From: Charina bottae
Taxonomy: Eukaryota > Chordata > Lepidosauria > Squamata > Charinaidae
NCBI GenBank assembly: GCA_023362775.1
Contig: JALMGJ010000017.1
Location: 21,855,001-21,919,000, forward strand
Direction of reading: 5' to 3'
DNA length: 64,000 nt
The position numbers were made by a program, and so were the translations under genes. How positions within the stretch are numbered: the first letter of the stretch is position 1; each line of letters starts with the position of its first letter. Below, piece by piece: positions 1 through 64,000 of this stretch. The notes under the pieces were generated by a model that saw only the letters and a list, made by a program, of their open reading frames with translations, was not told the origin of the DNA and did not search any database.

Positions 1-446
1 ACCAGAGCATTTACATATCCCCACAATGTGCACAGAGCCTTTTTCTTAGGAAAATTGAACAGTCCAACTGCCCCCCTCAAAAATTCCAAATTCTCTTCAG
101 AAAACCTCCCATACATAATGACCCCTTCTTTTTCATGGCATTCCACCGGAAAGTCAATTTCTCTTATTGCTTGCAGATCTTTCTCTCCCTTAAATTTCTC
201 CAACTCCATTATCCAATCTTCATCCAGTATCTCAATAGAAATCCCGATCTCACTCTTAGAAGAAACATTTCTATCACTGTTAAATTCCTCAGTTTCATCC
301 ACTACATCCCCAACCAGATGACACATTTCAGACCTCATATTTTCCACTACGTCCTGAATGTCTTGCATAAAAGCTTGATAGGAGTCAGAAAGAATCTGTT
401 TAAAATCTTGGTGCAAGTCAGAAAAAATATGTTTAAGATCTTCCAT
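1..446 (-). CDS. Partial ORF open at window edge, probable retrotransposon ORF1
   Basis: From ATG at 444-446 the minus frame stays open for 148 codons to the window's left edge. The N-terminus is acidic and helix-prone (MEDLKHIFSDLHQDF, then QDIQDVVENMRSEM). Later it has many Glu/Lys residues and a NFPKKKALCTLWG segment. I do not recognise the family. About 550 bases of AT-rich sequence with no other gene lie upstream. A charged N-terminal ORF in a repeat-rich region suggests ORF1 of a non-LTR element, but this is inference. A host exon is possible. Confidence 0.4.
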   Translation of the reverse strand, partial: MEDLKHIFSDLHQDFKQILSDSYQAFMQDIQDVVENMRSEMCHLVGDVVDETEEFNSDRNVSSKSEIGISIEILDEDWIMELEKFKGEKDLQAIREIDFPVECHEKEGVIMYGRFSEENLEFLRGAVGLFNFPKKKALCTLWGYVNAL

Positions 447-1000
447 GTCTCACGCAGATTATGGTGCCCCCTAGGAGCTTAACCAGCGAAAGCCAAAGAT
501 ATGGAAAAGTTCCGAAATGTGTTTACACAAAGTAAAAGTGAGATAAGCAGACAGTTCCCCAGGGAAAGTAGAAACAGAAAGATGAATGTTCAAATCAGCC
601 AATTCAATGTGTAGGAAAATGCTAATATCTTCAAATTTAGTACAAAAATAGTAACAGGAAGACAATTGTTTACTCCCAATCCTCCTTAATATTTGGAAGA
701 ACAAAATCCAAAACTTAAAAAAGAATTTTTAAAAAGTAATCCCAAAAATAACGATAAGCACCAAGAGAACCATCTTCTCGCTGTAGAAAGCCTCTCTTAG
801 GGTACACATACTTAAAAGAAATATAAATTGGGTGATTTAGAAATGGGGTGGCCGGTCTTAATGTCTCTTTAAGGCTACAGCGCGGCTTGCAAAATGATGG
901 CCCCACCTCCCAGCTAGCTCTTACCAGTTGAACGCGAAACGCTGTTTGCGATCTTCTGGCTACAAGCAGCCGTCCGGAGTGCAGATGGGGTGATTCCAGG
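447..1000. other. Possible 5' leader of the left-edge ORF
   Basis: No coding signal is seen. The stretch is upstream of the minus-strand ORF and has a GC-richer end (about 860-990). It may be the 5' UTR/promoter of a LINE, but no diagnostic motif is visible. Confidence 0.2.
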
Positions 1001-1446
1001 TGTTTTCCTTTATCCAGAGAACACTCCTGGGCTTCAAGAAAACCTGCCTGAGCCTGAAAAAAATTGCCGTGTTGTCAGCTAAGACCACAGGCACAGCTGT
1101 TCAGTCTGCCATGTCCCCACCGGAAGTTGGGTGGCAGGATTTTGTGTTTGGTTTGCATTTTAAAAAGGTAGAAAATACGGCTTAGTGTGGAAGTTTGTGC
1201 TAAAAAGAAACCTCAAGTCTTTCGAAAAGGCTGAAATGTTTCAGATTAGTGCCCACTGCACTAATGGGCATACCCTCTACAGCCCTTGGAGGTAAAAATG
1301 ATATAGAGATATAATTCCCCAGGGCATAAAAATGTTCAGCCCTGAATTAAGGCTGCCCAAGACTCTCCACTGTCTGGGGAAAATGGCTGTAGGCAAAACA
1401 TCCGACAGCAGGCAGTAGATATAAAGCCACCTTGGAATTTCTTTCC

Positions 1447-1526
1447 AAGGGCTTTCTTGCCAGAGGCGCAATATGGGTAGACAGCACGGGCTTTCTTGCC
1501 AGAGGCGCAATATGGGTAGACAGCAC
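1447..1526. repeat. Two-copy tandem duplication, about 39 bp unit
   Basis: A unit starting GGGCTTTCTTGCCAGAGG and ending GTAGACAGCAC occurs twice in direct succession, seemingly without mismatch. Such identity suggests a recent slippage or duplication event. Confidence 0.8.
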
Positions 1527-1604
1527 TTTGGGGAGATTAATATTTTGTAACAAAGCAACTTATATCAATCAATACACAATTCACTGCTGGCAAAAGTGTT
1601 AGGG

Positions 1605-1928
1605 CAGAGCTTTCCAAACTTTTCATGTTGGTGACACACTTTTTAGACATGCATCATTTCACGACACACTCTTAGAGCAGGGCACAAGGCAGGCACTAGG
1701 ACCTGCGCGGAATCACGGCAGGTTTGGAGGCAGCAAGGCACAAGGCAGGCACTAGGACCTGCACAGAATCCTGGCAGGGCAGGTTTGGAGGCAGCAAGGC
1801 ACGAGGCAGGCACTAGGACCTGCGCGGAATCCTGGCAGGGCAGGTTTGGAGGCAGCAGCATCTGGGACACAGCCAGGCACTGCAGCCGACACACTAATGT
1901 GTCCCGACACACAGTTTGGAAAGCTCTG
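1605..1928. mobile_element. Short hAT element, minisatellite-core type
   Basis: The ends are CAGAGCTTTCCAAACT and the inverted counterpart TTTGGAAAGCTCTG. The core holds about three tandem copies of a ~57-bp unit (GGTTTGGAGGCAGCAAGGCA). The flanking 8-mers TGTTAGGG and ATATATAG do not match, unlike other copies here. That suggests recombination between copies or loss of one flank. Confidence 0.8.
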
Positions 1929-1999
1929 ATATATAGAAATAATGTGGTTTTGGTTTAATATAGAGTAAGAGATTGATTATGGAACATTTTTGTATATCC

Positions 2000-2180
2000 T
2001 TGCTGTTAAAAGTTGGAAGTCACATCTTTTTGTAAGTTCGAAAAAAATTTCTCTTGTTTTTTCACATCTTTTTAGTTTTTCTTTTTTTGTAGTTTTTTCT
2101 TTTTTTGTAGCTTTTATGTTTGTCTCAAAACTTAATAAAATTCTTATAAGAAAAAATTCTTATAAGAAAAAAAGAAAACC
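2000..2180 (+). mobile_element. T-rich LINE-like 3' tail
   Basis: A T-rich stretch has repeated TTTTTGTAG units, an AATAAAATTC signal and a direct repeat of ATTCTTATAAGAAAAA. It resembles the 3' UTR of squamate L1 copies (compare 47867-48268). No coding part remains. Confidence 0.35.
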
Positions 2181-3156
2181 CTGCCACCCAAAATTGGTAA
2201 TTCCAATTTGATGACTTACTCACCTAAGCCTTAAAAGAGTCATTTCCATTCAGAGGGAAAACCATCAGAACTATTTAATACCTCTGTAATAATGATATTA
2301 CCATTTTGCAAGGTGATTTGTATTGATTAAATGTACAGCGTATAGCAAGCATCCAGGCCAGTAGTTCTAGAGTCATGACAACATTAGCCTAATCTCTGCA
2401 GTTCAAAACTTAAAGTATTGATTTCCCAATTCTCTTGGCCCATACGTCAACTCTTGGCCTGGGCACATCAGTCCCAACCTTCCTGTGTGATGGAACATGC
2501 AGCCCAAGGTGGCATACATAGCACATGGAAATGTGTGTTGCCCTCTAGCAGAAGCCAAATCATGTCAGTCACCTGCAAAAACATGGCTATTTGAGGTCCC
2601 ATTTCCAGACCCCATAAATTGGAACTAGCTGTTTGTGCAACCAGTGTGTTGCAGTCTAGGGATGGGGAGAGTAAGGTTGCAGCTGAGAGCTTGGCCTTAG
2701 ATCTATACATGTCAGATTCTTATGTACACGTAGATTAAAGGCAGATTAACTTTGAACACCTGCATGCACACACACAGAGCAACTGGAAGCAGACAGACCT
2801 TATAGGTATCCTGTGTACAAGCTTCTTGAGTCTCTTCCAGTAGCAAATATACAGAGAATTGAGGCTGCAGCCATGAGCCCTTTGCAGAGATTCGATCTAT
2901 ACATGTATATTGGAGGACCATCTGGAGAAAACACACGAGCACCATCTAGTGGAAACTAAAAGATGCTGAAGAGGGCTCTTTTCCTTTCTACATGGTACTG
3001 TAGCCCTTTATGTAGAGAGGTGGGGAGCAGACAAGCAGTTGCAAGCGTCAGATGGCAATTGCTGGACACACAAAGGAATAGGAAAACTGAATTCATTTAT
3101 TCACATCTGCTCCTTTAAACTCTCAGGGACAGGGTTTTAAAACAAATACTATACAG

Positions 3157-3415
3157 CAGAGCTTTCCAAACTTTTCATGTTGGTGACACACTTTTTAGAC
3201 ATGCATCATTTTGCGACACACTCTTAGAGCAGGGCACAAGGCAGGCACTAGGACCTGTGTGGAATCACAGCAGGTTTGGAGGCAGCAAGGCACAAGGCAG
3301 GCACTAGGACCTGCGTGGAATTCTGGCAGGGCTCCAAGGCAGCAGCAGCCGCGACACACCCAGACACTGCACCTGACACACTAATGTGTCCCGACACACA
3401 GTTTGGACAGCTCTG
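3157..3415. mobile_element. Short hAT element, minisatellite-core type
   Basis: CAGAGCTTTCCAAACT at the left and TTTGGACAGCTCTG at the right are flanked by a perfect 8-bp duplication, CTATACAG, at 3149-3156 and 3416-3423. The core carries the same GGCAGCAAGGCACAAGGCAG units as at 1605. It encodes no transposase, so it is non-autonomous. Confidence 0.92.
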
Positions 3416-3482
3416 CTATACAGTCTCCCCTGTAGCTTCAGTCTGTCAAACTATTAAATCAAATTGTAACTGCTCACTAAAG

Positions 3483-3764
3483 CAGCGGTCCCTAACCTTT
3501 CTGGCACCAGGGACCGGTCGTGGAAGAACATTTTTCCACGGACCTGGGGGGCGGGGTTTGCAGGCGGGAGCCAATTGTGCACACCGGGGGCAGGGTTTGT
3601 AGGCAGGAGCCAATCGCATGCACCGGGGGCAGGGTTTGCAGGTGGGAGCCAATCGCGTGCACCAGGGGTGGGGTAATCGTACGCACCGGGGGGGCAGGGT
3701 TTGCAGGAGGGAGCCCCGTGGCCCACTTCCTAACAGGCTGCGGCCCCCAGGTTGGGGACCCCTG
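3483..3764. mobile_element. Short hAT element, second family (GGTCCCTAACC ends)
   Basis: The ends CAGCGGTCCCTAACC and GGTTGGGGACCCCTG lie inside a perfect 8-bp duplication, CACTAAAG, at 3475-3482 and 3765-3772. The core repeats GGGGCAGGGTTTGCAGG-like units with AGCCAATCGCGTG. The same core motif reappears in the 2.1 kb element at 32310. Confidence 0.92.
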
Positions 3765-4056
3765 CACTAAAGGAATAAGTCTGGCAGTAGCAATTTATCT
3801 GCTTTTACAGTTTCTCTCCCCAACAGGCGAGCCTGGAAATGGAGACTTCTGCAGCTGGAGACGTTTTCCTTTACAGTAGCTAGTTCCTTTGCTTTCCACC
3901 TGGCATTCCTGTTCGATGTAATGGTTGGATTCTCTGTCTGGGAAGTGAGCTGTTTTAAGGCCAAGCCTCTTTGAAGGATTAGGGAAGTTTTACAGGCCTG
4001 AATAGAAAAGTCTAGCAGCAGGTGGTTCCCCCCACACACTTTCGTTTTCTCTAGGT

Positions 4057-4202
4057 CTGTGTTTCTCAACCTTGGCAGCTTGAAGATGTGTGAACTTCAA
4101 CTCTCAGAATTCCCCAGCCAGCATAGCTGGGGAATAGCTGGCTGGGGAATTCTGGGAGTTGAAGTCCACACATCTTCAAGTTGCCAAGGTTGAGAAACAC
4201 TG
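4057..4202. mobile_element. Palindromic hAT MITE
   Basis: A near-perfect 146-bp palindrome runs from CTGTGTTTCTCAACC to GGTTGAGAAACACTG. Its flanks are the identical 8-mer CTCTAGGT at 4049-4056 and 4203-4210. A single half of the same family reaches the right edge of the window. Confidence 0.92.
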
Positions 4203-4210
4203 CTCTAGGT

Positions 4211-6219
4211 CAGAGGTTGAAATTGTCTTACTGGTTTGTCATCCCCCCGCACCCTTGTCTCACAGCCTTTCATTGAATCTGAAAATACTTACTCCCTGCT
4301 GGTGAGGCTTACTCTCAAGGAGGCTGGTGTTTTCCGTTCACTACAATTACATACGTCCAAGACTTCCTTGGAAATACTGGAGTATTTATTTATTTATTTG
4401 CTTATTTATTTGATTGCTCTAGTGAGAACATTGGTCTTGGTGAATAAAAGTCTCTGAAGGACAGGGCCCTATATCAGGGGGTCCTATATTTCCTAACATT
4501 CCTTACAATGTCCAGAGGAATAGTTATTCTCTGCTGTTCCAGGGAACAAAGCTAGAACTACTGGTAAAAATTGCCAGGAATCAAAATTATGCTAAATAAT
4601 AAGAAACTTCCTTAGTATTACAAGGGCTGCCATGTAAGGTAATACTGTTGGTTTTCCTTTATTGGGGGGAGAAGCTGGATAGTCACAAGTCTGGAATGCT
4701 CTCATAGTGTTCTGCACTAAGCTCCTTTACTGAATCAGGGTAGAATTTGATGATTTCTGAGATTCTTTTCTAACTGAAGAATTCTGTGATTTTTGCATTG
4801 CTTTATGCTCAGTAATGAGAATTTACTTATTAACCTGGAAATGTGACATCTAATAATTACTAATTATTAGTAGCCAGAGAGATATCTGAGTCCAGGACTC
4901 TTCTGGCATGACTTGCCTTGAGGATAATTCCAGCTTCCCGTTTCAGGAAAGACCACTGGATTAAAATATGGAAAGACCTACTGGTTGTATATCTTTGGGG
5001 AGGCCCCTAAATGAGGAACATCTGTTCTGATACTGACAAGTACTCTAGTCAATGTTGTCTTAAACAAGGCTTTGAAAAGATCTACATATCTTTCCAAGAT
5101 ATTTTTATGCTAGATAGCACCCACTGATTTCCATGATGATGCTACTAATTGCTTTGAGATGGGCAGCCATATAAAATGGTTGAGGCTGAGATCCCATGAG
5201 ATTAGCTCTGACCTCTGCCTTAAGCAAAGCATATCTAAGTGCAGTATGCTTGCATACTATTTTGCCACAGAATGGAACCTACGTAAAAGCAGTACTGTTC
5301 ATATCAATTGAGCATGAAGAAAGTCCTGCTGATCTGTACCCAATGTTTGCTTTGCATTGCCAGTAAAGTTAGGAAAAAACATATTTGAAGTGTTGTTCAG
5401 TTAGCACATCATATTTAGGAAGAGAAGAATCCTCAATTACCTGGATTTGTTTTGTCAGATACTGTGTTAGAGCTGGGCTATGATATTTAAGGTGAAGCAA
5501 GAATCACTGGATCAGTTAATAATTGGAACCAGTGTCAGAATTCAAGGCTGAATTTTGGGGGGAGACTTTGGAGACAGGGCCAAGCAGCAAGAAAAAGAGA
5601 CCACTAAAAAGGAATCCGGGATACTTGAAGATCTGGATCTGGAGAAGATCTGGAAGATCTTGCTATTTAAGCAGTGTTTTATATTTCTTCCTTTTCAGGA
5701 GGATCAGTGTCCACTTTGTATGAATGGAGTCAGTCCAGAGTTGCCATCTGCAATTCAGTGGTTTACCACACAGCAGCAGCTACAAATAGACACAACAGTG
5801 CCTATAATTTTTTCATGGAAAGCATATCTTCTACTGTAGAACCTGGGTTTGGGGGTATAATGATCATAGGCCACATTTGAACCTGCTGAACATTTCATTG
5901 CATGTGTGATACATCTTGGGAAGCTGGGATTTGTGGGACTGTGTGTACATACCGTATTGTTCTATAGAGACAAGGGAGTGCAAAGAGAAAAGAACTGTTG
6001 CTTTTTTCATTCCTTGCTCTTTTAATATTTCCATTTGTTGCATAGTCCATTCTTAAATGTTGTATTTGTTCATGGTCAGTTCATTTGTTTTTCTGTTGAC
6101 TTCAAAGAGTGACTTGATCAGTCTTCTGTTGTCTGTGCTTTCTAGCCTAAAGACATGATAATATGAACTCCCTCCCCCTACATGTTCCAGTCTGAAAATC
6201 TTTCTGTGACCCTGTAGGC
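4211..6219. other. No gene recognised
   Basis: The only simple feature is a short TTTA run near 4383-4415. Short frames around 5520-5880 show no family resemblance or splice-supported structure. Confidence 0.5.
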
Positions 6220-6491
6220 CATAGCTTTCCAAACTGTGTGTCACGACACTTTAGTGTGTCGCGACACACAGTTTAGTGTGTCGCAACACAACCCAGAAGC
6301 GGCGGTGGGGGCGCGTGCAGTGGCACGTGCGGCGGCGGCGTGCACGGTGGCGGCGGCGCTTCCGCATTTAAGTGGAAAACATGAGGCCGCCGCCACCGCT
6401 GTGCGCCCCCCGTGCCACCACCATGCACTCCCCCGCCGCTGCTGCTGCCGCTGTTGGTGTGTGGCCAACGGCGGCAGTTTGGAAAGCACTG
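6220..6491. mobile_element. Short hAT element, GCG-rich core type
   Basis: It starts CATAGCTTTCCAAACTG and ends TTTGGAAAGCACTG, flanked by perfect CTGTAGGC duplications at 6212-6219 and 6492-6499. The core is almost pure GCG/GGC runs between GTGTGTCGCGACACA motifs. Confidence 0.92.
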
Positions 6492-7236
6492 CTGTAGGCT
6501 TTTACATAGCCTTGCCTTTCACTCCAAAAACTTGCATTGCTGTTTCTCTTCTGCCTTCCCTGTGATCTTTCAGTGACTTTTATGCACAAGGGTTCCTCAT
6601 TTACTACTGTACACTCCAAAACCTGTTGGATTTCAACTCCAATATGTGCTGATTAGAGAAATGGGAGTTGAAGTCCAACATCTCTGGAAGGTACCAGATT
6701 GGAGAAGCTGGTATAGATTATGATTTCATATAAAATAGCTTCTTTTTGTGTATTCACACTGAGATTTGAAATAAAAATGTAAAAGTACTGGTTATTTTTC
6801 TTAATTTATAAAATCAGAAAAATAAACATGGTTCAGACAGATGTTACTTACTCAGTGATAAAATCTGGGAGCTGTTGGACAGCACTTCTATATTACCATC
6901 TTTTCTACCCACTTACCAATTTCTCAGAAGCATTTGGGAGCCAGTCCCTTCCCCATTTGGATAGATTTCATGTCTATCGGATATGCAAGGTGGAGGGTTG
7001 ATGGGGGAGGAGAACAGAGCTAAGAGGCCACCAATGGGGAATGACCTTTCCACGAACTTTGCAGAGCTGAAGTGCTTCATGAGCAAAGACCAGATTTTAG
7101 ATGCAATTTCATATGCATTGCAGTGAAGCTAGCAATAAATTAACAATTCCCAACTGAGCCAACGCTGTGAGATTGGGCAGGCCCTGAGCTGTTTCTGAAT
7201 TCTGCAAAGACCTCGTGTAGAAGTACCCGAAATACA

Positions 7237-8832
7237 TATCTTGAGTGAGGGGGTGTTCCCGGCTGCCTTTAAGGAGGCGCTGGTGCACCCCCTCCTCAAG
7301 AAACCTTCCCTGGACCCTACAATCCTGGGCAATTTTCGCCCAGTCTCCCACCTTCCCTTTTTAGGAAAGGTGGTTGAGAAGGTGGTGGTGTTGCAACTCC
7401 AGAGGATCCTGGAGGAAACGGATTATCTAGACCCCTTTCAGTCAGGTTTCAGGCCGGGATATGGGACGGAGACCGCATTGGTCGCGCTTATGGATGATCT
7501 CTGGCGGGAGCGGGATGGAGGGAGTGCATCCATCCTGGCTCTCTTAGATCTCTCAGCGGCTTTTGATACTGTCAACCACGGTATACGTTTGGGGTGGCTC
7601 AGGGAGTTGGGGGTGGGCAGCGTGGTTTTACGCTGGTTCACTTCCTTCCTCCGGGGCCGTTCCCAGTCGGTGGTGATAGAGGAGTTGACCCGTGACCCCT
7701 GATTTGTCGGGTGCCGCAGGGGTCGGTTCTCTCTCCTCTCCTATTCAACATCTACATGAAGCTGCTGGGCGAGATCATCCATCACCACGGGATGAGTTAT
7801 CACCGATATGCTGATGATACCCAGTTATACATCTCCATCCTGGGTGAAGTAAGTGATGCGGTCGATGCCTTATCTCAGTGCCTGGAGGCTGTGGGGGTCT
7901 GGATGGGGAACAACAGGCTTCAGCTGAACCCTGGTAAGATGGAGTGGCTATGGATTGATGGCCCCCCTGTATCCGGGAAGTTGTCATCTTTGGTTCTGGA
8001 TGGGGTGGCACTGCCCCATTCGGAGCCAGTGTGGAACTTGGGGGTCCTCACGACTCCTGCTCGAAGAGCAGTTGGCAGTCGTGGCCAGGAGGGCCTTTGC
8101 ACAGCTTCGAGTTGTGCGCTAGCTACGCCCTTTCCTGGATCGGGATGCCCTCCGAACAGTCACTCTTGCCCTTGTCATCTCCCATATAGATTATTGTAAT
8201 GCGCTCTACATGGGGCTACCCTTGAAGAGTATTTGGAAGCTTCAGCTGGTCCAGAATGCAGCAGCGCGGGCAGTTATGGGTGCTAGAAGATCAGCACATG
8301 TGACACCTCTGCTGCGCGAGCTGCATTGGGTACCAGTTTGCTTCCGAGTCCAATTCAAGGTGTTGGTGATCACCTTTAAAGCCCTACATGGTATGGGGCC
8401 AGGTTACCTGAGGGACTGTCTCATCCCGATAACATTGGTCCGCCCCACCCGTTCATGCAGAGAGGGCATGCTTCGGACCCCCTCAACAAGAGAATTTCAT
8501 CTATCAGGGTCCAGGAGGCGTGCCTTCTCTGCAATAGCGCCCGCATTATGGAACATCTTGCCCCCGGAGGTGAGGCTGGCCCCCTCACTCCTGACCTTCC
8601 GGAAGTCTCTTAAGATCTGGCTCTGCCGCCTGGCCTGGGACGACGGAGGTGGTAGTGCCTCTTGGGGGTGGTTGGCCCCGTAGTGCCTTGATCTAGATTG
8701 TGGTTTCTAACCATCTTTGGGTTTTATTTATTCCTCTTATTTACTGTTTTTTAGTAATTTTTGTATAGATTTTAAATTTTTGATATTTTGTAAGCCTCCC
8801 AGAATCCCCTGTGCGGGGAGATGGGCGGGGAA

Positions 8833-8867
<35 letters not shown>

Positions 8868-8870
8868 AAT
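7237..8870 (+). mobile_element. L2-clade LINE, 5'-truncated, frameshifted
   Basis: Three consecutive reading frames encode one ORF2 product. The first, from 7241, has PLLKKPSLDP, FRPVSHLPFLGKVVEKVV and LDLSAAFDTVNH. The second, from about 7711, has PQGSVLSPLLFNIYM and the RT catalytic YADDTQLY. The third, from 8210, has QNAAARAVMGARRSAHVT and ALWNILPPEV. A frame change and stop at about 7700 and another near 8200 inactivate it, and the endonuclease is missing. It ends in an AAAT microsatellite (8830-8869), as L2/CR1 elements often do. Confidence 0.9.
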
Positions 8871-8939
8871 ATCTGCTTTCCCTGATTGTACTCTCATCAC
8901 TGAGCTCAAAATAACTTGTTCTCAACATTTTAGCAGATC

Positions 8940-9190
8940 TGACCCTTGCAAAGATAAACTCTTGTTTAAGTCAAGCTTGACTTCTAGTGATTACATGGAG
9001 ATATCCATGTTGTTCTTTTGGTAACGATATGGAAATGGCTTGCCTTCTTCCAGATTTTTTCAAGTTCCCACTCTAGCCAACACTCATGGGATTTTATGGT
9101 GGTCTCCTATCCTAGTACTAATCAGGTCTGATCCTGCTTAGCATGTTTCAAGATCAATCAAGATTAACTAGGGGATGCCATCTGTAAAAC
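8940..9190 (-). mobile_element. 5S-rRNA-derived SINE (SINE3-like)
   Basis: On the reverse strand the segment near 9100-9170 resembles the 5S rRNA internal promoter region: plus-strand ACTAATCAGGTCTGATCC, then CTGCTTAGCATG. The preceding part contains the CCATGTTGTTCTTTTGG motif of this SINE type. It is degenerate and old. Confidence 0.6.
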
Positions 9191-10173
9191 ATGTTGCTAA
9201 TTGTTGCTTACATTTATTGCAGTGCAGGCATATTTGAAATCAAAAGTGTGGAAAGGCTTGGCTGAGTTTGTTAATAACTCCCTTCCAAAAATCTCACATG
9301 TCACAATTGGTATTGCTTCCTGGCATCAGAAATAAAAGTTGGCGAGTTTTCCCGCTACAGCATGATGTCATTTTAGTTCTTGCTCCCTTGCCCTAAATCA
9401 ATACTGTGTCTCCCATGGTTTAAAACAGAGCAATGACCTTGCAGAAAGGGAGGGTTGTTTTTGTGCTTGAGCTTTCTTTCATCCAGTTTTCCTACTGGTC
9501 TATAACAGATGTTTTTCAGCCACCACAGGAAGAGTGACCTCATGTAAAAGCTCTGCAAGCTTTCCCCCAAATTAGGATACAGGAATGTCAGAGCATTCCA
9601 TAGCCAATGGTTTCGGTTTTGATTCCCCGAAATGATGCAGAATATGAGAAGGAGGCAAACAGTTGGTTGCTGTTTAAAAACCATGGAAATTTCTCAGGGC
9701 TCCCAGGACACATAATATATTGATAGCAACAACTCAGATGGAATTTTGTTTCCTCTGTAGCCAACATGGGACCATCCATACACAAAATGGGAGAGCTAGC
9801 AAGCTCAGAGGAACCCCAGATTTTGCAAAACCAACCATTTTTATAAGCACAGCCCAGTGATGATGGAGTACATTCAGTGGCTCTATAGTGTTTTTTGGAC
9901 AGAAAGGAATTGAGGGTCTTGGTGAAGTCCTCACTGCTGTGATATTTTGTGGCAAATCCCACCCTTTAGTAATTGCTTCTATGTACATGCAAGACCTTTG
10001 AATGAGCCATTTTGCTAGCTGAATGTCTGAAGAAATGTACATACAGAAGTGGACAATCCTTTGGATAAGGACCACAGTGGGCAGAGCAATGATACAAAGT
10101 GGATGGGAGACCATAAAAATAAATTTTTTATTTTATTTTATTATTATTTATTTATTTTCTATCATGCCATTAT
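9191..10173. other. No gene recognised
   Basis: Minus-strand frames of 100-126 codons occur here but overlap each other in different frames and show no recognisable domain. I see no repeat ends. Confidence 0.45.
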
Positions 10174-10387
10174 GTCAATGAAGGTTCTCAGTCAACCAGG
10201 TGGAATTGTCTGTAGCTTGAATCATGTCAACTGGATTTCTATTTTCTCAGTGGAAACGTTTCGCTCCTTATCCAAGGAGCTTCTTCAGTCTGAGCAAAGT
10301 TGGTAAGGGAATCCTTAAATATGTTTCTAGGGTGGCTGTGTGACCTAGCACCTGAGGCTAGGTCATGATTATTTGAGATGTTTATTT

Positions 10388-11070
10388 CTAAGTCCCTTTA
10401 TCATCCAAAGGAGGATCGTTAAGATTACCTTGCTGTTGTTGAGATTGCGAAATGGTCTTAATCTTCCTAGGCACAGAGGACAAAGCAGGAAGGAAAATGG
10501 GGGAAAGGTTGTGCCTGAGGCCCCCACCTCTATTCAAAGAAGGATTCTCCAAGTTGGCATAAATGGATTCCTTGACCCCTCTTTCAAACCACTTATCTTC
10601 CCTGTCTAAAATGTGAACATTAATGTCCTCAAATGAGTGTCCTTTTTCCTTTAGATGAAGGTAAACTGCTGACTCTGGTCCTGTGGTGTTGCTCCTCCTG
10701 TGTTGGGCCATCCTCCTGTACAAAGGTTGTTTGGTTTCTCCAATGTAGAGCTCAGAGCACTCCTCACTGCACTGGATTGCATACACTACATTGCTTTTCT
10801 TGTGTTTTGGAGTTTGATCTTTGGGGTGTACAAGCCTCTGTCTCAGTGTGTTGGTGGGTTTGAAATATACAGGTATGTGGTGTTTGCCAAATATCCTTTT
10901 TATCTTTTCAGACACGCCAGCCATGTAAGGAATGACCAGGTTCTTCCGTTTACTCTGAGTCTCAGCCCTGTCTGTCACTGTTTTAGGTCTGGTAGACTTA
11001 GATTTAGTGAAGGCCCAATTTGGATATCCACAGGCCTTCAGAGCTGTTCTCAGGTGCTGATTTTCAATAT
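10388..11070 (-). pseudogene. Penelope-like GIY-YIG endonuclease domain
   Basis: It encodes KRKNLVIPYMAGVSEKI, the Cys-containing linker, then ELYIGETKQPLYRRMAQHRR, the GIY-YIG core with catalytic Arg. A VYLHLKEKGH segment and the family signature FERGVKESIYANLENPSLNR follow. The domain is open to its natural stop at 10388. The upstream frameshift means it cannot be made as one protein with RT. Confidence 0.88.
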
Positions 11071-11917
11071 TTTTTTGGAATCCATGGAGGTGGGGATGGT
11101 TTCTGCTCTGTGTGACAATGTCCTGATGACTCCTAGTTTGTGCTGTAGTGGATGGTGGGAGTCAAACATCAGATATTGATCTCTGTGTGTGGGTTTCCTG
11201 TAGATCCCTATTTCTAGCTTGCCACCGGTCCCAATGAGGACTTCACAGTCTAGGAATGCCAGTCTGTTGTCCTTGGTGTCTTCTCTGGTGAACCTAATGT
11301 TGGCATCTATGGTGTTTATATGGTCCGTGAAGGCCTGTACTTCCTGGGCCTTGATTTTAACCCAGGTGTCATCCACATACCTGAACCAGTAGGTGGGCGC
11401 TGTTCCCTGGAATGTGTTGAGTGCTTTCTTCTCCACTTCTTCCATGTATAAATTGGCCACAATGGGTGACACAGGAGAACCCATGGCACAGCTGTGTTTT
11501 TGTCTGTAAAAGTCACCTCTGTATGAGAAATAAGTGGTGTTGAGACACAGGTCCAGAAGATGGCAGATCTGGTTTGGGTTGAGATGGTTTTTCCTTTCAA
11601 GGGTGCTGTCCTCTTCTAGTCTCTTCCTGACAGCGGATAGAGCATGAGTGGTGGGGATGCTGGTGAAAAGGGAGGACACATCGAAGGAGACCATAGTTTC
11701 ATCTGTATCCAGTTTCAGGATCTTTGCTTTGGAAACAAATTCTTCCGAATTATGGATGTGGTGTTCAGAGTGTCCAACTAGAGGTGCTAGTATGGTAGAG
11801 AGGTGTTTGGCAATGTTGTATGTTACCGAATTAATGCTGCTGACTATGGGTCGAAGGGGTGTTCCTTCCTTGTGGATCTTAGGGAGTCCATAGATGCAGG
11901 GGATGGCTTCTCCAGGA
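11071..11917 (-). pseudogene. Penelope-like reverse transcriptase fragment
   Basis: The minus frame opens with the YGLPKIHKEG motif typical of Penelope RTs. It continues through MVSFDVSSLFTSIP and MGSPVSPIVANLYMEEVE to the catalytic YVDD, then LAFLDCEV. The 5' part of RT is missing through truncation. Compared with copy B (20065), an extra A in the poly-A tract at about 11071-11076 shifts the frame before the endonuclease. Confidence 0.88.
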
Positions 11918-11931
11918 TATCATGCCTTTAT

Positions 11932-13454
11932 TATTATAATTCTGCCGCAAGAATTCACTAATGTACTGAGAGTAGGTTCCAGTCACTGGGGAAAAAAGTG
12001 GGTGTTGGAGCTGCATATGCCTCTGGATCTGCAGGTTGCCCATCCCTGGTTTAGCGCAACCCAGAGGAAACAACACCATCCAAATAAATCACAAAAAAGC
12101 ATTTTAACATAACATGAGATTTCTGATTGAGTTACATTAAATTAAGGTGGGGAGACTGTGGCTCCCTACAAGTCACAGAGTTGAGCTGCAACTCCTTCTC
12201 ATTGGCCATAGTGGCTGGGACTGAAAACATCTGAAGGTCCCCAGGTGCCCCTTATGCTCTAAGACTAAAGATTGTGCACCTCTGGTGAAGATAAATGAAA
12301 ATGAAAATCCGCTTGCAACAAAAAAGTATGTATAAGATAAAGTAGGCATCCGGTCACAGTTGGGGGGCCATGACTAATAAGGACCTGTCTGAAGGTGGGC
12401 AGGTTTCTGCAGCAAAAGGTATCCTGGTGTTGTGCAGTTGACGGTTCTGAATTCCACCCGGCAACAAATGCAAAAACATGCAGCTTTCTCCACATAACCT
12501 CACACTCTTCTGCACTGCTGTGTATACCAGGCCCAAGTAAAGTGGGCAGTAGCATGAGAGCAAAAAGAAGCTGATGACATGAGGGCTGGATGCTGGAGCT
12601 ATCTCTAGGGATCTGCAGATTGATCTAAATCAAAAGGGGTTGGCAACCTTTGTGTTGCCATGCATTCTTATGTGATGGCCCAAACATGAAAGAGCAGAAG
12701 CAAAGCAAACAGTGTCCCCCGCCCCCAAATCTCTAGTGAACTGAATTTTACTCTAGTGAGAGATTGATGGAATGGTGATTTTAGGGTTCATTTGAAGAAC
12801 CCATTTGCTTTGAACATTTCAAAGGCTAATAGATAAGACTAGAGCTCTTCCAGGCTGGATTGTTATCAGCCAGGTGCAAGCAGAGAAAGGCAGTAAGTCT
12901 CCCCCAAACGACAGGGAAGGAAGGAGGAAGTGGTCAGTTGTGCTCTCAGTGGGAACAGATAGATAACAGCTAGCTCCCCAGCTACAGTGAAAGTGCCCAC
13001 CTTTTGGGAGTGTTTTGCCCACCCAAGGGTGTGAATAATTATTGTTTGCCAATAGTCATGTGCCTCTTTGTTCCAAACATGTATAAAAGTTGTGTTGGTT
13101 TGCAAGCTCGGGCGCCTATTGAACTAAAGTCATGAGTGCCCTTTCTTCTACAGAATAAAGCTATAAAAGAGATTTATGCCTTGTCTGTTAATTGGCAAAT
13201 CATGCCAGGTTTTAAAGAACCCAGAGTTCCTGGGACAACAAGATAACCAGCACCTTGTGGAATGTTCTTCTTGCTCATTCTAGTTTTTGACCAATGGGGA
13301 CTCCAGAGCTCTGTCAGCGAAATTCCCCCAGTCATTGGGTTGGTGTGTTCTTCACAGTCACATCCCACAGTTGACATCACTGCACTGGAGATGGGGGAGA
13401 GTCAGAGAAGGAAGAAAGGTGGGGTTGTTCCCTTGGTCGGAAGTCCCACATTTT
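11932..13454. other. No gene; possible LTR-like segment inside
   Basis: Around 12820-13250 there is a TATAAAAG (about 13081), then about 70 bases on an AATAAAG (about 13154). That spacing is like an LTR U3-R-U5, but I could not find TG/CA ends with a matching target duplication. The rest shows no recognisable feature. Confidence 0.3.
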
Positions 13455-13690
13455 GTTTGCTTGTTACTTTTTTAGATGTATGTTCTGCCTTTTCTCTAGG
13501 AGTCCAGGTAGCATACATTGTACTTCCTTCACCATTTCCCCCCACAACAACTCAGCAAAGTTATGTAAGAGATAGTAGCTGGCTCAAAGGTTGCCCAGAA
13601 TAGTTTTCATGGCTGAGAATGGACTTGAATCTAGGACTTTGCAGACCAGACCCAACACTTTAATTTCAATACCACCCTGGCTTTTCTCTA
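13455..13690 (-). mobile_element. tRNA-derived CORE/MIR-like SINE fragment
   Basis: The plus-strand text has the inverted layout of a widespread amniote SINE: the CCCACAACAACTCAGC block, then GGACTTGAATCTAGGAC (B-box side) and an ending like ACCACCCTGGCTT. Related diverged copies lie at 26850, 30120 and 35690. Confidence 0.55.
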
Positions 13691-14261
13691 ATATCTAGCT
13701 CCAGACAAAGAATCATGTGGCAGGATAAGAAGAGAACAGATATTTAAGTCTGGCAGCCTTTTTTTCTTGAAAGGGAATGGACCACTTTTTCTAGCTACTT
13801 TGACCAATCCCTTCTTAGTGCCTGGGTCCAAGCTGATTACTCCTCCTATGTGGATTACACAGTCAGCCAAAATTAAAATCTTTCCACTAGATGGTGGTAT
13901 TTGGATGCACACAAAACTCTGGCTAGGACATCTGCTTTCATTATTGGCATCTTGCTTTTTTAGCCTTACAAAATGGTTGCTATTATAATTGCTATAATAG
14001 TTGTTTAAGTTATAACATTACGACCAGAGTAACTTAAAAATAAAATAACAGAAAAGCTATCAAAATCAATACATAATTTAAATAATATACCAAGGCACAC
14101 ACATAACATTATGTTAATATAAACAACATTTAGACTTATCCCACTTGAAGCAATCATTTATGTTCTACCATAGCCAGTGTAAATTACAGCAGACCAATGT
14201 ATGGTATTTTTGGATGCAATATTAGAGAAAGGTCAGGTGCAACACCTTCAGGCGTGACTAC

Positions 14262-14410
14262 ACGGAGGGAGTCAGAAAAGTCAAGATGGCAGCCACAACC
14301 ATGTGACCAAAGCCCCATCCCTTTTTGCATGCATCACAATCCATGTATAAAGGGTGCAGGGCTTTGATCACATGGCTATGGCTGCCATCTTGACTTTTTT
14401 AACCGCCATG
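14262..14410. mobile_element. Imperfect palindromic MITE
   Basis: AAAAGTCAAGATGGCAGCC and its inverse GGCTGCCATCTTGACTTTTT flank an interior where CATGTGACCAAAGCCC and GGGCTTTGATCACATG are also inverted. The arms are about 45 bp. I could not fix a target duplication. A related half copy lies near 57030-57100. Confidence 0.65.
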
Positions 14411-15308
14411 GCACATCTTCTGGTCTCATTGGAATAAAGTAAGATGAAATCTGGCTGAAATCATTTAGGAGGTCAGTATCTTTGGTACATTGCTTAAAGA
14501 ATGATTTGGCCTGTTGAAAACCCATTGTGATCAGTGCATTAGGTCAATGTCCACAATACCCTAGGGTACCACTAAGTGATTTCTACCAAGAAGACTGAAA
14601 TTTATTTTGAAGAGTCAGAGAATCCAAACTACTTAGTTTGAAAGTTAATAAAAATCAATAGCTAACACATGTTATCTGCATTCAAGTTTTAATTGATGCC
14701 ATTCCAGCCTCAGTTGAAAGAACTGAGTTTGGGATGCATCATGGAACCAGAAGTACAGTATGTTCTTTAGAAATCCTAATGTAATATTATTATTATATTA
14801 TTATATGATGCCCTTCCCCCCACAGAGTGCTCCAGCCTCCCCAATAAAGAAATGGTAAGTGGTGGAGATTGTTCTCTACTGCCAGTTGCAGACACACACA
14901 CACACCCCAGTTTCTGATAGAAACTTAAGTTATTTATAGCACTTGTAAATCCTTAACTTGCAAGCTGCAAGCTTTCGGCTTTGAGAATTAGAACTTGAAA
15001 GCTTACTTTTCAGATAGTCCAAAGAGACAGAATGCCTGTTCAGAAATTATCCAAGAGAATGGTCAGGTTCTAGTCCAAAGTTCACCTAGGAAATCCAAGG
15101 AATCCAAAGTAGCATACCAATCAGGTCATAAGAGGGGGTAGAATATTGATTGCCACAAAGACTTAGTGAAACTGCAGTTTCCTCTATATAGCCCTTACTA
15201 CCAGCTTGACTAATTTGCTGAGTTGTGCTTCTTTCTTTTAAGTAGCTAGCAGAATGGTATATACAGTCCATCTTCCCTTAAGCTCTCAGAGCAGAGAGAT
15301 ATATAAAA
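14411..15308. other. No gene recognised
   Basis: AT-rich sequence with a short ATT-rich run near 14784-14805 and a CA run near 14891-14903. No domain or repeat ends are seen. Confidence 0.45.
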
Positions 15309-15640
15309 AGGTAAACGTTCCCCCCGTACATTTGTGCAGTCGTGTCCGACTCTAGAGGCCGGTGCACATCTCTGTTTGTTAGCCGAAGAGCCAGCGTTGT
15401 CCGAAGACGCTTCCACGGTCATGTGGCCAGCATGATGCACGCGGAACGCTGTTACCTACCCACCAAAGTGGTACCTATTAATCTACTTGCATTTGCATGC
15501 TTTTGAATTGGTTTGCAAGAGCTGGGGCTAGTGCAGGAGCTCACTCCGTCACGCAGGACTAGGGATTCGAACCTCTGAACTTGCAATCTTCCAATCCACA
15601 AGCCTGGCGTCTTACCCGCTGAGCCACCACGCCCCCTAGG
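15309..15640 (-). mobile_element. tRNA-derived SINE (family 1)
   Basis: On the minus strand it reads GGCGTGGTGGCTCAGCGGG (A box) and GGTTCGAATCCCTAGTC-like B box at the head. The shared body and a tail ending GGGGGGAACGTTTACC follow. The same element recurs at 27328, 31723, 48505, 54332 and 54703. Confidence 0.85.
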
Positions 15641-15736
15641 TGATATATAGGTGTTACATTATGTCATGCCCCTATGTAGGGGTTTGATAGGACTTCTCTA
15701 TTTTTACACAGCATGTATCCTGTGTGGTGTTTTCAG

Positions 15737-16012
15737 TTACACTGACCCCCAGGAGGCAACATGTGCCTGGTTCCTTTTGAGTAAATAGTGTGACTTCCTT
15801 TGCTCTTTCCTTAATTTGTGATGTGTTGCGAGGCTCAGGACCTTGCCTAGTTTAAGCTCTGGATCAGCAGAGTCAGCCTGTACCAGTGTCTCCTCAGATA
15901 TGTTCTCTTCAGCCAATTCCTGTGGTACAGCTGAGGCTGACTGGTCAAGCTCTTCAGCTTCTGAATCTGGAGATTCAGACAGATACTTCAACAGAGATTG
16001 GGTGACATTCAT
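15737..16012 (-). other. Unassigned short ORF, acidic
   Basis: A 91-codon minus frame starts MNVTQSLLKYLSESPDSEAE and is rich in Glu, Ser and Gln. A KLRKEQRKSHYLLKR stretch lies near its end. I do not recognise it. It could be the tail of a retroelement protein. Confidence 0.2.
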
Positions 16013-16759
16013 CTGTGAAAACTATGTTGCCTTAGATCCTATGATTGCCTAATTTAAGGGAATTAATGAGAAGAATGTCTTCAGAGGTTCAGAGGGTCTT
16101 CCTGAACAACCTGGGATGTGGCACAGGACATTACAGGACAGAAGGATAACACATTTTCCTTTTGAGATCTTCCTCCAGTTAATGTGTAAGAATCCAAGCT
16201 TGAATCCCAGCACCTTAAGTGACAATAACATGGGACCACTGGAGAGCCAAGAGAGTTGCAGTGAGAAGGAGGCTGGATGATTTCCTTCTAGGATCACTGT
16301 GTCTATCTACTTTTAGGATCTTACTATAAACAACGGTCTTCTCCAGTTGGCTGTAGTTCATGGAAGTGCAGTCCTTGTAGAGTTCAGGAGTTGACTGCTC
16401 ATCTGGTCTCTTCTCCTGCAGTGACAAATATTTTCCTGGTAGCAATAATACAAATCAGTGGTTGGCTTAGCTCCAGAACCTTCCAAGCTTTTTCTTACAT
16501 CAATGTCGATTTAATCTTACAAGGTTTTCTGCTTATTTCCAACAAGTTTGATCCTATTTTCTCTTTACAAAGAGATCATAGTTGCCAGTAGCATTACAAA
16601 TCAAATATCAAATCAGAATAACCATATTTCAGAGAAAAAAAACCAATGAAGACAGAAAGCAGCACATAACTGAATCAGATAATGAACCCATCAGTGACTA
16701 AAACCAGGTATCAAACCAATATTTTCTATAAAGTAGAGCTAAAGTCATTGATTGACCAT

Positions 16760-17010
16760 ATGTCGATGACGGTTCTCAGTCATCCAGGTGGAATTGTCTG
16801 TAGCTTGAATCATGTCAACTGGATTTCTATTTTCTCAGTGGAAACGTTTCACTCCTTATCCAAGGAGCTTCTTCAGTCTGAGCAAAGTTGGTAAGGGAAT
16901 CCTAAATATGTTTCTAGGTAGCTGTGTTACCTTACGCCTGGGGCTAGGTCATGGTTATATTGAGATGTTATTTTGAGTCCTTTTATTATCTAAAGGAGGA
17001 TCATTAAGAT
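16760..17010 (-). mobile_element. Penelope-like element copy C (3' tail only)
   Basis: This 251-bp minus-oriented fragment carries only the terminal region shared with copies A and B, including the hammerhead-like core. It is flanked by a perfect 11-bp duplication, TGATTGACCAT, at 16749-16759 and 17011-17021. Confidence 0.9.
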
Positions 17011-17224
17011 TGATTGACCATCTTGCCCAGAAGCTGGACCAGAGTTTTTGTAAGGGCCAAACTACACATTCCCCACAGTTAACTGTGTGTATAACCTTTT
17101 TTCATAACATTGCATTTTTTACACTTTTTTATTCATGAACCAATTGCAAAATTCAGAAATATGTGAATATCAACAAATAATCACATTCCAGCTTATGTGT
17201 AGGTTTGGGAAATGTGACATTTAT

Positions 17225-17810
17225 TTATTTAAAAGACTTTTATAGGCACTCATATTATAAGGCACAATCCTGGGCAGCTCACAAGACAAGAAAAAGAATA
17301 AAAAACAAAGAACCACAATAAAAAATTACTGAGTGACTGAGTAAGGCTTCACAGACTAGGAAAGGCTACAATTGGTGCACAAAATGAATATGTGCAAAGG
17401 CCCCCCTAGCCAAAAATCCAGAGCCACTCCGTCTTGCTCTGGTTGAATCAAAGCCGGTTCTTCCCCATCCAGACCTTACAGCCCCAGGCACTGGGCCAAC
17501 ACTGGGATAGCATCACCTGCCCAGCCTGGGGTGGAGATGTATAACTGGGTATCATCAGCATATTGATGGTACCGCACCCCGTGCTGCCTTTCCCAGTGTC
17601 TCATGTAGATATTAAAGAGGAGCGATGAAAGACCTGAGCAATGAGGCACCCGACACCACAGGGGCCCAGGGCTTGATCTCTCTCCCCTCCCTCCCAACAT
17701 CAACTGGAACCTACCACAGAGAAAGGAGGAGAGCCACCACAAATCAGTGCTCCGTACTCCCAACTTAAGTATAACTAACATGTTAATCAAACACATTTCT
17801 TCACCATACT
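17225..17810 (-). mobile_element. L2 LINE fragment
   Basis: The minus frame around 17476-17700 encodes SLLFNIYMRHWE and the RT motif HQYADDTQLYIS. The plus text at 17225-17300 resembles an L2 3' tail. The two pieces are joined with internal deletion. Confidence 0.75.
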
Positions 17811-17978
17811 TCAATATTCAGGGAGAAAGAGGGAGAGATGATCTGGAGGTTAACAGGAAGAAATATGGATAGAACTTGAAACACACCATATTTAAGAAAG
17901 CATTCAAAAAAGTCACATGATTTCCCTAAAACTACTCTTTTTTAATCTATGATTTAACATTTCTAGAATGAGTTATGC

Positions 17979-18380
17979 CAGAGCTTTCCAAACTGTGTGT
18001 CGGGACACATTAGTGTGTGGGCTGCAGTGTCTGGGTGTGTCGCGGCTGCTGCTGCCTCCCAGCCCTGCCAGGATTCCGCGCAGGTCCTAGTGCCTGCCTT
18101 GTGCCTTGCTGCCTCCAAACCTGCTGTGATTCCGTGCAGGTCCTAGTGCCTGCCTTGTGCCTTGCTGCCTCCAAACCTGCTGTGATTCCACGCAGGTCCT
18201 AGTGCCTGCCTTGTGCCCTGCTGCCTCCAAACCTGCTGTGATTCCGCGCAGGTCCTAGTGCCTGCCTTGTGTCCTGCTGTAAGAGTGTGTCACAAAATGA
18301 TGCCCTGCTGTAAGAGTGTGTTGCGAAATGATGCATGTCTAAAAAGTGTGTCACCAACATGAAAAGTTTGGAAAGCTCTG
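17979..18380. mobile_element. Short hAT element, minisatellite-core type
   Basis: CAGAGCTTTCCAAACTG to TTTGGAAAGCTCTG, flanked by AGTTATGC and AGTTATAC (7 of 8 match). The core has about four tandem copies of the ~57-bp unit (CAGGTCCTAGTGCCTGCC), more than any other copy here. Confidence 0.9.
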
Positions 18381-19121
18381 AGTTATACCCTTTCCCTTGG
18401 AGGAGATGGGTTTTTCCCTAGACAGCATTTAGTTTCCTATTGCAGCCTGTCTTGTTCCTTAGGCTTTTCTACTGTGGCTGAATTTCAACACTGTGATGTT
18501 GGGAGGAATTTAACAATGTCATGTTGATATTAACTGTGTCAGCAAGGTCATCAACCCTTTTCACTGATATATACATGAAATGCTGCTCTGTGTTGCTGGG
18601 GAAAAAAATGAAAAGATGTATTATGACATGTGGCTTGAATGTCTTTTTGGTGTGACATTTTGGCCCCATGTTTTTCACAGGAGACATAATGAGGAAAGCT
18701 ATTTATTGTGATGACTTCTTTTCTCTGTTGTAAAAGACCAACATTTTAAAAAGAGTCATAAGGGACTAATAAATTTTCTCTTGGTGGCCATTAGATTAGA
18801 AGCAGCAGCACATTGAAAGTACATGGCAGATCTATTGGAGTAAAGAGATGGATTATGTTTGGATAATTGCCCCTGTGGAAAAATAAACTAAGAATCCTAA
18901 CTCAATAAAAGGACATAAGAACATAGAAAACAATCTTCTGGACTCAGCATTGTGTCTCACATAGTACCCAGCTAAGTATATTTGGAAGCTCACAAACACG
19001 GACAGGAGGGTGATAGTTCATTTCTACTGTTTATCCCTAGAACTGATATTAAACTGATATTTTCAATCATCTGGAAGAGTAGCATGAACTAAAAGGAAAA
19101 AAAGTCCTTGTCAGTCTATAG
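18381..19121. other. No gene recognised
   Basis: Nothing is supported beyond unassigned AT-rich sequence. Confidence 0.4.
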
Positions 19122-19394
19122 CAGAGCTTTCCAAACTGTGTGTCGCGACACAAAAGTGTGTCGCCACACACAGCGTGGTGTGTCGCCACACCACCCGGAA
19201 GCGGCGGCACGCGCGTGCACAGCGGCTGCCATGCACGCGCGCGCTGCCGCACGCCCCCCGCGCCGCCGCACGCCCCTGCACCGCCGCCGTGCACGTGTGT
19301 GCCGCCGCACGCCCCCGTGCCGCCGCCGTGCGTGCGCGTGTCGCCGCCGGCGCCGCCGGGTGTGTCGCCAGCGGCGGCACTTTGGAAAGCCCTG
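19122..19394. mobile_element. Short hAT element, GCG-rich core type
   Basis: CAGAGCTTTCCAAACTG to TTTGGAAAGCCCTG, with perfect GTCTATAG duplications at 19114-19121 and 19395-19402. The core alternates CGCCGCCG runs and CACGCGCG, giving strong self-complementarity. Confidence 0.92.
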
Positions 19395-19819
19395 GTCTAT
19401 AGACTACCTGTGCATCTATGACTTGCCCCTTTGTTTAACTTACCGGACTTTGGGTGAACATTATTACAATTATTTGTTGTTCAGCTAATCATGATGAGCC
19501 ATACTGTGGTTCTTTAGTTTTAGTTTTGGTCTAGCCAGAATACTAAGCCATAAACCAAAGCTTACAATGGATGGTTTCACAGAATTCATAACAAAGCCAA
19601 ATATCCTTAGAGTTGGGCATGATGTACACCCAGTCACTGTGTCTGTTTCCTGACAAAGTGAAATGTTACAGTAAATAATCTCCAAGGCTAAAGTCCAGGG
19701 ATGAAAAGAAACAAGAACCAGTTTCTCTGGTTGTATGAAGAAGAGCAGCAATAAAAAAAAAAGGAATGGAATGGAATGGAATTTCCAGCTGCTTGGACAG
19801 CTCTCTTCTGCATATTTGT

Positions 19820-19955
19820 CTGTGTATATATATATACACAATATATTACAATATATACAATAAAATTGTAATATATTATATATATTACAATATATATATT
19901 ATATTGTAATATAATATAGTATATTATATATTATAGTATATTATATGACAATATA
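19820..19955. repeat. AT-rich palindromic low-complexity tract
   Basis: Runs of TATATA and TTACAATATAT recur in both orientations, forming many short inverted repeats. Confidence 0.8.
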
Positions 19956-20064
19956 CTGAACTAAAAACATCCACAAAAACGATTGAAATAGAATCTAATG
20001 GTTAATGGTTCGACTATACATTGAAATAGAATCTGTTCCTGCCCGAATTATATCTTGTCCAAAT

Positions 20065-21065
20065 ACCTGATGTTTGACTCCCACCATCCACTGCAGCACA
20101 AACTAGGAGTCATCAGGACATTGTCACACAGAGCAGAAACCATCCCCACCTCCATGGATTCCAAAAAGAATGAACAGCAGCATCTGAGAACAGCTCTGCA
20201 GGCCTGTGGATATCCAAATTGGGCCTTCACTAAATCTAAGTCTACCAGACCTAAAACAGCGACAGATAGGGCTGAGACTCAGAGTAAACGGAAGAACCTG
20301 GTCATTCCTTACATGGCTGGCGTGTCTGAAAAGATAAAACGGATATTTGGCAAACACCACATACCTGTATATTTCAAACCCACCAACACACTGAGACAGA
20401 GGCTTGTACACCCCAAAGATCAAACTCCAAAACACAAGGAAAGCAATGTAGTGTATGCAATCCAGTGCAGTGAGGAGTGCTCTGAACTCTACATTGGAGA
20501 AACCAAACAACCGTTGTACAGGAGGATGGCCCAACACAGGAGAAGTAACACCACAGGACCAGAGTCAGCAGTTTATCTTCATCTAAAGGAAAAAGGACAC
20601 TCATTTGAGGACATTAATGTTCACATTTTAGACAGAGAAGATAGGTGGTTTGAGAGAGGGGTCAAGGAATCCATTCATGCCAACTTGGAAAATCCTTCCT
20701 TGAATAGAGGTGGGGGCCTCAGGCATAACCTTTCCCCTATCTTCCTTCCTGCTTTGTCTTCTGTGCCTAGGAAGATTAAGACCATTTCGCAAGCTCAACA
20801 GCAGCAGGGTAATCTTAACGATCCTCCTTTAGATGATAAAGGGACTTAAAAACAAACATCTCAAAAATAACCATGACCTAGCCCCAGGTGCAAGGTCACA
20901 CAGCCAGCCTAGAAACATATTTAAGGATTCCCTTACTAACTTTACTCAGACTGAAGAAGCTCCTTGGATAAGGAGTGAAACGTTTCCACTAAGAAAATAG
21001 AAATCCAGTTGACATGATTCAAGCTACAGACAATTCCACCTGGATGACTGAGAACCTTCATAGAC
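20065..21065 (+). mobile_element. Penelope-like element copy B
   Basis: A 1001-bp plus-oriented copy is bounded by a perfect 13-bp duplication, ATCTTGTCCAAAT, at 20052-20064 and 21066-21078. It holds the very end of RT, the whole GIY-YIG domain in frame, and the terminal hammerhead-like core near 20950-20985. Confidence 0.94.
20067..20849 (+). CDS. Penelope-like RT tail plus GIY-YIG endonuclease
   Basis: An open frame of about 260 codons runs to TAA at 20847-20849. It begins in the RT thumb-side sequence (LMFDSHHPLQHKLGV) and continues through NLVIPYMAGVSEKI and the GIY-YIG core SELYIGETKQPLYRRMAQHR. The RGVKESIHANLENPSLNRGG signature follows. The RT palm is absent, so it cannot retrotranspose alone. 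The intact frame and perfect target duplication suggest a fairly recent insertion. Confidence 0.88.
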   Translation: MMFDSHHPLQHKLGVIRTLSHRAETIPTSMDSKKNEQQHLRTALQACGYPNWAFTKSKSTRPKTATDRAETQSKRKNLVIPYMAGVSEKIKRIFGKHHIPVYFKPTNTLRQRLVHPKDQTPKHKESNVVYAIQCSEECSELYIGETKQPLYRRMAQHRRSNTTGPESAVYLHLKEKGHSFEDINVHILDREDRWFERGVKESIHANLENPSLNRGGGLRHNLSPIFLPALSSVPRKIKTISQAQQQQGNLNDPPLDDKGT

Positions 21066-21231
21066 ATCTTGTCCAAATGTTCTACAGAAGAGGACTGCCT
21101 TCACCATTTTCCTGAGGGGCAACATGGCAGGCACCAGCCTAATCTGAGGGGGCATTCTACTACTTAGAATGGCACCATTGGAGTATCAGCTCCTCTGACG
21201 TCTTACAGGGAGGGCATCCATAGCATCTAAC

Positions 21232-21616
21232 TGTCAGGGTTTTCCTGTGAAAAGCAAATTGCTTTCTTTACTGTCTGTGTACTTTTTGTTTCTCAAAACA
21301 ACTTCACTGATAAAATGCAGGTGGCTTCATCACGTGATGTTATGTCTCGTCCGAAATAACTATCTCATGGGAACAAAACACCCTAACACTTCTTGGGGGG
21401 GAGGGGGAGACAAGCTGCTTGGCTAGATGCAACACTGCCATCTCATGGCAGTTTATATTATGTGCAATTCTGAACGCTTTAGGCTTTGTTAATCTGAAAA
21501 GCTTTGTGATCCATGACTCTAAAATTCCTCCAATCAGAAAGCTGAAACAAGTGTATATCTCAGCTGTGAACTATGGGTCTATGCTTCTTGACTTCTGTCC
21601 GGTCTTTTAGCCATGT
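21232..21616 (+). repeat. Copia 5' LTR, 3'-truncated
   Basis: It is nearly identical to 25110-25478. It has an extra 19 nt, GTTATGTCTCGTCCGAAAT, after CATCACGTGAT. The last ~255 bp of the LTR are gone through the same deletion that removed gag. Confidence 0.92.
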
Positions 21617-21617
21617 G

Positions 21618-22292
21618 AACAATGAACAGTTGTTGTTAACAAAATGCAAGCCGAAAATCCAACAGGTTGCTCTAGCTGATGGATCCATGGCTGATGTGTC
21701 TTTTCAGGGTGAAGTATATATTCCTTGTTTGGGGATAAGTGTGCAAAATGTGTTGTGTGTTCCTACACTTGATTTTTCCCTCCACAGCGTTCCAGCCCTG
21801 GTCAAGTCTGGGTATACTGTTGTTTTCAAGGGTACTGGATGTTCTATTGAAAAAGATGGAATTGAATGTGCTAGGGGAAGATTAGTGAATCAGTTGTATG
21901 AAATGCTACCTAAGCAGGAGATTGTGGCTGGAAATTGTGTTTCCAACGTTCCCCCACATCATAAATGCATTCATTATTTTCACAGAGTACTGGGACATCC
22001 CGGGTGGGGAAGTTTGTCCCAGATGGCCAAGGTGTATCCTGAGCTAAGGTCCAGAAAATGTGAAAACTTTCTTGATTGTACTGTGTGTAAACTATCTAAG
22101 ATCAAGGCTGCGCCTGTTGCTAGGAAAAGTGACAGAGTGTCAACTAGACCATTTCAGTTGGTTCATGGAGACCTAGCTGGCCCCTATGCTCCAAGTGAAG
22201 GAGGGGCACGTTTCATGTTTCTTCTGGTAGATGACCATACTCGCTTTACGTTTTGTTATTTGCTCAAGTCTAAAGCTGAACCTTTGCTTGCT
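21618..22292 (+). pseudogene. Copia pol part 1: protease remnant, zinc-binding, integrase start
   Basis: The frame starts after the deletion at a late protease segment (VALADGSMADVSF, SVPALVKSGYTVVF); the catalytic Asp motif is lost. Next comes the GAG-pre-integrase zinc module HRVLGHPG...CTVCKLSKIK (H-H-C-C), then the first integrase acidic residue in HGDLAGPY and VDDHTRFTF. A one-base loss near 22292-22294 puts the following coding sequence in another frame, and this frame stops at 22305. Confidence 0.88.
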
Positions 22293-22294
22293 TT

Positions 22295-24460
22295 AAGGAG
22301 TTTGTAGCAATGGTGGAGAGAAACTATGGTTATCAAGTGGGTCAGTTTCAGTCTGATCGTGGTGGAGAGTTCCTAAGCCATGAGTTCCAGAATTGGCTTC
22401 ATAGGAAAGGAATCTCCCATAGGCTTGCCAATATTGGTGTTCCAGCTGAGAATGGAATAGCAGAAAGGAAGATTGGTGTTGTTAATACCATTAAAAATAG
22501 CCTGATGTTAGATGCTCAGGTGCCATCCCATTTCTGGGGTGAGGCTATCATGACTGCAGTGTATCTAACTAACAGGTTGTGGAATTCATCTGTAAATGAA
22601 GTTCCTTACTTCCTTTTGTTTGGCAAGTGCCCTTCGCTGAAGTACCTACGTGTCTTTGGAACATTTGCATATGTTCACATCCCCAAGTCTCAGCGAAGGA
22701 AGAACCAACCAAAAGCACAGCGCTTAAGGTTTGTTGGTTATTCATCAAGACCTAAGGGTTACCGTTTTTCTTCAGGCTATGGTCAAGTGGTAATCTCCAG
22801 AAGTGCTAATTTTGAGCATCCTACTGGTTGGGAAAGGTTAAATGCTAGTTCAGAAGTGTTGTTGCAATCTAGTGTATCACCTACTGTCCATGCTCCAGTA
22901 AATGGACAACAACCAGTCCAGGTACCTTCTGTTCCCCAGTCTCCTAGTGTGGTGAAAAGGTCCCCTCAGGTGAAGAAAGAAGAAATTTCACCTGAACAGG
23001 TTCAGGACCTGGAGGGGGAGTCAGGTAGTGAAAAAACAGAAGACAGTGATGAGGAAGGTGCAGTGGTCATTCCTCGTAGGTTTTCTCGTTCCACAAAGGG
23101 TGTGAAGCCTGACAGATTTGTGATTCAGCAGGTGAGAGTGTGTCAAATTACCTGTGAACCTCAGTCTTTTCAAGAGGTGTTGCTCCTGCCTGTTGAGGAG
23201 CAGGAGAAATGGAACACGGCTATGGATAATGAGTTTGAGGCTTTAGTGAGTCAAAAGGTGTTTGAAGTCACTGACCTGCCCCCATCCCAGAAAGCTGTAG
23301 GTTCCAGATGGGTATTCAGAAAGAAGCTTCTTCCTGATAATACAGTGCAGTACAAAGCCAGGCTTGTTGCTCAGGGATTTTCACAAGAAAGGTTTTTAAA
23401 CTATGATCTCACTTATGCACCCACAGCTAGACCAGAGTCTCTATGTATGGTACATTCTCTGGCTGCACAGCGTGAAATGGTTGTCCATCATTTTGATGTT
23501 GACACAGCATATTTGAATGCAGATCTCCCTGAAACAGTGTACATGAAGCAGGCTCCTGGCTATACTTGTGACAATTCCCAGAAAGTCTACAGACTATGCA
23601 AGGCGCTTTATGGGTTAAAGCAGGCCGGTTGTTGTTGGCATCAATGCTTGGATGCAGCTTTAACAGAACTGGGATTTAAAAAGTCACTTGCTGATCCCTG
23701 TGTGTACATAAGAGGTTCTGGAAGTAACTATACAGTACTTCTTACTTATGTGGATGATTTTTGCTTAGCAACTGGATCTGTACACCTTGTACAAGAATTT
23801 GCCAATCAGCTGAGGCAGTATTTTCAGCTGAATGATTTGGGCAAACTTAAATACTATCTGGGTGTTGAAGTTTCTAGATCTCAGAGTGGTGAGTTTTATC
23901 TGAGTCAGAAGAGAAAAATTGATCAGTTGTTGGTTCAGCTTGATATGTCAGATGCAAAACCTACCAAAACCCCAATAGTTCTTGATTTCCTACAGAGTGA
24001 CACGTGTGAGGAACCTTGTCCCCACCCTGATTTATATCACTCTGCTGTAGGTAGTTTGCTTCACTTAACACAGTGGACATGTCCTGACTTAGCTTACCCA
24101 GTTGGAGTGCTAAGTCGTAAGGTAGCCACACTGTCTATGCGAGACTGGCAAGGATTGAAAAGAATCCTATGTTATCTCAAAGGCACAGCAAATCTCTGCC
24201 TTAAAGTGTCATTTAATAAGCCTGAAATGCCTGTGATCTATGTTGATAGTTCCTTTGCAGAGGAGGGGGATAGAAAATCTGTGAGTGGTTTTCTGTGTCA
24301 GTTTGCTGGTTTTTCTGTTGCCTGGCACTCCAGAAAGCAAACATCAGTGGCAATCTCCACCGCGGAGGCGGAGTACGCCGCCCTCAGTGAGGCAGTAAAT
24401 GAACTACGCTGGTGTAATCAACTATTTCATGATCTAACTGTAAACATAAACTTGCCTTAA
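22295..24460 (+). pseudogene. Copia pol part 2: integrase end, RT, RNase H start
   Basis: The open frame holds the second and third integrase catalytic residues (QSDRGGEF, and Glu in NGIAERKIG). It continues with the linker and the RT: AVGSRWVFRKK, HFDVDTAYLNADL, YGLKQAGCCWHQ and the catalytic LTYVDDFCLA. RNase H follows with VIYVDSSFAEE and STAEAEYAALSEAV. It stops at TAA 24458-24460, a few bases before the hAT insertion. About 720 codons stay open, so decay has been light. Confidence 0.9.
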
Positions 24461-24470
24461 TATTGTATAT

Positions 24471-24806
24471 TAGGGCTTTCCAAAGTGCCCCTGCTGGTGA
24501 CACACCAGCGGCGGCGGCAGCGCGGCGGTGGTGTGTGCGTGCACGGCGATGGCGCGGGGGGCACACGTGCACGGAGGCGCAGGGGGCGTGCGGCGGCACG
24601 CACGTGCACGGTGGCGGCGCAGGGGCGTGCGGTGGCACGCGCGCGCACGGTGGCGGGGGCGTGTGGCGCCGCATGCGTGCACAGGGGCAGCGGATGCCGC
24701 TGCTGCCGTGCACGCGCGCACCGCCGCTTCTGGGTGGTGTGGCGACACACCATGCTGTGTGTGGCGACACACTTTTGTGTCGCGACACACAGTTTGGAAA
24801 GCTCTG
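24471..24806. mobile_element. Short hAT element inside Copia RNase H
   Basis: TAGGGCTTTCCAAAGTG to TTTGGAAAGCTCTG, with TTGTATAT / CTGTATAT flanks (7 of 8 match) at 24463-24470 and 24807-24814. It has the GCG-rich core. It splits the Copia RNase H between NQLFHDL and YEDSQSCIGLAL, so it inserted after the Copia copy was in place. Confidence 0.93.
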
Positions 24807-24814
24807 CTGTATAT

Positions 24815-25039
24815 GAAGATTCACAATCATGTATTGGACTCGCTCTATCTGAAAATGTGAGAGGGCGAACAAAATATGTTGATGTAAAGTATAAAAATGT
24901 TAGACATGCTGTACAAGAAGGTTTCATACAATTAGAATATTGTCCTTCTGAACAAAATGTGGCAGATGTGTTCACGAAAGCTTTGACCATTGAAAAACAT
25001 GCAACCATGATCACAAAGCTGGGACTTGAGCAAATATGA
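24815..25039 (+). pseudogene. Copia pol part 3: RNase H C-terminus
   Basis: After the hAT element the frame resumes YEDSQSCIGLALSENV, KYVDVKYKNVRHAV and EQNVADVFTKALT, the usual Copia RNase H end. The stop is TGA at 25037-25039. Removing the hAT element would leave it out of frame with part 2, so a small indel also lies just upstream. Confidence 0.87.
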
Positions 25040-25109
25040 TTTGTAATAAAATGTATTGTGTCTCTGTGTTCCTGAAAAATGACAGTGTGCCGAAGCAATT
25101 TGGGAGGGG

Positions 25110-25733
25110 TGTCAGGGTTTTCCTGTGAAAAGCAAATTGCTTTCTTTACTGTCTGTGTACTTTTTGTTCCTCAAAACAACTTCACTGATAAAATGCAGGT
25201 GGCTGCATCACGTGATAACTATCTCATGGGAACAAAACACCCTAATACTTCTCGGGGGGGGGGGGGGGGAGACAGGCTGCTTGGCTAGATGCAACACTGC
25301 CATCTCATGGCGGTTTATATTATGTGCAATTCTGAATGCTTTAGGCTTTGTTAATCTGAAAAGCTTTGTGACCCATGACTCTAAGATTCCTCCAATCAGA
25401 AAGCTGAAACAAGTGTATATCTCAGCTGTGAACTATGGGTCTATGCTTCTTGACTTCTGTCCGGTCTTTTAGCCATGTTTGTGTGTATGTTTTTCTTCTG
25501 AAGACTGGGAAGTGCGTAGCTATGCATGGCTGTGTGTGTAGGCCATGGCATTGGCTCCTTCATGTCTCTTTCACACGACACTCTGCTTGTAAGTTTGTTT
25601 GTTTTCCTTTTTGCAATAATGTAACTGTATATACATTTATTGCCTTTTATTACAAGTAAACATTTTAGCCATAAACGCTGCACTCTGTCTGATTACTCTG
25701 CGCCTTAACCCCATACGCCAGCATTATCCCACA
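25110..25733 (+). repeat. Copia 3' LTR, complete (624 bp)
   Basis: It begins TGTCAGGG after a purine-rich GGGAGGGG tract (polypurine tract) and ends CCCACA. A poly-G run lies near 25255-25269. It differs from the 5' copy at only a few visible positions over the shared 369 bp, so the element is young. Confidence 0.92.
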
Positions 25734-25920
25734 CTAACACATCTGGAGGGCACCTTGTTAGAGACTGCTCTAGTCTTTAGAGCAGACTGCCGTAGCTCTT
25801 TAAGGCTTCTGGATTTTTCCCAGCCTTAAATATAGAAGTTTCCCTAAGTGGGAACATTTGCTTGCAGAAGTTTTTCTACCACTCAGCTGTGACCGTTCCA
25901 GGACTGAGGTATCTATGGCC

Positions 25921-26265
25921 TTGCAGATATTTTTTTAGCACGCCAGGCCTTCCTGTCCTCCACTGTCTCCCGGAGTTTACTCAAATTCATGTTCATTACA
26001 TCGGTGATGCTATCTAACCATCTCATCCTCTGCCGTCCCCTTCTCCTTTTGCCTTCAGTCTTTCCCAGCATCAGGCTCTTTTTCAGTGAGTCCTCTCTTC
26101 GCATTAGGTGGCCAAAGTATTTGAGCTTCAGCTTCAGTATCTGTCCTTCCAATGAGCAGTCAGGGTTGATTTCCTTTAGGGTTGACTGATTTGACCTCCT
26201 TGCAGTCCAAGGGACTCTTAAGAGTCTTCTCCAGCACCACAGTTCAATAATTCCTAGCATCCCAG
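25921..26265 (-). mobile_element. BovB (RTE) LINE 3' end
   Basis: The minus frame encodes the BovB ORF2 C-terminus: ELWCWRRLLRVPWTARRSNQ, KLKYFGHLMRREDSL, KRRRGRQRMRWLDSITDVMN and KLRETVEDRKAW. The copy is 5'-truncated. BovB is known from both squamates and ruminants. Confidence 0.92.
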
Positions 26266-26849
26266 CTAATATGGCCACTGATGAAGGATGAAGGGAATAA
26301 TAATTCAGCAACTTCTAGAGAGGCATAGCTTCTCTATCCTGAAGTGCTTGCTGTATATTAATTGGAACATTGAGACATCTCATTCACTATCATCTAATTG
26401 CCTAATAGTGATTCTCCAGGTTTGCAGACAAGAATATTTACCAAATGTATCCAGAGTTCACTTATTAAGTTTAACTAACTTTTGCTTGAAAAGCAAAAAG
26501 CTTTTTGAGTACGTGCTAAATGTCACCACGCAATGGGATCTGTGTGGAAGAAGCATATTGACCCAACAAGGTTTGCCCCAAGGCTCATGTCAAGCTATAA
26601 TGATTTTTTTGAATGGTATCAATCAAAAATGTATTTTTTAAAGTTATAAAGATACTCCCTTTTTAGCTTCTCCCCACCTCCCCAGAACACATACCCAAGG
26701 AACAATAGATATGCCATCAGGTTTTTTCCCCCTTTCTGCAGTCAAAAAAGTTTATTTCATGCCTGTTCAAAGGTCTAAAAGCATTAAAGCCACCTGGATA
26801 TTTTTAAAGACAAATGGATTACTGAAAAAAATTAGTTCAGAAAACTTTC

Positions 26850-27140
26850 ACCCAGCCCACCCTTTTGTTTGTATGTTGCATTTATACCCTGTATCCCTTC
26901 CATTTATTTATTCAGTTTGTTTTCAACATAATCAATAGGATTCTCCATGACCTCAAGATGATATACAGTAAATGGTACCGCTTCCTCCATTTTTATCCTC
27001 ACAACCCTGTTGGATGAGTTGAACTGAGGAAGAGTTCCTCACCCAACTCACCTGGTTAGTTTCCATGACTGAATCTGGACTTGAAGCTGGGCCTCTCAGG
27101 CCATAGTGTAACATTTAACCACTATATCACTTTGGCTTTC
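26850..27140 (-). mobile_element. CORE/MIR-like SINE fragment
   Basis: A reverse copy with TATCCTCACAACCCTG, CCATGACTGAATCTGGACTTG and an ACCACTATATCACTTTGGC head. It is diverged. Confidence 0.5.
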
Positions 27141-27327
27141 ATAGGAACAAGTAAGGAACAGACCAGACATCCAATAGAGAGTTACAGGGCTGTGACTACT
27201 TTTTGAAGTTTTTCTAAAAGAAAATGCACAAATGCACAAAGCTTCCATTTCTTAAAAAAGGCAATGATTGTCCAGTCCTCCAGCTGTTATTCAATACAGG
27301 TAAGTATAAGGATAAGTATAAGGAGCA

Positions 27328-27645
27328 TGGTGGCTCAGCGGGTAAGACGCCAGGCTTGTCGATCGGAAGATCGCAGGTTTGGAGGTTCAAATCCCTAGCC
27401 CCGCATGACGGAGTGAGCTCCCGCACTCGCCCCAGCTCTTGCCAACCTAGCAATTCGAAAGCATGCAAATGCAAGTAGATGAATAGGTACCACTTTGGTG
27501 GAATGGTAACAGCATTCCACACGCGTCATGCGACCACATGACCATGGAAGCGTCTTCGGACAACGCTGGCGCTTCGGCTAAGAAACGGAGATGAGCACCG
27601 CCCCCTAGAGTCGGACACGACTGTGCAGGGGAAAACCTTTACCTT
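27328..27645 (+). mobile_element. tRNA-derived SINE (family 1)
   Basis: Forward copy. The A-box region is GGTGGCTCAGCGGGTAAGA and the B-box region is GAGGTTCAAATCCCTAGC. The body includes CATGCAAATGCAAGTAG, and the tail is GGGGAAAACCTTTACC. Confidence 0.88.
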
Positions 27646-27647
27646 TT

Positions 27648-28126
27648 TTAACCTCAAGCCTAAATTATTGTAATATACTCTGTAGGGGGTGACCCTTGAG
27701 ATTGATTTGGAAAATGCAAGTGGCCCAGAATGTGGCAGCAGAAATGATAAATAGGGCTACCCTGAGCTCTCACTCTCACAATCCCTTGCTGAGACACCTT
27801 CCCTGGGTGCTGATGGCCTTTCAAACCCAATTGAAGTAGCTTATGATGTATATAAAGCTACTGCTGCTTGGGCCAAAATAGGACTGCCTAATTCTGTACA
27901 GTCCACCCACCCTCTCAGGTCATGAGTGGAACACCTATTGCATGTATATGTTTGGCATGAACAACCAGTTGGACATTGTCCATGGCAGGACCCATATTAT
28001 GGAATAAATGGCTACTGGACTCAAAGCCAGCTCCTCCCTTTCTACACCTGAGGAGTGGCTCAAAACATACAGTACATCTTTTTCTAGACCATTTAATGTC
28101 ACTGTTCTAGTTTTTGTACTTTATGT

Positions 28127-28167
<41 letters not shown>

Positions 28168-28260
28168 TAATTGATGTTTTTACTGTATTTTGAAAGATGC
28201 CCAGAGCTGTTAAGGCACTAGGCAGCATATATATTTTCTAAATAAATAAACAAACAAACA
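27648..28260 (+). mobile_element. L2 LINE 3' fragment
   Basis: Decayed L2 ORF2 C-terminal similarity (CCAGAATGTGGCAGCAG, corresponding to QNVAA), then a 3' UTR ending in AAATAAATAAACAAACAAA. A TTA microsatellite lies within it at 28127-28169. Confidence 0.65.
28127..28169. repeat. (TTA)n microsatellite
   Basis: About 14 uninterrupted ATT/TTA units. Confidence 0.95.
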
Positions 28261-30119
28261 AATGTTTTAAATAACATGTATCATTTCAAAGTTTTCTGGT
28301 TTTGGGGCTGGTTAAAAAAGTCATCAGCAACAATGACAAATAATATTCTAATAAACTCTTATTAATTTTTGAGCTTTGTTTATATGTTCTCTGAAATGGA
28401 CTTTTTGTTATTGGAAACATTGAAAAAAAAATCCATGGGGAAAAAAGAAAGAACAAAACCCACAAGTTCCCTTCTTTCGTCTCAGTTTTTGTTCTCAGTT
28501 TTTCATCTCACACCCTTTCATCTCTAGCCTAATTGTATCTTGTTCTACCAGGATGGTATGCAAATTTTAGAAATAATGAACAGTCACAAAGGAATGTATA
28601 GTATCAGGAGCAAAATAGATTAAAAGCATTTTGTATTTCTTTTTAAATTAAATCTATTGTGGTCTTGAATATGTGCTTAATTCTTCCACAATTTGGGATG
28701 GAAGAATTTCCTGGAATTCTTTGGTGGGGAGCCATTGGCTAACCCCCCTCACAACTGAAGTGTCTCATGAGTTGGCAGTTTTCACAAGTGAGTTTCCTCA
28801 AACTTGTGCTTGTGGTACATAGTCCTGTTTAATTTCACAAACATGATTTAGTCCTTACTGATTGTTCTGTCCCTCAGAAGATACCTATGTGATTGACCTC
28901 CCTAGCTACACATGATCCATGGCTTCTGAAGCTTGTCTCGGCATCTGCTAGGGTGGAGTAATAATTTGTTAGGAAAAAAAGATCCCTTAATGGAAATGGA
29001 ATGGAATGGAGATGTCTGCAGTCATGTAGGGAAAAAAAATCCCTAATTCCTAAACTTCAAACTACAGTGGATGAGTCAAATGGTTGTCTGGCATGGTTCA
29101 TGATTTATACTGTATACTGTACAGTTTATAAACAAAGTTATGGTCAATCCAAGAATGAACAAGCAAAGGAAGATTTGGGTTTGCAGTGTATAATCTCTTC
29201 TCTCACAAGCAGTATATCTATTGCTGGGTTACAGTGTGGAATTACCATTCTTCAAAGTTTCTTAATTGCTGTTTTTGACAGGAATGTGTCATTTTAGCTC
29301 ATCCCTTCTAGCTTGCAAGTACTCCTATTTGCATATTTTTTTTCTGTAGCCAAAATGTTTCTTGATTTTACATGCATTTAGGAGATCATTTCCTGGATAA
29401 AGATCTAAGAGGGCCAGGCAGGATTTTACAATGCTGTGGCAAGCAGAAGCAGTACAGGTTGCATATTTTGTCTTTTGGACTTGTCACCCTTGAAAATAGC
29501 TTCTCCATTTTTTTCTATGGCTAAAGTGTAGTTCTTCCTTTCTTTTTTTTCTTACAACTGAGTGATTAGTAAGCAATATTAGGCTTGTTAGAGGATATCT
29601 ATTGCTTCCAGAGAGGTGGCCTTTACATTTGTTGCAACAAGCCCCACAAAACATCTAATGGCGCTGTAAAGATTAATAGTGCCTTCCAGCTGTTTTTGGA
29701 GAGTAAGTCCCCAATTGGCCATGCTGGCTGAAGCTACTGGGAACTAAAATCCCAAACAATAGGAGGGTCACAGATTGCCTGTTTCTGATTTAGGATGTAT
29801 GTCTATGAACCACAATTCATCATTGTAAATCAGTCCTCCAGATGAGTTGAATTACAATTCCACCCTTCCTAGCTAACAGGGTCAGATGTATACACAACTT
29901 AATTTGGGATTAATTGGGGCTTTCTTCATTGAGCAGAATGTTGAATGGATAACCTACAAGAATCCTTTCCACTCTATGATAGGTATGACAACATAGTCAC
30001 TTGAGAATTGTGACTATTATCTAGCATACTCTTTTAATCCAGAAAAGTTTTTCTGAATGAATGATACTCTGAAGTGGTAATCTGGATAACTTGCAATCTA
30101 CTTGCATGGCTATTGATTT
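28261..30119. other. No gene recognised
   Basis: AT-rich sequence. A small frame at 29001-29297 has no recognisable domain and no good splice context. Confidence 0.4.
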
Positions 30120-30350
30120 AAATTTGTTGGTTTTATAACCCATCTTTCCTCCAGGAGCTCAAGTTAGCATACATAGTACTCTGTCCTCTATTTCTTCTGC
30201 ACAACAAAAACCCTGTGGGGTAGGTTGGGCAGAGAAAGTGAATGGCCAAAGTCAGCAGTAAACTTCCATATATGAGAATGGGCTTGAACATGGGTCTGCC
30301 CAGTCCTAGCCCAATCTCTTATCACTATACCATACCAGCTACTGTTAGCC
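30120..30350 (-). mobile_element. CORE/MIR-like SINE fragment
   Basis: Reverse copy: CACAACAAAAACCCTGTGG and GGGCTTGAACATGGGTCTG (B-box side), then an ending like ACCATACCAGCT. Confidence 0.5.
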
Positions 30351-31463
30351 TAACTGATTTAGCTTGTTCCATGGGACTGCAGTAGAGCACCATATCTAAC
30401 TTCAAGCTATCCCAATGGCTTCCACCAGATTTGTAAGGTATCGATGGAATAGAGTGAGTGGGTGGGATCTCTTCTTCTATGGTATCTTTAAACCAACCTT
30501 CATCCAGAAGTCTCGGAACTACAATTCCAAAGGTCATAGTACTAGGGAATTCTGGAAATTGTTATTCCAACACAACTAGAGGGTGCCAGGTTGGAAACGG
30601 TTGCTTTACGAGTATCCAAATCCTCTTAGACAGGATCTTGACAATCCTGACCATGTCTTGACACAGTACTCTACTTTTTCAGCATATCTACAGAGTCATT
30701 TTACAGTATAGTGTCTCCATGACTGTAGTGAGTGAGGTATGTAGACATTCTCCAGGATTAATATTTTCCCATCTGTTATTTTTGGGCAAGTTAGGTCTCT
30801 CCACCCTTTGTTTCTTTATATTTTTCTGATGATCATGAGTCTTTTGGAAAATTCAGTTGTTCTTTAGGAAGTTCACATTCTTCTCATGTCCTGCTGTATT
30901 AGAATCTGGCATGCATTAGTTAATTCTAGCTCAGTTACACAAATAAGATTTGATCCAGTAGTGTTGGTTCCTTCTAAAGTTGTACTTTTCAGTCTGTGGT
31001 TCCCAAAATGTTATTTTTATTGAAGCAACAATGGACAATTGTAAAAGTGCCATGAAAAGGAAAAAAACAAAACAGAACAGGCTAATGTCCCATCTGACAT
31101 TTGACAGTAAAAAAGCTGCAATATCCATGGACTTTAACCACATATGAAATGATACTAGAGCCAGGAACATGCATCCCTATTGAACAAACTGGTATATCTG
31201 CCACATAAACATGCAAATATTTGCTCCAAAACATATGTTACCTTGACTGGCATTTAGCATAACTGCTGAGGTTATCATCCAAACTAGTGCCAGTAATGCT
31301 ACTGCTGCTGTTCCTCTTTCTTCTTGTGGCTGCCTATTTATTTGGCTATGCTAAGAACGTGATCTTGCCCCCATGAGTTTCATATGCTGCCCACTTCTAT
31401 TGAAACTGTATGACTTCAAAAAATGGCAATCAATGGATCAAAAAGACAAGTGGATGGCATTAA
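30351..31463. other. No gene recognised
   Basis: A weak inverted motif near 30525-30600 (ACTACAATTCCAAAGG ... CTGGAAATTGTTATTCC) resembles a decayed MITE. Otherwise nothing is supported. Confidence 0.35.
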
Positions 31464-31570
31464 TTAATTAATTAATTAATTAATTAATTGTATTTATATT
31501 ACCACCCATCTTCTCCACAAGGAGAACTCTGGGCAGTTCACAACCAAACATATATAAAATATATGTGCCA
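31464..31570 (-). mobile_element. (AATT)n run and L2 3' tail
   Basis: A TTAA/AATT repeat (31464-31493) is followed by ACCACCCATCTTCTCC and CTCTGGGCAGTTCACA, the inverted 3' end typical of L2-like LINEs here. Confidence 0.55.
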
Positions 31571-31722
31571 TAAAGCTTTAAAAAAAAAGTTTAAATATAT
31601 AAATATAAAGCTTAAAAATATTTCAAGCTACCCATATTTCAGTCTGGGATTAAACAATCTCTGAATAATTTGTTTATAAACCTTACGGAACTGTAATAAG
31701 AGCACTCTAATCTAGTTTCGTG

Positions 31723-32060
31723 AGGGGCGTGGTGGCTCAGCGGGTAAGACGCCAGGCTTGTTGATCAGATCGCAAGTTTGGAGGTTCGAATCCCTAGCCC
31801 CGCGTGACGGAGTGAGCTCCCGCACTCGCCCCAGCTCTTGCCAACCTAGCAATTCTAAAGCATGCAAATGCAAGTAGATAAATAGGTACCACTTCAGTGG
31901 CATGGTAACAGCATACCACGTGTGTCATGCCGGCCACATGACCGCGGAAGCGTCTTCGGACAACGCTGGCTCTTCGGCTAACAAACGGAGATGAGCACCG
32001 GCCCCTGGAGTTGGATACGACTGCAGAAATGTGCGGGGGAAACCTTTACCTTTTTAAAAA
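31723..32060 (+). mobile_element. tRNA-derived SINE (family 1)
   Basis: GGGGCGTGGTGGCTCAGCG head, B box GGTTCGAATCCC, and tail GTGCGGGGGAAACCTTTACC. It is full length and closely matches the other copies. Confidence 0.9.
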
Positions 32061-33155
32061 TCTAGTTTCACCAACCTGGTGCTGTCCCAACATGCTGGGA
32101 TTATAACTGATATTATCCACAGACTACTATCTGCTGTCCCAACACATTCATAAAATGCTAGGTTGGGGAAATCTGGAGTAATTTTTGGGAAATGAAAATA
32201 TTAGTTCCTACAATGAATATATGTGTTATTAGAATCCATCAAGTAATTAATCTGAATCAAATCACAACTATGAAGCTATCTTTTAATTAATAAGGATGAC
32301 CACCTAGAACAGGGGTTGGCAAACGTTTTATGCCGGGAGCCATTTTGACATGCTCGTGCACATTTTGAAATGCTCGAGAGCCAGGGGGCGGGGTTTGCTG
32401 GCAGGGGCCAATCGCGTGGAAGGGGGCGGGGTTTCCGGGCGGGAGCCAATCACGTGGCTTATTGGGGCGGGTCCTGGGTTTTACATTTTTACCAGTGTAC
32501 TAGTTGGCAAATCTTACAAGATGGCAATTTCAAGCTTGTGTTGCTTAGGGCAGCCCCTGCCTTGCAAAAGCGGGAGTTTCTACTGTATTTAGATTCGCTC
32601 AGGCATTCCAGCAGGCTGGAAGTAGCACAAACGAAATGAAAGCCTGGTTAGCTTCCACTCGACACCTGGCTCCATCAGCTCTTTAAAACTAGCGGTCAAC
32701 ACACATCTAGCGGCAGTGGATTTAGAAAGCTAATAAGCTACTACGCTAACAACACGCCTTGCGAAGTAACTCTTTCTGTGCCATTTAAACTTAGCGCCAA
32801 AGCCTCCGGTTTATTCGCTTCTCCCACACATACAAACCCTCCCGCCGACATTTCTGTTTATAGCGGTGAGCCTGGGCAGGCGGAGACCAGGGCGGAGACT
32901 CGATTCCAGACTTATTTTCCTGCCTCTTTTAACGCAGATCTTGCGCCCGCAAGCAAGATCCCTCGCCAGCCCTTTCCAGGAAGAGGAGTCCCCACCACCT
33001 CAGCCGTGCCCAGCCCAGCCTCTCTCAATGATGCGGGCGTGGGAGAGCGGAAGGCTGCGCCCTCTCCGCCGGGCGGGACCCGCACCTCCTTCCCCGCCGG
33101 CGCCCGAGCTCAGACGCCAGCCAGGACCCCGCATGGAAGATGCCGCGCGCCGCTA

Positions 33156-33170
33156 GCGCCTGACGTCAAG
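33156..33170. promoter_or_regulatory. CRE-like palindrome in CpG-rich core
   Basis: CCTGACGTCAAGG contains the palindromic TGACGTCA bound by CREB/ATF factors, within dense CpG sequence. It is a motif match only. Confidence 0.4.
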
Positions 33171-33866
33171 GCGGCTGCGCTTCCGCGCCCGGCGGGCGGG
33201 CGAGGCAGGGAGAGAAGGGGAGACAGAGGGGCTCCCTCTCCGGCCTCTGCGCCCCTTCAGGCCCGTCTCTCCGAGGGGGGCGGCGGGAGGGAACTCCCCG
33301 TCCAAGGGGAAGCGCTGGGAACGAGCGGCGGAGGTTGTCCGGCTCCTAGAGCGGCTGCCGTGGGCAACTTCTCCGCTCTGCCCGGCTCAAAACCTGGGGC
33401 AACCGGACCGACAGAGCCGCCTCTCCCGGCAGGGCAGAGTTAACCGCGCGGTCGCTTCCCCGGCACACACCCGCGCCTTCCCCCGAGCAACCCGAGTTCT
33501 GCCTGCGCGTGTGAATGCGCGCAAACCAAAGCCGCGGGTGGGGGGTGGAGGAGGGAAAAGCGAGCCCCGGTCAACTTTTCCGAACGGTACCTTCCTCGGG
33601 GGAGGCGCGGGCGGGCTTCGTCCCCGGTCTCCCTGTTCTTTGGAGAAGCCCGAGCTGAGGGGCCCCCGGTGCCCTCCCAGCATCCCATGCCGGGCGCCAG
33701 GAAGCGCCGCCGGATCACCTGCTGCACGGAGAGGAGGAACCACGGCCGCCCGCCGGGGCCCGCCGATGGAAGCACCAGCTTTTGCAAAAGCTTAATAAAA
33801 GGTCGCTGCTAACTACTGTGTGTGTTTGTTGTGAGTCTGTGGTAAGCAGAGGCTTGAATCTCACAC

Positions 33867-33958
33867 CGAGCGTCCCCGCTGCTTCTCTCCCGGCCGGCGG
33901 CGGCCTCGCTCTCGCCCTCCGAGCCGGAGCTGCTGTAGTCGACCAGCGCCGCGCTCAT
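33867..33958 (-). pseudogene. USB1: USB1-like first coding exon, captured
   Basis: From ATG at 33956-33958 the minus frame reads MSAALVDYSSSGSEGESE and about 12 more residues, then a donor CGCTCG|GTGTGAG. Human USB1 (U6 snRNA 3' phosphodiesterase), as I recall it, starts with a nearly identical Ser/Glu-rich leader. CTTCCGG/CCGGAAG ETS-type motifs flank the ATG, as in housekeeping promoters. No later USB1 exon or HxS catalytic motif is seen in the window. The piece sits inside a hAT element with target duplications, so I call it a captured fragment rather than the working gene. Confidence 0.7.
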
Positions 33959-34133
33959 GGCCGGAAGCAGGAGAGGCGACCGCCGGCTCGCTTCCGGGTT
34001 CAGCTCCAAAGATCGGGTGGGCCGCCTGTGGAGCAGGAGTCTGTGGAGTTTGGGGGCGGGATCCAATCGCGTGGAAGGGGCGGGGGTGAGTTCAGCTGCG
34101 GAAGAGCCACACTCAAGGGAAACAGCAATGCAG

Positions 34134-34293
34134 GTAAGTCGCGCCGGTCTTTTTTTCGCGCCTCTGGGAAGCAGGGCCAATCGGGCTTCGCCTTGTTCAG
34201 CCCGCCTCTCTGTTGTCCTTTGGCACGCGCTGATTGGTGGAGGCGTCCTTCCTTCTGAGCCTCCACCAATCAGCGTCTCTGTTTCTTCCCCAG
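34134..34293 (+). other. Intron-like segment in hAT element
   Basis: A perfect donor, ATGCAG|GTAAGT, and a good acceptor, TTTCTTCCCCAG|GG, enclose 160 nt on the plus strand. This suggests a spliced leader, either captured with the promoter DNA or belonging to the element's ancestor. No coding frame can be assigned to either flank. Confidence 0.45.
34229..34274. promoter_or_regulatory. Perfect 16-bp inverted repeat with CCAAT boxes
   Basis: GCTGATTGGTGGAGGC and GCCTCCACCAATCAGC are separated by 14 nt. Each arm holds a CCAAT/ATTGG element (NF-Y type). It lies inside the intron-like segment. Confidence 0.6.
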
Positions 34294-34430
34294 GGTTCTC
34301 GCCAAGCCTGCTGCTTCCGGAGACCGGCTTTCCGGATGTCGGGCGGCAGACTGAGAGAGCGAGCCAGAGTCGAGGGGCCAAAGAGCCAGATCTAGCTCAA
34401 GAGCTGCCATTTCCAACCCTTGACCTAGAA

Positions 34431-35074
34431 TTTCCAGATTATACATCAAACACAGTTCAGTACAATCCTTTTTTTCTCTTTATTGTTGCATCTAATCTTC
34501 CTTGACATTCACCATTCCCAGAGGACTGAGATGCAAATACAAAAGTTGGATTATAAATATATTCATGCATTAAATTTATTTTCGTCTCATGTTTGGGGAA
34601 GACTTTGATGGCAATTCATAGACACGCACATAGCACTGCACTGAGTTAGGCAAAATTAAGCCAACTAAAGTCAATAGAGCATGCTAAAACTTGTATGGAT
34701 TGTAAAAAAAACAAACCAAGATCTTAATTTGTGACAATGTTTGAGAAAAATACTGGCTTAAAATTTTTATTTGTTTGTGATGGTAAACAAGAGGAAGGTG
34801 TTTTACTTGGTAGAAGAGAAAGCACAAATGCTCCAAAAATGTTCTCTGATCTGCTCTGTCATTGGAAAGAAAGTACAGTCTACAGCTGCAAAAAGTGCCC
34901 TACCCATGATATAGAAAATAACTTTCAAAATATAAAAATTGTTTGGGAAATCTAAAGACTGTTCTTTTTGGAAGCCCATACTTCTGTTCTTACTCTATCA
35001 TATTCAATTTTTTTCTCCTACCATCTTGATTCCAGAATATGAATTATCCATGAGACCTGACAGAACTTACAATT
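34431..35074. other. No gene recognised
   Basis: AT-rich sequence; nothing supported. Confidence 0.4.
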
Positions 35075-35440
35075 TTTGTTGTTCAGTCGTTTAGTCATGT
35101 CCGACTCTTTGTGACCTCATGGACCATAGCACGCCAGGCCTTCCTGTCCTCCACTGTCTCCCGGAGTTTACTCAAATTCATGTTCATTACATCGGTGATG
35201 CTATCTAACCATCTCATCCTCTGCCATCCCCTTCTCCTTTTGCCTTCAGTCTTTCCCAGCATCAGGGTCTTTTCCAGTGAGTCCTCTCTTTGCATTAGGT
35301 GGCCAAAGTACTTGAGCTTCAGCTTCAGTATCTGTCCTGCCAATGAGCAGTCAGGGTTGATTTCCTTTAGGATTGACTGGTTTGACCTCCTTGCAGTCCA
35401 AGGGACTCTTAAGAGTTTTCTCCAGCACCATGGATGTTCT
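35075..35440 (-). mobile_element. BovB (RTE) LINE 3' end
   Basis: Minus frame: WCWRRLLRVPWTARRSNQS, KLKYFGHLMQREDSLEKTL, MRWLDSITDVMN and DRKAWRAMVHEVTKS. The terminus on the plus strand is GTTGTTCAGTCGTTTAGTC, the familiar BovB 3' end. It reaches further 3' than the copy at 25921 and is 5'-truncated. Confidence 0.94.
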
Positions 35441-35689
35441 TTTTTTGGAGCACCAGTATATATCCCTTTGCTTTTAAACATGCTCCTTTGACTAGAGTTG
35501 TATGTGCATATGTCCTGGAGATGGGAAGAACATGAGCTATCTGATGATAACTAATTACATTTTAGTGCATATTTGAGAAAACATATTTTCATAGAAATGT
35601 GTCTTAATTAGCAAAACACTTAATGTCAGAGCTAAAATTAAAGCACACTATATACAGCGACATGCTTGTATTTACAACTATCATGTACA

Positions 35690-36215
35690 GACATTATTAA
35701 AATTTATATAGCGTCTATCAGCTGTCCAAGGCACTGTATGTGCGATCATCCATTTATTTCCTCACAACAACCTTGTGAGATAGGTTAGGCAGGGGGGGGA
35801 ATGAGTGGCCCCAAATCACCCATCACACTTTTATGTCCAAGTAGAAATCTGAATGCAGCCTCTAGTCCAGGGCTTTCCAAAGTGCCGCCGCTGGCGACAT
35901 ACCAGTGGTGGCGGCGGGGGGCGCGCGCATGGCGGTGGCGTGGGGGGCGTGCAGTGGCACGCGCGCACGGTGGCGGCGGGGGGGGCGTGTGGCAGCGTGC
36001 GTGTGTACGGCGGCGGCAGCAGCTTCCGCTAAAACGCGGAAGCACTGATACCGCGCCGCTGCCGCCGCCGCGCACACACGCACCACCGCTTCCGGGTGGT
36101 GTGGCGACACACCACGCTGTGTGTGGCAACACACTTTTCTGTCACGACACACAGTTTGGAAAGCTCTGCTCTAGTCAGTCCTGTAATGCTGCACCACACC
36201 AGCTCTTATCTCAGC
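35690..36215 (-). mobile_element. CORE/MIR-like SINE split by a hAT element
   Basis: SINE sequence (CTCACAACAACCTTGTGAG, then TCTAGTC) runs to 35867. After the hAT element it resumes AGTCCTGTAATGCTGCACC and ends CACACCAGCTCT. The two parts are continuous if the hAT element and one 8-mer are removed. Confidence 0.7.
35868..36168. mobile_element. Short hAT element, GCG-rich core type
   Basis: CAGGGCTTTCCAAAGTG to TTTGGAAAGCTCTG, flanked by perfect CTCTAGTC duplications at 35860-35867 and 36169-36176. It has a core of GGCGGCGG and CACGCGCG runs. Confidence 0.93.
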
Positions 36216-36804
36216 AGCTGTAAATAAATTGCTGAGTTAAAACTGGCTTTTGGTAAAGATATGTTAATAGGCAAAGATAAATTTACATTTGATTTTCATA
36301 TGGTCATTTGTTTAACGTCCAGAAGGATTTTCTACCCAAAGGAGCATCTCCTGAGAGCTTTTGCTGGATTTTGTTTCTTAACTAAGGCTATATCTAAAGT
36401 GCTCTTTTCATTCTGTTTCCTCTCCAATTTTACAAAGGTCTTTGTTCTCTTCAATCCATCTGTCCCCCAGAGAAATCATATGCAAAACATGAAGTTTTTC
36501 TAGTCAAGTGCTTCAACAAATAGCAGAAAAATGAAACAATGTCTGAACATCATATCTCTACCACCTAAGGTAGCTTGGAGGAGATTTGGCCCCCAGTTTT
36601 TACACAGGAAAATAAGGCAGCAAGGAAATGCTGGATACTCTGCAAGATGAATATACATTGTGTGTTACATTCCATCCCGACTTCACTGTTGCTTCCAGGG
36701 TTGATTTCTGAGTTAGACAACTGTGCCAGGCAGTGGGACTTTATCAAATACAACTTCTCCACAAATGGAAACAATCCCAGTTACTGTAGGCTTCTGTCAC
36801 AAGT
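36216..36804 (-). other. Probable TNFAIP2-like 3' UTR and downstream DNA
   Basis: This region follows the stop codon at 36805. No convincing minus-strand AATAAA is seen close by, so the transcript end is not placed. Confidence 0.4.
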
Positions 36805-36946
36805 CTATAGTACCATGATGCCTAAAAACAGTGATGATGGTGGCAGTGTGGCATTTCCACGAATGTTTAGCACACTCAGAATGCTTTTCAACTCGGCACT
36901 GGATAAATTGCCCTTGATGTGCAAGATGGCAGACAGATGTTTCTTG
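36805..36946 (-). CDS. TNFAIP2: TNFAIP2-like last coding exon (11) with stop
   Basis: The acceptor CGATACAG|CAAGAA completes Ser. It then encodes KKHLSAILHIKGNLSS and ends FLGIMVL before TAG at 36805-36807. The IKGNLS motif close to the C-terminus matches the family. The 3' UTR continues leftward; I could not fix its polyadenylation site. Confidence 0.87.
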
Positions 36947-39900
36947 CTGTATCGAAAAGAGAAAAACGAAGCATGAGAAATGTCAGAGTAAAATAGGGAG
37001 AAAAATGGTCAGATGAGAAGAGAAACAACAAATCTGGCAATTTCAGCTTTACATACATTTATAAAAGACAACAACAGATATTCAAAGCAAATAGAAACAC
37101 ACTTCAATATGCCTTTCTCAGCCACAAAGGTAGCACAGAAAAGAAGGATGAATGCAAAAGGAAGAAGCTCATACAACAAATATTTTCTGTTGGAGAGCTC
37201 AGTGTTACTTGCTTTTTCAGGATAGAAGCTGTGCCCCTCATGCTATTGTTATTCATTTTTTAAAATTTATTTTTATCCCAAAAGAGGCTTTTTGATACTG
37301 GAGTATCCTAATGCTACCACTGCTCAGATGACAGACATGTGGTTGAGTCAGCAATTTCCTTTCCTTACTGCCTACATTTCCTAGATGGATTATACCATCC
37401 ATCTGCAGCAAACTTTGAAGTATATCATGAAGGGTAGTTCAAGGATGATCCACCTTTTCTTTCTGCCTGTGTCCTGCCTAGGAGCCACAAAGTGTGTGGC
37501 TGAACAACTGCTGTGTGACTCGAATCAGTGCCGTGGAAATGTTCAATTTTTTATTTTATTTTATGGGATTGAGTCCCTTAAGCTATTTGAAGGGAACCAT
37601 TTTGGGTCCAAAGACTGGCTGTAACATTCTGGAAGACTAAAAGTTGCAGAGTAGGTTGAGCTATCGTACATAAATGGAAAATGGTGTATAACTGTAGCAA
37701 GGCTGATGATTTTAGGGAGAATTTTAATGAATATAACCTTACCACTCTTGGTGAAGTAAGTCAGGGAAGAATGTTCACACATTCATGTTTTAATATACAA
37801 TTAACCATTGATTTAATGGAGCTTGTTTAATTGACTTTGGATTTATGGGCAAAATCTAAGCAGGGATATGCCACAATGGAATATTAGTGGCTGTGGCTAA
37901 GCGGAAGGAGGGAGGGTGGAGAGGGTGGCCCTGGGAAGATCAGGGGATATGCTGCACTGGAACAGCAGCAGTTAAAGGCAGGGAGGGAAGGTGCTGGGAA
38001 GTGCAGGGGAAAAGGGACAGGCTGATGGGATCTGCTAGAGCTTCAGTGGTGGCAGCAGAGGGGAGGGAAGGAAAGGAAGATGCTGGGAAGATCAAGAGAT
38101 AGATAGGCAGGGAGCTTGTTGTTAAGGTTAACCCTAAATTTTATGGGCACTCAGCCCATAAGGGAACCTCTTCTCCCTTATTAGTCTATTAAATGGGAGG
38201 TTTACTTACTTCTATCAGCCTTTTTGGATGGCATGTTAGATCATATCTGATTATATGATGTCAGTGACATTGAATCAATAGTTCATCTGCTGTTGCACTG
38301 CCTATATTATAGAAACTTCTCTTAGCTAAGACTCCAGGAAATGCCAAACAATTATATAGAAAATTCTTATTACAAGATTAATCTCCAGAACAATTGAAAA
38401 AGTGATGACCTGGGAAGTAAGAAGTCCTTTTTGTATTTGTGTGTGTGTTTTTTTTAGTTTTTCTTCTTTGTTTTTCCTTTTGGAGGTGGTAAAGGGAGAA
38501 GGGGTAGAAGAAAGTAGAGTAGAGGGAGTGAGGAAGTGGAGTTAAAAGAAGGGTAGAGAAGAAAGAGGAAGAAAGGAGAGAAAGAAAGAGGATGAGAAGA
38601 AAAAAGAAGAAAAGAGGGTTATTAATAACTACCAAATTAGAAAGTGTAGAGGTTAGTCAGTTTTGGTTAGCTTTGTCAAACAGGAAGAAGTATTGTTTTT
38701 GTTTTGTTTTGTTTTGTTTTGTTTTGTTTTGTTTTGTTTTGTTTTGTTTTGTTTTGTTTTGTTTTGTTGTTTTGTTTTGTTTTGTTTTGTTTTGTTAGGT
38801 TAGGTTAGGTTAGGTTAGTTTAGATTAGATCAAGGTTAATTATGTAAAATTATAAAATGTTAGGGTAGGATATGTTAGGATATGTTTTGGTATATTATGT
38901 TATGTCTGGTATGGTTTTTTCTTTTTATAATGTATTGTTATATATTATTCAAAAATTAATAAAAAATTAATATAAAAAAAAGAAAAAGAAAAAGTGATGA
39001 CCTTTTATGCCAAAGAATGTACAATACGTGAAGGGATTGTTTAGTCTAGTGCATAGCTTTCCAAACTGTGTGTCGGGACACGTTAGTGTGTCGGCTGCAA
39101 TGTCTGGGTGTGTCGCGGCTGCTGCTGCCTCCGAGCCCTGCCAGGATTCCGCGCAGGTCCTAGTGCCTGCCTTGTGCCTTGCTGCCTCCAAACCTGCTGT
39201 GATTCCGCGCAGGTCCCAGTGCCTGCCTTGTGCCCTGCTGTAAGAGTGTGTCATGAAATGAAGAGTGTGTTGTGAAATGATGCATGTCTAAAAAGTGTGT
39301 CACCAACATGAAAAGTTTGGAAAGCTCTGGTCTAGTGCATTGCTTTCCAAACTGTGTGTCGCGACCCAATACTGTGTCGCCTGTGGGGCCCAGGTGTGTC
39401 GTGTCAAAACCCGGAAGCACTGATGGCACGCTGCCGCCGCGTAGACAGCAGCAGGCCATCAGCACTTCCGGGTTTTCGCATGGCACACCAGGACACCGCT
39501 GCGGCGTGCGAAAATCTGAAAGCACTGCGGCGGCATGCAAAAACCCGGAAGCCCCGCGGTGGCAGTGGCGCTTCCGGGTTTTTCCGCGCCGCCACAGTGG
39601 CGGCGCTTCCAGGTTTTCTCATGCACCACCATTGTTGTGTTGCCACGGGGAAAGTTTGGAAAGCCCTGGTCTAGTGGTTAAGGTGCTGGGCTAGAAACCA
39701 GGAGACTGAGAGTTCTAGTCCCGCCTTAGGCATGAAAGCCGGTTGGGTGACCTTGGGCCAGTCACTCTCTCAGCCCAACTCACCTCACAGGGTTGCTGTT
39801 GTGGGGAAAATAGGAGGAGGAAGGGTATTAGGTATGTTCGCCGCCTTGAGTTATTTATAAAAATAATAAAGGCAGGATAAAAATAAAAATAAATGACTAA

Positions 39901-42900
39901 AATATCTGCAAATATCTACTACTGCTTTTATGTGCTGATCAAATATTTGCTTACTCACATGTGGGTGTGAGAATTAGCTTTCACACTGTCAAACAGAAAC
40001 AACTTGATAGCAGATCTAACCATTGTCAAAACAAGGGACAGATGGAATATGGGCCTCCCACTCCAACAAAGGTGTTGGACAGCCTGTTGCACAGGGCAGG
40101 CAAGAGATAAAAGTGCACAAGTGTTCAAATCTTGACCCTGTAAATTTAACAACACTTGCTAGAATTAACTGGCTGGTTTCAAATAGCAGTAAAAAAAAAA
40201 GCTCACACATATCCAAGAACTTAAAATATATAGTATTTTATGGAACAAGACTTAGAAAGCCATAATAAAATAATTCCAGTGACTGGTTGGTCAGATTTTC
40301 TATCAAATTGTTTCTGTCTGTGGGAGAATTAGTTCTCACAGTGGACACAGCAGAATTTGCTGGGGGGAGGGACTTTTAGAGTTTACAAGAAATTTTGCTG
40401 TCTTGTTTTTAGCAAATGTGGTTAGAGGGAACTCTGAGGGATGCAAAAATGGGATTCTGTTGCTGCAAACGGGATGCACGCATAGCCCATCCCTGGTGTA
40501 GATGGTGATGTACTGGCTCAAAACCACAGAGGAATCAATTGTATTGGATTAGTGCTTAAAAGCAATTTCATAAGATTTCCCCCCCCCTTACCTGATATCA
40601 GGATATTTACTGGCAAGTGTACCGACTTCAACCATAATAGCATTTGGATCTTGAAGTCTGATGATTTCAGACAGGCTTGGGAGAACAGACTTCAGCCATG
40701 TGGCATTAGACCCCTACCAAAATAAAATAGACTGTTTAAATATTATACTCTGCAGATTCCTGCCAATTATAAGTTCTCTCGCCCATATACTTCAAGATGC
40801 TCAAAATCAGAGATGGGCAAACTAAAGCCTGCATGCACCCAAACTTTTTTTTGGCAGCCTCTGAAGACCACCTTCCCCCTCTCAGCAGCCTCACTGAAAA
40901 ATAGAAGTACACTTTTCAATTTAAAAAGAAGTCAAGCAAGAATATATACTGAACAGTGAGTTGGCGAAGCACATGTATTTTTCTTAAATAAAACCCAAAT
41001 CCCCAAATTGGAAAGGGTGGTACTGAAAATTTCAGTACCACCCTCTCTAATGATGTAACTGGACTACTACAGGACCCAAAGCTACAGAGGCTAAAAATAG
41101 TAGTAATACAAGGTGTACCTGCCTAATTGGAAGAAAGATTTCTTATTCCTGCTCTAAACAGAATCATCGGATAGAGGGTGACAGAACATCCTCTAAGTTA
41201 GGTGGAGAGACCACAACAGCAGTAATTTGAACCTAGTCTCCCTGGAGTTTTTATTATTCTTTAGGACAGCCTTTCCCAGTTTGGTGCCCTCCCATATGTA
41301 TTGGATGTCTATAAACAGAATTATGAGGTTGAAGATGGAAAAGCAGCTAGTTCTGAAACATTGATCTACATTTACTGGCAGGAATTTTCTCAACTTTCAG
41401 ACAGGACTCTTTCCATGCCCTGTTCAGAAGTAGAGAATTTTTGTATGCAAAGCATGTACTCTGAATTGAGCTATGTGTATTCCACCAAGCATTAAGCTAC
41501 AGTTCTTAGTCCAGCAGGAACCTTTTGGTAGGTCATGGGATTCAGGTTGGAAAGAGATGAGAGTAGATGGTTGTTGTGGGTTTTCCGGGCTGTGTGGCCG
41601 TGTTCTGGCAGTTTTTCTTTCTAACGTTTCGCCAGTAGCTGTGGCTGGCATCTTCAGAGGACAGGAGCACAGCTAGAAGATTCTCTCTGTGCCCAAATTG
41701 AGGGTGTGTGTTCCTGCTGGTGTTTATAGCTGCTGAGAGGTCATTTGCAAGAGATTGGGAGAGGGTTTTTTGTGGTGATTAGGGGGTGTGGTGCTGTCAT
41801 GTGTGGGTTTAGCACATCTATTGTGTGAGTTGTTTGTATATTTCTGTGGTTGAGTAGAGTTCGTTGACCTTTTGCAAGCTGTGTTTTTCAGGACTGGCAG
41901 CCAGGTTTTGCTGATCTTTAGGCTTTCTTCTTTTTTATTGAAACTGTGTTGGTGTTATGTATTTCAATGGCTTCTCTGTATAGTCTAACATAGTGGCTGT
42001 TGGTGTTGTCCAATATTTCTGTGTTTTCAAATAAGATTTGGTGACCAGTTACTGAAATTTTGAGTCTTACTGAAGACTCAAATTCGCCTATCCCCCTTTA
42101 CTGCCAACATATGACTTCACAAGGTAGATACAAACTGGCTACCTGAATTTAAGCCTGTTATCTGTTTCTCCCAATCACCCATTTGCTAAAGAGCAAAGCT
42201 TTCTCACTCAAAACTGGAGGAGGTTACTAGATGCCCAAAGGTCAACAAGGCATCCAGACTGGAATTACAGGACTGGAGATGTGGACTTACATTCTCTGTG
42301 CAAAATGTGTACAAAGTGGAAGCATTTCTTCGAATAAGTTCAGACAGTTGGTTTTGCTGTTCTGGAGATTTATAGCTGACTTTCTTCTTCAGAAGCCTGG
42401 AAATGTATGCTTGGACTAAAGAAAGGTGAATTTTTTCCATGACAGCCTATAGCAGAAGCAACAAGTGGTTAATTCTCTGAGATCAATTACAGGGAAGATA
42501 ACAAATTCTACTATCAGAGTTATAAAAGTGCCATCAAAGACCTTCCTGATGTACATAACTGGTTTTCTTAAGACAAAGTGGTTTCTATGGCCTGGGGAGG
42601 AGGGGTGCTCTGGACTAATGGTAGGAAACCTTTTTTTAATGCATTTCCTTGAAAAAAGTCTGTGGGGGCTACACACTAGTGATGTGGGTAGGGTAAGAGC
42701 TGAAGGTGGGCAAAGAGAGAGCTGAAAGTAGTCAGAAACTACAATATTACAGGGTGCTCTCTTTCTCTTCCTCTGAGCAAGAACATGTCTCCTCTCTGTA
42801 TTACTCCATCTCTACATCAGAGACACTGCTATCTCTGGAAGCTGCATGAAATTTCAGCAGCAAGGGAATGGCGGCTAGGTTTACAAATATTTTTGGTGGC

Positions 42901-45900
42901 AAGACTGACTGTTTTGCAAAGTTGAACCTTGAATTTGTCCTGAGCCACTATAATCTGTACATTTTATTCCAATTTCATTACTAAAACAAAGAAGCTTCTT
43001 TAGGAACATAGGAATGTGCTTTTTATGAAGTCAGACCATTGGTAAATCTAGTTCAGTATTGGATATCCCAGGGATGAGCCATATGCGGCTCTCCAGCTGT
43101 TGCTGAATACACAATTCCCAGCAGCCCCATCCAGAGTGACTAATCGTGAGGGGTGCTGGGAGTCACAGTTCAGTAACATCTGGAAGATCCTGTATGGCTC
43201 ACTCCTAGTCTACACTGGCTGCGATAGCCATACAGAGTTTCAAACAGATGCTTTTCCAGCACTACCTGGAGATGGTGAGGATTAGAAACTTGGAACTTTG
43301 GTATGCATAACATGAAGTCTGCCACCAAGTTACAGTTGCTGTAGATTATTAATAATTTAATAGAAAGCTTTAAATCTCCTGTTTGTATTTCTTACTCAGT
43401 ATATAAACTGGAGTCATCTCATATTATAATGAATGTCTCATGTCATTGGATCTTAAGTTTGTTGTTATTTGATAGTTTGTTTTGAAAGTATTAGGATGAT
43501 TATAATTACTATGATTATGAATGATGAGAAATAAACAATAAAACTTCTCATGCTGCTCATCAACCAGTTCAAAATCCCATTAATACAGTGGATTATTTTA
43601 GGAATGCATAAACCATCAGTTTGATGGGCTAATACAGGAAAGGGGTGTCTGTTAAACCAGAATGTCTGTTAAATCTGATTGGGAATTACTCATGCATTTT
43701 GTATGTAATTTATTCATGGGTATTTTAAATATTTTCCACATTTTATGCATGCATAAAATAGGAATGAGATTTTATACAGGTGTATTTTACACATGCATAA
43801 AATGATAGACAGGATTTATGCATTCACAGATTCTGACCACTGCATCTGACGTGTGCTAAAACAAAGTTTGAGGATTTACTGTCCAAAAGTAGGAAGTAAA
43901 ACAAATGGGCCTTTGCTTGGGAATTTGTATTGGATTTTGGAAACAAACTGTAGAAGCTGAATCTTGTCACCAGTTGCTGCCTTGTTAACACAGATCAGGT
44001 GCCTTCCAAGGCCATAAAGAGAAGAGACAAATTCTGATTGAAAGCCTAGTATTTAAACCTCAAGCACATATCTATATATCTGCCTTGATTGCTGTGTACT
44101 GAAATAGGCAAGTTTTTGGTTAATACACGGCAGTATTTTCATCTGCAATAAAGAGACTAATCTTGTCAAGTCAGGTCCATGAGCCTTCTGCTGAATAAGC
44201 CAATTCATGAATAAGGGATTTAAATGGCTGGAAAGCCAAGATTTACAATTGAGCATGGTGTGAATCCTGACAAAAACAAGCCAGAGTCTTCTAGAAGACA
44301 AAAAGAGAGGCTCCTATGTTGGATTTATAGAATGTGTCGGGGTTTGAGGCAAAGAAACAGCACTGAGCCAAGGAATGAAGCTCTAGCTCTTTATTGTTTC
44401 TACCGTACACAGAATCTCGCCAAACTAAGCAAAGCCAAGAGGTGCTAGGGAGAACTACTCCAGTGAATCTAAGGCGGGTCCTGTCTCAGCTTCTTGGCCA
44501 GCTGCCCAAGGTCCTCCAAACGGTAAGACCTAAGACCGTTTCTCCCCCTGGAGGGCGCCCCCTCCTTCCTCTCCTGCGATCTCCATAGCATCACCTCCCC
44601 CCTCAGGGACACATTCCATCACAGAATGGGACTCCAAGTGAGATCAGCACCCTTGAGCCAATCCAGGACATCTGGACCTGGGAAACCTGGAGTGCTGCCA
44701 AGTATTTTTTAAAAAATAGATGGAAAGAAGATTTAAAGAAGAAAAAATAATAATTGGCCCACCATTTTGTCACTCCTAAGGATTCCAAAGATGCACTTGC
44801 TATAATTGCGAAATGAAGTAGGGGTGGGGGGAGGGATTTTTGCTGCCTGAAAAATGCTGGATGTTTCTCTATTTCCAAAAGGACAACTTCTCCCATCCAA
44901 GTGGCAACCCATCTCTCATGTTCTCAGATCAGGACTTCAGCAAACGTGTAGACTGGACTAATCTAGTCTTTAGTCTTTAGGAAGCCCAGAGTCCTTTCCT
45001 TTTTGTCAAACTAGCTGTGTTCTTTATCTGACTCCATCGGGGATAATATATTGGAATCCTGACCAGACAAGAGATATCTTTAGAACTTGGGGTGAGGAGT
45101 TTACCTCTTTATGTTGAGGTCATCTTGATGACAATGACAGGAAAACAGCCGATCTCAGCGTTTAACTTGTAAGTTGTAATAAAAAGCCTCCAAGTTTCCC
45201 CCCTCCCCTAATGTAGTTCTCAGCAGCTTCTGAACTTAGTTTGTAACATTTGCACTGTTCTAACATTTGGAGGCAGAAAAAAGTCTTTTCAGAAAGCTGT
45301 AACTATGTGCGTACCATCTGCACTGATTCCATTTCTACCCTTTGGTACACTGGTTGTGAAGGCTTTTGTAATGTTTCAAAACCACATGTTTAACAAGGGA
45401 GACAGGTAGTGATGGAAATACACATGCATGCCATGAAAAGCGAAGCTTTTTTTAAAACCACATTTAACCCTTAGTTGTCCAACCCAAGGTTTAGGTTGCA
45501 AGAATTGGCTCACTTCCCTCTTAGTGCTAAATTTTGAAAAGCATAAACATGTTTGCACTTGCAGTTCCTTGTATCAGCTTACCTGGCGATGAGGGTTTTT
45601 AAGCATCTTGAATAGACAGATGCGGGCTTCCGTGACTGAAATTATTTCATCCATAATGTCAGTGCAGAAGGCCCATTTCTTCTCAGTAAACTTTTTAAAA
45701 TGAGCCTGAAAAACAAATTAAAAAAATTGTTCAGTTTTTTGAAAAGCAAATCCCCATAAATCCCCCTTCTTTCTTTGGGGAAAACCATATTATTAGGTAT
45801 TTTTCAAGCACCATCTAATTCTATCACCTTATTACATGACTGGGAAAAACTGCAGACTAAGGCCGTTCTACTGTCCCTTCTCCTTCATTGCTACAGCCAT

Positions 45901-48900
45901 CACAGAGAGGTGGGGGAAAGACTCTACTGCTCCCTTAATGCACATTATAATTTATTTAAGTATTTTCATGCAACATTTCCCATACATTCTTAACATGGTT
46001 ACAGACTTGTTTAATTACCTTTTTGTTCACTTTCTAAAATGTTTCCCTGGGAGACAACATTTTGCCACTGAAGATTAAAGATACAAGCCAGGCTGACTAT
46101 TCCATCAGGGAGAATGAGTAGTCCTCTGGGGCGATGACCGACCTGCTGCTATTTGTCTTAATTCCCTGCCCCACCCCCTGCCATTGCCCTCCAGTGGAAG
46201 AGAAAACTGTTTGTGTCACAAAGACTTAGTTTGTTTTTTGCAGGAAGGTAGGATGAAGCTGCTTTTCCATCCTTAGAACTGAACAGAAAGTCATCCATTC
46301 ACTTTCACTGAATGGAGAAGTGTAAGGATGGAAAATCCAGGAACAACGATTAATTGCACCTGGATGTTCCAACCTTACGCAGGATTAATAGAGAAAGGAA
46401 TGTAAGGGAGATTGGGGGAGGGAGTACACAAGCCGATGAAGAAGCAAACAACGATTAGATTAACATCTTCAGCTCCGGCAGGCAGGAAGCAGGAAGAAAG
46501 CAGTCAGCAAAGAACGGAACTAAAATACAAAAGAAGAGAAACTGAGAGAGAGAGGTGGGGTGAAATGAGAACTGAGAGGTTTAAGGAGGGACCCGGGGCA
46601 AGGGAACTCATTTGTATCTTCGATGTGGCACGGTGCCAATCTAATAAAGAACTGCACATATCCTTTATGGCTTGTGTTGAAAGTTACTGATTTTAGATTG
46701 TAAGATCGGGGACCTCACAAGAAGGTAGGTTTCATCTTATGCTTTGCCTCAGGCAGCAAAAGATCTTGGGTGAGCTTTGTAAGTAGCGATGGAAGTATAT
46801 CTGTAGGAATATATAGCAATGGAAGTTTATAGTATACCTGTAACTCTTGAAGCAAGGGGTGAAGGAATACATTCAACCCAATGTTTTGAAGGTCATTGAG
46901 TGTGGAAAAGATTTTTGTTTTAACATCACTCTCAGCTGAGTCTGTGTTTTCCTCTGTATGGGTCCTGAAAGTCCAATAAAAACGAATTAAAGGTTCTGGT
47001 CTTCAGTTATTTTAAAACATCATTTCTTGTCTTTATGCTTGTAGCAGCTTACAAAATCCAGTGAACACAATGCTATATAACTCTTAACCAAAAAAGTATG
47101 CATAATAAATGAGAATAACAACAGCAGCAATATTTGTAAAGGTTGCTAATGATAATTTAATTTATTCAATTTAGGTGCTGCCCAACTCCAGGCAACTCCG
47201 GATAAGGGTCTGCACAGATTGCACACGGGTAGTGTTCAGTTCAGTTTCAAAAGGAAGCCGCACCTGGCTAACGTCTGTGCCAGGAAGCTAAGCAGAGTTG
47301 GGCCTGGTTAGTACTTCAAGAGCAGACTGCCAGGGAACATCAGGACTGTAAGGGAAGTTGACTGGCAAATTTAAAAAAATCCAGAAGAAAGCAATGGCGA
47401 ACCACTTCCACCTTCCGGAAAGACTTGAAGACCTGGTTCTGCCGCCTGGCTTGGGACGGGAATGCCAATAGTTCCTCTTGGGAGTGGCCGGGGCCATGAA
47501 ACCTGCCTTATCATTAACATCTTTTTCTTTGGATTTTATATGTAAATTATTGTTGCTGTAATTTTATATTTTTAACTTATTGTTGTGAACCGCCCAGAGT
47601 CCCCAGGTGTGGAGGAGGTGGGCGGTGATACAAATTTAAATAATGAATGAAAAAATAAATAAAATAATAAAATAAAATAATAAAATAAAATAATAAAATA
47701 AAATAAAATAAAATAAAATAAAATAAAATAAAATAAAATAAAATAAAATAAAATATAAAATAAAATAAATAAAAAAATAAAATAAAATAAAATAAAATAA
47801 ATGCTGTCAAACACAGATGTAGCCATGAAGTCACTACGATTCAAACTCAACATGAAGGATGCTTTATTTTGGTGAAGATGATGGAACTTGCAGAGATGGC
47901 TAAATTTACTTCTTTGGTTAGAGAAAAGACAATATCTACATTTATGGCTGACTGGAAACCCCTTATAGACTTTTTGCATGAAACAGAAAAAAATGCACTT
48001 ATGATTTGTGGTTTTGATAATTAGAAAAAAAATGGATAATAGAGAAAAGTGAGCTTTTTTTGTAATAACAGAATAAGAGATAACTTTGTAATTATACTTG
48101 TATTTGCTGCAGAGGAAATCAGAAGCTTCTTCTATTTTTATCTTTTTTTCTGCACTTTTGTTTTTTCTTTCTGCTTTCTCTCTCTCTTTGTTCTTTTTAT
48201 TCTGTATTAGTTTGTGTTAGTTTTTATGTTCTCTTTAAAACTTTTAATAAAATTTATATATATTAAAAAAGGATGCTTTACTTTTAGCATTAAATGAACA
48301 CATTCATAGCAGGTGGATATTTGAAGCTTTCTGAATCCTGGCTTTTAGCTTAGGGCTAAAAGATCTGGGCTACAAAATCATTCTACAGCAGCAAAGAGAT
48401 ATTTATTTATTTATAGAACTTATATGGCCGCCCATCTCACACAGTAATTTATTTATTTATTTTCTATCCCTTTATTATTTTTACAAATAACTCAAGGCAG
48501 CGAAGGGGCGTGGTGGCTCAGCGGGTAAGACGCCAGGCTTGTCGATCGGAAGATTGCAAGTTCGGAGGTTCGAATCCCTAGCCCTGCGTGCAGAGTGAGC
48601 TCCCGCACTAGCTCCAGCTCTTGCCAACCTAGCAATTCGAAAGCATGCAAATGCAAGTAGATGAATAGGTACCACTTCAGTGGGTAGGTAACAGCGTTCC
48701 ACGCACGTCATGCGGCCACATGACCGTGGAAGTGTCTTTGGACAACGCTGGCTCTTCGGCTAAGAGATGAGCACCGGCCCCTAGAGTCGGACACGACTGC
48801 ACAAATATGCGGGGGGAACCTTTACCTTTTACAAGGCGGCGAAAATACCTAATGCTCCTTCCTCCTCCTATTTTCCCCACAACAACAGTCCTGTGAGGTG

Positions 48901-51900
48901 AGTTGGGCTGAGAGAGTGACTGGCCCAAGGTCACCCAGCCGGCTTTCATGCCTAAGGCGGGACTAGAACTCACAGACTCCTGGTTTCTAGCCCAGCACCT
49001 TAACCACTAGACCAAACTGGGTCTCTCACTTGTTCTGTATCTCTGCTGCTTTCTGGGTTTTTGTAGCCCAGATTTGGTAGCCCCATTTTAATATTATAGT
49101 GCACAAGCAGACACTTGACAATCAGAATCTCATGATGGGTTTAGTTCAGACAATCTCTATGGTTTACAAAACCAGAACAAAAGCAATTAAGTGGAGAACT
49201 CCTCCCTTGTGGCTCCTTTTGTTTACTGCCTCTGTTGCAAAATTCATGGCTTGCTTTAAGGCAGAGAATTATATTACACTTGAGCTGGGTTAATGTTGGT
49301 TAACAAAGTTGGAAAAATAAGCTAACTGCACATCAGCCTGTTACAGGAGGAGCTCTCAGTTCTAGACAATTAAAGCAAATGGGCAGGAGATGTAATGAAA
49401 CTAAGTAACTGATCTTTGTACTACCGATATAATGGTAAAAACATATCTCTAGGTTAGAGGTGCTACCTTGCATAGAATAGTGTGAGCATGCTGGGGGAAA
49501 ACAGGGCTTTGGTTGCACTTGTGGCATGTTGCCCAAAACGTATCAGAACTGGCCAATACAGACCTTACCTTTAGGAGGGAATGCTAGATGTGGCACTAAT
49601 ATAAGAAAGGCTGGTAAGCTAGACTATACCTTCTTCTATCTTACTAAAAAACATTATATGAAAGATTTGATTGACCTACTCCATGATGGGCAGCAAACAT
49701 GTATGTATGTATGTATGTATGAGCTCATCTGGTGACCATGGCACATGGAAGGTTGCAACTTGGAATATAAGAGGATTAAATGTTAAAAAGGTTGTATTAA
49801 CAAAAGAAATAAATGAAAGAAATATAAATTGTCTGTGAAAAGAAAAGAAATGGGAAGAATGAATGTGCTTGAATGAGTGGGCATATCAAGTGGGCATATC
49901 ATGTGGAGTGCAGTTGATGAATGTATGCAGAGAAGTGAAACTGTAGGTGTAATTATGAATTAAAGGGCTATAATGTCAGAAAGTATTACATACCCTCCTC
50001 AGTCATGCAGAGAGGGCATGCTACGGACCCCATCGGCAAAGGAATTCCATCTAGCGGGGTCCAGGAGGCAAGCCTTCTCTGCAGTAGCGCCCGTCCTTTG
50101 GAATATCTTGCCCCTGGAGCTGAGGCAGGTTTCCTCGCTCCTGGCCTTCTGGAAGAATTTGAAGACCTGGTTCTGCCGCCTCGCTTGGGAAGAGGAAAGT
50201 CATCATTCATCATTGGCGATCACTCGTAGCCGAGTAAGATTGTCTTCCAAAGGTAAAATTTTAACGGTGGATCCATAAGTGGCTATAAAGGCCAATTCTG
50301 GATCCGCACAACCTCCCACAATGAGGGCATCGACTGAATCCGTATCCACCGCCCATGTGCTGATCCATGACTAGGAGCTTCCGGATTTCACAGTCCTGCC
50401 CCCGTTGCCATTCGTCAATCGCCATGGGACTTTTAGTTGTTTTGGGCTTGGTGTGGTTGGAAGACGCCTGTGCGTGAATTTGTTTTGTGTGTGGAGATCG
50501 GTGCACAACGATCAGCACACAACCTTCACAGAAAAAGGCTCTAATCCAATGGCATAGATACCATGACGATTGGTGACCTTTTGTCTGCTGCAGCCTTCAT
50601 CCGCCTTCGCAGCCGTTGTAACAATACACCTTGTTATCTTCCGCCTGTTCTGCCGTTGAGGACTTTCTTGGATCGTTCTTTGTCTGGTTCCTCCCCCTGG
50701 ACCTTACCGCCATGGGTGACCCTACCAGGAGTACATGACTCCCGACGGCTTCGCTCACAGGGTTCATTGGGAACACACAAGCCCACTCACCACAACAAGG
50801 TGACGATCCAGTGAGTGAGGAAAGGGAAAGTAACAGCTCCTCCTGGGGGTGGCTGGCACCGTACTGCCCTCCCTATTAGCTGAGCTTTTATCATCTCTTG
50901 GATTTCATACTTATTTATTCTATTTATATTGTAGAATATATAGCATTAATATGATTGTAATTTTATATTATATGTTTTTATCTATTGATTTTATTGTAAA
51001 CCACCCAGAGTTCCCCGTTGGGGGAGATGGGCGGTGATATAAATAAATAATACTTTCATTTAGGTTGTTATGAAAGTATGTACATGTATTGGTGACAGTT
51101 CCATGTTACCCTTCAATGAATGGGGTAATGGAAGAATTAAGCATTGTGCAATATTTTGTACAGATATGATCCATGAGGAAATAATTATTCTGATAGATGA
51201 CATGAATGCAGGATGGAAACAAAGTGAGAGCATATGGAAAAAGCATTTGACCTTTTGGAGACATGGAAATGAATGAGAATAGTATCTGCTTAGAAAAAGA
51301 TCTGTTTGTTCTGAAGAAATGGTTTAAGTCTATTCATATGTACACCTAGAAAAAATGAATAATAAATCCTGATTGATTTAATTGTTTATGATGAATGACT
51401 AAAAGAATTAGTAAAAGATACATGGATGAGAGGTTCAGATTGTTGGACAGATCATTTTCTGATAATGTCAAGAGCATGTTTTTGGGGAAAAATGGACATG
51501 GAAAAAAAGGAGAAAAATGAAAGAGACTAGAGGGAAAGTAGAATGATTGTAAGTCCTATATGGAAAAAGTATAACATGAATCTCCTAAGAAAATGAATGG
51601 AAAGTGGATGTTAGAAAAGAGGATGAGGAAGCTGCTTGGAAGAGAGTGAAAGAATTACATTATGAACTACTACAGAAATGTGTAGAGTTAGGCTATGAGA
51701 AGTGTGATGATGAAGTGAAAGAGGCTATGGATAAGAAAAAAAATGAGAATGTTCAAAATGAAACATTTTGCACAGCCCTACTATGTTTCTTGGTTTTCTA
51801 ACACACATATAAGAAACTTTTAGCACTATCATTCTGTTCTTACCGGAAACTCACACAATTGTTAATGTTTGCAATTATTATCGCTTCAAAATATTGGTTG

Positions 51901-54900
51901 TATTTATTTTCTTTAATGAACATCTCCAGGTCTTTTCTGTAGCTAGAGAGACCATAAAATGAGAAATAACCATTAGTAAGTTTGCACTGGAATCCAAGCA
52001 TGCCATGATATTAAATGCACTCTCCCAACAATTTGCTATCTTACCTTTGCAGAAAGGTCAAGAATTCTGTCAAAAGCAAGACCGACATTTGGTTGCCCAG
52101 CTCTGGAGTGATGTTCTCAGCGCGCATTTGTGCTCCATAGATAGTCTAAAACATCCATCCCCCCCAAATAAAAGAATCAGCACTATAACTTTTAATATAT
52201 AACTCTCCTGTTCTACAAGCATGATCATTAACATTTAGGGTGACCATATGTCCCGTTTTGAATGGGACAGTCCCGTTTTTTTTAGCATTTTTTAACCGTC
52301 CCATCGTTTTGATAAAAATCTCAATTTTGTCCCATTTTTTAAACCCGGCGGGAATGGCGCAGAAGGAGGATCTGAGCCGGAGCTGCTGATTGGAGGCAGC
52401 CCAGAAGAGGAAGCCCTCCCATCAGCGCGCAGCAAAGGAGGGACCGGGGGGTGGGGTTTGCAGGCGGGAGCCAATTGTGTGGACCGGGGGGTGGGGACCC
52501 CTGTCTTTTTCATAGAATATTACATAAGACCCCGTCCCATTTTGCCATCCCAATGTCCAGTTTTTGTCTCAAGGAAATATGGTCAGCCTTATTAACATTC
52601 CCTCTAACAGGATTTACTAGTAAGCAAAATGGATAAACCCAAACAACAGTGAGAAATGCATACCATTTGGGAATTAAATAAATAAATTAAAGTTCCAGAA
52701 ACAAATGGACGAGGACTTCTGCTTCAGACCTTAAAACATTTTTTGTCCATGCTTTTCAACCCACTCTTCCACAACCCAATCCCAGTCTGATCGGTACCAC
52801 AAGATTCCTTTTCCAGGCTGACTGAAACCTGGAACCAGGAAATTCCCAAGGATGTTAAAGTGATAATGCATCTTTTGGTGACAGCTTCCACATTTCTATT
52901 CCAGAATGACAAGATTCCCCAGCCCTGTAATTAAGTTCTTCCTGCTTACGTTACAAGCTGAAACTGTGGCTCCACTCCAGCAGTCAGGAATGTTAAGGAT
53001 GTATTTCAATGCACTTTCAAATGAAAATTAGAGTAACCTTAATGGGTTGTGATGTTGGGAAACTTTGAAACTGGAATTGAATTTTTGGAATTTGCACTGG
53101 TTTGCTTCACTGTTTTAATGCATATTGTTTAGTGTGAATATTTAAAGCAGATTTTGGAGCTGAAACTTTGTCTCTTTAAAACTGCAAAGTTAAAGGCTGC
53201 AATAGGATGTGGTTTGTTCCTCTGCCAGCTGATGCAACGTGGGGAAATCACAACTGGCTGAAGGTCTACAGAATCTGTAGATGGAGGTGATGCAGGAAGC
53301 AGGTGGTGAAGACCACAGCTTAGGAAGATGAAGCTTGCAGTGTTGTTCAAACATTTCCTGGTTGCCTGGAGTGGACACACAAGCTGAGCAATCCTGAGGT
53401 AAGGCTGCAAGATTACCATTCTAGGAGAAAAGAAGGCAAAAAGCAGCCAAAGCAAAGAGCCAGTCAAAAAGTCTAAACCAGAAAGCATGGAATTGGTAAG
53501 CTAGACATGAGAGGATAAAAAGAAGAGCATTATGGGTAAGACTCCAGGTAGCATTCCATCACTGCTGGGCATCAAATGCTGTAGTGGCAGTGCGGAAGAC
53601 CATTGTATTTCGAGGAGTTTAAGTGACATATTTTGATGTCTCCTTCGTATTATGAAAATTATAGAAGTTTAGAGTTCATTCTGAGCTATGTTTAACCTGC
53701 TTGTTTTTCACTCTTGCTTGAAAAGGGGGGGGAGAGAAGAGAAAACCCCAAGATTGTTTACGTTAGCACTAGCTTATCTGTATAGCTTCCCAGGCTCTTG
53801 GATTATGTCATAAAGAGGTGCCACAGATCTGGGAACTACCTAGTCAAGGTCAGATCCTGCAGTTTTAGTACCATGGAAACATGGTCAAAAGGTTTTAGTG
53901 CCAGACTTTGATAAAAACCTTAGGATTGCCTCTTGAGTTTGGAGCTTGGCCACAGACCCTGGTACTGGGTGTTGTGTGCAAAATTGGCTTGGGGACTTTC
54001 CGCTGTCGTTTACTGGAGCTCCCAACAGCTGAAGTGAGATTTCTTATCATCTGGCTTGGTATGTTTCCTTGTGTTTCTGTTTAATTTGCCTGCCACACTT
54101 AAACAATAAAGCTTAAATTCTCCTTATTTACTGATATGATCATTGTCTCTGGATCGAAAAGAGCCAATTGTCTGGGCACCTGATCACTGCCTGGACACTT
54201 GGCAAAACAGATGCATGTGCCCACCCTCTGATCTCAGCCCAGCTTCTCTACCTTCTGCATCTGCATTTACAACTTAACTCATTGGGATTATAGCTAGGAT
54301 TGGCTCCTTAACTGCAACCTAAAAAAAAAGGTAAAGGTTCCCCCCCGCACATTTGTGCAGTCGTGTCCGACTCTAGGGGCCGGTGCTCATCTCCGTTTGT
54401 TAGCCAAAGAGCCAGCGTTGTCCGAAGACGCTTCCACGGTCATGTGGCCGGCATGACGCATGCGGAACGCTGTTACCTACCCACCGAAGTGGTACCTATT
54501 CATCTACTTGCATTTGCATGCTTTCGAATTGCTAGGTTGGCAAGAGCTGGGGCTAGTGCGGGAGCTCACTTCGTCACGCGGGGCTAGGGATTCGAACCTC
54601 CAAACTTGCGATCTTCCAATCGACAAGCCTGGCGTCTTACCCGCTGAGCCACCACGCCCCTTTGCTAGCCAGTATAAGCAATGCTAATTCAATTGTACTA
54701 AGGTAAAGGTAAAGGTTCCCCCCGCACATTTGTGCAGTTGTGTCCGACTCTCGGGGCCGGTGCTCATCTCCGTTTCTTAGCCGAAGAGCCAGCGTTGTCC
54801 GAAGACGCTTCCACACTCATGTGCTCTCAGTAATTTGTTTGAACTCTTGATAAAGGAAAAACCTGTCACCTATTTCTTGTCAGTAAACTTTCATTATATC

Positions 54901-57900
54901 AGTGTAACATGCTTGCTTTTCCCCAGTTAAACAGAATAAATTGATTTTAGTTTTTCATCTTTATCATTCTGACATAAAATGGGGAAAGTTGTAGATAGGG
55001 GACTTCCCAGTGTCTGTAGGCCTATGTGGTGGTTTTTTTTTTGTTTTTTGGCAACTGTGAGTATATGGGTGTCAGAAGAACAGGGTCCAGATCATAGACA
55101 AAATTGGATTTAAAGTGGTCTTAGTCAAACTCATGGATAACTGAACATCATAATCTGGGATCTGTTCTAATGACAAATTATATTTGCACAGCTCTCAATG
55201 ATAAATCAACCGAAGGGTTAATTAGGCAATCCAAAGATCTGGAATGAAATGGTTCAGTGTAGGAGCACTGGAAGTGTGCCACTGACCGTAACAGCGATTA
55301 AAAAGTTATACAGCAGGCCATCCATCATTTCGAAAGCCCTGCTGACTTGTTACAGTCAAGGTAGGAAGCGTAAGTAGTTTTGCTTTCCTTTTTTTGTCCT
55401 GGCATATTTCCTTTTTAATTCTCCCACTGAGACTCATGGCAAATTACTCTGCCAGCCTCAACTATCATAGTGTGCCATAACTGGGGATGGGCTGATAGAA
55501 AAAGAAGGATCCAGTGGAACTAAGATTGCCTTGAATGTCCAGGAATGCCTTGTTCAGATCACTTCTACTACCAGGGTAGATCTATAACCACGGATCTTTC
55601 CATAGGCATGCTGTGGTCCTCTGGAGAAAATCTTCAGGAGCTGATTGCATAATACTTACACAAACATAAAATACATGTTATTACCTGTATGGCATCTATT
55701 GATAATTCACTATGAAAATAACCATCCAATTTCTCTGGTTCTCTCCCTTCCATCCATCTCTTGACTTCCATTTCCAAACACTTGACCAGCCAACATTTAA
55801 CAGAATCCTTTATAAGAAGAAAACACCAAAATATAGATTAGCAGCCATCTCTCTAGAAAGGCACATATATTTAAGTCTAATGTCCTGTTAAAATGATTGA
55901 ACAGCAGCTCTGCTACATGCCAAACAATGAACTACAATTCCTCCATTAAGTGAGGAAGGGTACATGAACAAGGATTTTGAATGCTGGGCTTCAGATTAAT
56001 AGGCCTTTGCCCTCCCAACTGGGCTGTGTAGGTGCTATGGAATGAAAGCTGGTAAAGAGCCAAACTGCCCACCCCCAGCAAAGTGTCTTCTGGAAAGTCC
56101 CACATACATCCCCCTTTGACTCTCCGGCAACAGCAGCATCCAAAAGTATTCAGGAACACATACTACATTTTCTGCAATAGCCCTTGGCTTCCTAATATGA
56201 TCCTGCTGGGAACAGGTAAGTGGAAGCAGGACAGACATCAGCACCAGAGCCCTGGCATCTATACTGGACACCAGGTGTTGACGTTGGGCCTGCAAGGAGC
56301 AGAAACATCTTTGCATCTACATTAGAAACTGCCCAAGAACAATGAGAAAAGAACTACTGATAATTGTCTGTCGCTTGAATCATGTCAACTGGATTTCTAT
56401 TTTCTCAGTGGAAACGTTTCGCTCCTTATCCAAGGAGCTTCTTCAGTCTGAAGCTCCTTGGATAAGGAGCGAAACGTTTCCACTGAGAAAACAGAAATCC
56501 AGTTGACATGATTCAAGCTCCAGACAATTCCACCTGGATGACTGAGAACCTTCATAGACAAACTACTGATAATTGTATCAAAGCGGGAATTACATGGTTA
56601 AGATGGAGTTCCTCCCTTTCCCATTGTATTACCAGTGCAGTATTACTGCTGGAGGACATTTGGGTTGGGTAACCACATCATGCTAAGCTAAAGTTTGTTT
56701 TAATGATGGTTATTTGAATAAGCCACAGTAGCCTAGTGTCAAGTGTAATATTAAACTGGAAACCAGCTTACAAACCACAATGGTTGTGTTCACATATCAC
56801 ATTAAACCAAAGCTAAAGAAACCAAACTATGGCTTCAGTACATGGGCATCTATAGGGAGATAAAAAAAACTCAACATGGTGGGTGTGAACACAGAATCAA
56901 AGCCTTGCCCCATGTCTGTTTGTTTGTTTGTTTATTTATTTATTTTATTGCTTTTTAAAATAATACATTTTTATTTTACTTCTTTCTGTTATATTTTTCT
57001 TATTTTTTAAGCCTTGCCCCTATATCTTAGAAAAGGGCAGGGCTTTGATCATGAGGTTGCACCTACTGTCTTGATTTTTTTGACCCCCACATGGGTGTGA
57101 CATGAGAACTCAACCACTGTGAAAAGTGGAAAGCTGTATCTACAAGTGAAGAACAAATGTGATACATTGCACAAATTCTTACATGAACGTAACTAACTTG
57201 CAAAGCTATGGAGTAAAGAACAAGTAGGTCTCTTACCACTTCATGAATCAAATAAGTCAATTCAAGCTGTTTGATCTGTCCCAGTGGCAACAGGCTTCCA
57301 AGACTAGCTTCATCCAACTCTTTGACTAAAACACTGTGGTTTTTTATTTCCCTGCAATAGCCAAAAAATATCTCAAAAGCTGGTAACGTATGCTTTCCCG
57401 ATTTTTTAAAATCGGATTTCCCAAAAATTCTCAATAGAAAGCAAATGTGAAAGTAGGCTAAGTGCCACAGAATGCTTCGATTCCAATGTGAAAACCACCC
57501 ATATTGTATGACCAACATTTCACATCTGACTTGCTCTCAGTCTTCAAGAAATAATTGCTACTGGCAACCTTTATAGTGAGAATTCAAGCTGCTGAAACAG
57601 GTGGGAAAGGCATTTAAAACAAACTTTTTAAAAGAAGGCTAGATGAACCCATCTTGCTGCAAGCAAGAAATCTGAGAAAGCACTGGAGTTGAATTAGTGG
57701 GGAGCACTGAGGACAATTGTTCAAAGTTTATTGAAAACAAATACTGCATTTGAATATCCATATCCTGCCATTGTTCTGTTTCGGTAAACAGTAATTGAGG
57801 GCATCTTACATTTAGATTTTTTCAAGCTTGCCTTGCCTTTATGCTACAGCCAAACTCCTTAGTAATCCCTGTTAGAGTCTAAATAGACTAATAATGTTCT

Positions 57901-60900
57901 CCACTATTGAACAGATTCAAATAAGTAACAGCCTGACAGGTAACAATGAAAGAGGCATCCTTAGTGCCATTCTGATCAACATAGGGCTGCTTTACACCAG
58001 CTTAAACTATTTGTTTATCTACCTCAGCATTATCTTCTGGGGATGGAAGAATCTGTTGACTTCAATTTTGCTAATATTCATATTTTTTTTCAATCATAAG
58101 CCTATTACAGCTTTTTTTTGTATCAGTTTGTACATATTTTTAAAACCAGCATGAAAAATGGTATACGTTTTCAGAAGAATGTATTTTCAAATTTCCCTGC
58201 TAATGTGCATTTTGGTAAACATTTTCCCCTAAGGCCTATTTTTAACACATTCTGATGGAATTTTCTCTTCATGGTTGCATTTTTGTATGCATTTTTAATA
58301 GAAGAACTGGATAAAAAGTCTCAAAACTAAAGGCCAATTGCTTTCCAAATCAAGAATTCAATAAATGCTGTATAGGTTACTGGTATGCTTCCAGGTGTGT
58401 TTCAAGATGCTGGCTATAAGCTGTGAAGCCCCATATAGCGTAGGGCCCAGTTACATGAGTGATTGCACATCTTATATACTATCAGACCAATATCAGGCCA
58501 ATTTGATCCAACAAGAGTTGGTGTGCTCCAGGTCCCTTCAATTAAGCATCTATCAGGACCCCAGAAGTCTGTCTTCTCTGTTGTGGCGCCTGCCCTCTGG
58601 AATGAGATTCCCTCTGGTATCTGTGTGGTCCCCATCCTGCTGGCATCCTGGAAAGCCTTAAAGACCTAACTGTTCTCCTAGGCTTTGGGCTAGGTTGGTT
58701 GGGGACCCTGCTAGATTATCTGTAGTTGTGGTTAGATCCACCATCAGTTTTTGTTGTTTACTCTTTGGTTTATTTTTAATTATTGCATCCTGTTTTTATG
58801 TTTTATTGTGGACCAGTTTTATTGTACACTTCCCAGAGTTGGTTGGTGTCTAAATTGGCCAGACTTGTAGTAGAACCCAGAGATAGTACAAATCACTACT
58901 TACTTTGGATAAAAATTCTGCACCCAGGTGAGGAGAAGGTAAATGTCCTTATTGCTCAGTTCAAACTGAGCAAACATCTCTATCTGAGAAGAGAAGCAAT
59001 GGTGGTAGAACTTGGCATAAGTGTTGCACACCTGAAAATGCTCAGGGTAATGGTCTTTAATATGCTGCACCACTGTGATCATGTCCTCTTTCATAGTCTT
59101 CCCCATATGCAAGAAATGGTTAGCAGTGGTAGAGAGGCCCTTGTTATGAACCAAAGGAGGCTCTTTCATTCGTTCTTCTACAGATTTTTGGATAGTGTTC
59201 CTCCATTCCTCTTTCCACTTTCTGGGCTGGGAATGCACAGATCTCTCCTCCTCCTCCACCTGGTTAATTACTGCTCTCACTGCATTATTCAGCAGTTCTG
59301 GCTGTGCTGATGCTATGCTGATAGATGAATATATAATGCCGAGGACCTCTTGCTTTAAATCTTCAAATAAAGCCTCAATTTCAGTCTGATTGCCTAGTGT
59401 TTCTTCTTCACTTCTGCTGTCTAGTGTTTCTTCTTCTCTTCCATTGTCCAGGTGGCTGTTGGATTCTGTTTGCATGGTAAGGAGATGTTGACTGGCTTCA
59501 TAAAAATTTTGTTCCTTAATCAGCTTTTTGATCTGGTCAGCTAGCAAAACAAAGTAGGAATATTGTGGTAGTCAATATCATGTAATTAACAGGTTACTAA
59601 TTCATTCAAGTTATATTCCCCCAACTTCAACTTAAGTGTACTCAGAGCAGTTCATGGTTTAAAAATTGATGTATGTGTTGCTTTTTTTCAAGGAGACAAT
59701 TTAGATTGGTCTCTGTAGCTACCCTAAATTTGTTCTCCATGACTTCAGTGATTACCACTTTAAAAAGGAGGAAAAAGACCTTCTGAGCATACTGTGTAGT
59801 CTCTGTCCTTCTTCGCGGCTGAGAGAGTGAGGGGTCATCCCCAGCATGTTAACCCTCAGAAAGCAGTGAAAAGGCTCTCTGAGGCACTGTGTAATTTCAT
59901 TAAGGCAGAGCTTTCCAAACTGTGTGTGGCGACACAAAAGTGTGTCGCCACACAACCCGGAAGCGCTGATCATCATCAGCGCTTCCGGGTTTTCCCGCGG
60001 CGACACACCAACGGCGGTTGGTGTGTTGCCGCGGGAAAACTTTGGAAAGCCCTGCATTAAGGTCTACTGCCATTCTAGAATGGTTTGGAAGGCAGTCTGG
60101 CATCACAGAACTTATACTACTTCAACTATGGACAAAGTGTGGGAGCTCACCTTGATTATGGGATCTCAACTAAAAAAAAAAAAGAAATCCCACAGTGTTT
60201 CTTGACCTTAATGAGACTTTACTGTCTTTTTGGACTTATGCTCCTCAAGGATGCAAACTCTCTCCAAGAAATAAGCAGACAGAAGGCTGATCTAGCAGCT
60301 TTATTTCTTGCTAATTATTTCCCATCTGTGATCTAAATATTTCTGCTACCTTATTTGGTTGAACTGATCAATCCAGCTTGAAAATAAATTTAATGGACCA
60401 TTCAGGCGAGAGAGTATCTGCTATTCTGGATGTCTACTGAATCCAAAAACGTCATTTCTGGTGATTTATATCATTTGCGTTATGCCATTATTGCACAAAT
60501 GATGCAAATAACTCCTGAATGAAAGCCACGTTAGAAATCTAACGTTTTATAGTAAATCTGTGATGCAGCACATGCAGAGAAGTAATTACTAGTCCAAGAT
60601 CACCTGCCTGAATGAAGGGTTTCAATTCCAAATCTTACCTAGTGGCAGCCATTCCAGCAGGATGATCTCTCACCCGCTGAGATGTGAAGAAGGACAGAGA
60701 CTTATTTATTCAACCTATATGCTGAATGGAAGCTGGATTGGAAGATGAGCATGGTTTTAAAATTGGAGGAAGAAACATCAATAACCTGCATTAAGTTGAT
60801 GTCTACTCTGATAGCTGAAAAGACAAAGGATTTGCAAGCTCTATTAATAAAGGTCAAGGAATACAGTGAAAAAATGGGGCTAAAATTAAATATAAAGAAG

Positions 60901-61673
60901 ACCAAACCAATGACAACAGGTATAACTACCAGTCTTCAAACTGATAATGAGAATATTGGAGCAATTGATAGCTTCTGCCTTATAGGATCACCAATTACAA
61001 TAAAGGAACAAGCAGTCAAGAAATATGCTGCAGACTAGAACTTGGTAGAGCAGGCATGATGGCCTTGGAAAAGATATTCCGATGCCATGATGTGTCCATA
61101 CCTGTAAAGATCAGAATAGTACAAGCAATGGTATTCCCTGTGACACTCTGTGGAAGTGAAAGTTGGACTTTGAAGAACAGGATAGGAAGAGTATTGGTGT
61201 TTTTGAACTTTGGTGTCAGAAAAGACTCCTGAGAATTCCATGGACAGCCAAGAAAACAAACAGATGGATCATTGACCAAATCAACCAGAGTTCTCACTCG
61301 AGGCACAAATGACCAGGCTCAAATTATCCTACTTTGGACACGTTATATGAAGACCTAGCTCTCTAGAGAAGGCTCTAATGCTGGAAAGGCTGGAAGGAAA
61401 GAGGCGAAGAGGACAAACAGCACAAGGTGGATGGACTGAGTTACAGCAGCAATGAATGCACTTTTGGAAGACTTGAAGGACCAGGCTAGGGACAGATCAT
61501 CATGGAGGAAATCTATGTGGTTGCTAAGAGTCGACACTGATTTGATGGCACATAATCAAAAGCAGATTTAGTAATAGTGTCAGGCAAGTCTCTTTGGCAA
61601 GGTAATTCCAAAAGCAGGTCCCATCACAAAGACCCTATATGTAGCAGCCATCCAGTAACTCTCTAGTTGGAGA

Positions 61674-61715
<42 letters not shown>

Positions 61716-63107
61716 TTGGATTTATCCCCGCCCATCTCTACCATGGTAGACTCTGGGCGGTTCATGGATGAATCTCTCTCAAAAAAAGATCTTGCAACTA
61801 TTCAGAGTAGCCTTGAAGAATATCACACCCTGCCTTCCTCTTTCTTTCTCCAACCCTATCATTTTTTAAAATATGTACACTGTGAAGAATTTATTAATTT
61901 AATACATTTATATAACTGCCCACATATATATGACTCTGGGCAGCTAACAATTAATGACAAAATAAAAACAACCAAAATTTAAAAAACATAAACAGCATAA
62001 AATAGCAGCCGAGAACATTCAGAGCATCCCACACTCAAATTACCCATGAAATGGGCTCACCCATACTATCAGGGCCCCAGGCTAGATGGTAAAGCCAGGT
62101 TTTTAATGCCTTGTGAAAGGGCAGTGGGGGGTGGGGGATGATCTCAGGGTGGATGATATTCCAGAGGGCACGCACCAATTTGAAGTCTTCCTGCTTTTAA
62201 TTGATCCCAATGTAAGAATTACTTTACTTTAATATTGGTAGATCCTAAAAATTCATTTCTGAAAGTTAATAGCAGTTTGACAAAGGGACAATTAATAAGA
62301 AGAATGGGCCTTCTCTTTTGTAGATCTTTAAGCAACGGCCAACAAGTCATTTCTTAGGGATGAAATAGGTCCACATATCATTCATTAAGCATGGGATTGG
62401 ACCTTATAGTCTACATGACTCTCCAACTCTATACAAAACTTACCAACTATTTCAGATGTCATTCTCTTGCATGGTGACAGATGTAATTTTTAAAAACAAG
62501 ATTGAAATTTTCAAGATGGCTAAATCTTGTGAAATTTCAGCCAACTCGCACTTGAAATTTCATGATATTTCACCATTTAATTAAAAAAACATTTTCATTT
62601 CTGAGATTCTGTGGCTGCCGCTTAGAATATTTTGAGTGTTTGATGCCTAGAGACACTACATTGCCAATTTCTCTTGTAAATCTACAATACTAGACAATAA
62701 TATATAGAAACAGGCTGTCCTTCCATATGGTCATTATATACCTGTAACCAGTGGACTGTTTTCCTTCTGATGCTTCTTTTCTTTGCTTTTCCCACCTCTG
62801 TCAAATAAATAAAGAACAATTTTTTCCCTTAGTCCTTTTTTATGCTTTTCTTTAACATGGTCTGTTCCAGTGACTTCCAAAGGTGGCTGAGGAAAATGTT
62901 CAAGGGAGGAAGTCTGCCTGTGGCTTTCAGTTTTCACGTTGTCTTTCGGATGGGCTTCTTCAGAGGATGATTCAACTGACACTGAATCAGGTTCTGATTC
63001 AGATGATGTTGAAGGCTTGGCTGCCTTCTTGCTTTCAGCCTCTTTAGCAGGTTTTGGAGGACTGCTATAGAAAAAGGGCATTGATTTTAGCATCTTCTTC
63101 TATGACC
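36805..63107 (-). CDS. TNFAIP2: TNFAIP2-like (M-Sec / SEC6 family) gene, 11 coding exons
   Basis: Spliced minus-strand gene. Coding exons, in transcription order: 63093-62742, 59540-58904, 57351-57237, 55807-55685, 52145-52045, 51942-51844, 46964-46838, 45705-45583, 42446-42291, 40713-40592, 36946-36805. Every internal boundary has AG/GT, phases agree, and the total of 2097 nt gives 698 residues plus stop. The N-terminus begins MLKSMPFF, then has a Ser/Glu-rich acidic stretch and a Lys-rich basic stretch. The rest is a helical SEC6/EXOC3-like rod, with YFEAIIIANINNC, GSNATWLKSVLPSLSEI and HLSAILHIKGNLS motifs near the C-terminus. The family belongs to exocyst-related CATCHR tethers. TNFAIP2 binds PI(4,5)P2 through its basic N-terminus and acts with RalA in membrane protrusions and tunnelling nanotubes. 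Human TNFAIP2 is similar in length (about 650 residues, from memory). EXOC3L paralogues are the main alternative. The gene body is certain; the symbol is less so. Confidence 0.85.
37880..38105. repeat. Degenerate G-rich minisatellite
   Basis: Loose repetition of GGGAGGGAAG...TGCTGGGAAG-type units about 80-90 bp apart, within the last intron. Confidence 0.4.
38694..38817. repeat. (TTTTG)n microsatellite followed by (TTAGG)n
   Basis: About 20 TTTTG units (38694-38795), then about four GGTTA units. The downstream AT-rich 3' tail resembles an L1-like end (to about 38990). Confidence 0.9.
39052..39329. mobile_element. Short hAT element, minisatellite-core type (first of tandem pair)
   Basis: CATAGCTTTCCAAACTG to TTTGGAAAGCTCTG. 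The left flank is GTCTAGTG (39044-39051) and the right flank is GTCTAGTG (39330-39337). The core has two ~57-bp units. Confidence 0.94.
39338..39668. mobile_element. Short hAT element, hairpin-core type (second of tandem pair)
   Basis: CATTGCTTTCCAAACTG to TTTGGAAAGCCCTG, flanked by GTCTAGTG on both sides (39330-39337 shared with its neighbour, and 39669-39676). The core repeats CCCGGAAGC/GCTTCCGGG in alternating orientation. Confidence 0.94.
39669..39895 (+). mobile_element. Sauria SINE, head interrupted by two hAT elements
   Basis: GTCTAGTGGTTAAGGTGCTG, AGTTCTAGTCCCGCC (B box), GGTGACCTTGGGCCAGTC, then a tail AATAATAAAGGCAGGATAAA like the BovB 3' end. A few head bases lie at 39041-39051, left of the hAT pair. 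Confidence 0.9.
40592..40713 (-). CDS. TNFAIP2: TNFAIP2-like coding exon 10
   Basis: The acceptor TTTTGGTAG|GGGTCT and donor ATATCAG|GTAAGG bound 40 codons plus 2 nt. It encodes GSNATWLKSVLPSL, EIIRLQDPNAIMVEV and ASKYPDI. This block is the part most diagnostic of the TNFAIP2 C-terminal region. Confidence 0.9.
41567..42060 (-). mobile_element. Penelope-like element, second family, 3' part
   Basis: On the minus strand a frame near 41990-41930 reads YVRLYREAIEI, a Penelope endonuclease C-terminal motif. After decayed sequence the 3' tail has CTGAAGATGCCAGCC ... CTGGCGAAACG, a hammerhead-like core different from that of copies A-D. The 5' part is missing. Confidence 0.75.
42291..42446 (-). CDS. 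TNFAIP2: TNFAIP2-like coding exon 9
   Basis: The acceptor GCTATAG|GCTGTC and donor GAGAAT|GTAAGT enclose 52 codons in phase 0. The product runs from AVMEKIHLSLVQAYISRLL to STLYTFCTEN, with a basic KKK segment after the first helix. Confidence 0.88.
43065..43207. mobile_element. Decayed palindromic MITE
   Basis: GAGCCATATGCGGCTCTCC and the inverted CCTGTATGGCTCACTCC flank inner CAATTCCCAGCAGCCCC / GGGGTGCTGGGAGT arms. No target duplication is readable. Confidence 0.55.
44335..44623 (-). mobile_element. Solo LTR, 289 bp
   Basis: In minus orientation it starts TGTGATGGAATGTG and ends AACCCCGACA (TG...CA), with an AATAAAG signal (about 44388-44394). It is flanked by the 5-bp duplication GAATG at 44330-44334 and 44624-44628. 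No internal sequence adjoins. The superfamily cannot be told from the LTR alone. Confidence 0.82.
45583..45705 (-). CDS. TNFAIP2: TNFAIP2-like coding exon 8
   Basis: The acceptor TTTTTCAG|GCTCAT follows a good pyrimidine tract, and the donor is CGCCAG|GTAAGC. It has exactly 41 codons, AHFKKFTEKKWAFC through ARICLFKMLKNPHRQ. Confidence 0.87.
46838..46964 (-). CDS. TNFAIP2: TNFAIP2-like coding exon 7
   Basis: The acceptor GACTTTCAG|GACCC completes Arg with the previous CG, and the donor is TTACAG|GTATAC. It encodes THTEENTDSAESDVKTK, then a helix ending HPLLQELQ. The 127 nt restore phase 0. Confidence 0.87.
47230..47400 (+). mobile_element. 5S-rRNA-derived SINE (SINE3-like)
   Basis: GGAAGCTAAGCAGAGTTGGG and CCTGGTTAGTACTTCAAG closely follow the 5S rRNA internal promoter. 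The following AGAAAGCAATGGCGAACCAC is the conserved non-5S part. Confidence 0.8.
47401..47810 (+). mobile_element. L2 3' tail with (AAAAT)n expansion
   Basis: AGACTTGAAGACCTGGTTC, CGCCTGGCTTGGGAC (ORF2 C-terminus) and CCGCCCAGAGTCCCC are the L2 end. A ~150-bp AAAAT/AAATA microsatellite occupies 47648-47800. Confidence 0.8.
47867..48268 (+). mobile_element. 5'-truncated L1-like insertion
   Basis: A 402-bp insertion lies between 12-bp duplications, AAGGATGCTTTA, at 47855-47866 and 48269-48280. It ends AATAAAATTTATATATATTAA. It retains the last 50 codons of a LINE ORF2 (47872-48024, from VKMMELAEMAKF to MICGFDN and stop). L1 assignment rests on the short target-site-duplicated, A-tailed form and the ORF2-like tail. 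Confidence 0.75.
48505..48835 (+). mobile_element. tRNA-derived SINE (family 1)
   Basis: GGGGCGTGGTGGCTCAGCG to GGGGGGAACCTTTACC. The B box GAGGTTCGAATCCC is intact. It abuts a reverse Sauria SINE directly. Confidence 0.9.
48836..49020 (-). mobile_element. Sauria SINE
   Basis: Reverse copy: GTGACTGGCCCAAGGTCACC, GGCGGGACTAGAACTCAC (B box) and ACCACTAGACCAAACTGGG (head). The BovB-like tail is missing at the junction with the forward SINE. Confidence 0.88.
49985..51050 (+). mobile_element. L2 LINE 3' end, itself interrupted
   Basis: SCREGMLRTPSAKEFHLAGS, ALWNILPLELRQ and FWKNLKTWFCRLAW are L2 ORF2 C-terminus. It resumes at 50825 with GCTCCTCCTGGGGGTGGC and ends CCACCCAGAGTTCCCC. Confidence 0.82.
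50200..50816 (-). mobile_element. Insertion with C2H2-tailed LINE-like ORF end
   Basis: A 617-bp insertion inside L2 has 8-bp duplications, GAGGAAAG, at 50192-50199 and 50817-50824. Its minus frame ends CPHCGRLCGSRIGLYSHLW, a C2H2 finger of the kind at the C-terminus of several LINE ORF2 proteins. I do not recognise the family. Confidence 0.7.
51844..51942 (-). CDS. TNFAIP2: TNFAIP2-like coding exon 6
   Basis: The preferred acceptor is CTCTCTAG|CTACAG, giving SYRKDLEMF at the junction. A second AG lies 6 nt further in (CTACAG|AAAAG) and would remove two codons without changing frame. The donor is TTTCCG|GTAAGA. It encodes the conserved-looking YFEAIIIANINNCVSF motif, which I associate with TNFAIP2 and EXOC3L proteins. 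Confidence 0.86.
52045..52145 (-). CDS. TNFAIP2: TNFAIP2-like coding exon 5
   Basis: The acceptor GTTTTAG|ACTATC is phase 0 and the donor GCAAAG|GTAAGA is phase 2. It encodes TIYGAQMRAENITPELGN and MSVLLLTEFLTFLQ. It sits just right of a DNA-transposon-free stretch, and its splice consensus is strong. Confidence 0.87.
52236..52590. mobile_element. DNA transposon with AGGGTGACCATAT ends
   Basis: TAGGGTGACCATAT and ATATGGTCAGCCTT are inverted ends flanked by ATTAACATT at 52227-52235 and 52591-52599. The interior includes GGGGTTTGCAGGCGGGAGCC and ends GGGGACCCCTG (52443-52503), borrowed from the 3483-type hAT family. Confidence 0.8.
54332..54663 (-). mobile_element. tRNA-derived SINE (family 1)
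   Basis: Full-length reverse copy from GGTAAAGGTTCCCCCCGC to GCTGAGCCACCACGCCCC. It lies in the intron between exons 4 and 5. Confidence 0.92.
54703..54825 (-). mobile_element. tRNA-derived SINE (family 1), truncated
   Basis: The same tail (GGTAAAGGTTCCCCCCGC) and body to CGCTTCCACACTCATGTG, but the tRNA-like head is missing. It sits 40 bases from the full copy. Confidence 0.88.
55685..55807 (-). CDS. TNFAIP2: TNFAIP2-like coding exon 4
   Basis: The acceptor TATAAAG|GATTCT and donor ATACAG|GTAATA bound exactly 41 codons in phase 0. The product runs from DSVKCWLVKCLEMEVKRW to LSIDAIQ. Cys/Trp-rich amphipathic helices of this kind are usual in the SEC6 fold. Confidence 0.87.
56367..56560. mobile_element. 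Inverted-dimer Penelope-like element
   Basis: Two copies of the Penelope-like terminal region meet head to head at about 56450. They form a hairpin of about 80-bp arms, each with a hammerhead-like core. The whole is flanked by a perfect 15-bp duplication, AACTACTGATAATTG, at 56352-56366 and 56561-56575. Confidence 0.93.
57237..57351 (-). CDS. TNFAIP2: TNFAIP2-like coding exon 3
   Basis: The acceptor ATTGCAG|GGAAAT completes Lys with the previous phase-2 end, and the donor is GAAGTG|GTAAGA. It encodes EIKNHSVLVKELDEASLG followed by a leucine-rich helix ending YLIHEV. Length is 115 nt, leaving phase 0. Confidence 0.88.
58360..58860 (+). mobile_element. L2 LINE 3' end, decayed
   Basis: YRLLVCFQVCFKMLAI, TGTTGTGGCGCCTGCCCTCT (APALW region) and TTATTGTACACTTCCCAGAG (tail) give the order of the L2 C-terminus and 3' UTR. 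It abuts coding exon 2 closely. Confidence 0.7.
58904..59540 (-). CDS. TNFAIP2: TNFAIP2-like coding exon 2 (largest exon)
   Basis: The acceptor TTTTGCTAG|CTGACC restores Ala across a phase-1 junction. The 637-nt exon ends CCAAA|GTAAGT in phase 2. It encodes the start of the SEC6-like rod (DQIKKLIKEQNFYEASQHLL), an acidic Glu-rich insert with a near-duplicated ETL-containing segment (about residues 30-50 of the exon), and helical sequence ending TWVQNFYP. One large early exon fits the TNFAIP2/EXOC3L gene layout as I recall it. Confidence 0.88.
59906..60054. mobile_element. Short hAT element, 149-bp hairpin type
   Basis: CAGAGCTTTCCAAACTG to TTTGGAAAGCCCTG, with perfect CATTAAGG duplications at 59898-59905 and 60055-60062. 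The core is one hairpin, AACCCGGAAGCGCTGAT with its inverse. It is the smallest copy here. Confidence 0.94.
60720..61560 (+). mobile_element. Old RTE/BovB-clade LINE copy
   Basis: The decayed plus frame keeps KVKEYSEKMGLKLNIKKTK, PVTLCGSESWTLKN and KALMLERLEGKRRRGQ, in BovB ORF2 order. There are several stops. It is far more diverged than the two BovB 3' ends at 25921 and 35075. Confidence 0.82.
61676..61990 (-). mobile_element. (TTA)n microsatellite and L2 3' tails
   Basis: About 13 TTA units (61676-61714), then CCCGCCCATCTCTACC and CTCTGGGCGGTTCATGG. A second tail copy, ACTCTGGGCAGCTAACAA, lies near 61930. Inverted L2 ends in this window share this form. Confidence 0.7.
62060..62225 (-). 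mobile_element. L2-like fragment
   Basis: GCTAGATGGTAAAGCCAGG, TTTTTAATGCCTTG and ATATTCCAGAGGGCACGC match, inverted, the L2 C-terminal coding stretch (FRKSLK, ALWNILP). Confidence 0.6.
62742..63107 (-). CDS. TNFAIP2: TNFAIP2-like coding exon 1 with start codon
   Basis: The ATG is at 63091-63093, 14 nt inside an exon whose acceptor (TTTGCAG|GG) lies at 63108. At least one untranslated exon must therefore be upstream, possibly outside the window. The exon codes 117 codons plus 1 nt and ends ACAG|GTATAT. The product starts MLKSMPFF, then Ser/Glu-rich sequence (residues about 25-60), then a Lys/Arg-rich segment near residues 85-112. That basic segment fits the phosphoinositide-binding N-terminus known for TNFAIP2. 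Confidence 0.85.
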
Positions 63108-63404
63108 CTGCAAATTATATTAAGAAATTATCAGACTCCATAATTTTCATTCAGTAATTAAAAAGGCAAGTAATACTACAAGCAAAATAGATATAAAATA
63201 TTCTCAACATACTATGAAAATGTATCCCCATTAGTTGAGAAAGCAAGAATATTCTGAGGCTCAAATAATAATGCTTAACATTATATTAGAGTCTTTGGAT
63301 TCTACCGTATATAACTGAGAAAAATAAATAAAATACTACAACTTTATAGAATATATTTTGGCAATATTACTTAAAGGTTTTCAATACTGTACAGTATATG
63401 AGCA

Positions 63405-63640
63405 AGTTTGGTCCAGTGGTTAAGGCAACGGGCTAGAAACCGGGAGACTGTGAGTTCTAGTCCCGCCTTAGGCATGAAAGCCGGCTGGGTGACCTTGGGC
63501 CAGTCATTCTCTCTCAGCCCAACTCACCTCACAGGGTTGGTGTTGTGGGGAAAATAGGAGGAGGAAGGAGCATTAGGTATGTTCGCCACCTTGGGTTATT
63601 TATAAAAATAATAAAGGCAGGATAAAAATAAATTTAAAAA
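63405..63640 (+). mobile_element. Sauria SINE, full length
   Basis: TTGGTCCAGTGGTTAAGGC, GAGTTCTAGTCCCGCCTTAG, CTGGGTGACCTTGGGCC, then the BovB-like tail AATAATAAAGGCAGGATAAA. It is in intron 1 of the TNFAIP2-like gene, antisense to it. Confidence 0.92.
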
Positions 63641-63934
63641 ATGTGCAATAGGAAGAAAAAGTTATATTGATTATACTGAATATTCTTGCTTCTAAAATCC
63701 ATATAGATATTTAGTCCTTAAGAGATCTTCCTTGCTTCCCCACTTGAAATTGTACTTGAGGGAAGGGAGGAGAGTAAAGCACATCATTCATTGATCAGCA
63801 CTGATCAGTAGTGTACTTACAAGGATCCACGATGATCTTTGGGGATCTAGTGTAAGCCCTTCTTCCCTATAGCTGGGATAGTCAGTCTGCAATCTGTAGT
63901 CCTTGCAATAATTGCTTGTGGAATGGCTTTATAC

Positions 63935-64000
63935 TCTGGCTGGGGAATTCTGGGAGTTGAAGTTCACGCAGCTTAAAGTTGTCAAGGTTGAGAAACACTG
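63935..64000. mobile_element. Palindromic hAT MITE, cut by window edge
   Basis: GGCTGGGGAATTCTGGGAG to GGTTGAGAAACACTG is the right arm of the family seen complete at 4057-4202. Confidence 0.85.

Follow-up and report, generated by a model that had tools for sequence, protein, structure and literature searches.

A probable multicopy Pack-hAT family carrying host DNA from USB1 and IGFBP7 in the genome of Charina bottae

Introduction

That cut-and-paste elements capture genes is well established for plants. For animals, the available portions of Tan et al. 2021 (PMC8277862) count four multicopy Pack-TIRs among 100 reference genomes and add a family from the fly: the frog Pack-hAT-N8_XT carries 291 bp of the CAPSL 5' UTR in three copies, and the fly Ssk-FB4 family has four copies. 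A promoter cassette, that of NUBPL, is carried by HelibatN3, which in the accessible text of PMC4778049 acts as an exon trap in cells and yields transcripts in bats. For Buster hAT elements, the retrieved part of PMC3517528 gives a target site duplication (TSD) consensus of 5'-nnnTAnnn-3'.

Here we describe a family of elements in the Charina bottae assembly (1.80 Gb, 278 contigs), with one copy lying in a stretch of 64,000 bp (the window; C79:21855001-21919000). We read it, with a probability of about 0.9, as a multicopy, non-autonomous Pack-hAT with Buster-like targets. We found no report of this family among open-licence PMC papers.

Results

A hAT element with a mosaic interior

The window copy is a 2113-bp non-autonomous hAT element (32310-34422). 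The inverted ends and the perfect 8-bp duplication claimed in the original prediction were both confirmed: the ends, CAGGGGTTGGCAAAC on the left and CAAGGGTTGGAAATGG on the right, are imperfect inverted repeats, and a perfect 8-bp TSD, ACCTAGAA, lies on both flanks. Copies across the genome were assigned by us to classes A to D from shared segments, the window copy being of class A. Its features are:

32302-32309, no strand: left TSD ACCTAGAA, 8 bp.
32310-32472, plus strand: left hAT end with TIR CAGGGGTTGGCAAAC and 38-bp subterminal repeats at 32383-32457, common to class B.
32487-33037, plus strand: captured region in front of IGFBP7, up to the ATGCGGG start; 95.8% identity to C110:167064526-167065076.
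33034-33620, no strand: GC-rich, CpG-rich core, common to classes B and C.
33621-33766, minus strand: captured USB1, comprising the start of intron 1, the donor and the 3' part of exon 1; 91% identity to C57:144677-144822.
33767-33865, no strand: 99-bp TG...CA insert, solo-LTR-like, with AATAAA inside and CCGA at 33763-33766 and 33866-33869.
33866-33981, minus strand: captured USB1, comprising the coding start of exon 1 (ATG at 33958, MSAALVDYSSSGSEGESEAAAGRERSSGDAR) and adjoining upstream bases; 99.1% identity to C57:144819-144934.
33982-34011, minus strand: captured USB1 upstream DNA, beyond the point where 76 host bp are absent, placed by the class D alignment.
34104-34119, plus strand: GAGCCACACTCAAGGG, internal here and occurring also in the right hAT end of class D.
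34361-34422, minus strand: right hAT end, inverted repeat CAAGGGTTGGAAATGG.
34423-34430, no strand: right TSD ACCTAGAA, 8 bp.

The absence of a transposase was borne out too in nine open frames of this copy, one of them extending past the right end of the element: they contain no Pfam domain at E<=0.01, and hence no recognisable transposase. An Rfam scan of the window gave nothing at gathering scores. G+C content is 0.62 and the CpG observed/expected ratio 0.83 within the element, against 0.42 and 0.31 elsewhere in the window. The CpG-rich interior is therefore as described, but it is not one USB1 island, since it is a mosaic whose segment 32487-33037 derives from IGFBP7. The core at 33034-33620 contains a TGACGTCA site and is found in classes A, B and C.

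Other repeats lie nearby. A separate short hAT-like element at 3475-3772 has at least three 38-39 bp repeats resembling the left-end repeats of the 32310-34422 element and an 8-bp repeat, CACTAAAG, on either side (3475 and 3765), and a fragment with the same hAT repeat motif sits within another repeat at 52380-52513. A copia-like retrotransposon at 22280-24457 has a long open frame of 726 aa in which RVT_2 and integrase-related domains are found. By eye, three related 56-61 bp tandem arrays occur in the 64 kb, at 1676-1857 (opposite orientation), 18049-18279 and 39122-39240.

Target sites and ends point to hAT transposition

The same structure recurs across the genome, so it is not due to chance. 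Reading copies in register, which is the stricter test and the one we rely on, we found the 8-bp duplication exact at the ends in 29 of 35 copies, and TA at positions 4-5 in 32 of the 35. A looser test, allowing the ends to shift by up to 2 bases, gave 19 perfect duplications out of 20 (28 loci, 8 with one end not found); L002 and L013 drop out under the stricter one. TIRs of hAT elements are short and start with CAGGG or CAAGG. The present family combines 8-bp TSDs with short inverted ends of this form, those of class D being CAGGGGTCGGCAAAC and CAGTGGTCGGCAAAC.

Helitrons, to our knowledge, make no TSDs. Spread of the family by a Helitron or by segmental duplication instead of hAT transposition is thus extremely improbable in view of the 8-bp TSDs with TA centres and the inverted CAGGGG ends, even if Helitrons have captured and amplified promoters in bats, according to the part of PMC4778049 available to us.

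Copies fall into related classes

A whole-genome search with the element (40 scored of 5873 first-look candidates) returned near full-length copies at 93-96% identity and others that are partial. With the USB1 exon as query, every one of the 40 scored among 107 candidates was a match: 39 element copies (11 of class A, 13 of class B and 15 of class D) and the host gene. The family is thus multicopy, a condition raised in the original prediction, with at least 39 USB1-exon copies and TSDs of their own; the true number may be near 100.

Class A, to which the window copy belongs, carries the USB1 piece, the 99-bp insert and the IGFBP7-derived segment (element positions 178-728). Class B also carries the USB1 piece split by the 99-bp insert, and has other sequence in place of segment 178-728. 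In class C most of the USB1 piece is gone and 42 bp of its intron part are retained; two full copies with perfect TSDs measure 2350 and 2942 bp. Class D elements are about 1.0 kb long (950-1090 bp in 10 of 15 copies, longer in 5) and have an unsplit USB1 piece with the start of intron 1, the donor, exon 1 and upstream DNA. Some of them vary further: L050, L060 and L063 (1300-1314 bp) have in common an extra segment of about 310 bp, while L054 and L056 bear differing LTR-like inserts of about 0.75-0.8 kb, called by eye.

Consensus sequences were built from 9 copies of class A, 10 of class B and 10 of class D. Not included are the 5 longer D copies with extra inserts, six B copies retrieved later, and six A copies that are partial or carry deletions. 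The copies were the best-scoring ones, so that all absolute divergences given here lean low.

The USB1 host gene lies on another contig

The element exon had been called USB1-like, and its peptide is in fact identical to the first 31 residues of the host USB1 (31/31), a locus that was sought and located on contig C57. Genome-wide, PF09749 (the Usb1 family) matches two exons, both on the minus strand of C57 (6 of 6 candidates scored), and a USB1 gene continuing beside the window exon, which would have contradicted the original prediction, was not seen. When searched against PDB, the host exon-2 peptide gave C16orf57, which we take to be the older name of USB1, as its sole match below E 0.1 (E 1.8e-4); the 31-residue leader gave no match up to E 10. 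In host exon 1 the coding part spans 137 nt, C57:144911 down to 144775, and reads MSAALVDYSSSGSEGESEAAAGRERSSGDARRAPAGGRGSSSPRS with two further bases; a GTAATC donor follows it.

The USB1 piece is not a retrocopy, because intron 1 and upstream DNA are included. A TNFAIP2 exon does lie within the window (58903-59571, minus strand, the strand of the USB1 exon), but an independent host gene or retrocopy beside TNFAIP2, with hAT ends by coincidence, has next to no probability: the same structure stands at many sites with TSDs, and USB1-domain matches occur genome-wide only on C57.

The two USB1 blocks are contiguous in the host and 99 bp apart in the window element. The sequence between them is the insert at 33767-33865, which starts with TG, ends with CA, contains AATAAA and has CCGA on both sides. 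With such ends, a short TSD and a poly(A) signal, it looks like a solo LTR. It is present neither in host USB1 nor in any of the 15 class D copies. As a consequence for the window copy, the frame from the USB1 start enters the insert for 18 codons and then meets a stop within it. The good donor previously placed after ...GDAR proved to be the edge of this insert, which the host gene lacks; the site corresponding to the host donor is at 33719/33718 (exon side/intron side), beyond the insert.

The match to the host is most complete in class D. Positions 511-978 of its consensus (consD) align with C57:144677-145162, 486 bp of host DNA. The two differ at 13 of 410 aligned sites, 8 of these differences falling in the 301 sites without CpG context, and by three indels of 76, 39 and 19 bp. 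The 76-bp host stretch (C57:144932-145007) starts 21 bp upstream of the USB1 start codon and is missing from class D, and likewise from the window copy; in this comparison of element and host, it could instead have been gained by the host. The 39 and 19 bp are present in class D and absent from the host. At its right edge in class D, the host segment passes into GAGCCACACTCAAGGGG of the hAT end. Together, the host locus on C57, the many copies and the 486-bp class D match sustain the central claim, a transduplicated Pack-type hAT with host promoter-region DNA and USB1 exon 1.

A second captured region, from in front of IGFBP7

Class A contains DNA of a second host gene. Its specific segment (query: window 32490-33030) was found at 16 places genome-wide (16 of 16 candidates scored), 15 of them inside element copies, one partial. 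The 16th, C110:167064526-167065076, has no other strong element match within 10 kb and is followed immediately by an open frame that encodes IGFBP and Kazal domains; the top PDB match of this frame is IGFBP7 (E 8.6e-34). The class A consensus differs from the C110 segment at 10 of 548 aligned sites.

The captured part terminates at ATGCGGG, the first codons of IGFBP7, and at this class A junction CGGG occurs on both the IGFBP7 and the class B side. Such microhomology fits the template switching proposed for animal Pack-TIRs in the consulted sections of PMC8277862. In class A the two captured upstream regions face each other, that of IGFBP7 on the plus strand and that of USB1 on the minus strand. 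We infer the labels "promoter" and "5' UTR" for the USB1 and IGFBP7 parts from their position and base composition.

Nested structure suggests an order of events

The classes are nested, and it is on this structure that an order of events rests. Class D looks nearest to the founder capture, because it matches the host over 486 bp save for the three indels. Stretch 1387-1558 of the class B consensus is 100% identical to consD 653-824, and GAGCCACACTCAAGGG has been retained internally in both A and B; we infer the order D-like, B, A.

Class C is harder to place. In its 42-bp USB1 remnant, 6 of the 42 sites are mismatched with the host, compared with 9 of 368 in the rest of class D. Over those same 42 sites class D differs at 4, so the excess is mostly shared; an independent earlier capture of USB1 in class C is possible. 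That class C is the ancestor from before the capture is less likely: the 42 bp of USB1 intron homology end at its deletion point.

One class C copy (L047, C2:2363600-2368500) has a first-exon-like open frame, MAAPEFSPERLACRLAEVEALLAVHVSEPVRARWRWAVKLDEPPDLEHFRTQL, reading downward from element position 444 on the reverse strand, possibly another captured host exon. PDB and Pfam searches gave no convincing match for this peptide or for one class D frame.

CpG decay and the captured exon

We counted transitions against the class consensus in the 29 copies. At CpG sites they amount to 8.0% in class A, 8.0% in class B and 9.2% in class D (9, 10 and 10 copies), and at other sites to 0.4%, 0.4% and 0.5%; CpG sites have thus changed about 20 times more. 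The USB1 pieces are not clearly spared, with CpG transitions of 9.8 and 5.8% in A, 7.1 and 7.2% in B, and 8.2% in D. This excess is a mark of germline methylation, implying that the copies are mostly methylated in the germline, and from their base changes those examined look mostly silenced. Given this decay, the window copy is most likely CpG-rich because it is young.

We then considered the coding sequence. The 31-codon part is present in 43 copies among 56 fetched element loci. Reading is ungapped from codon 1 in 39 of these, 38 of them stop-free; the 43 include one with a frameshift, one with a stop and three lacking the start region. The 39 ungapped copies hold 129 changes, of which 102 are CpG transitions. 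Nonsynonymous changes make up 54 of these 102 (53%, against 57% expected) and 19 of the 27 others (79% expected). These shares are near expectation, and selection on the leader is thus not apparent: the 39 ungapped copies give no sign of purifying selection, and the exon appears to drift as if neutral.

These data bear on whether the family is a portable promoter that also traps exons, with transcription starting in some copies, chiefly those of class D, and the USB1 leader being spliced onto genes nearby. In favour, the start codon, an open exon 1 and the GT donor are retained in the class D consensus, most exon copies are ungapped and free of stops, and a like configuration has been shown to trap exons for HelibatN3 (PMC4778049, in the text available). 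Nevertheless, we consider such trapping rather unlikely, as CpG decay far exceeds that of other sites even in the USB1 part, the nonsynonymous share is that expected without selection, 76 bp of host upstream DNA are absent, and a few of the exon copies have lost their frame or their start. The spread of a working promoter, which the original prediction made conditional on multiple copies, finds no support on like grounds: CpG decay speaks for methylation, the 76 upstream bp are missing in class D and the window copy, and the exon of the latter is split by the insert. In our Pack-hAT reading, the captured parts are most likely passengers, which might occasionally have the potential to give nearby genes a promoter, a first exon and a donor.

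Discussion

The elements described here have parental loci outside the element, USB1 and IGFBP7, and the same chimera occurs at distinct TSDs, as in a multicopy Pack-TIR. Template switching at short homologies would have brought a copy of a host segment into a hAT element, and the chimera, having retained both transposase-recognised ends, would have been moved by a hAT transposase encoded elsewhere. A D-like form would have given rise to B and then to A, in which the region in front of IGFBP7 replaced part of B, while class C would have lost nearly all of the USB1 piece. The copies would since have been mostly methylated and decaying neutrally.

A broader scenario is that of a hAT lineage repeatedly collecting CpG-island promoters and first exons of its host (USB1, IGFBP7, the unnamed class C frame and the unplaced CpG-rich core), a mobile promoter and exon-trap kit of which some unmethylated copies would drive chimeric transcripts. 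The core at 33034-33620 may be a further captured promoter. We regard the scenario as a whole as rather unlikely.

Within one genome, the family combines two sourced host genes with dozens of copies. Because a simple class near the founder and its nested derivatives can still be read, the steps of capture are traceable. CpG decay moreover offers a natural way of testing whether promoter regions stay free of methylation once captured, and the copies counted mostly did not.

Several known systems resemble this family. The 8-bp nnnTAnnn TSD is the same as that of the Buster-group hAT Mar (PMC3517528, in the portion retrieved), an assignment made by target site only. Plant Pack-TYPE elements, as the available part of PMC8903248 describes them, are likewise TIR elements that shuffle coding DNA; they are plant families, likened here by description only. 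HelibatN3, going by the accessible text of PMC4778049, shares the capture and amplification of a promoter region, the start of a first coding exon and a splice donor, but it is a rolling-circle Helitron with 6 codons and demonstrated expression, whereas the present family has the 137-nt coding part of exon 1 and is known from sequence. Closest are the animal Pack-TIRs (PMC8277862, in the sections consulted): there, too, a hAT element carries a piece of a host gene at distinct TSDs, far from the parent gene, and the short homology at our breakpoint fits the fork-stalling and template-switching model of Tan et al. The frog Pack-hAT-N8_XT and the fly Ssk-FB4, in those same sections, carry one gene each, compared with two identified host genes and at least 39 copies (107 candidates) here. 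The present family is therefore of a known kind, a two-gene multicopy Pack-hAT, with more copies than the published animal cases that we found.
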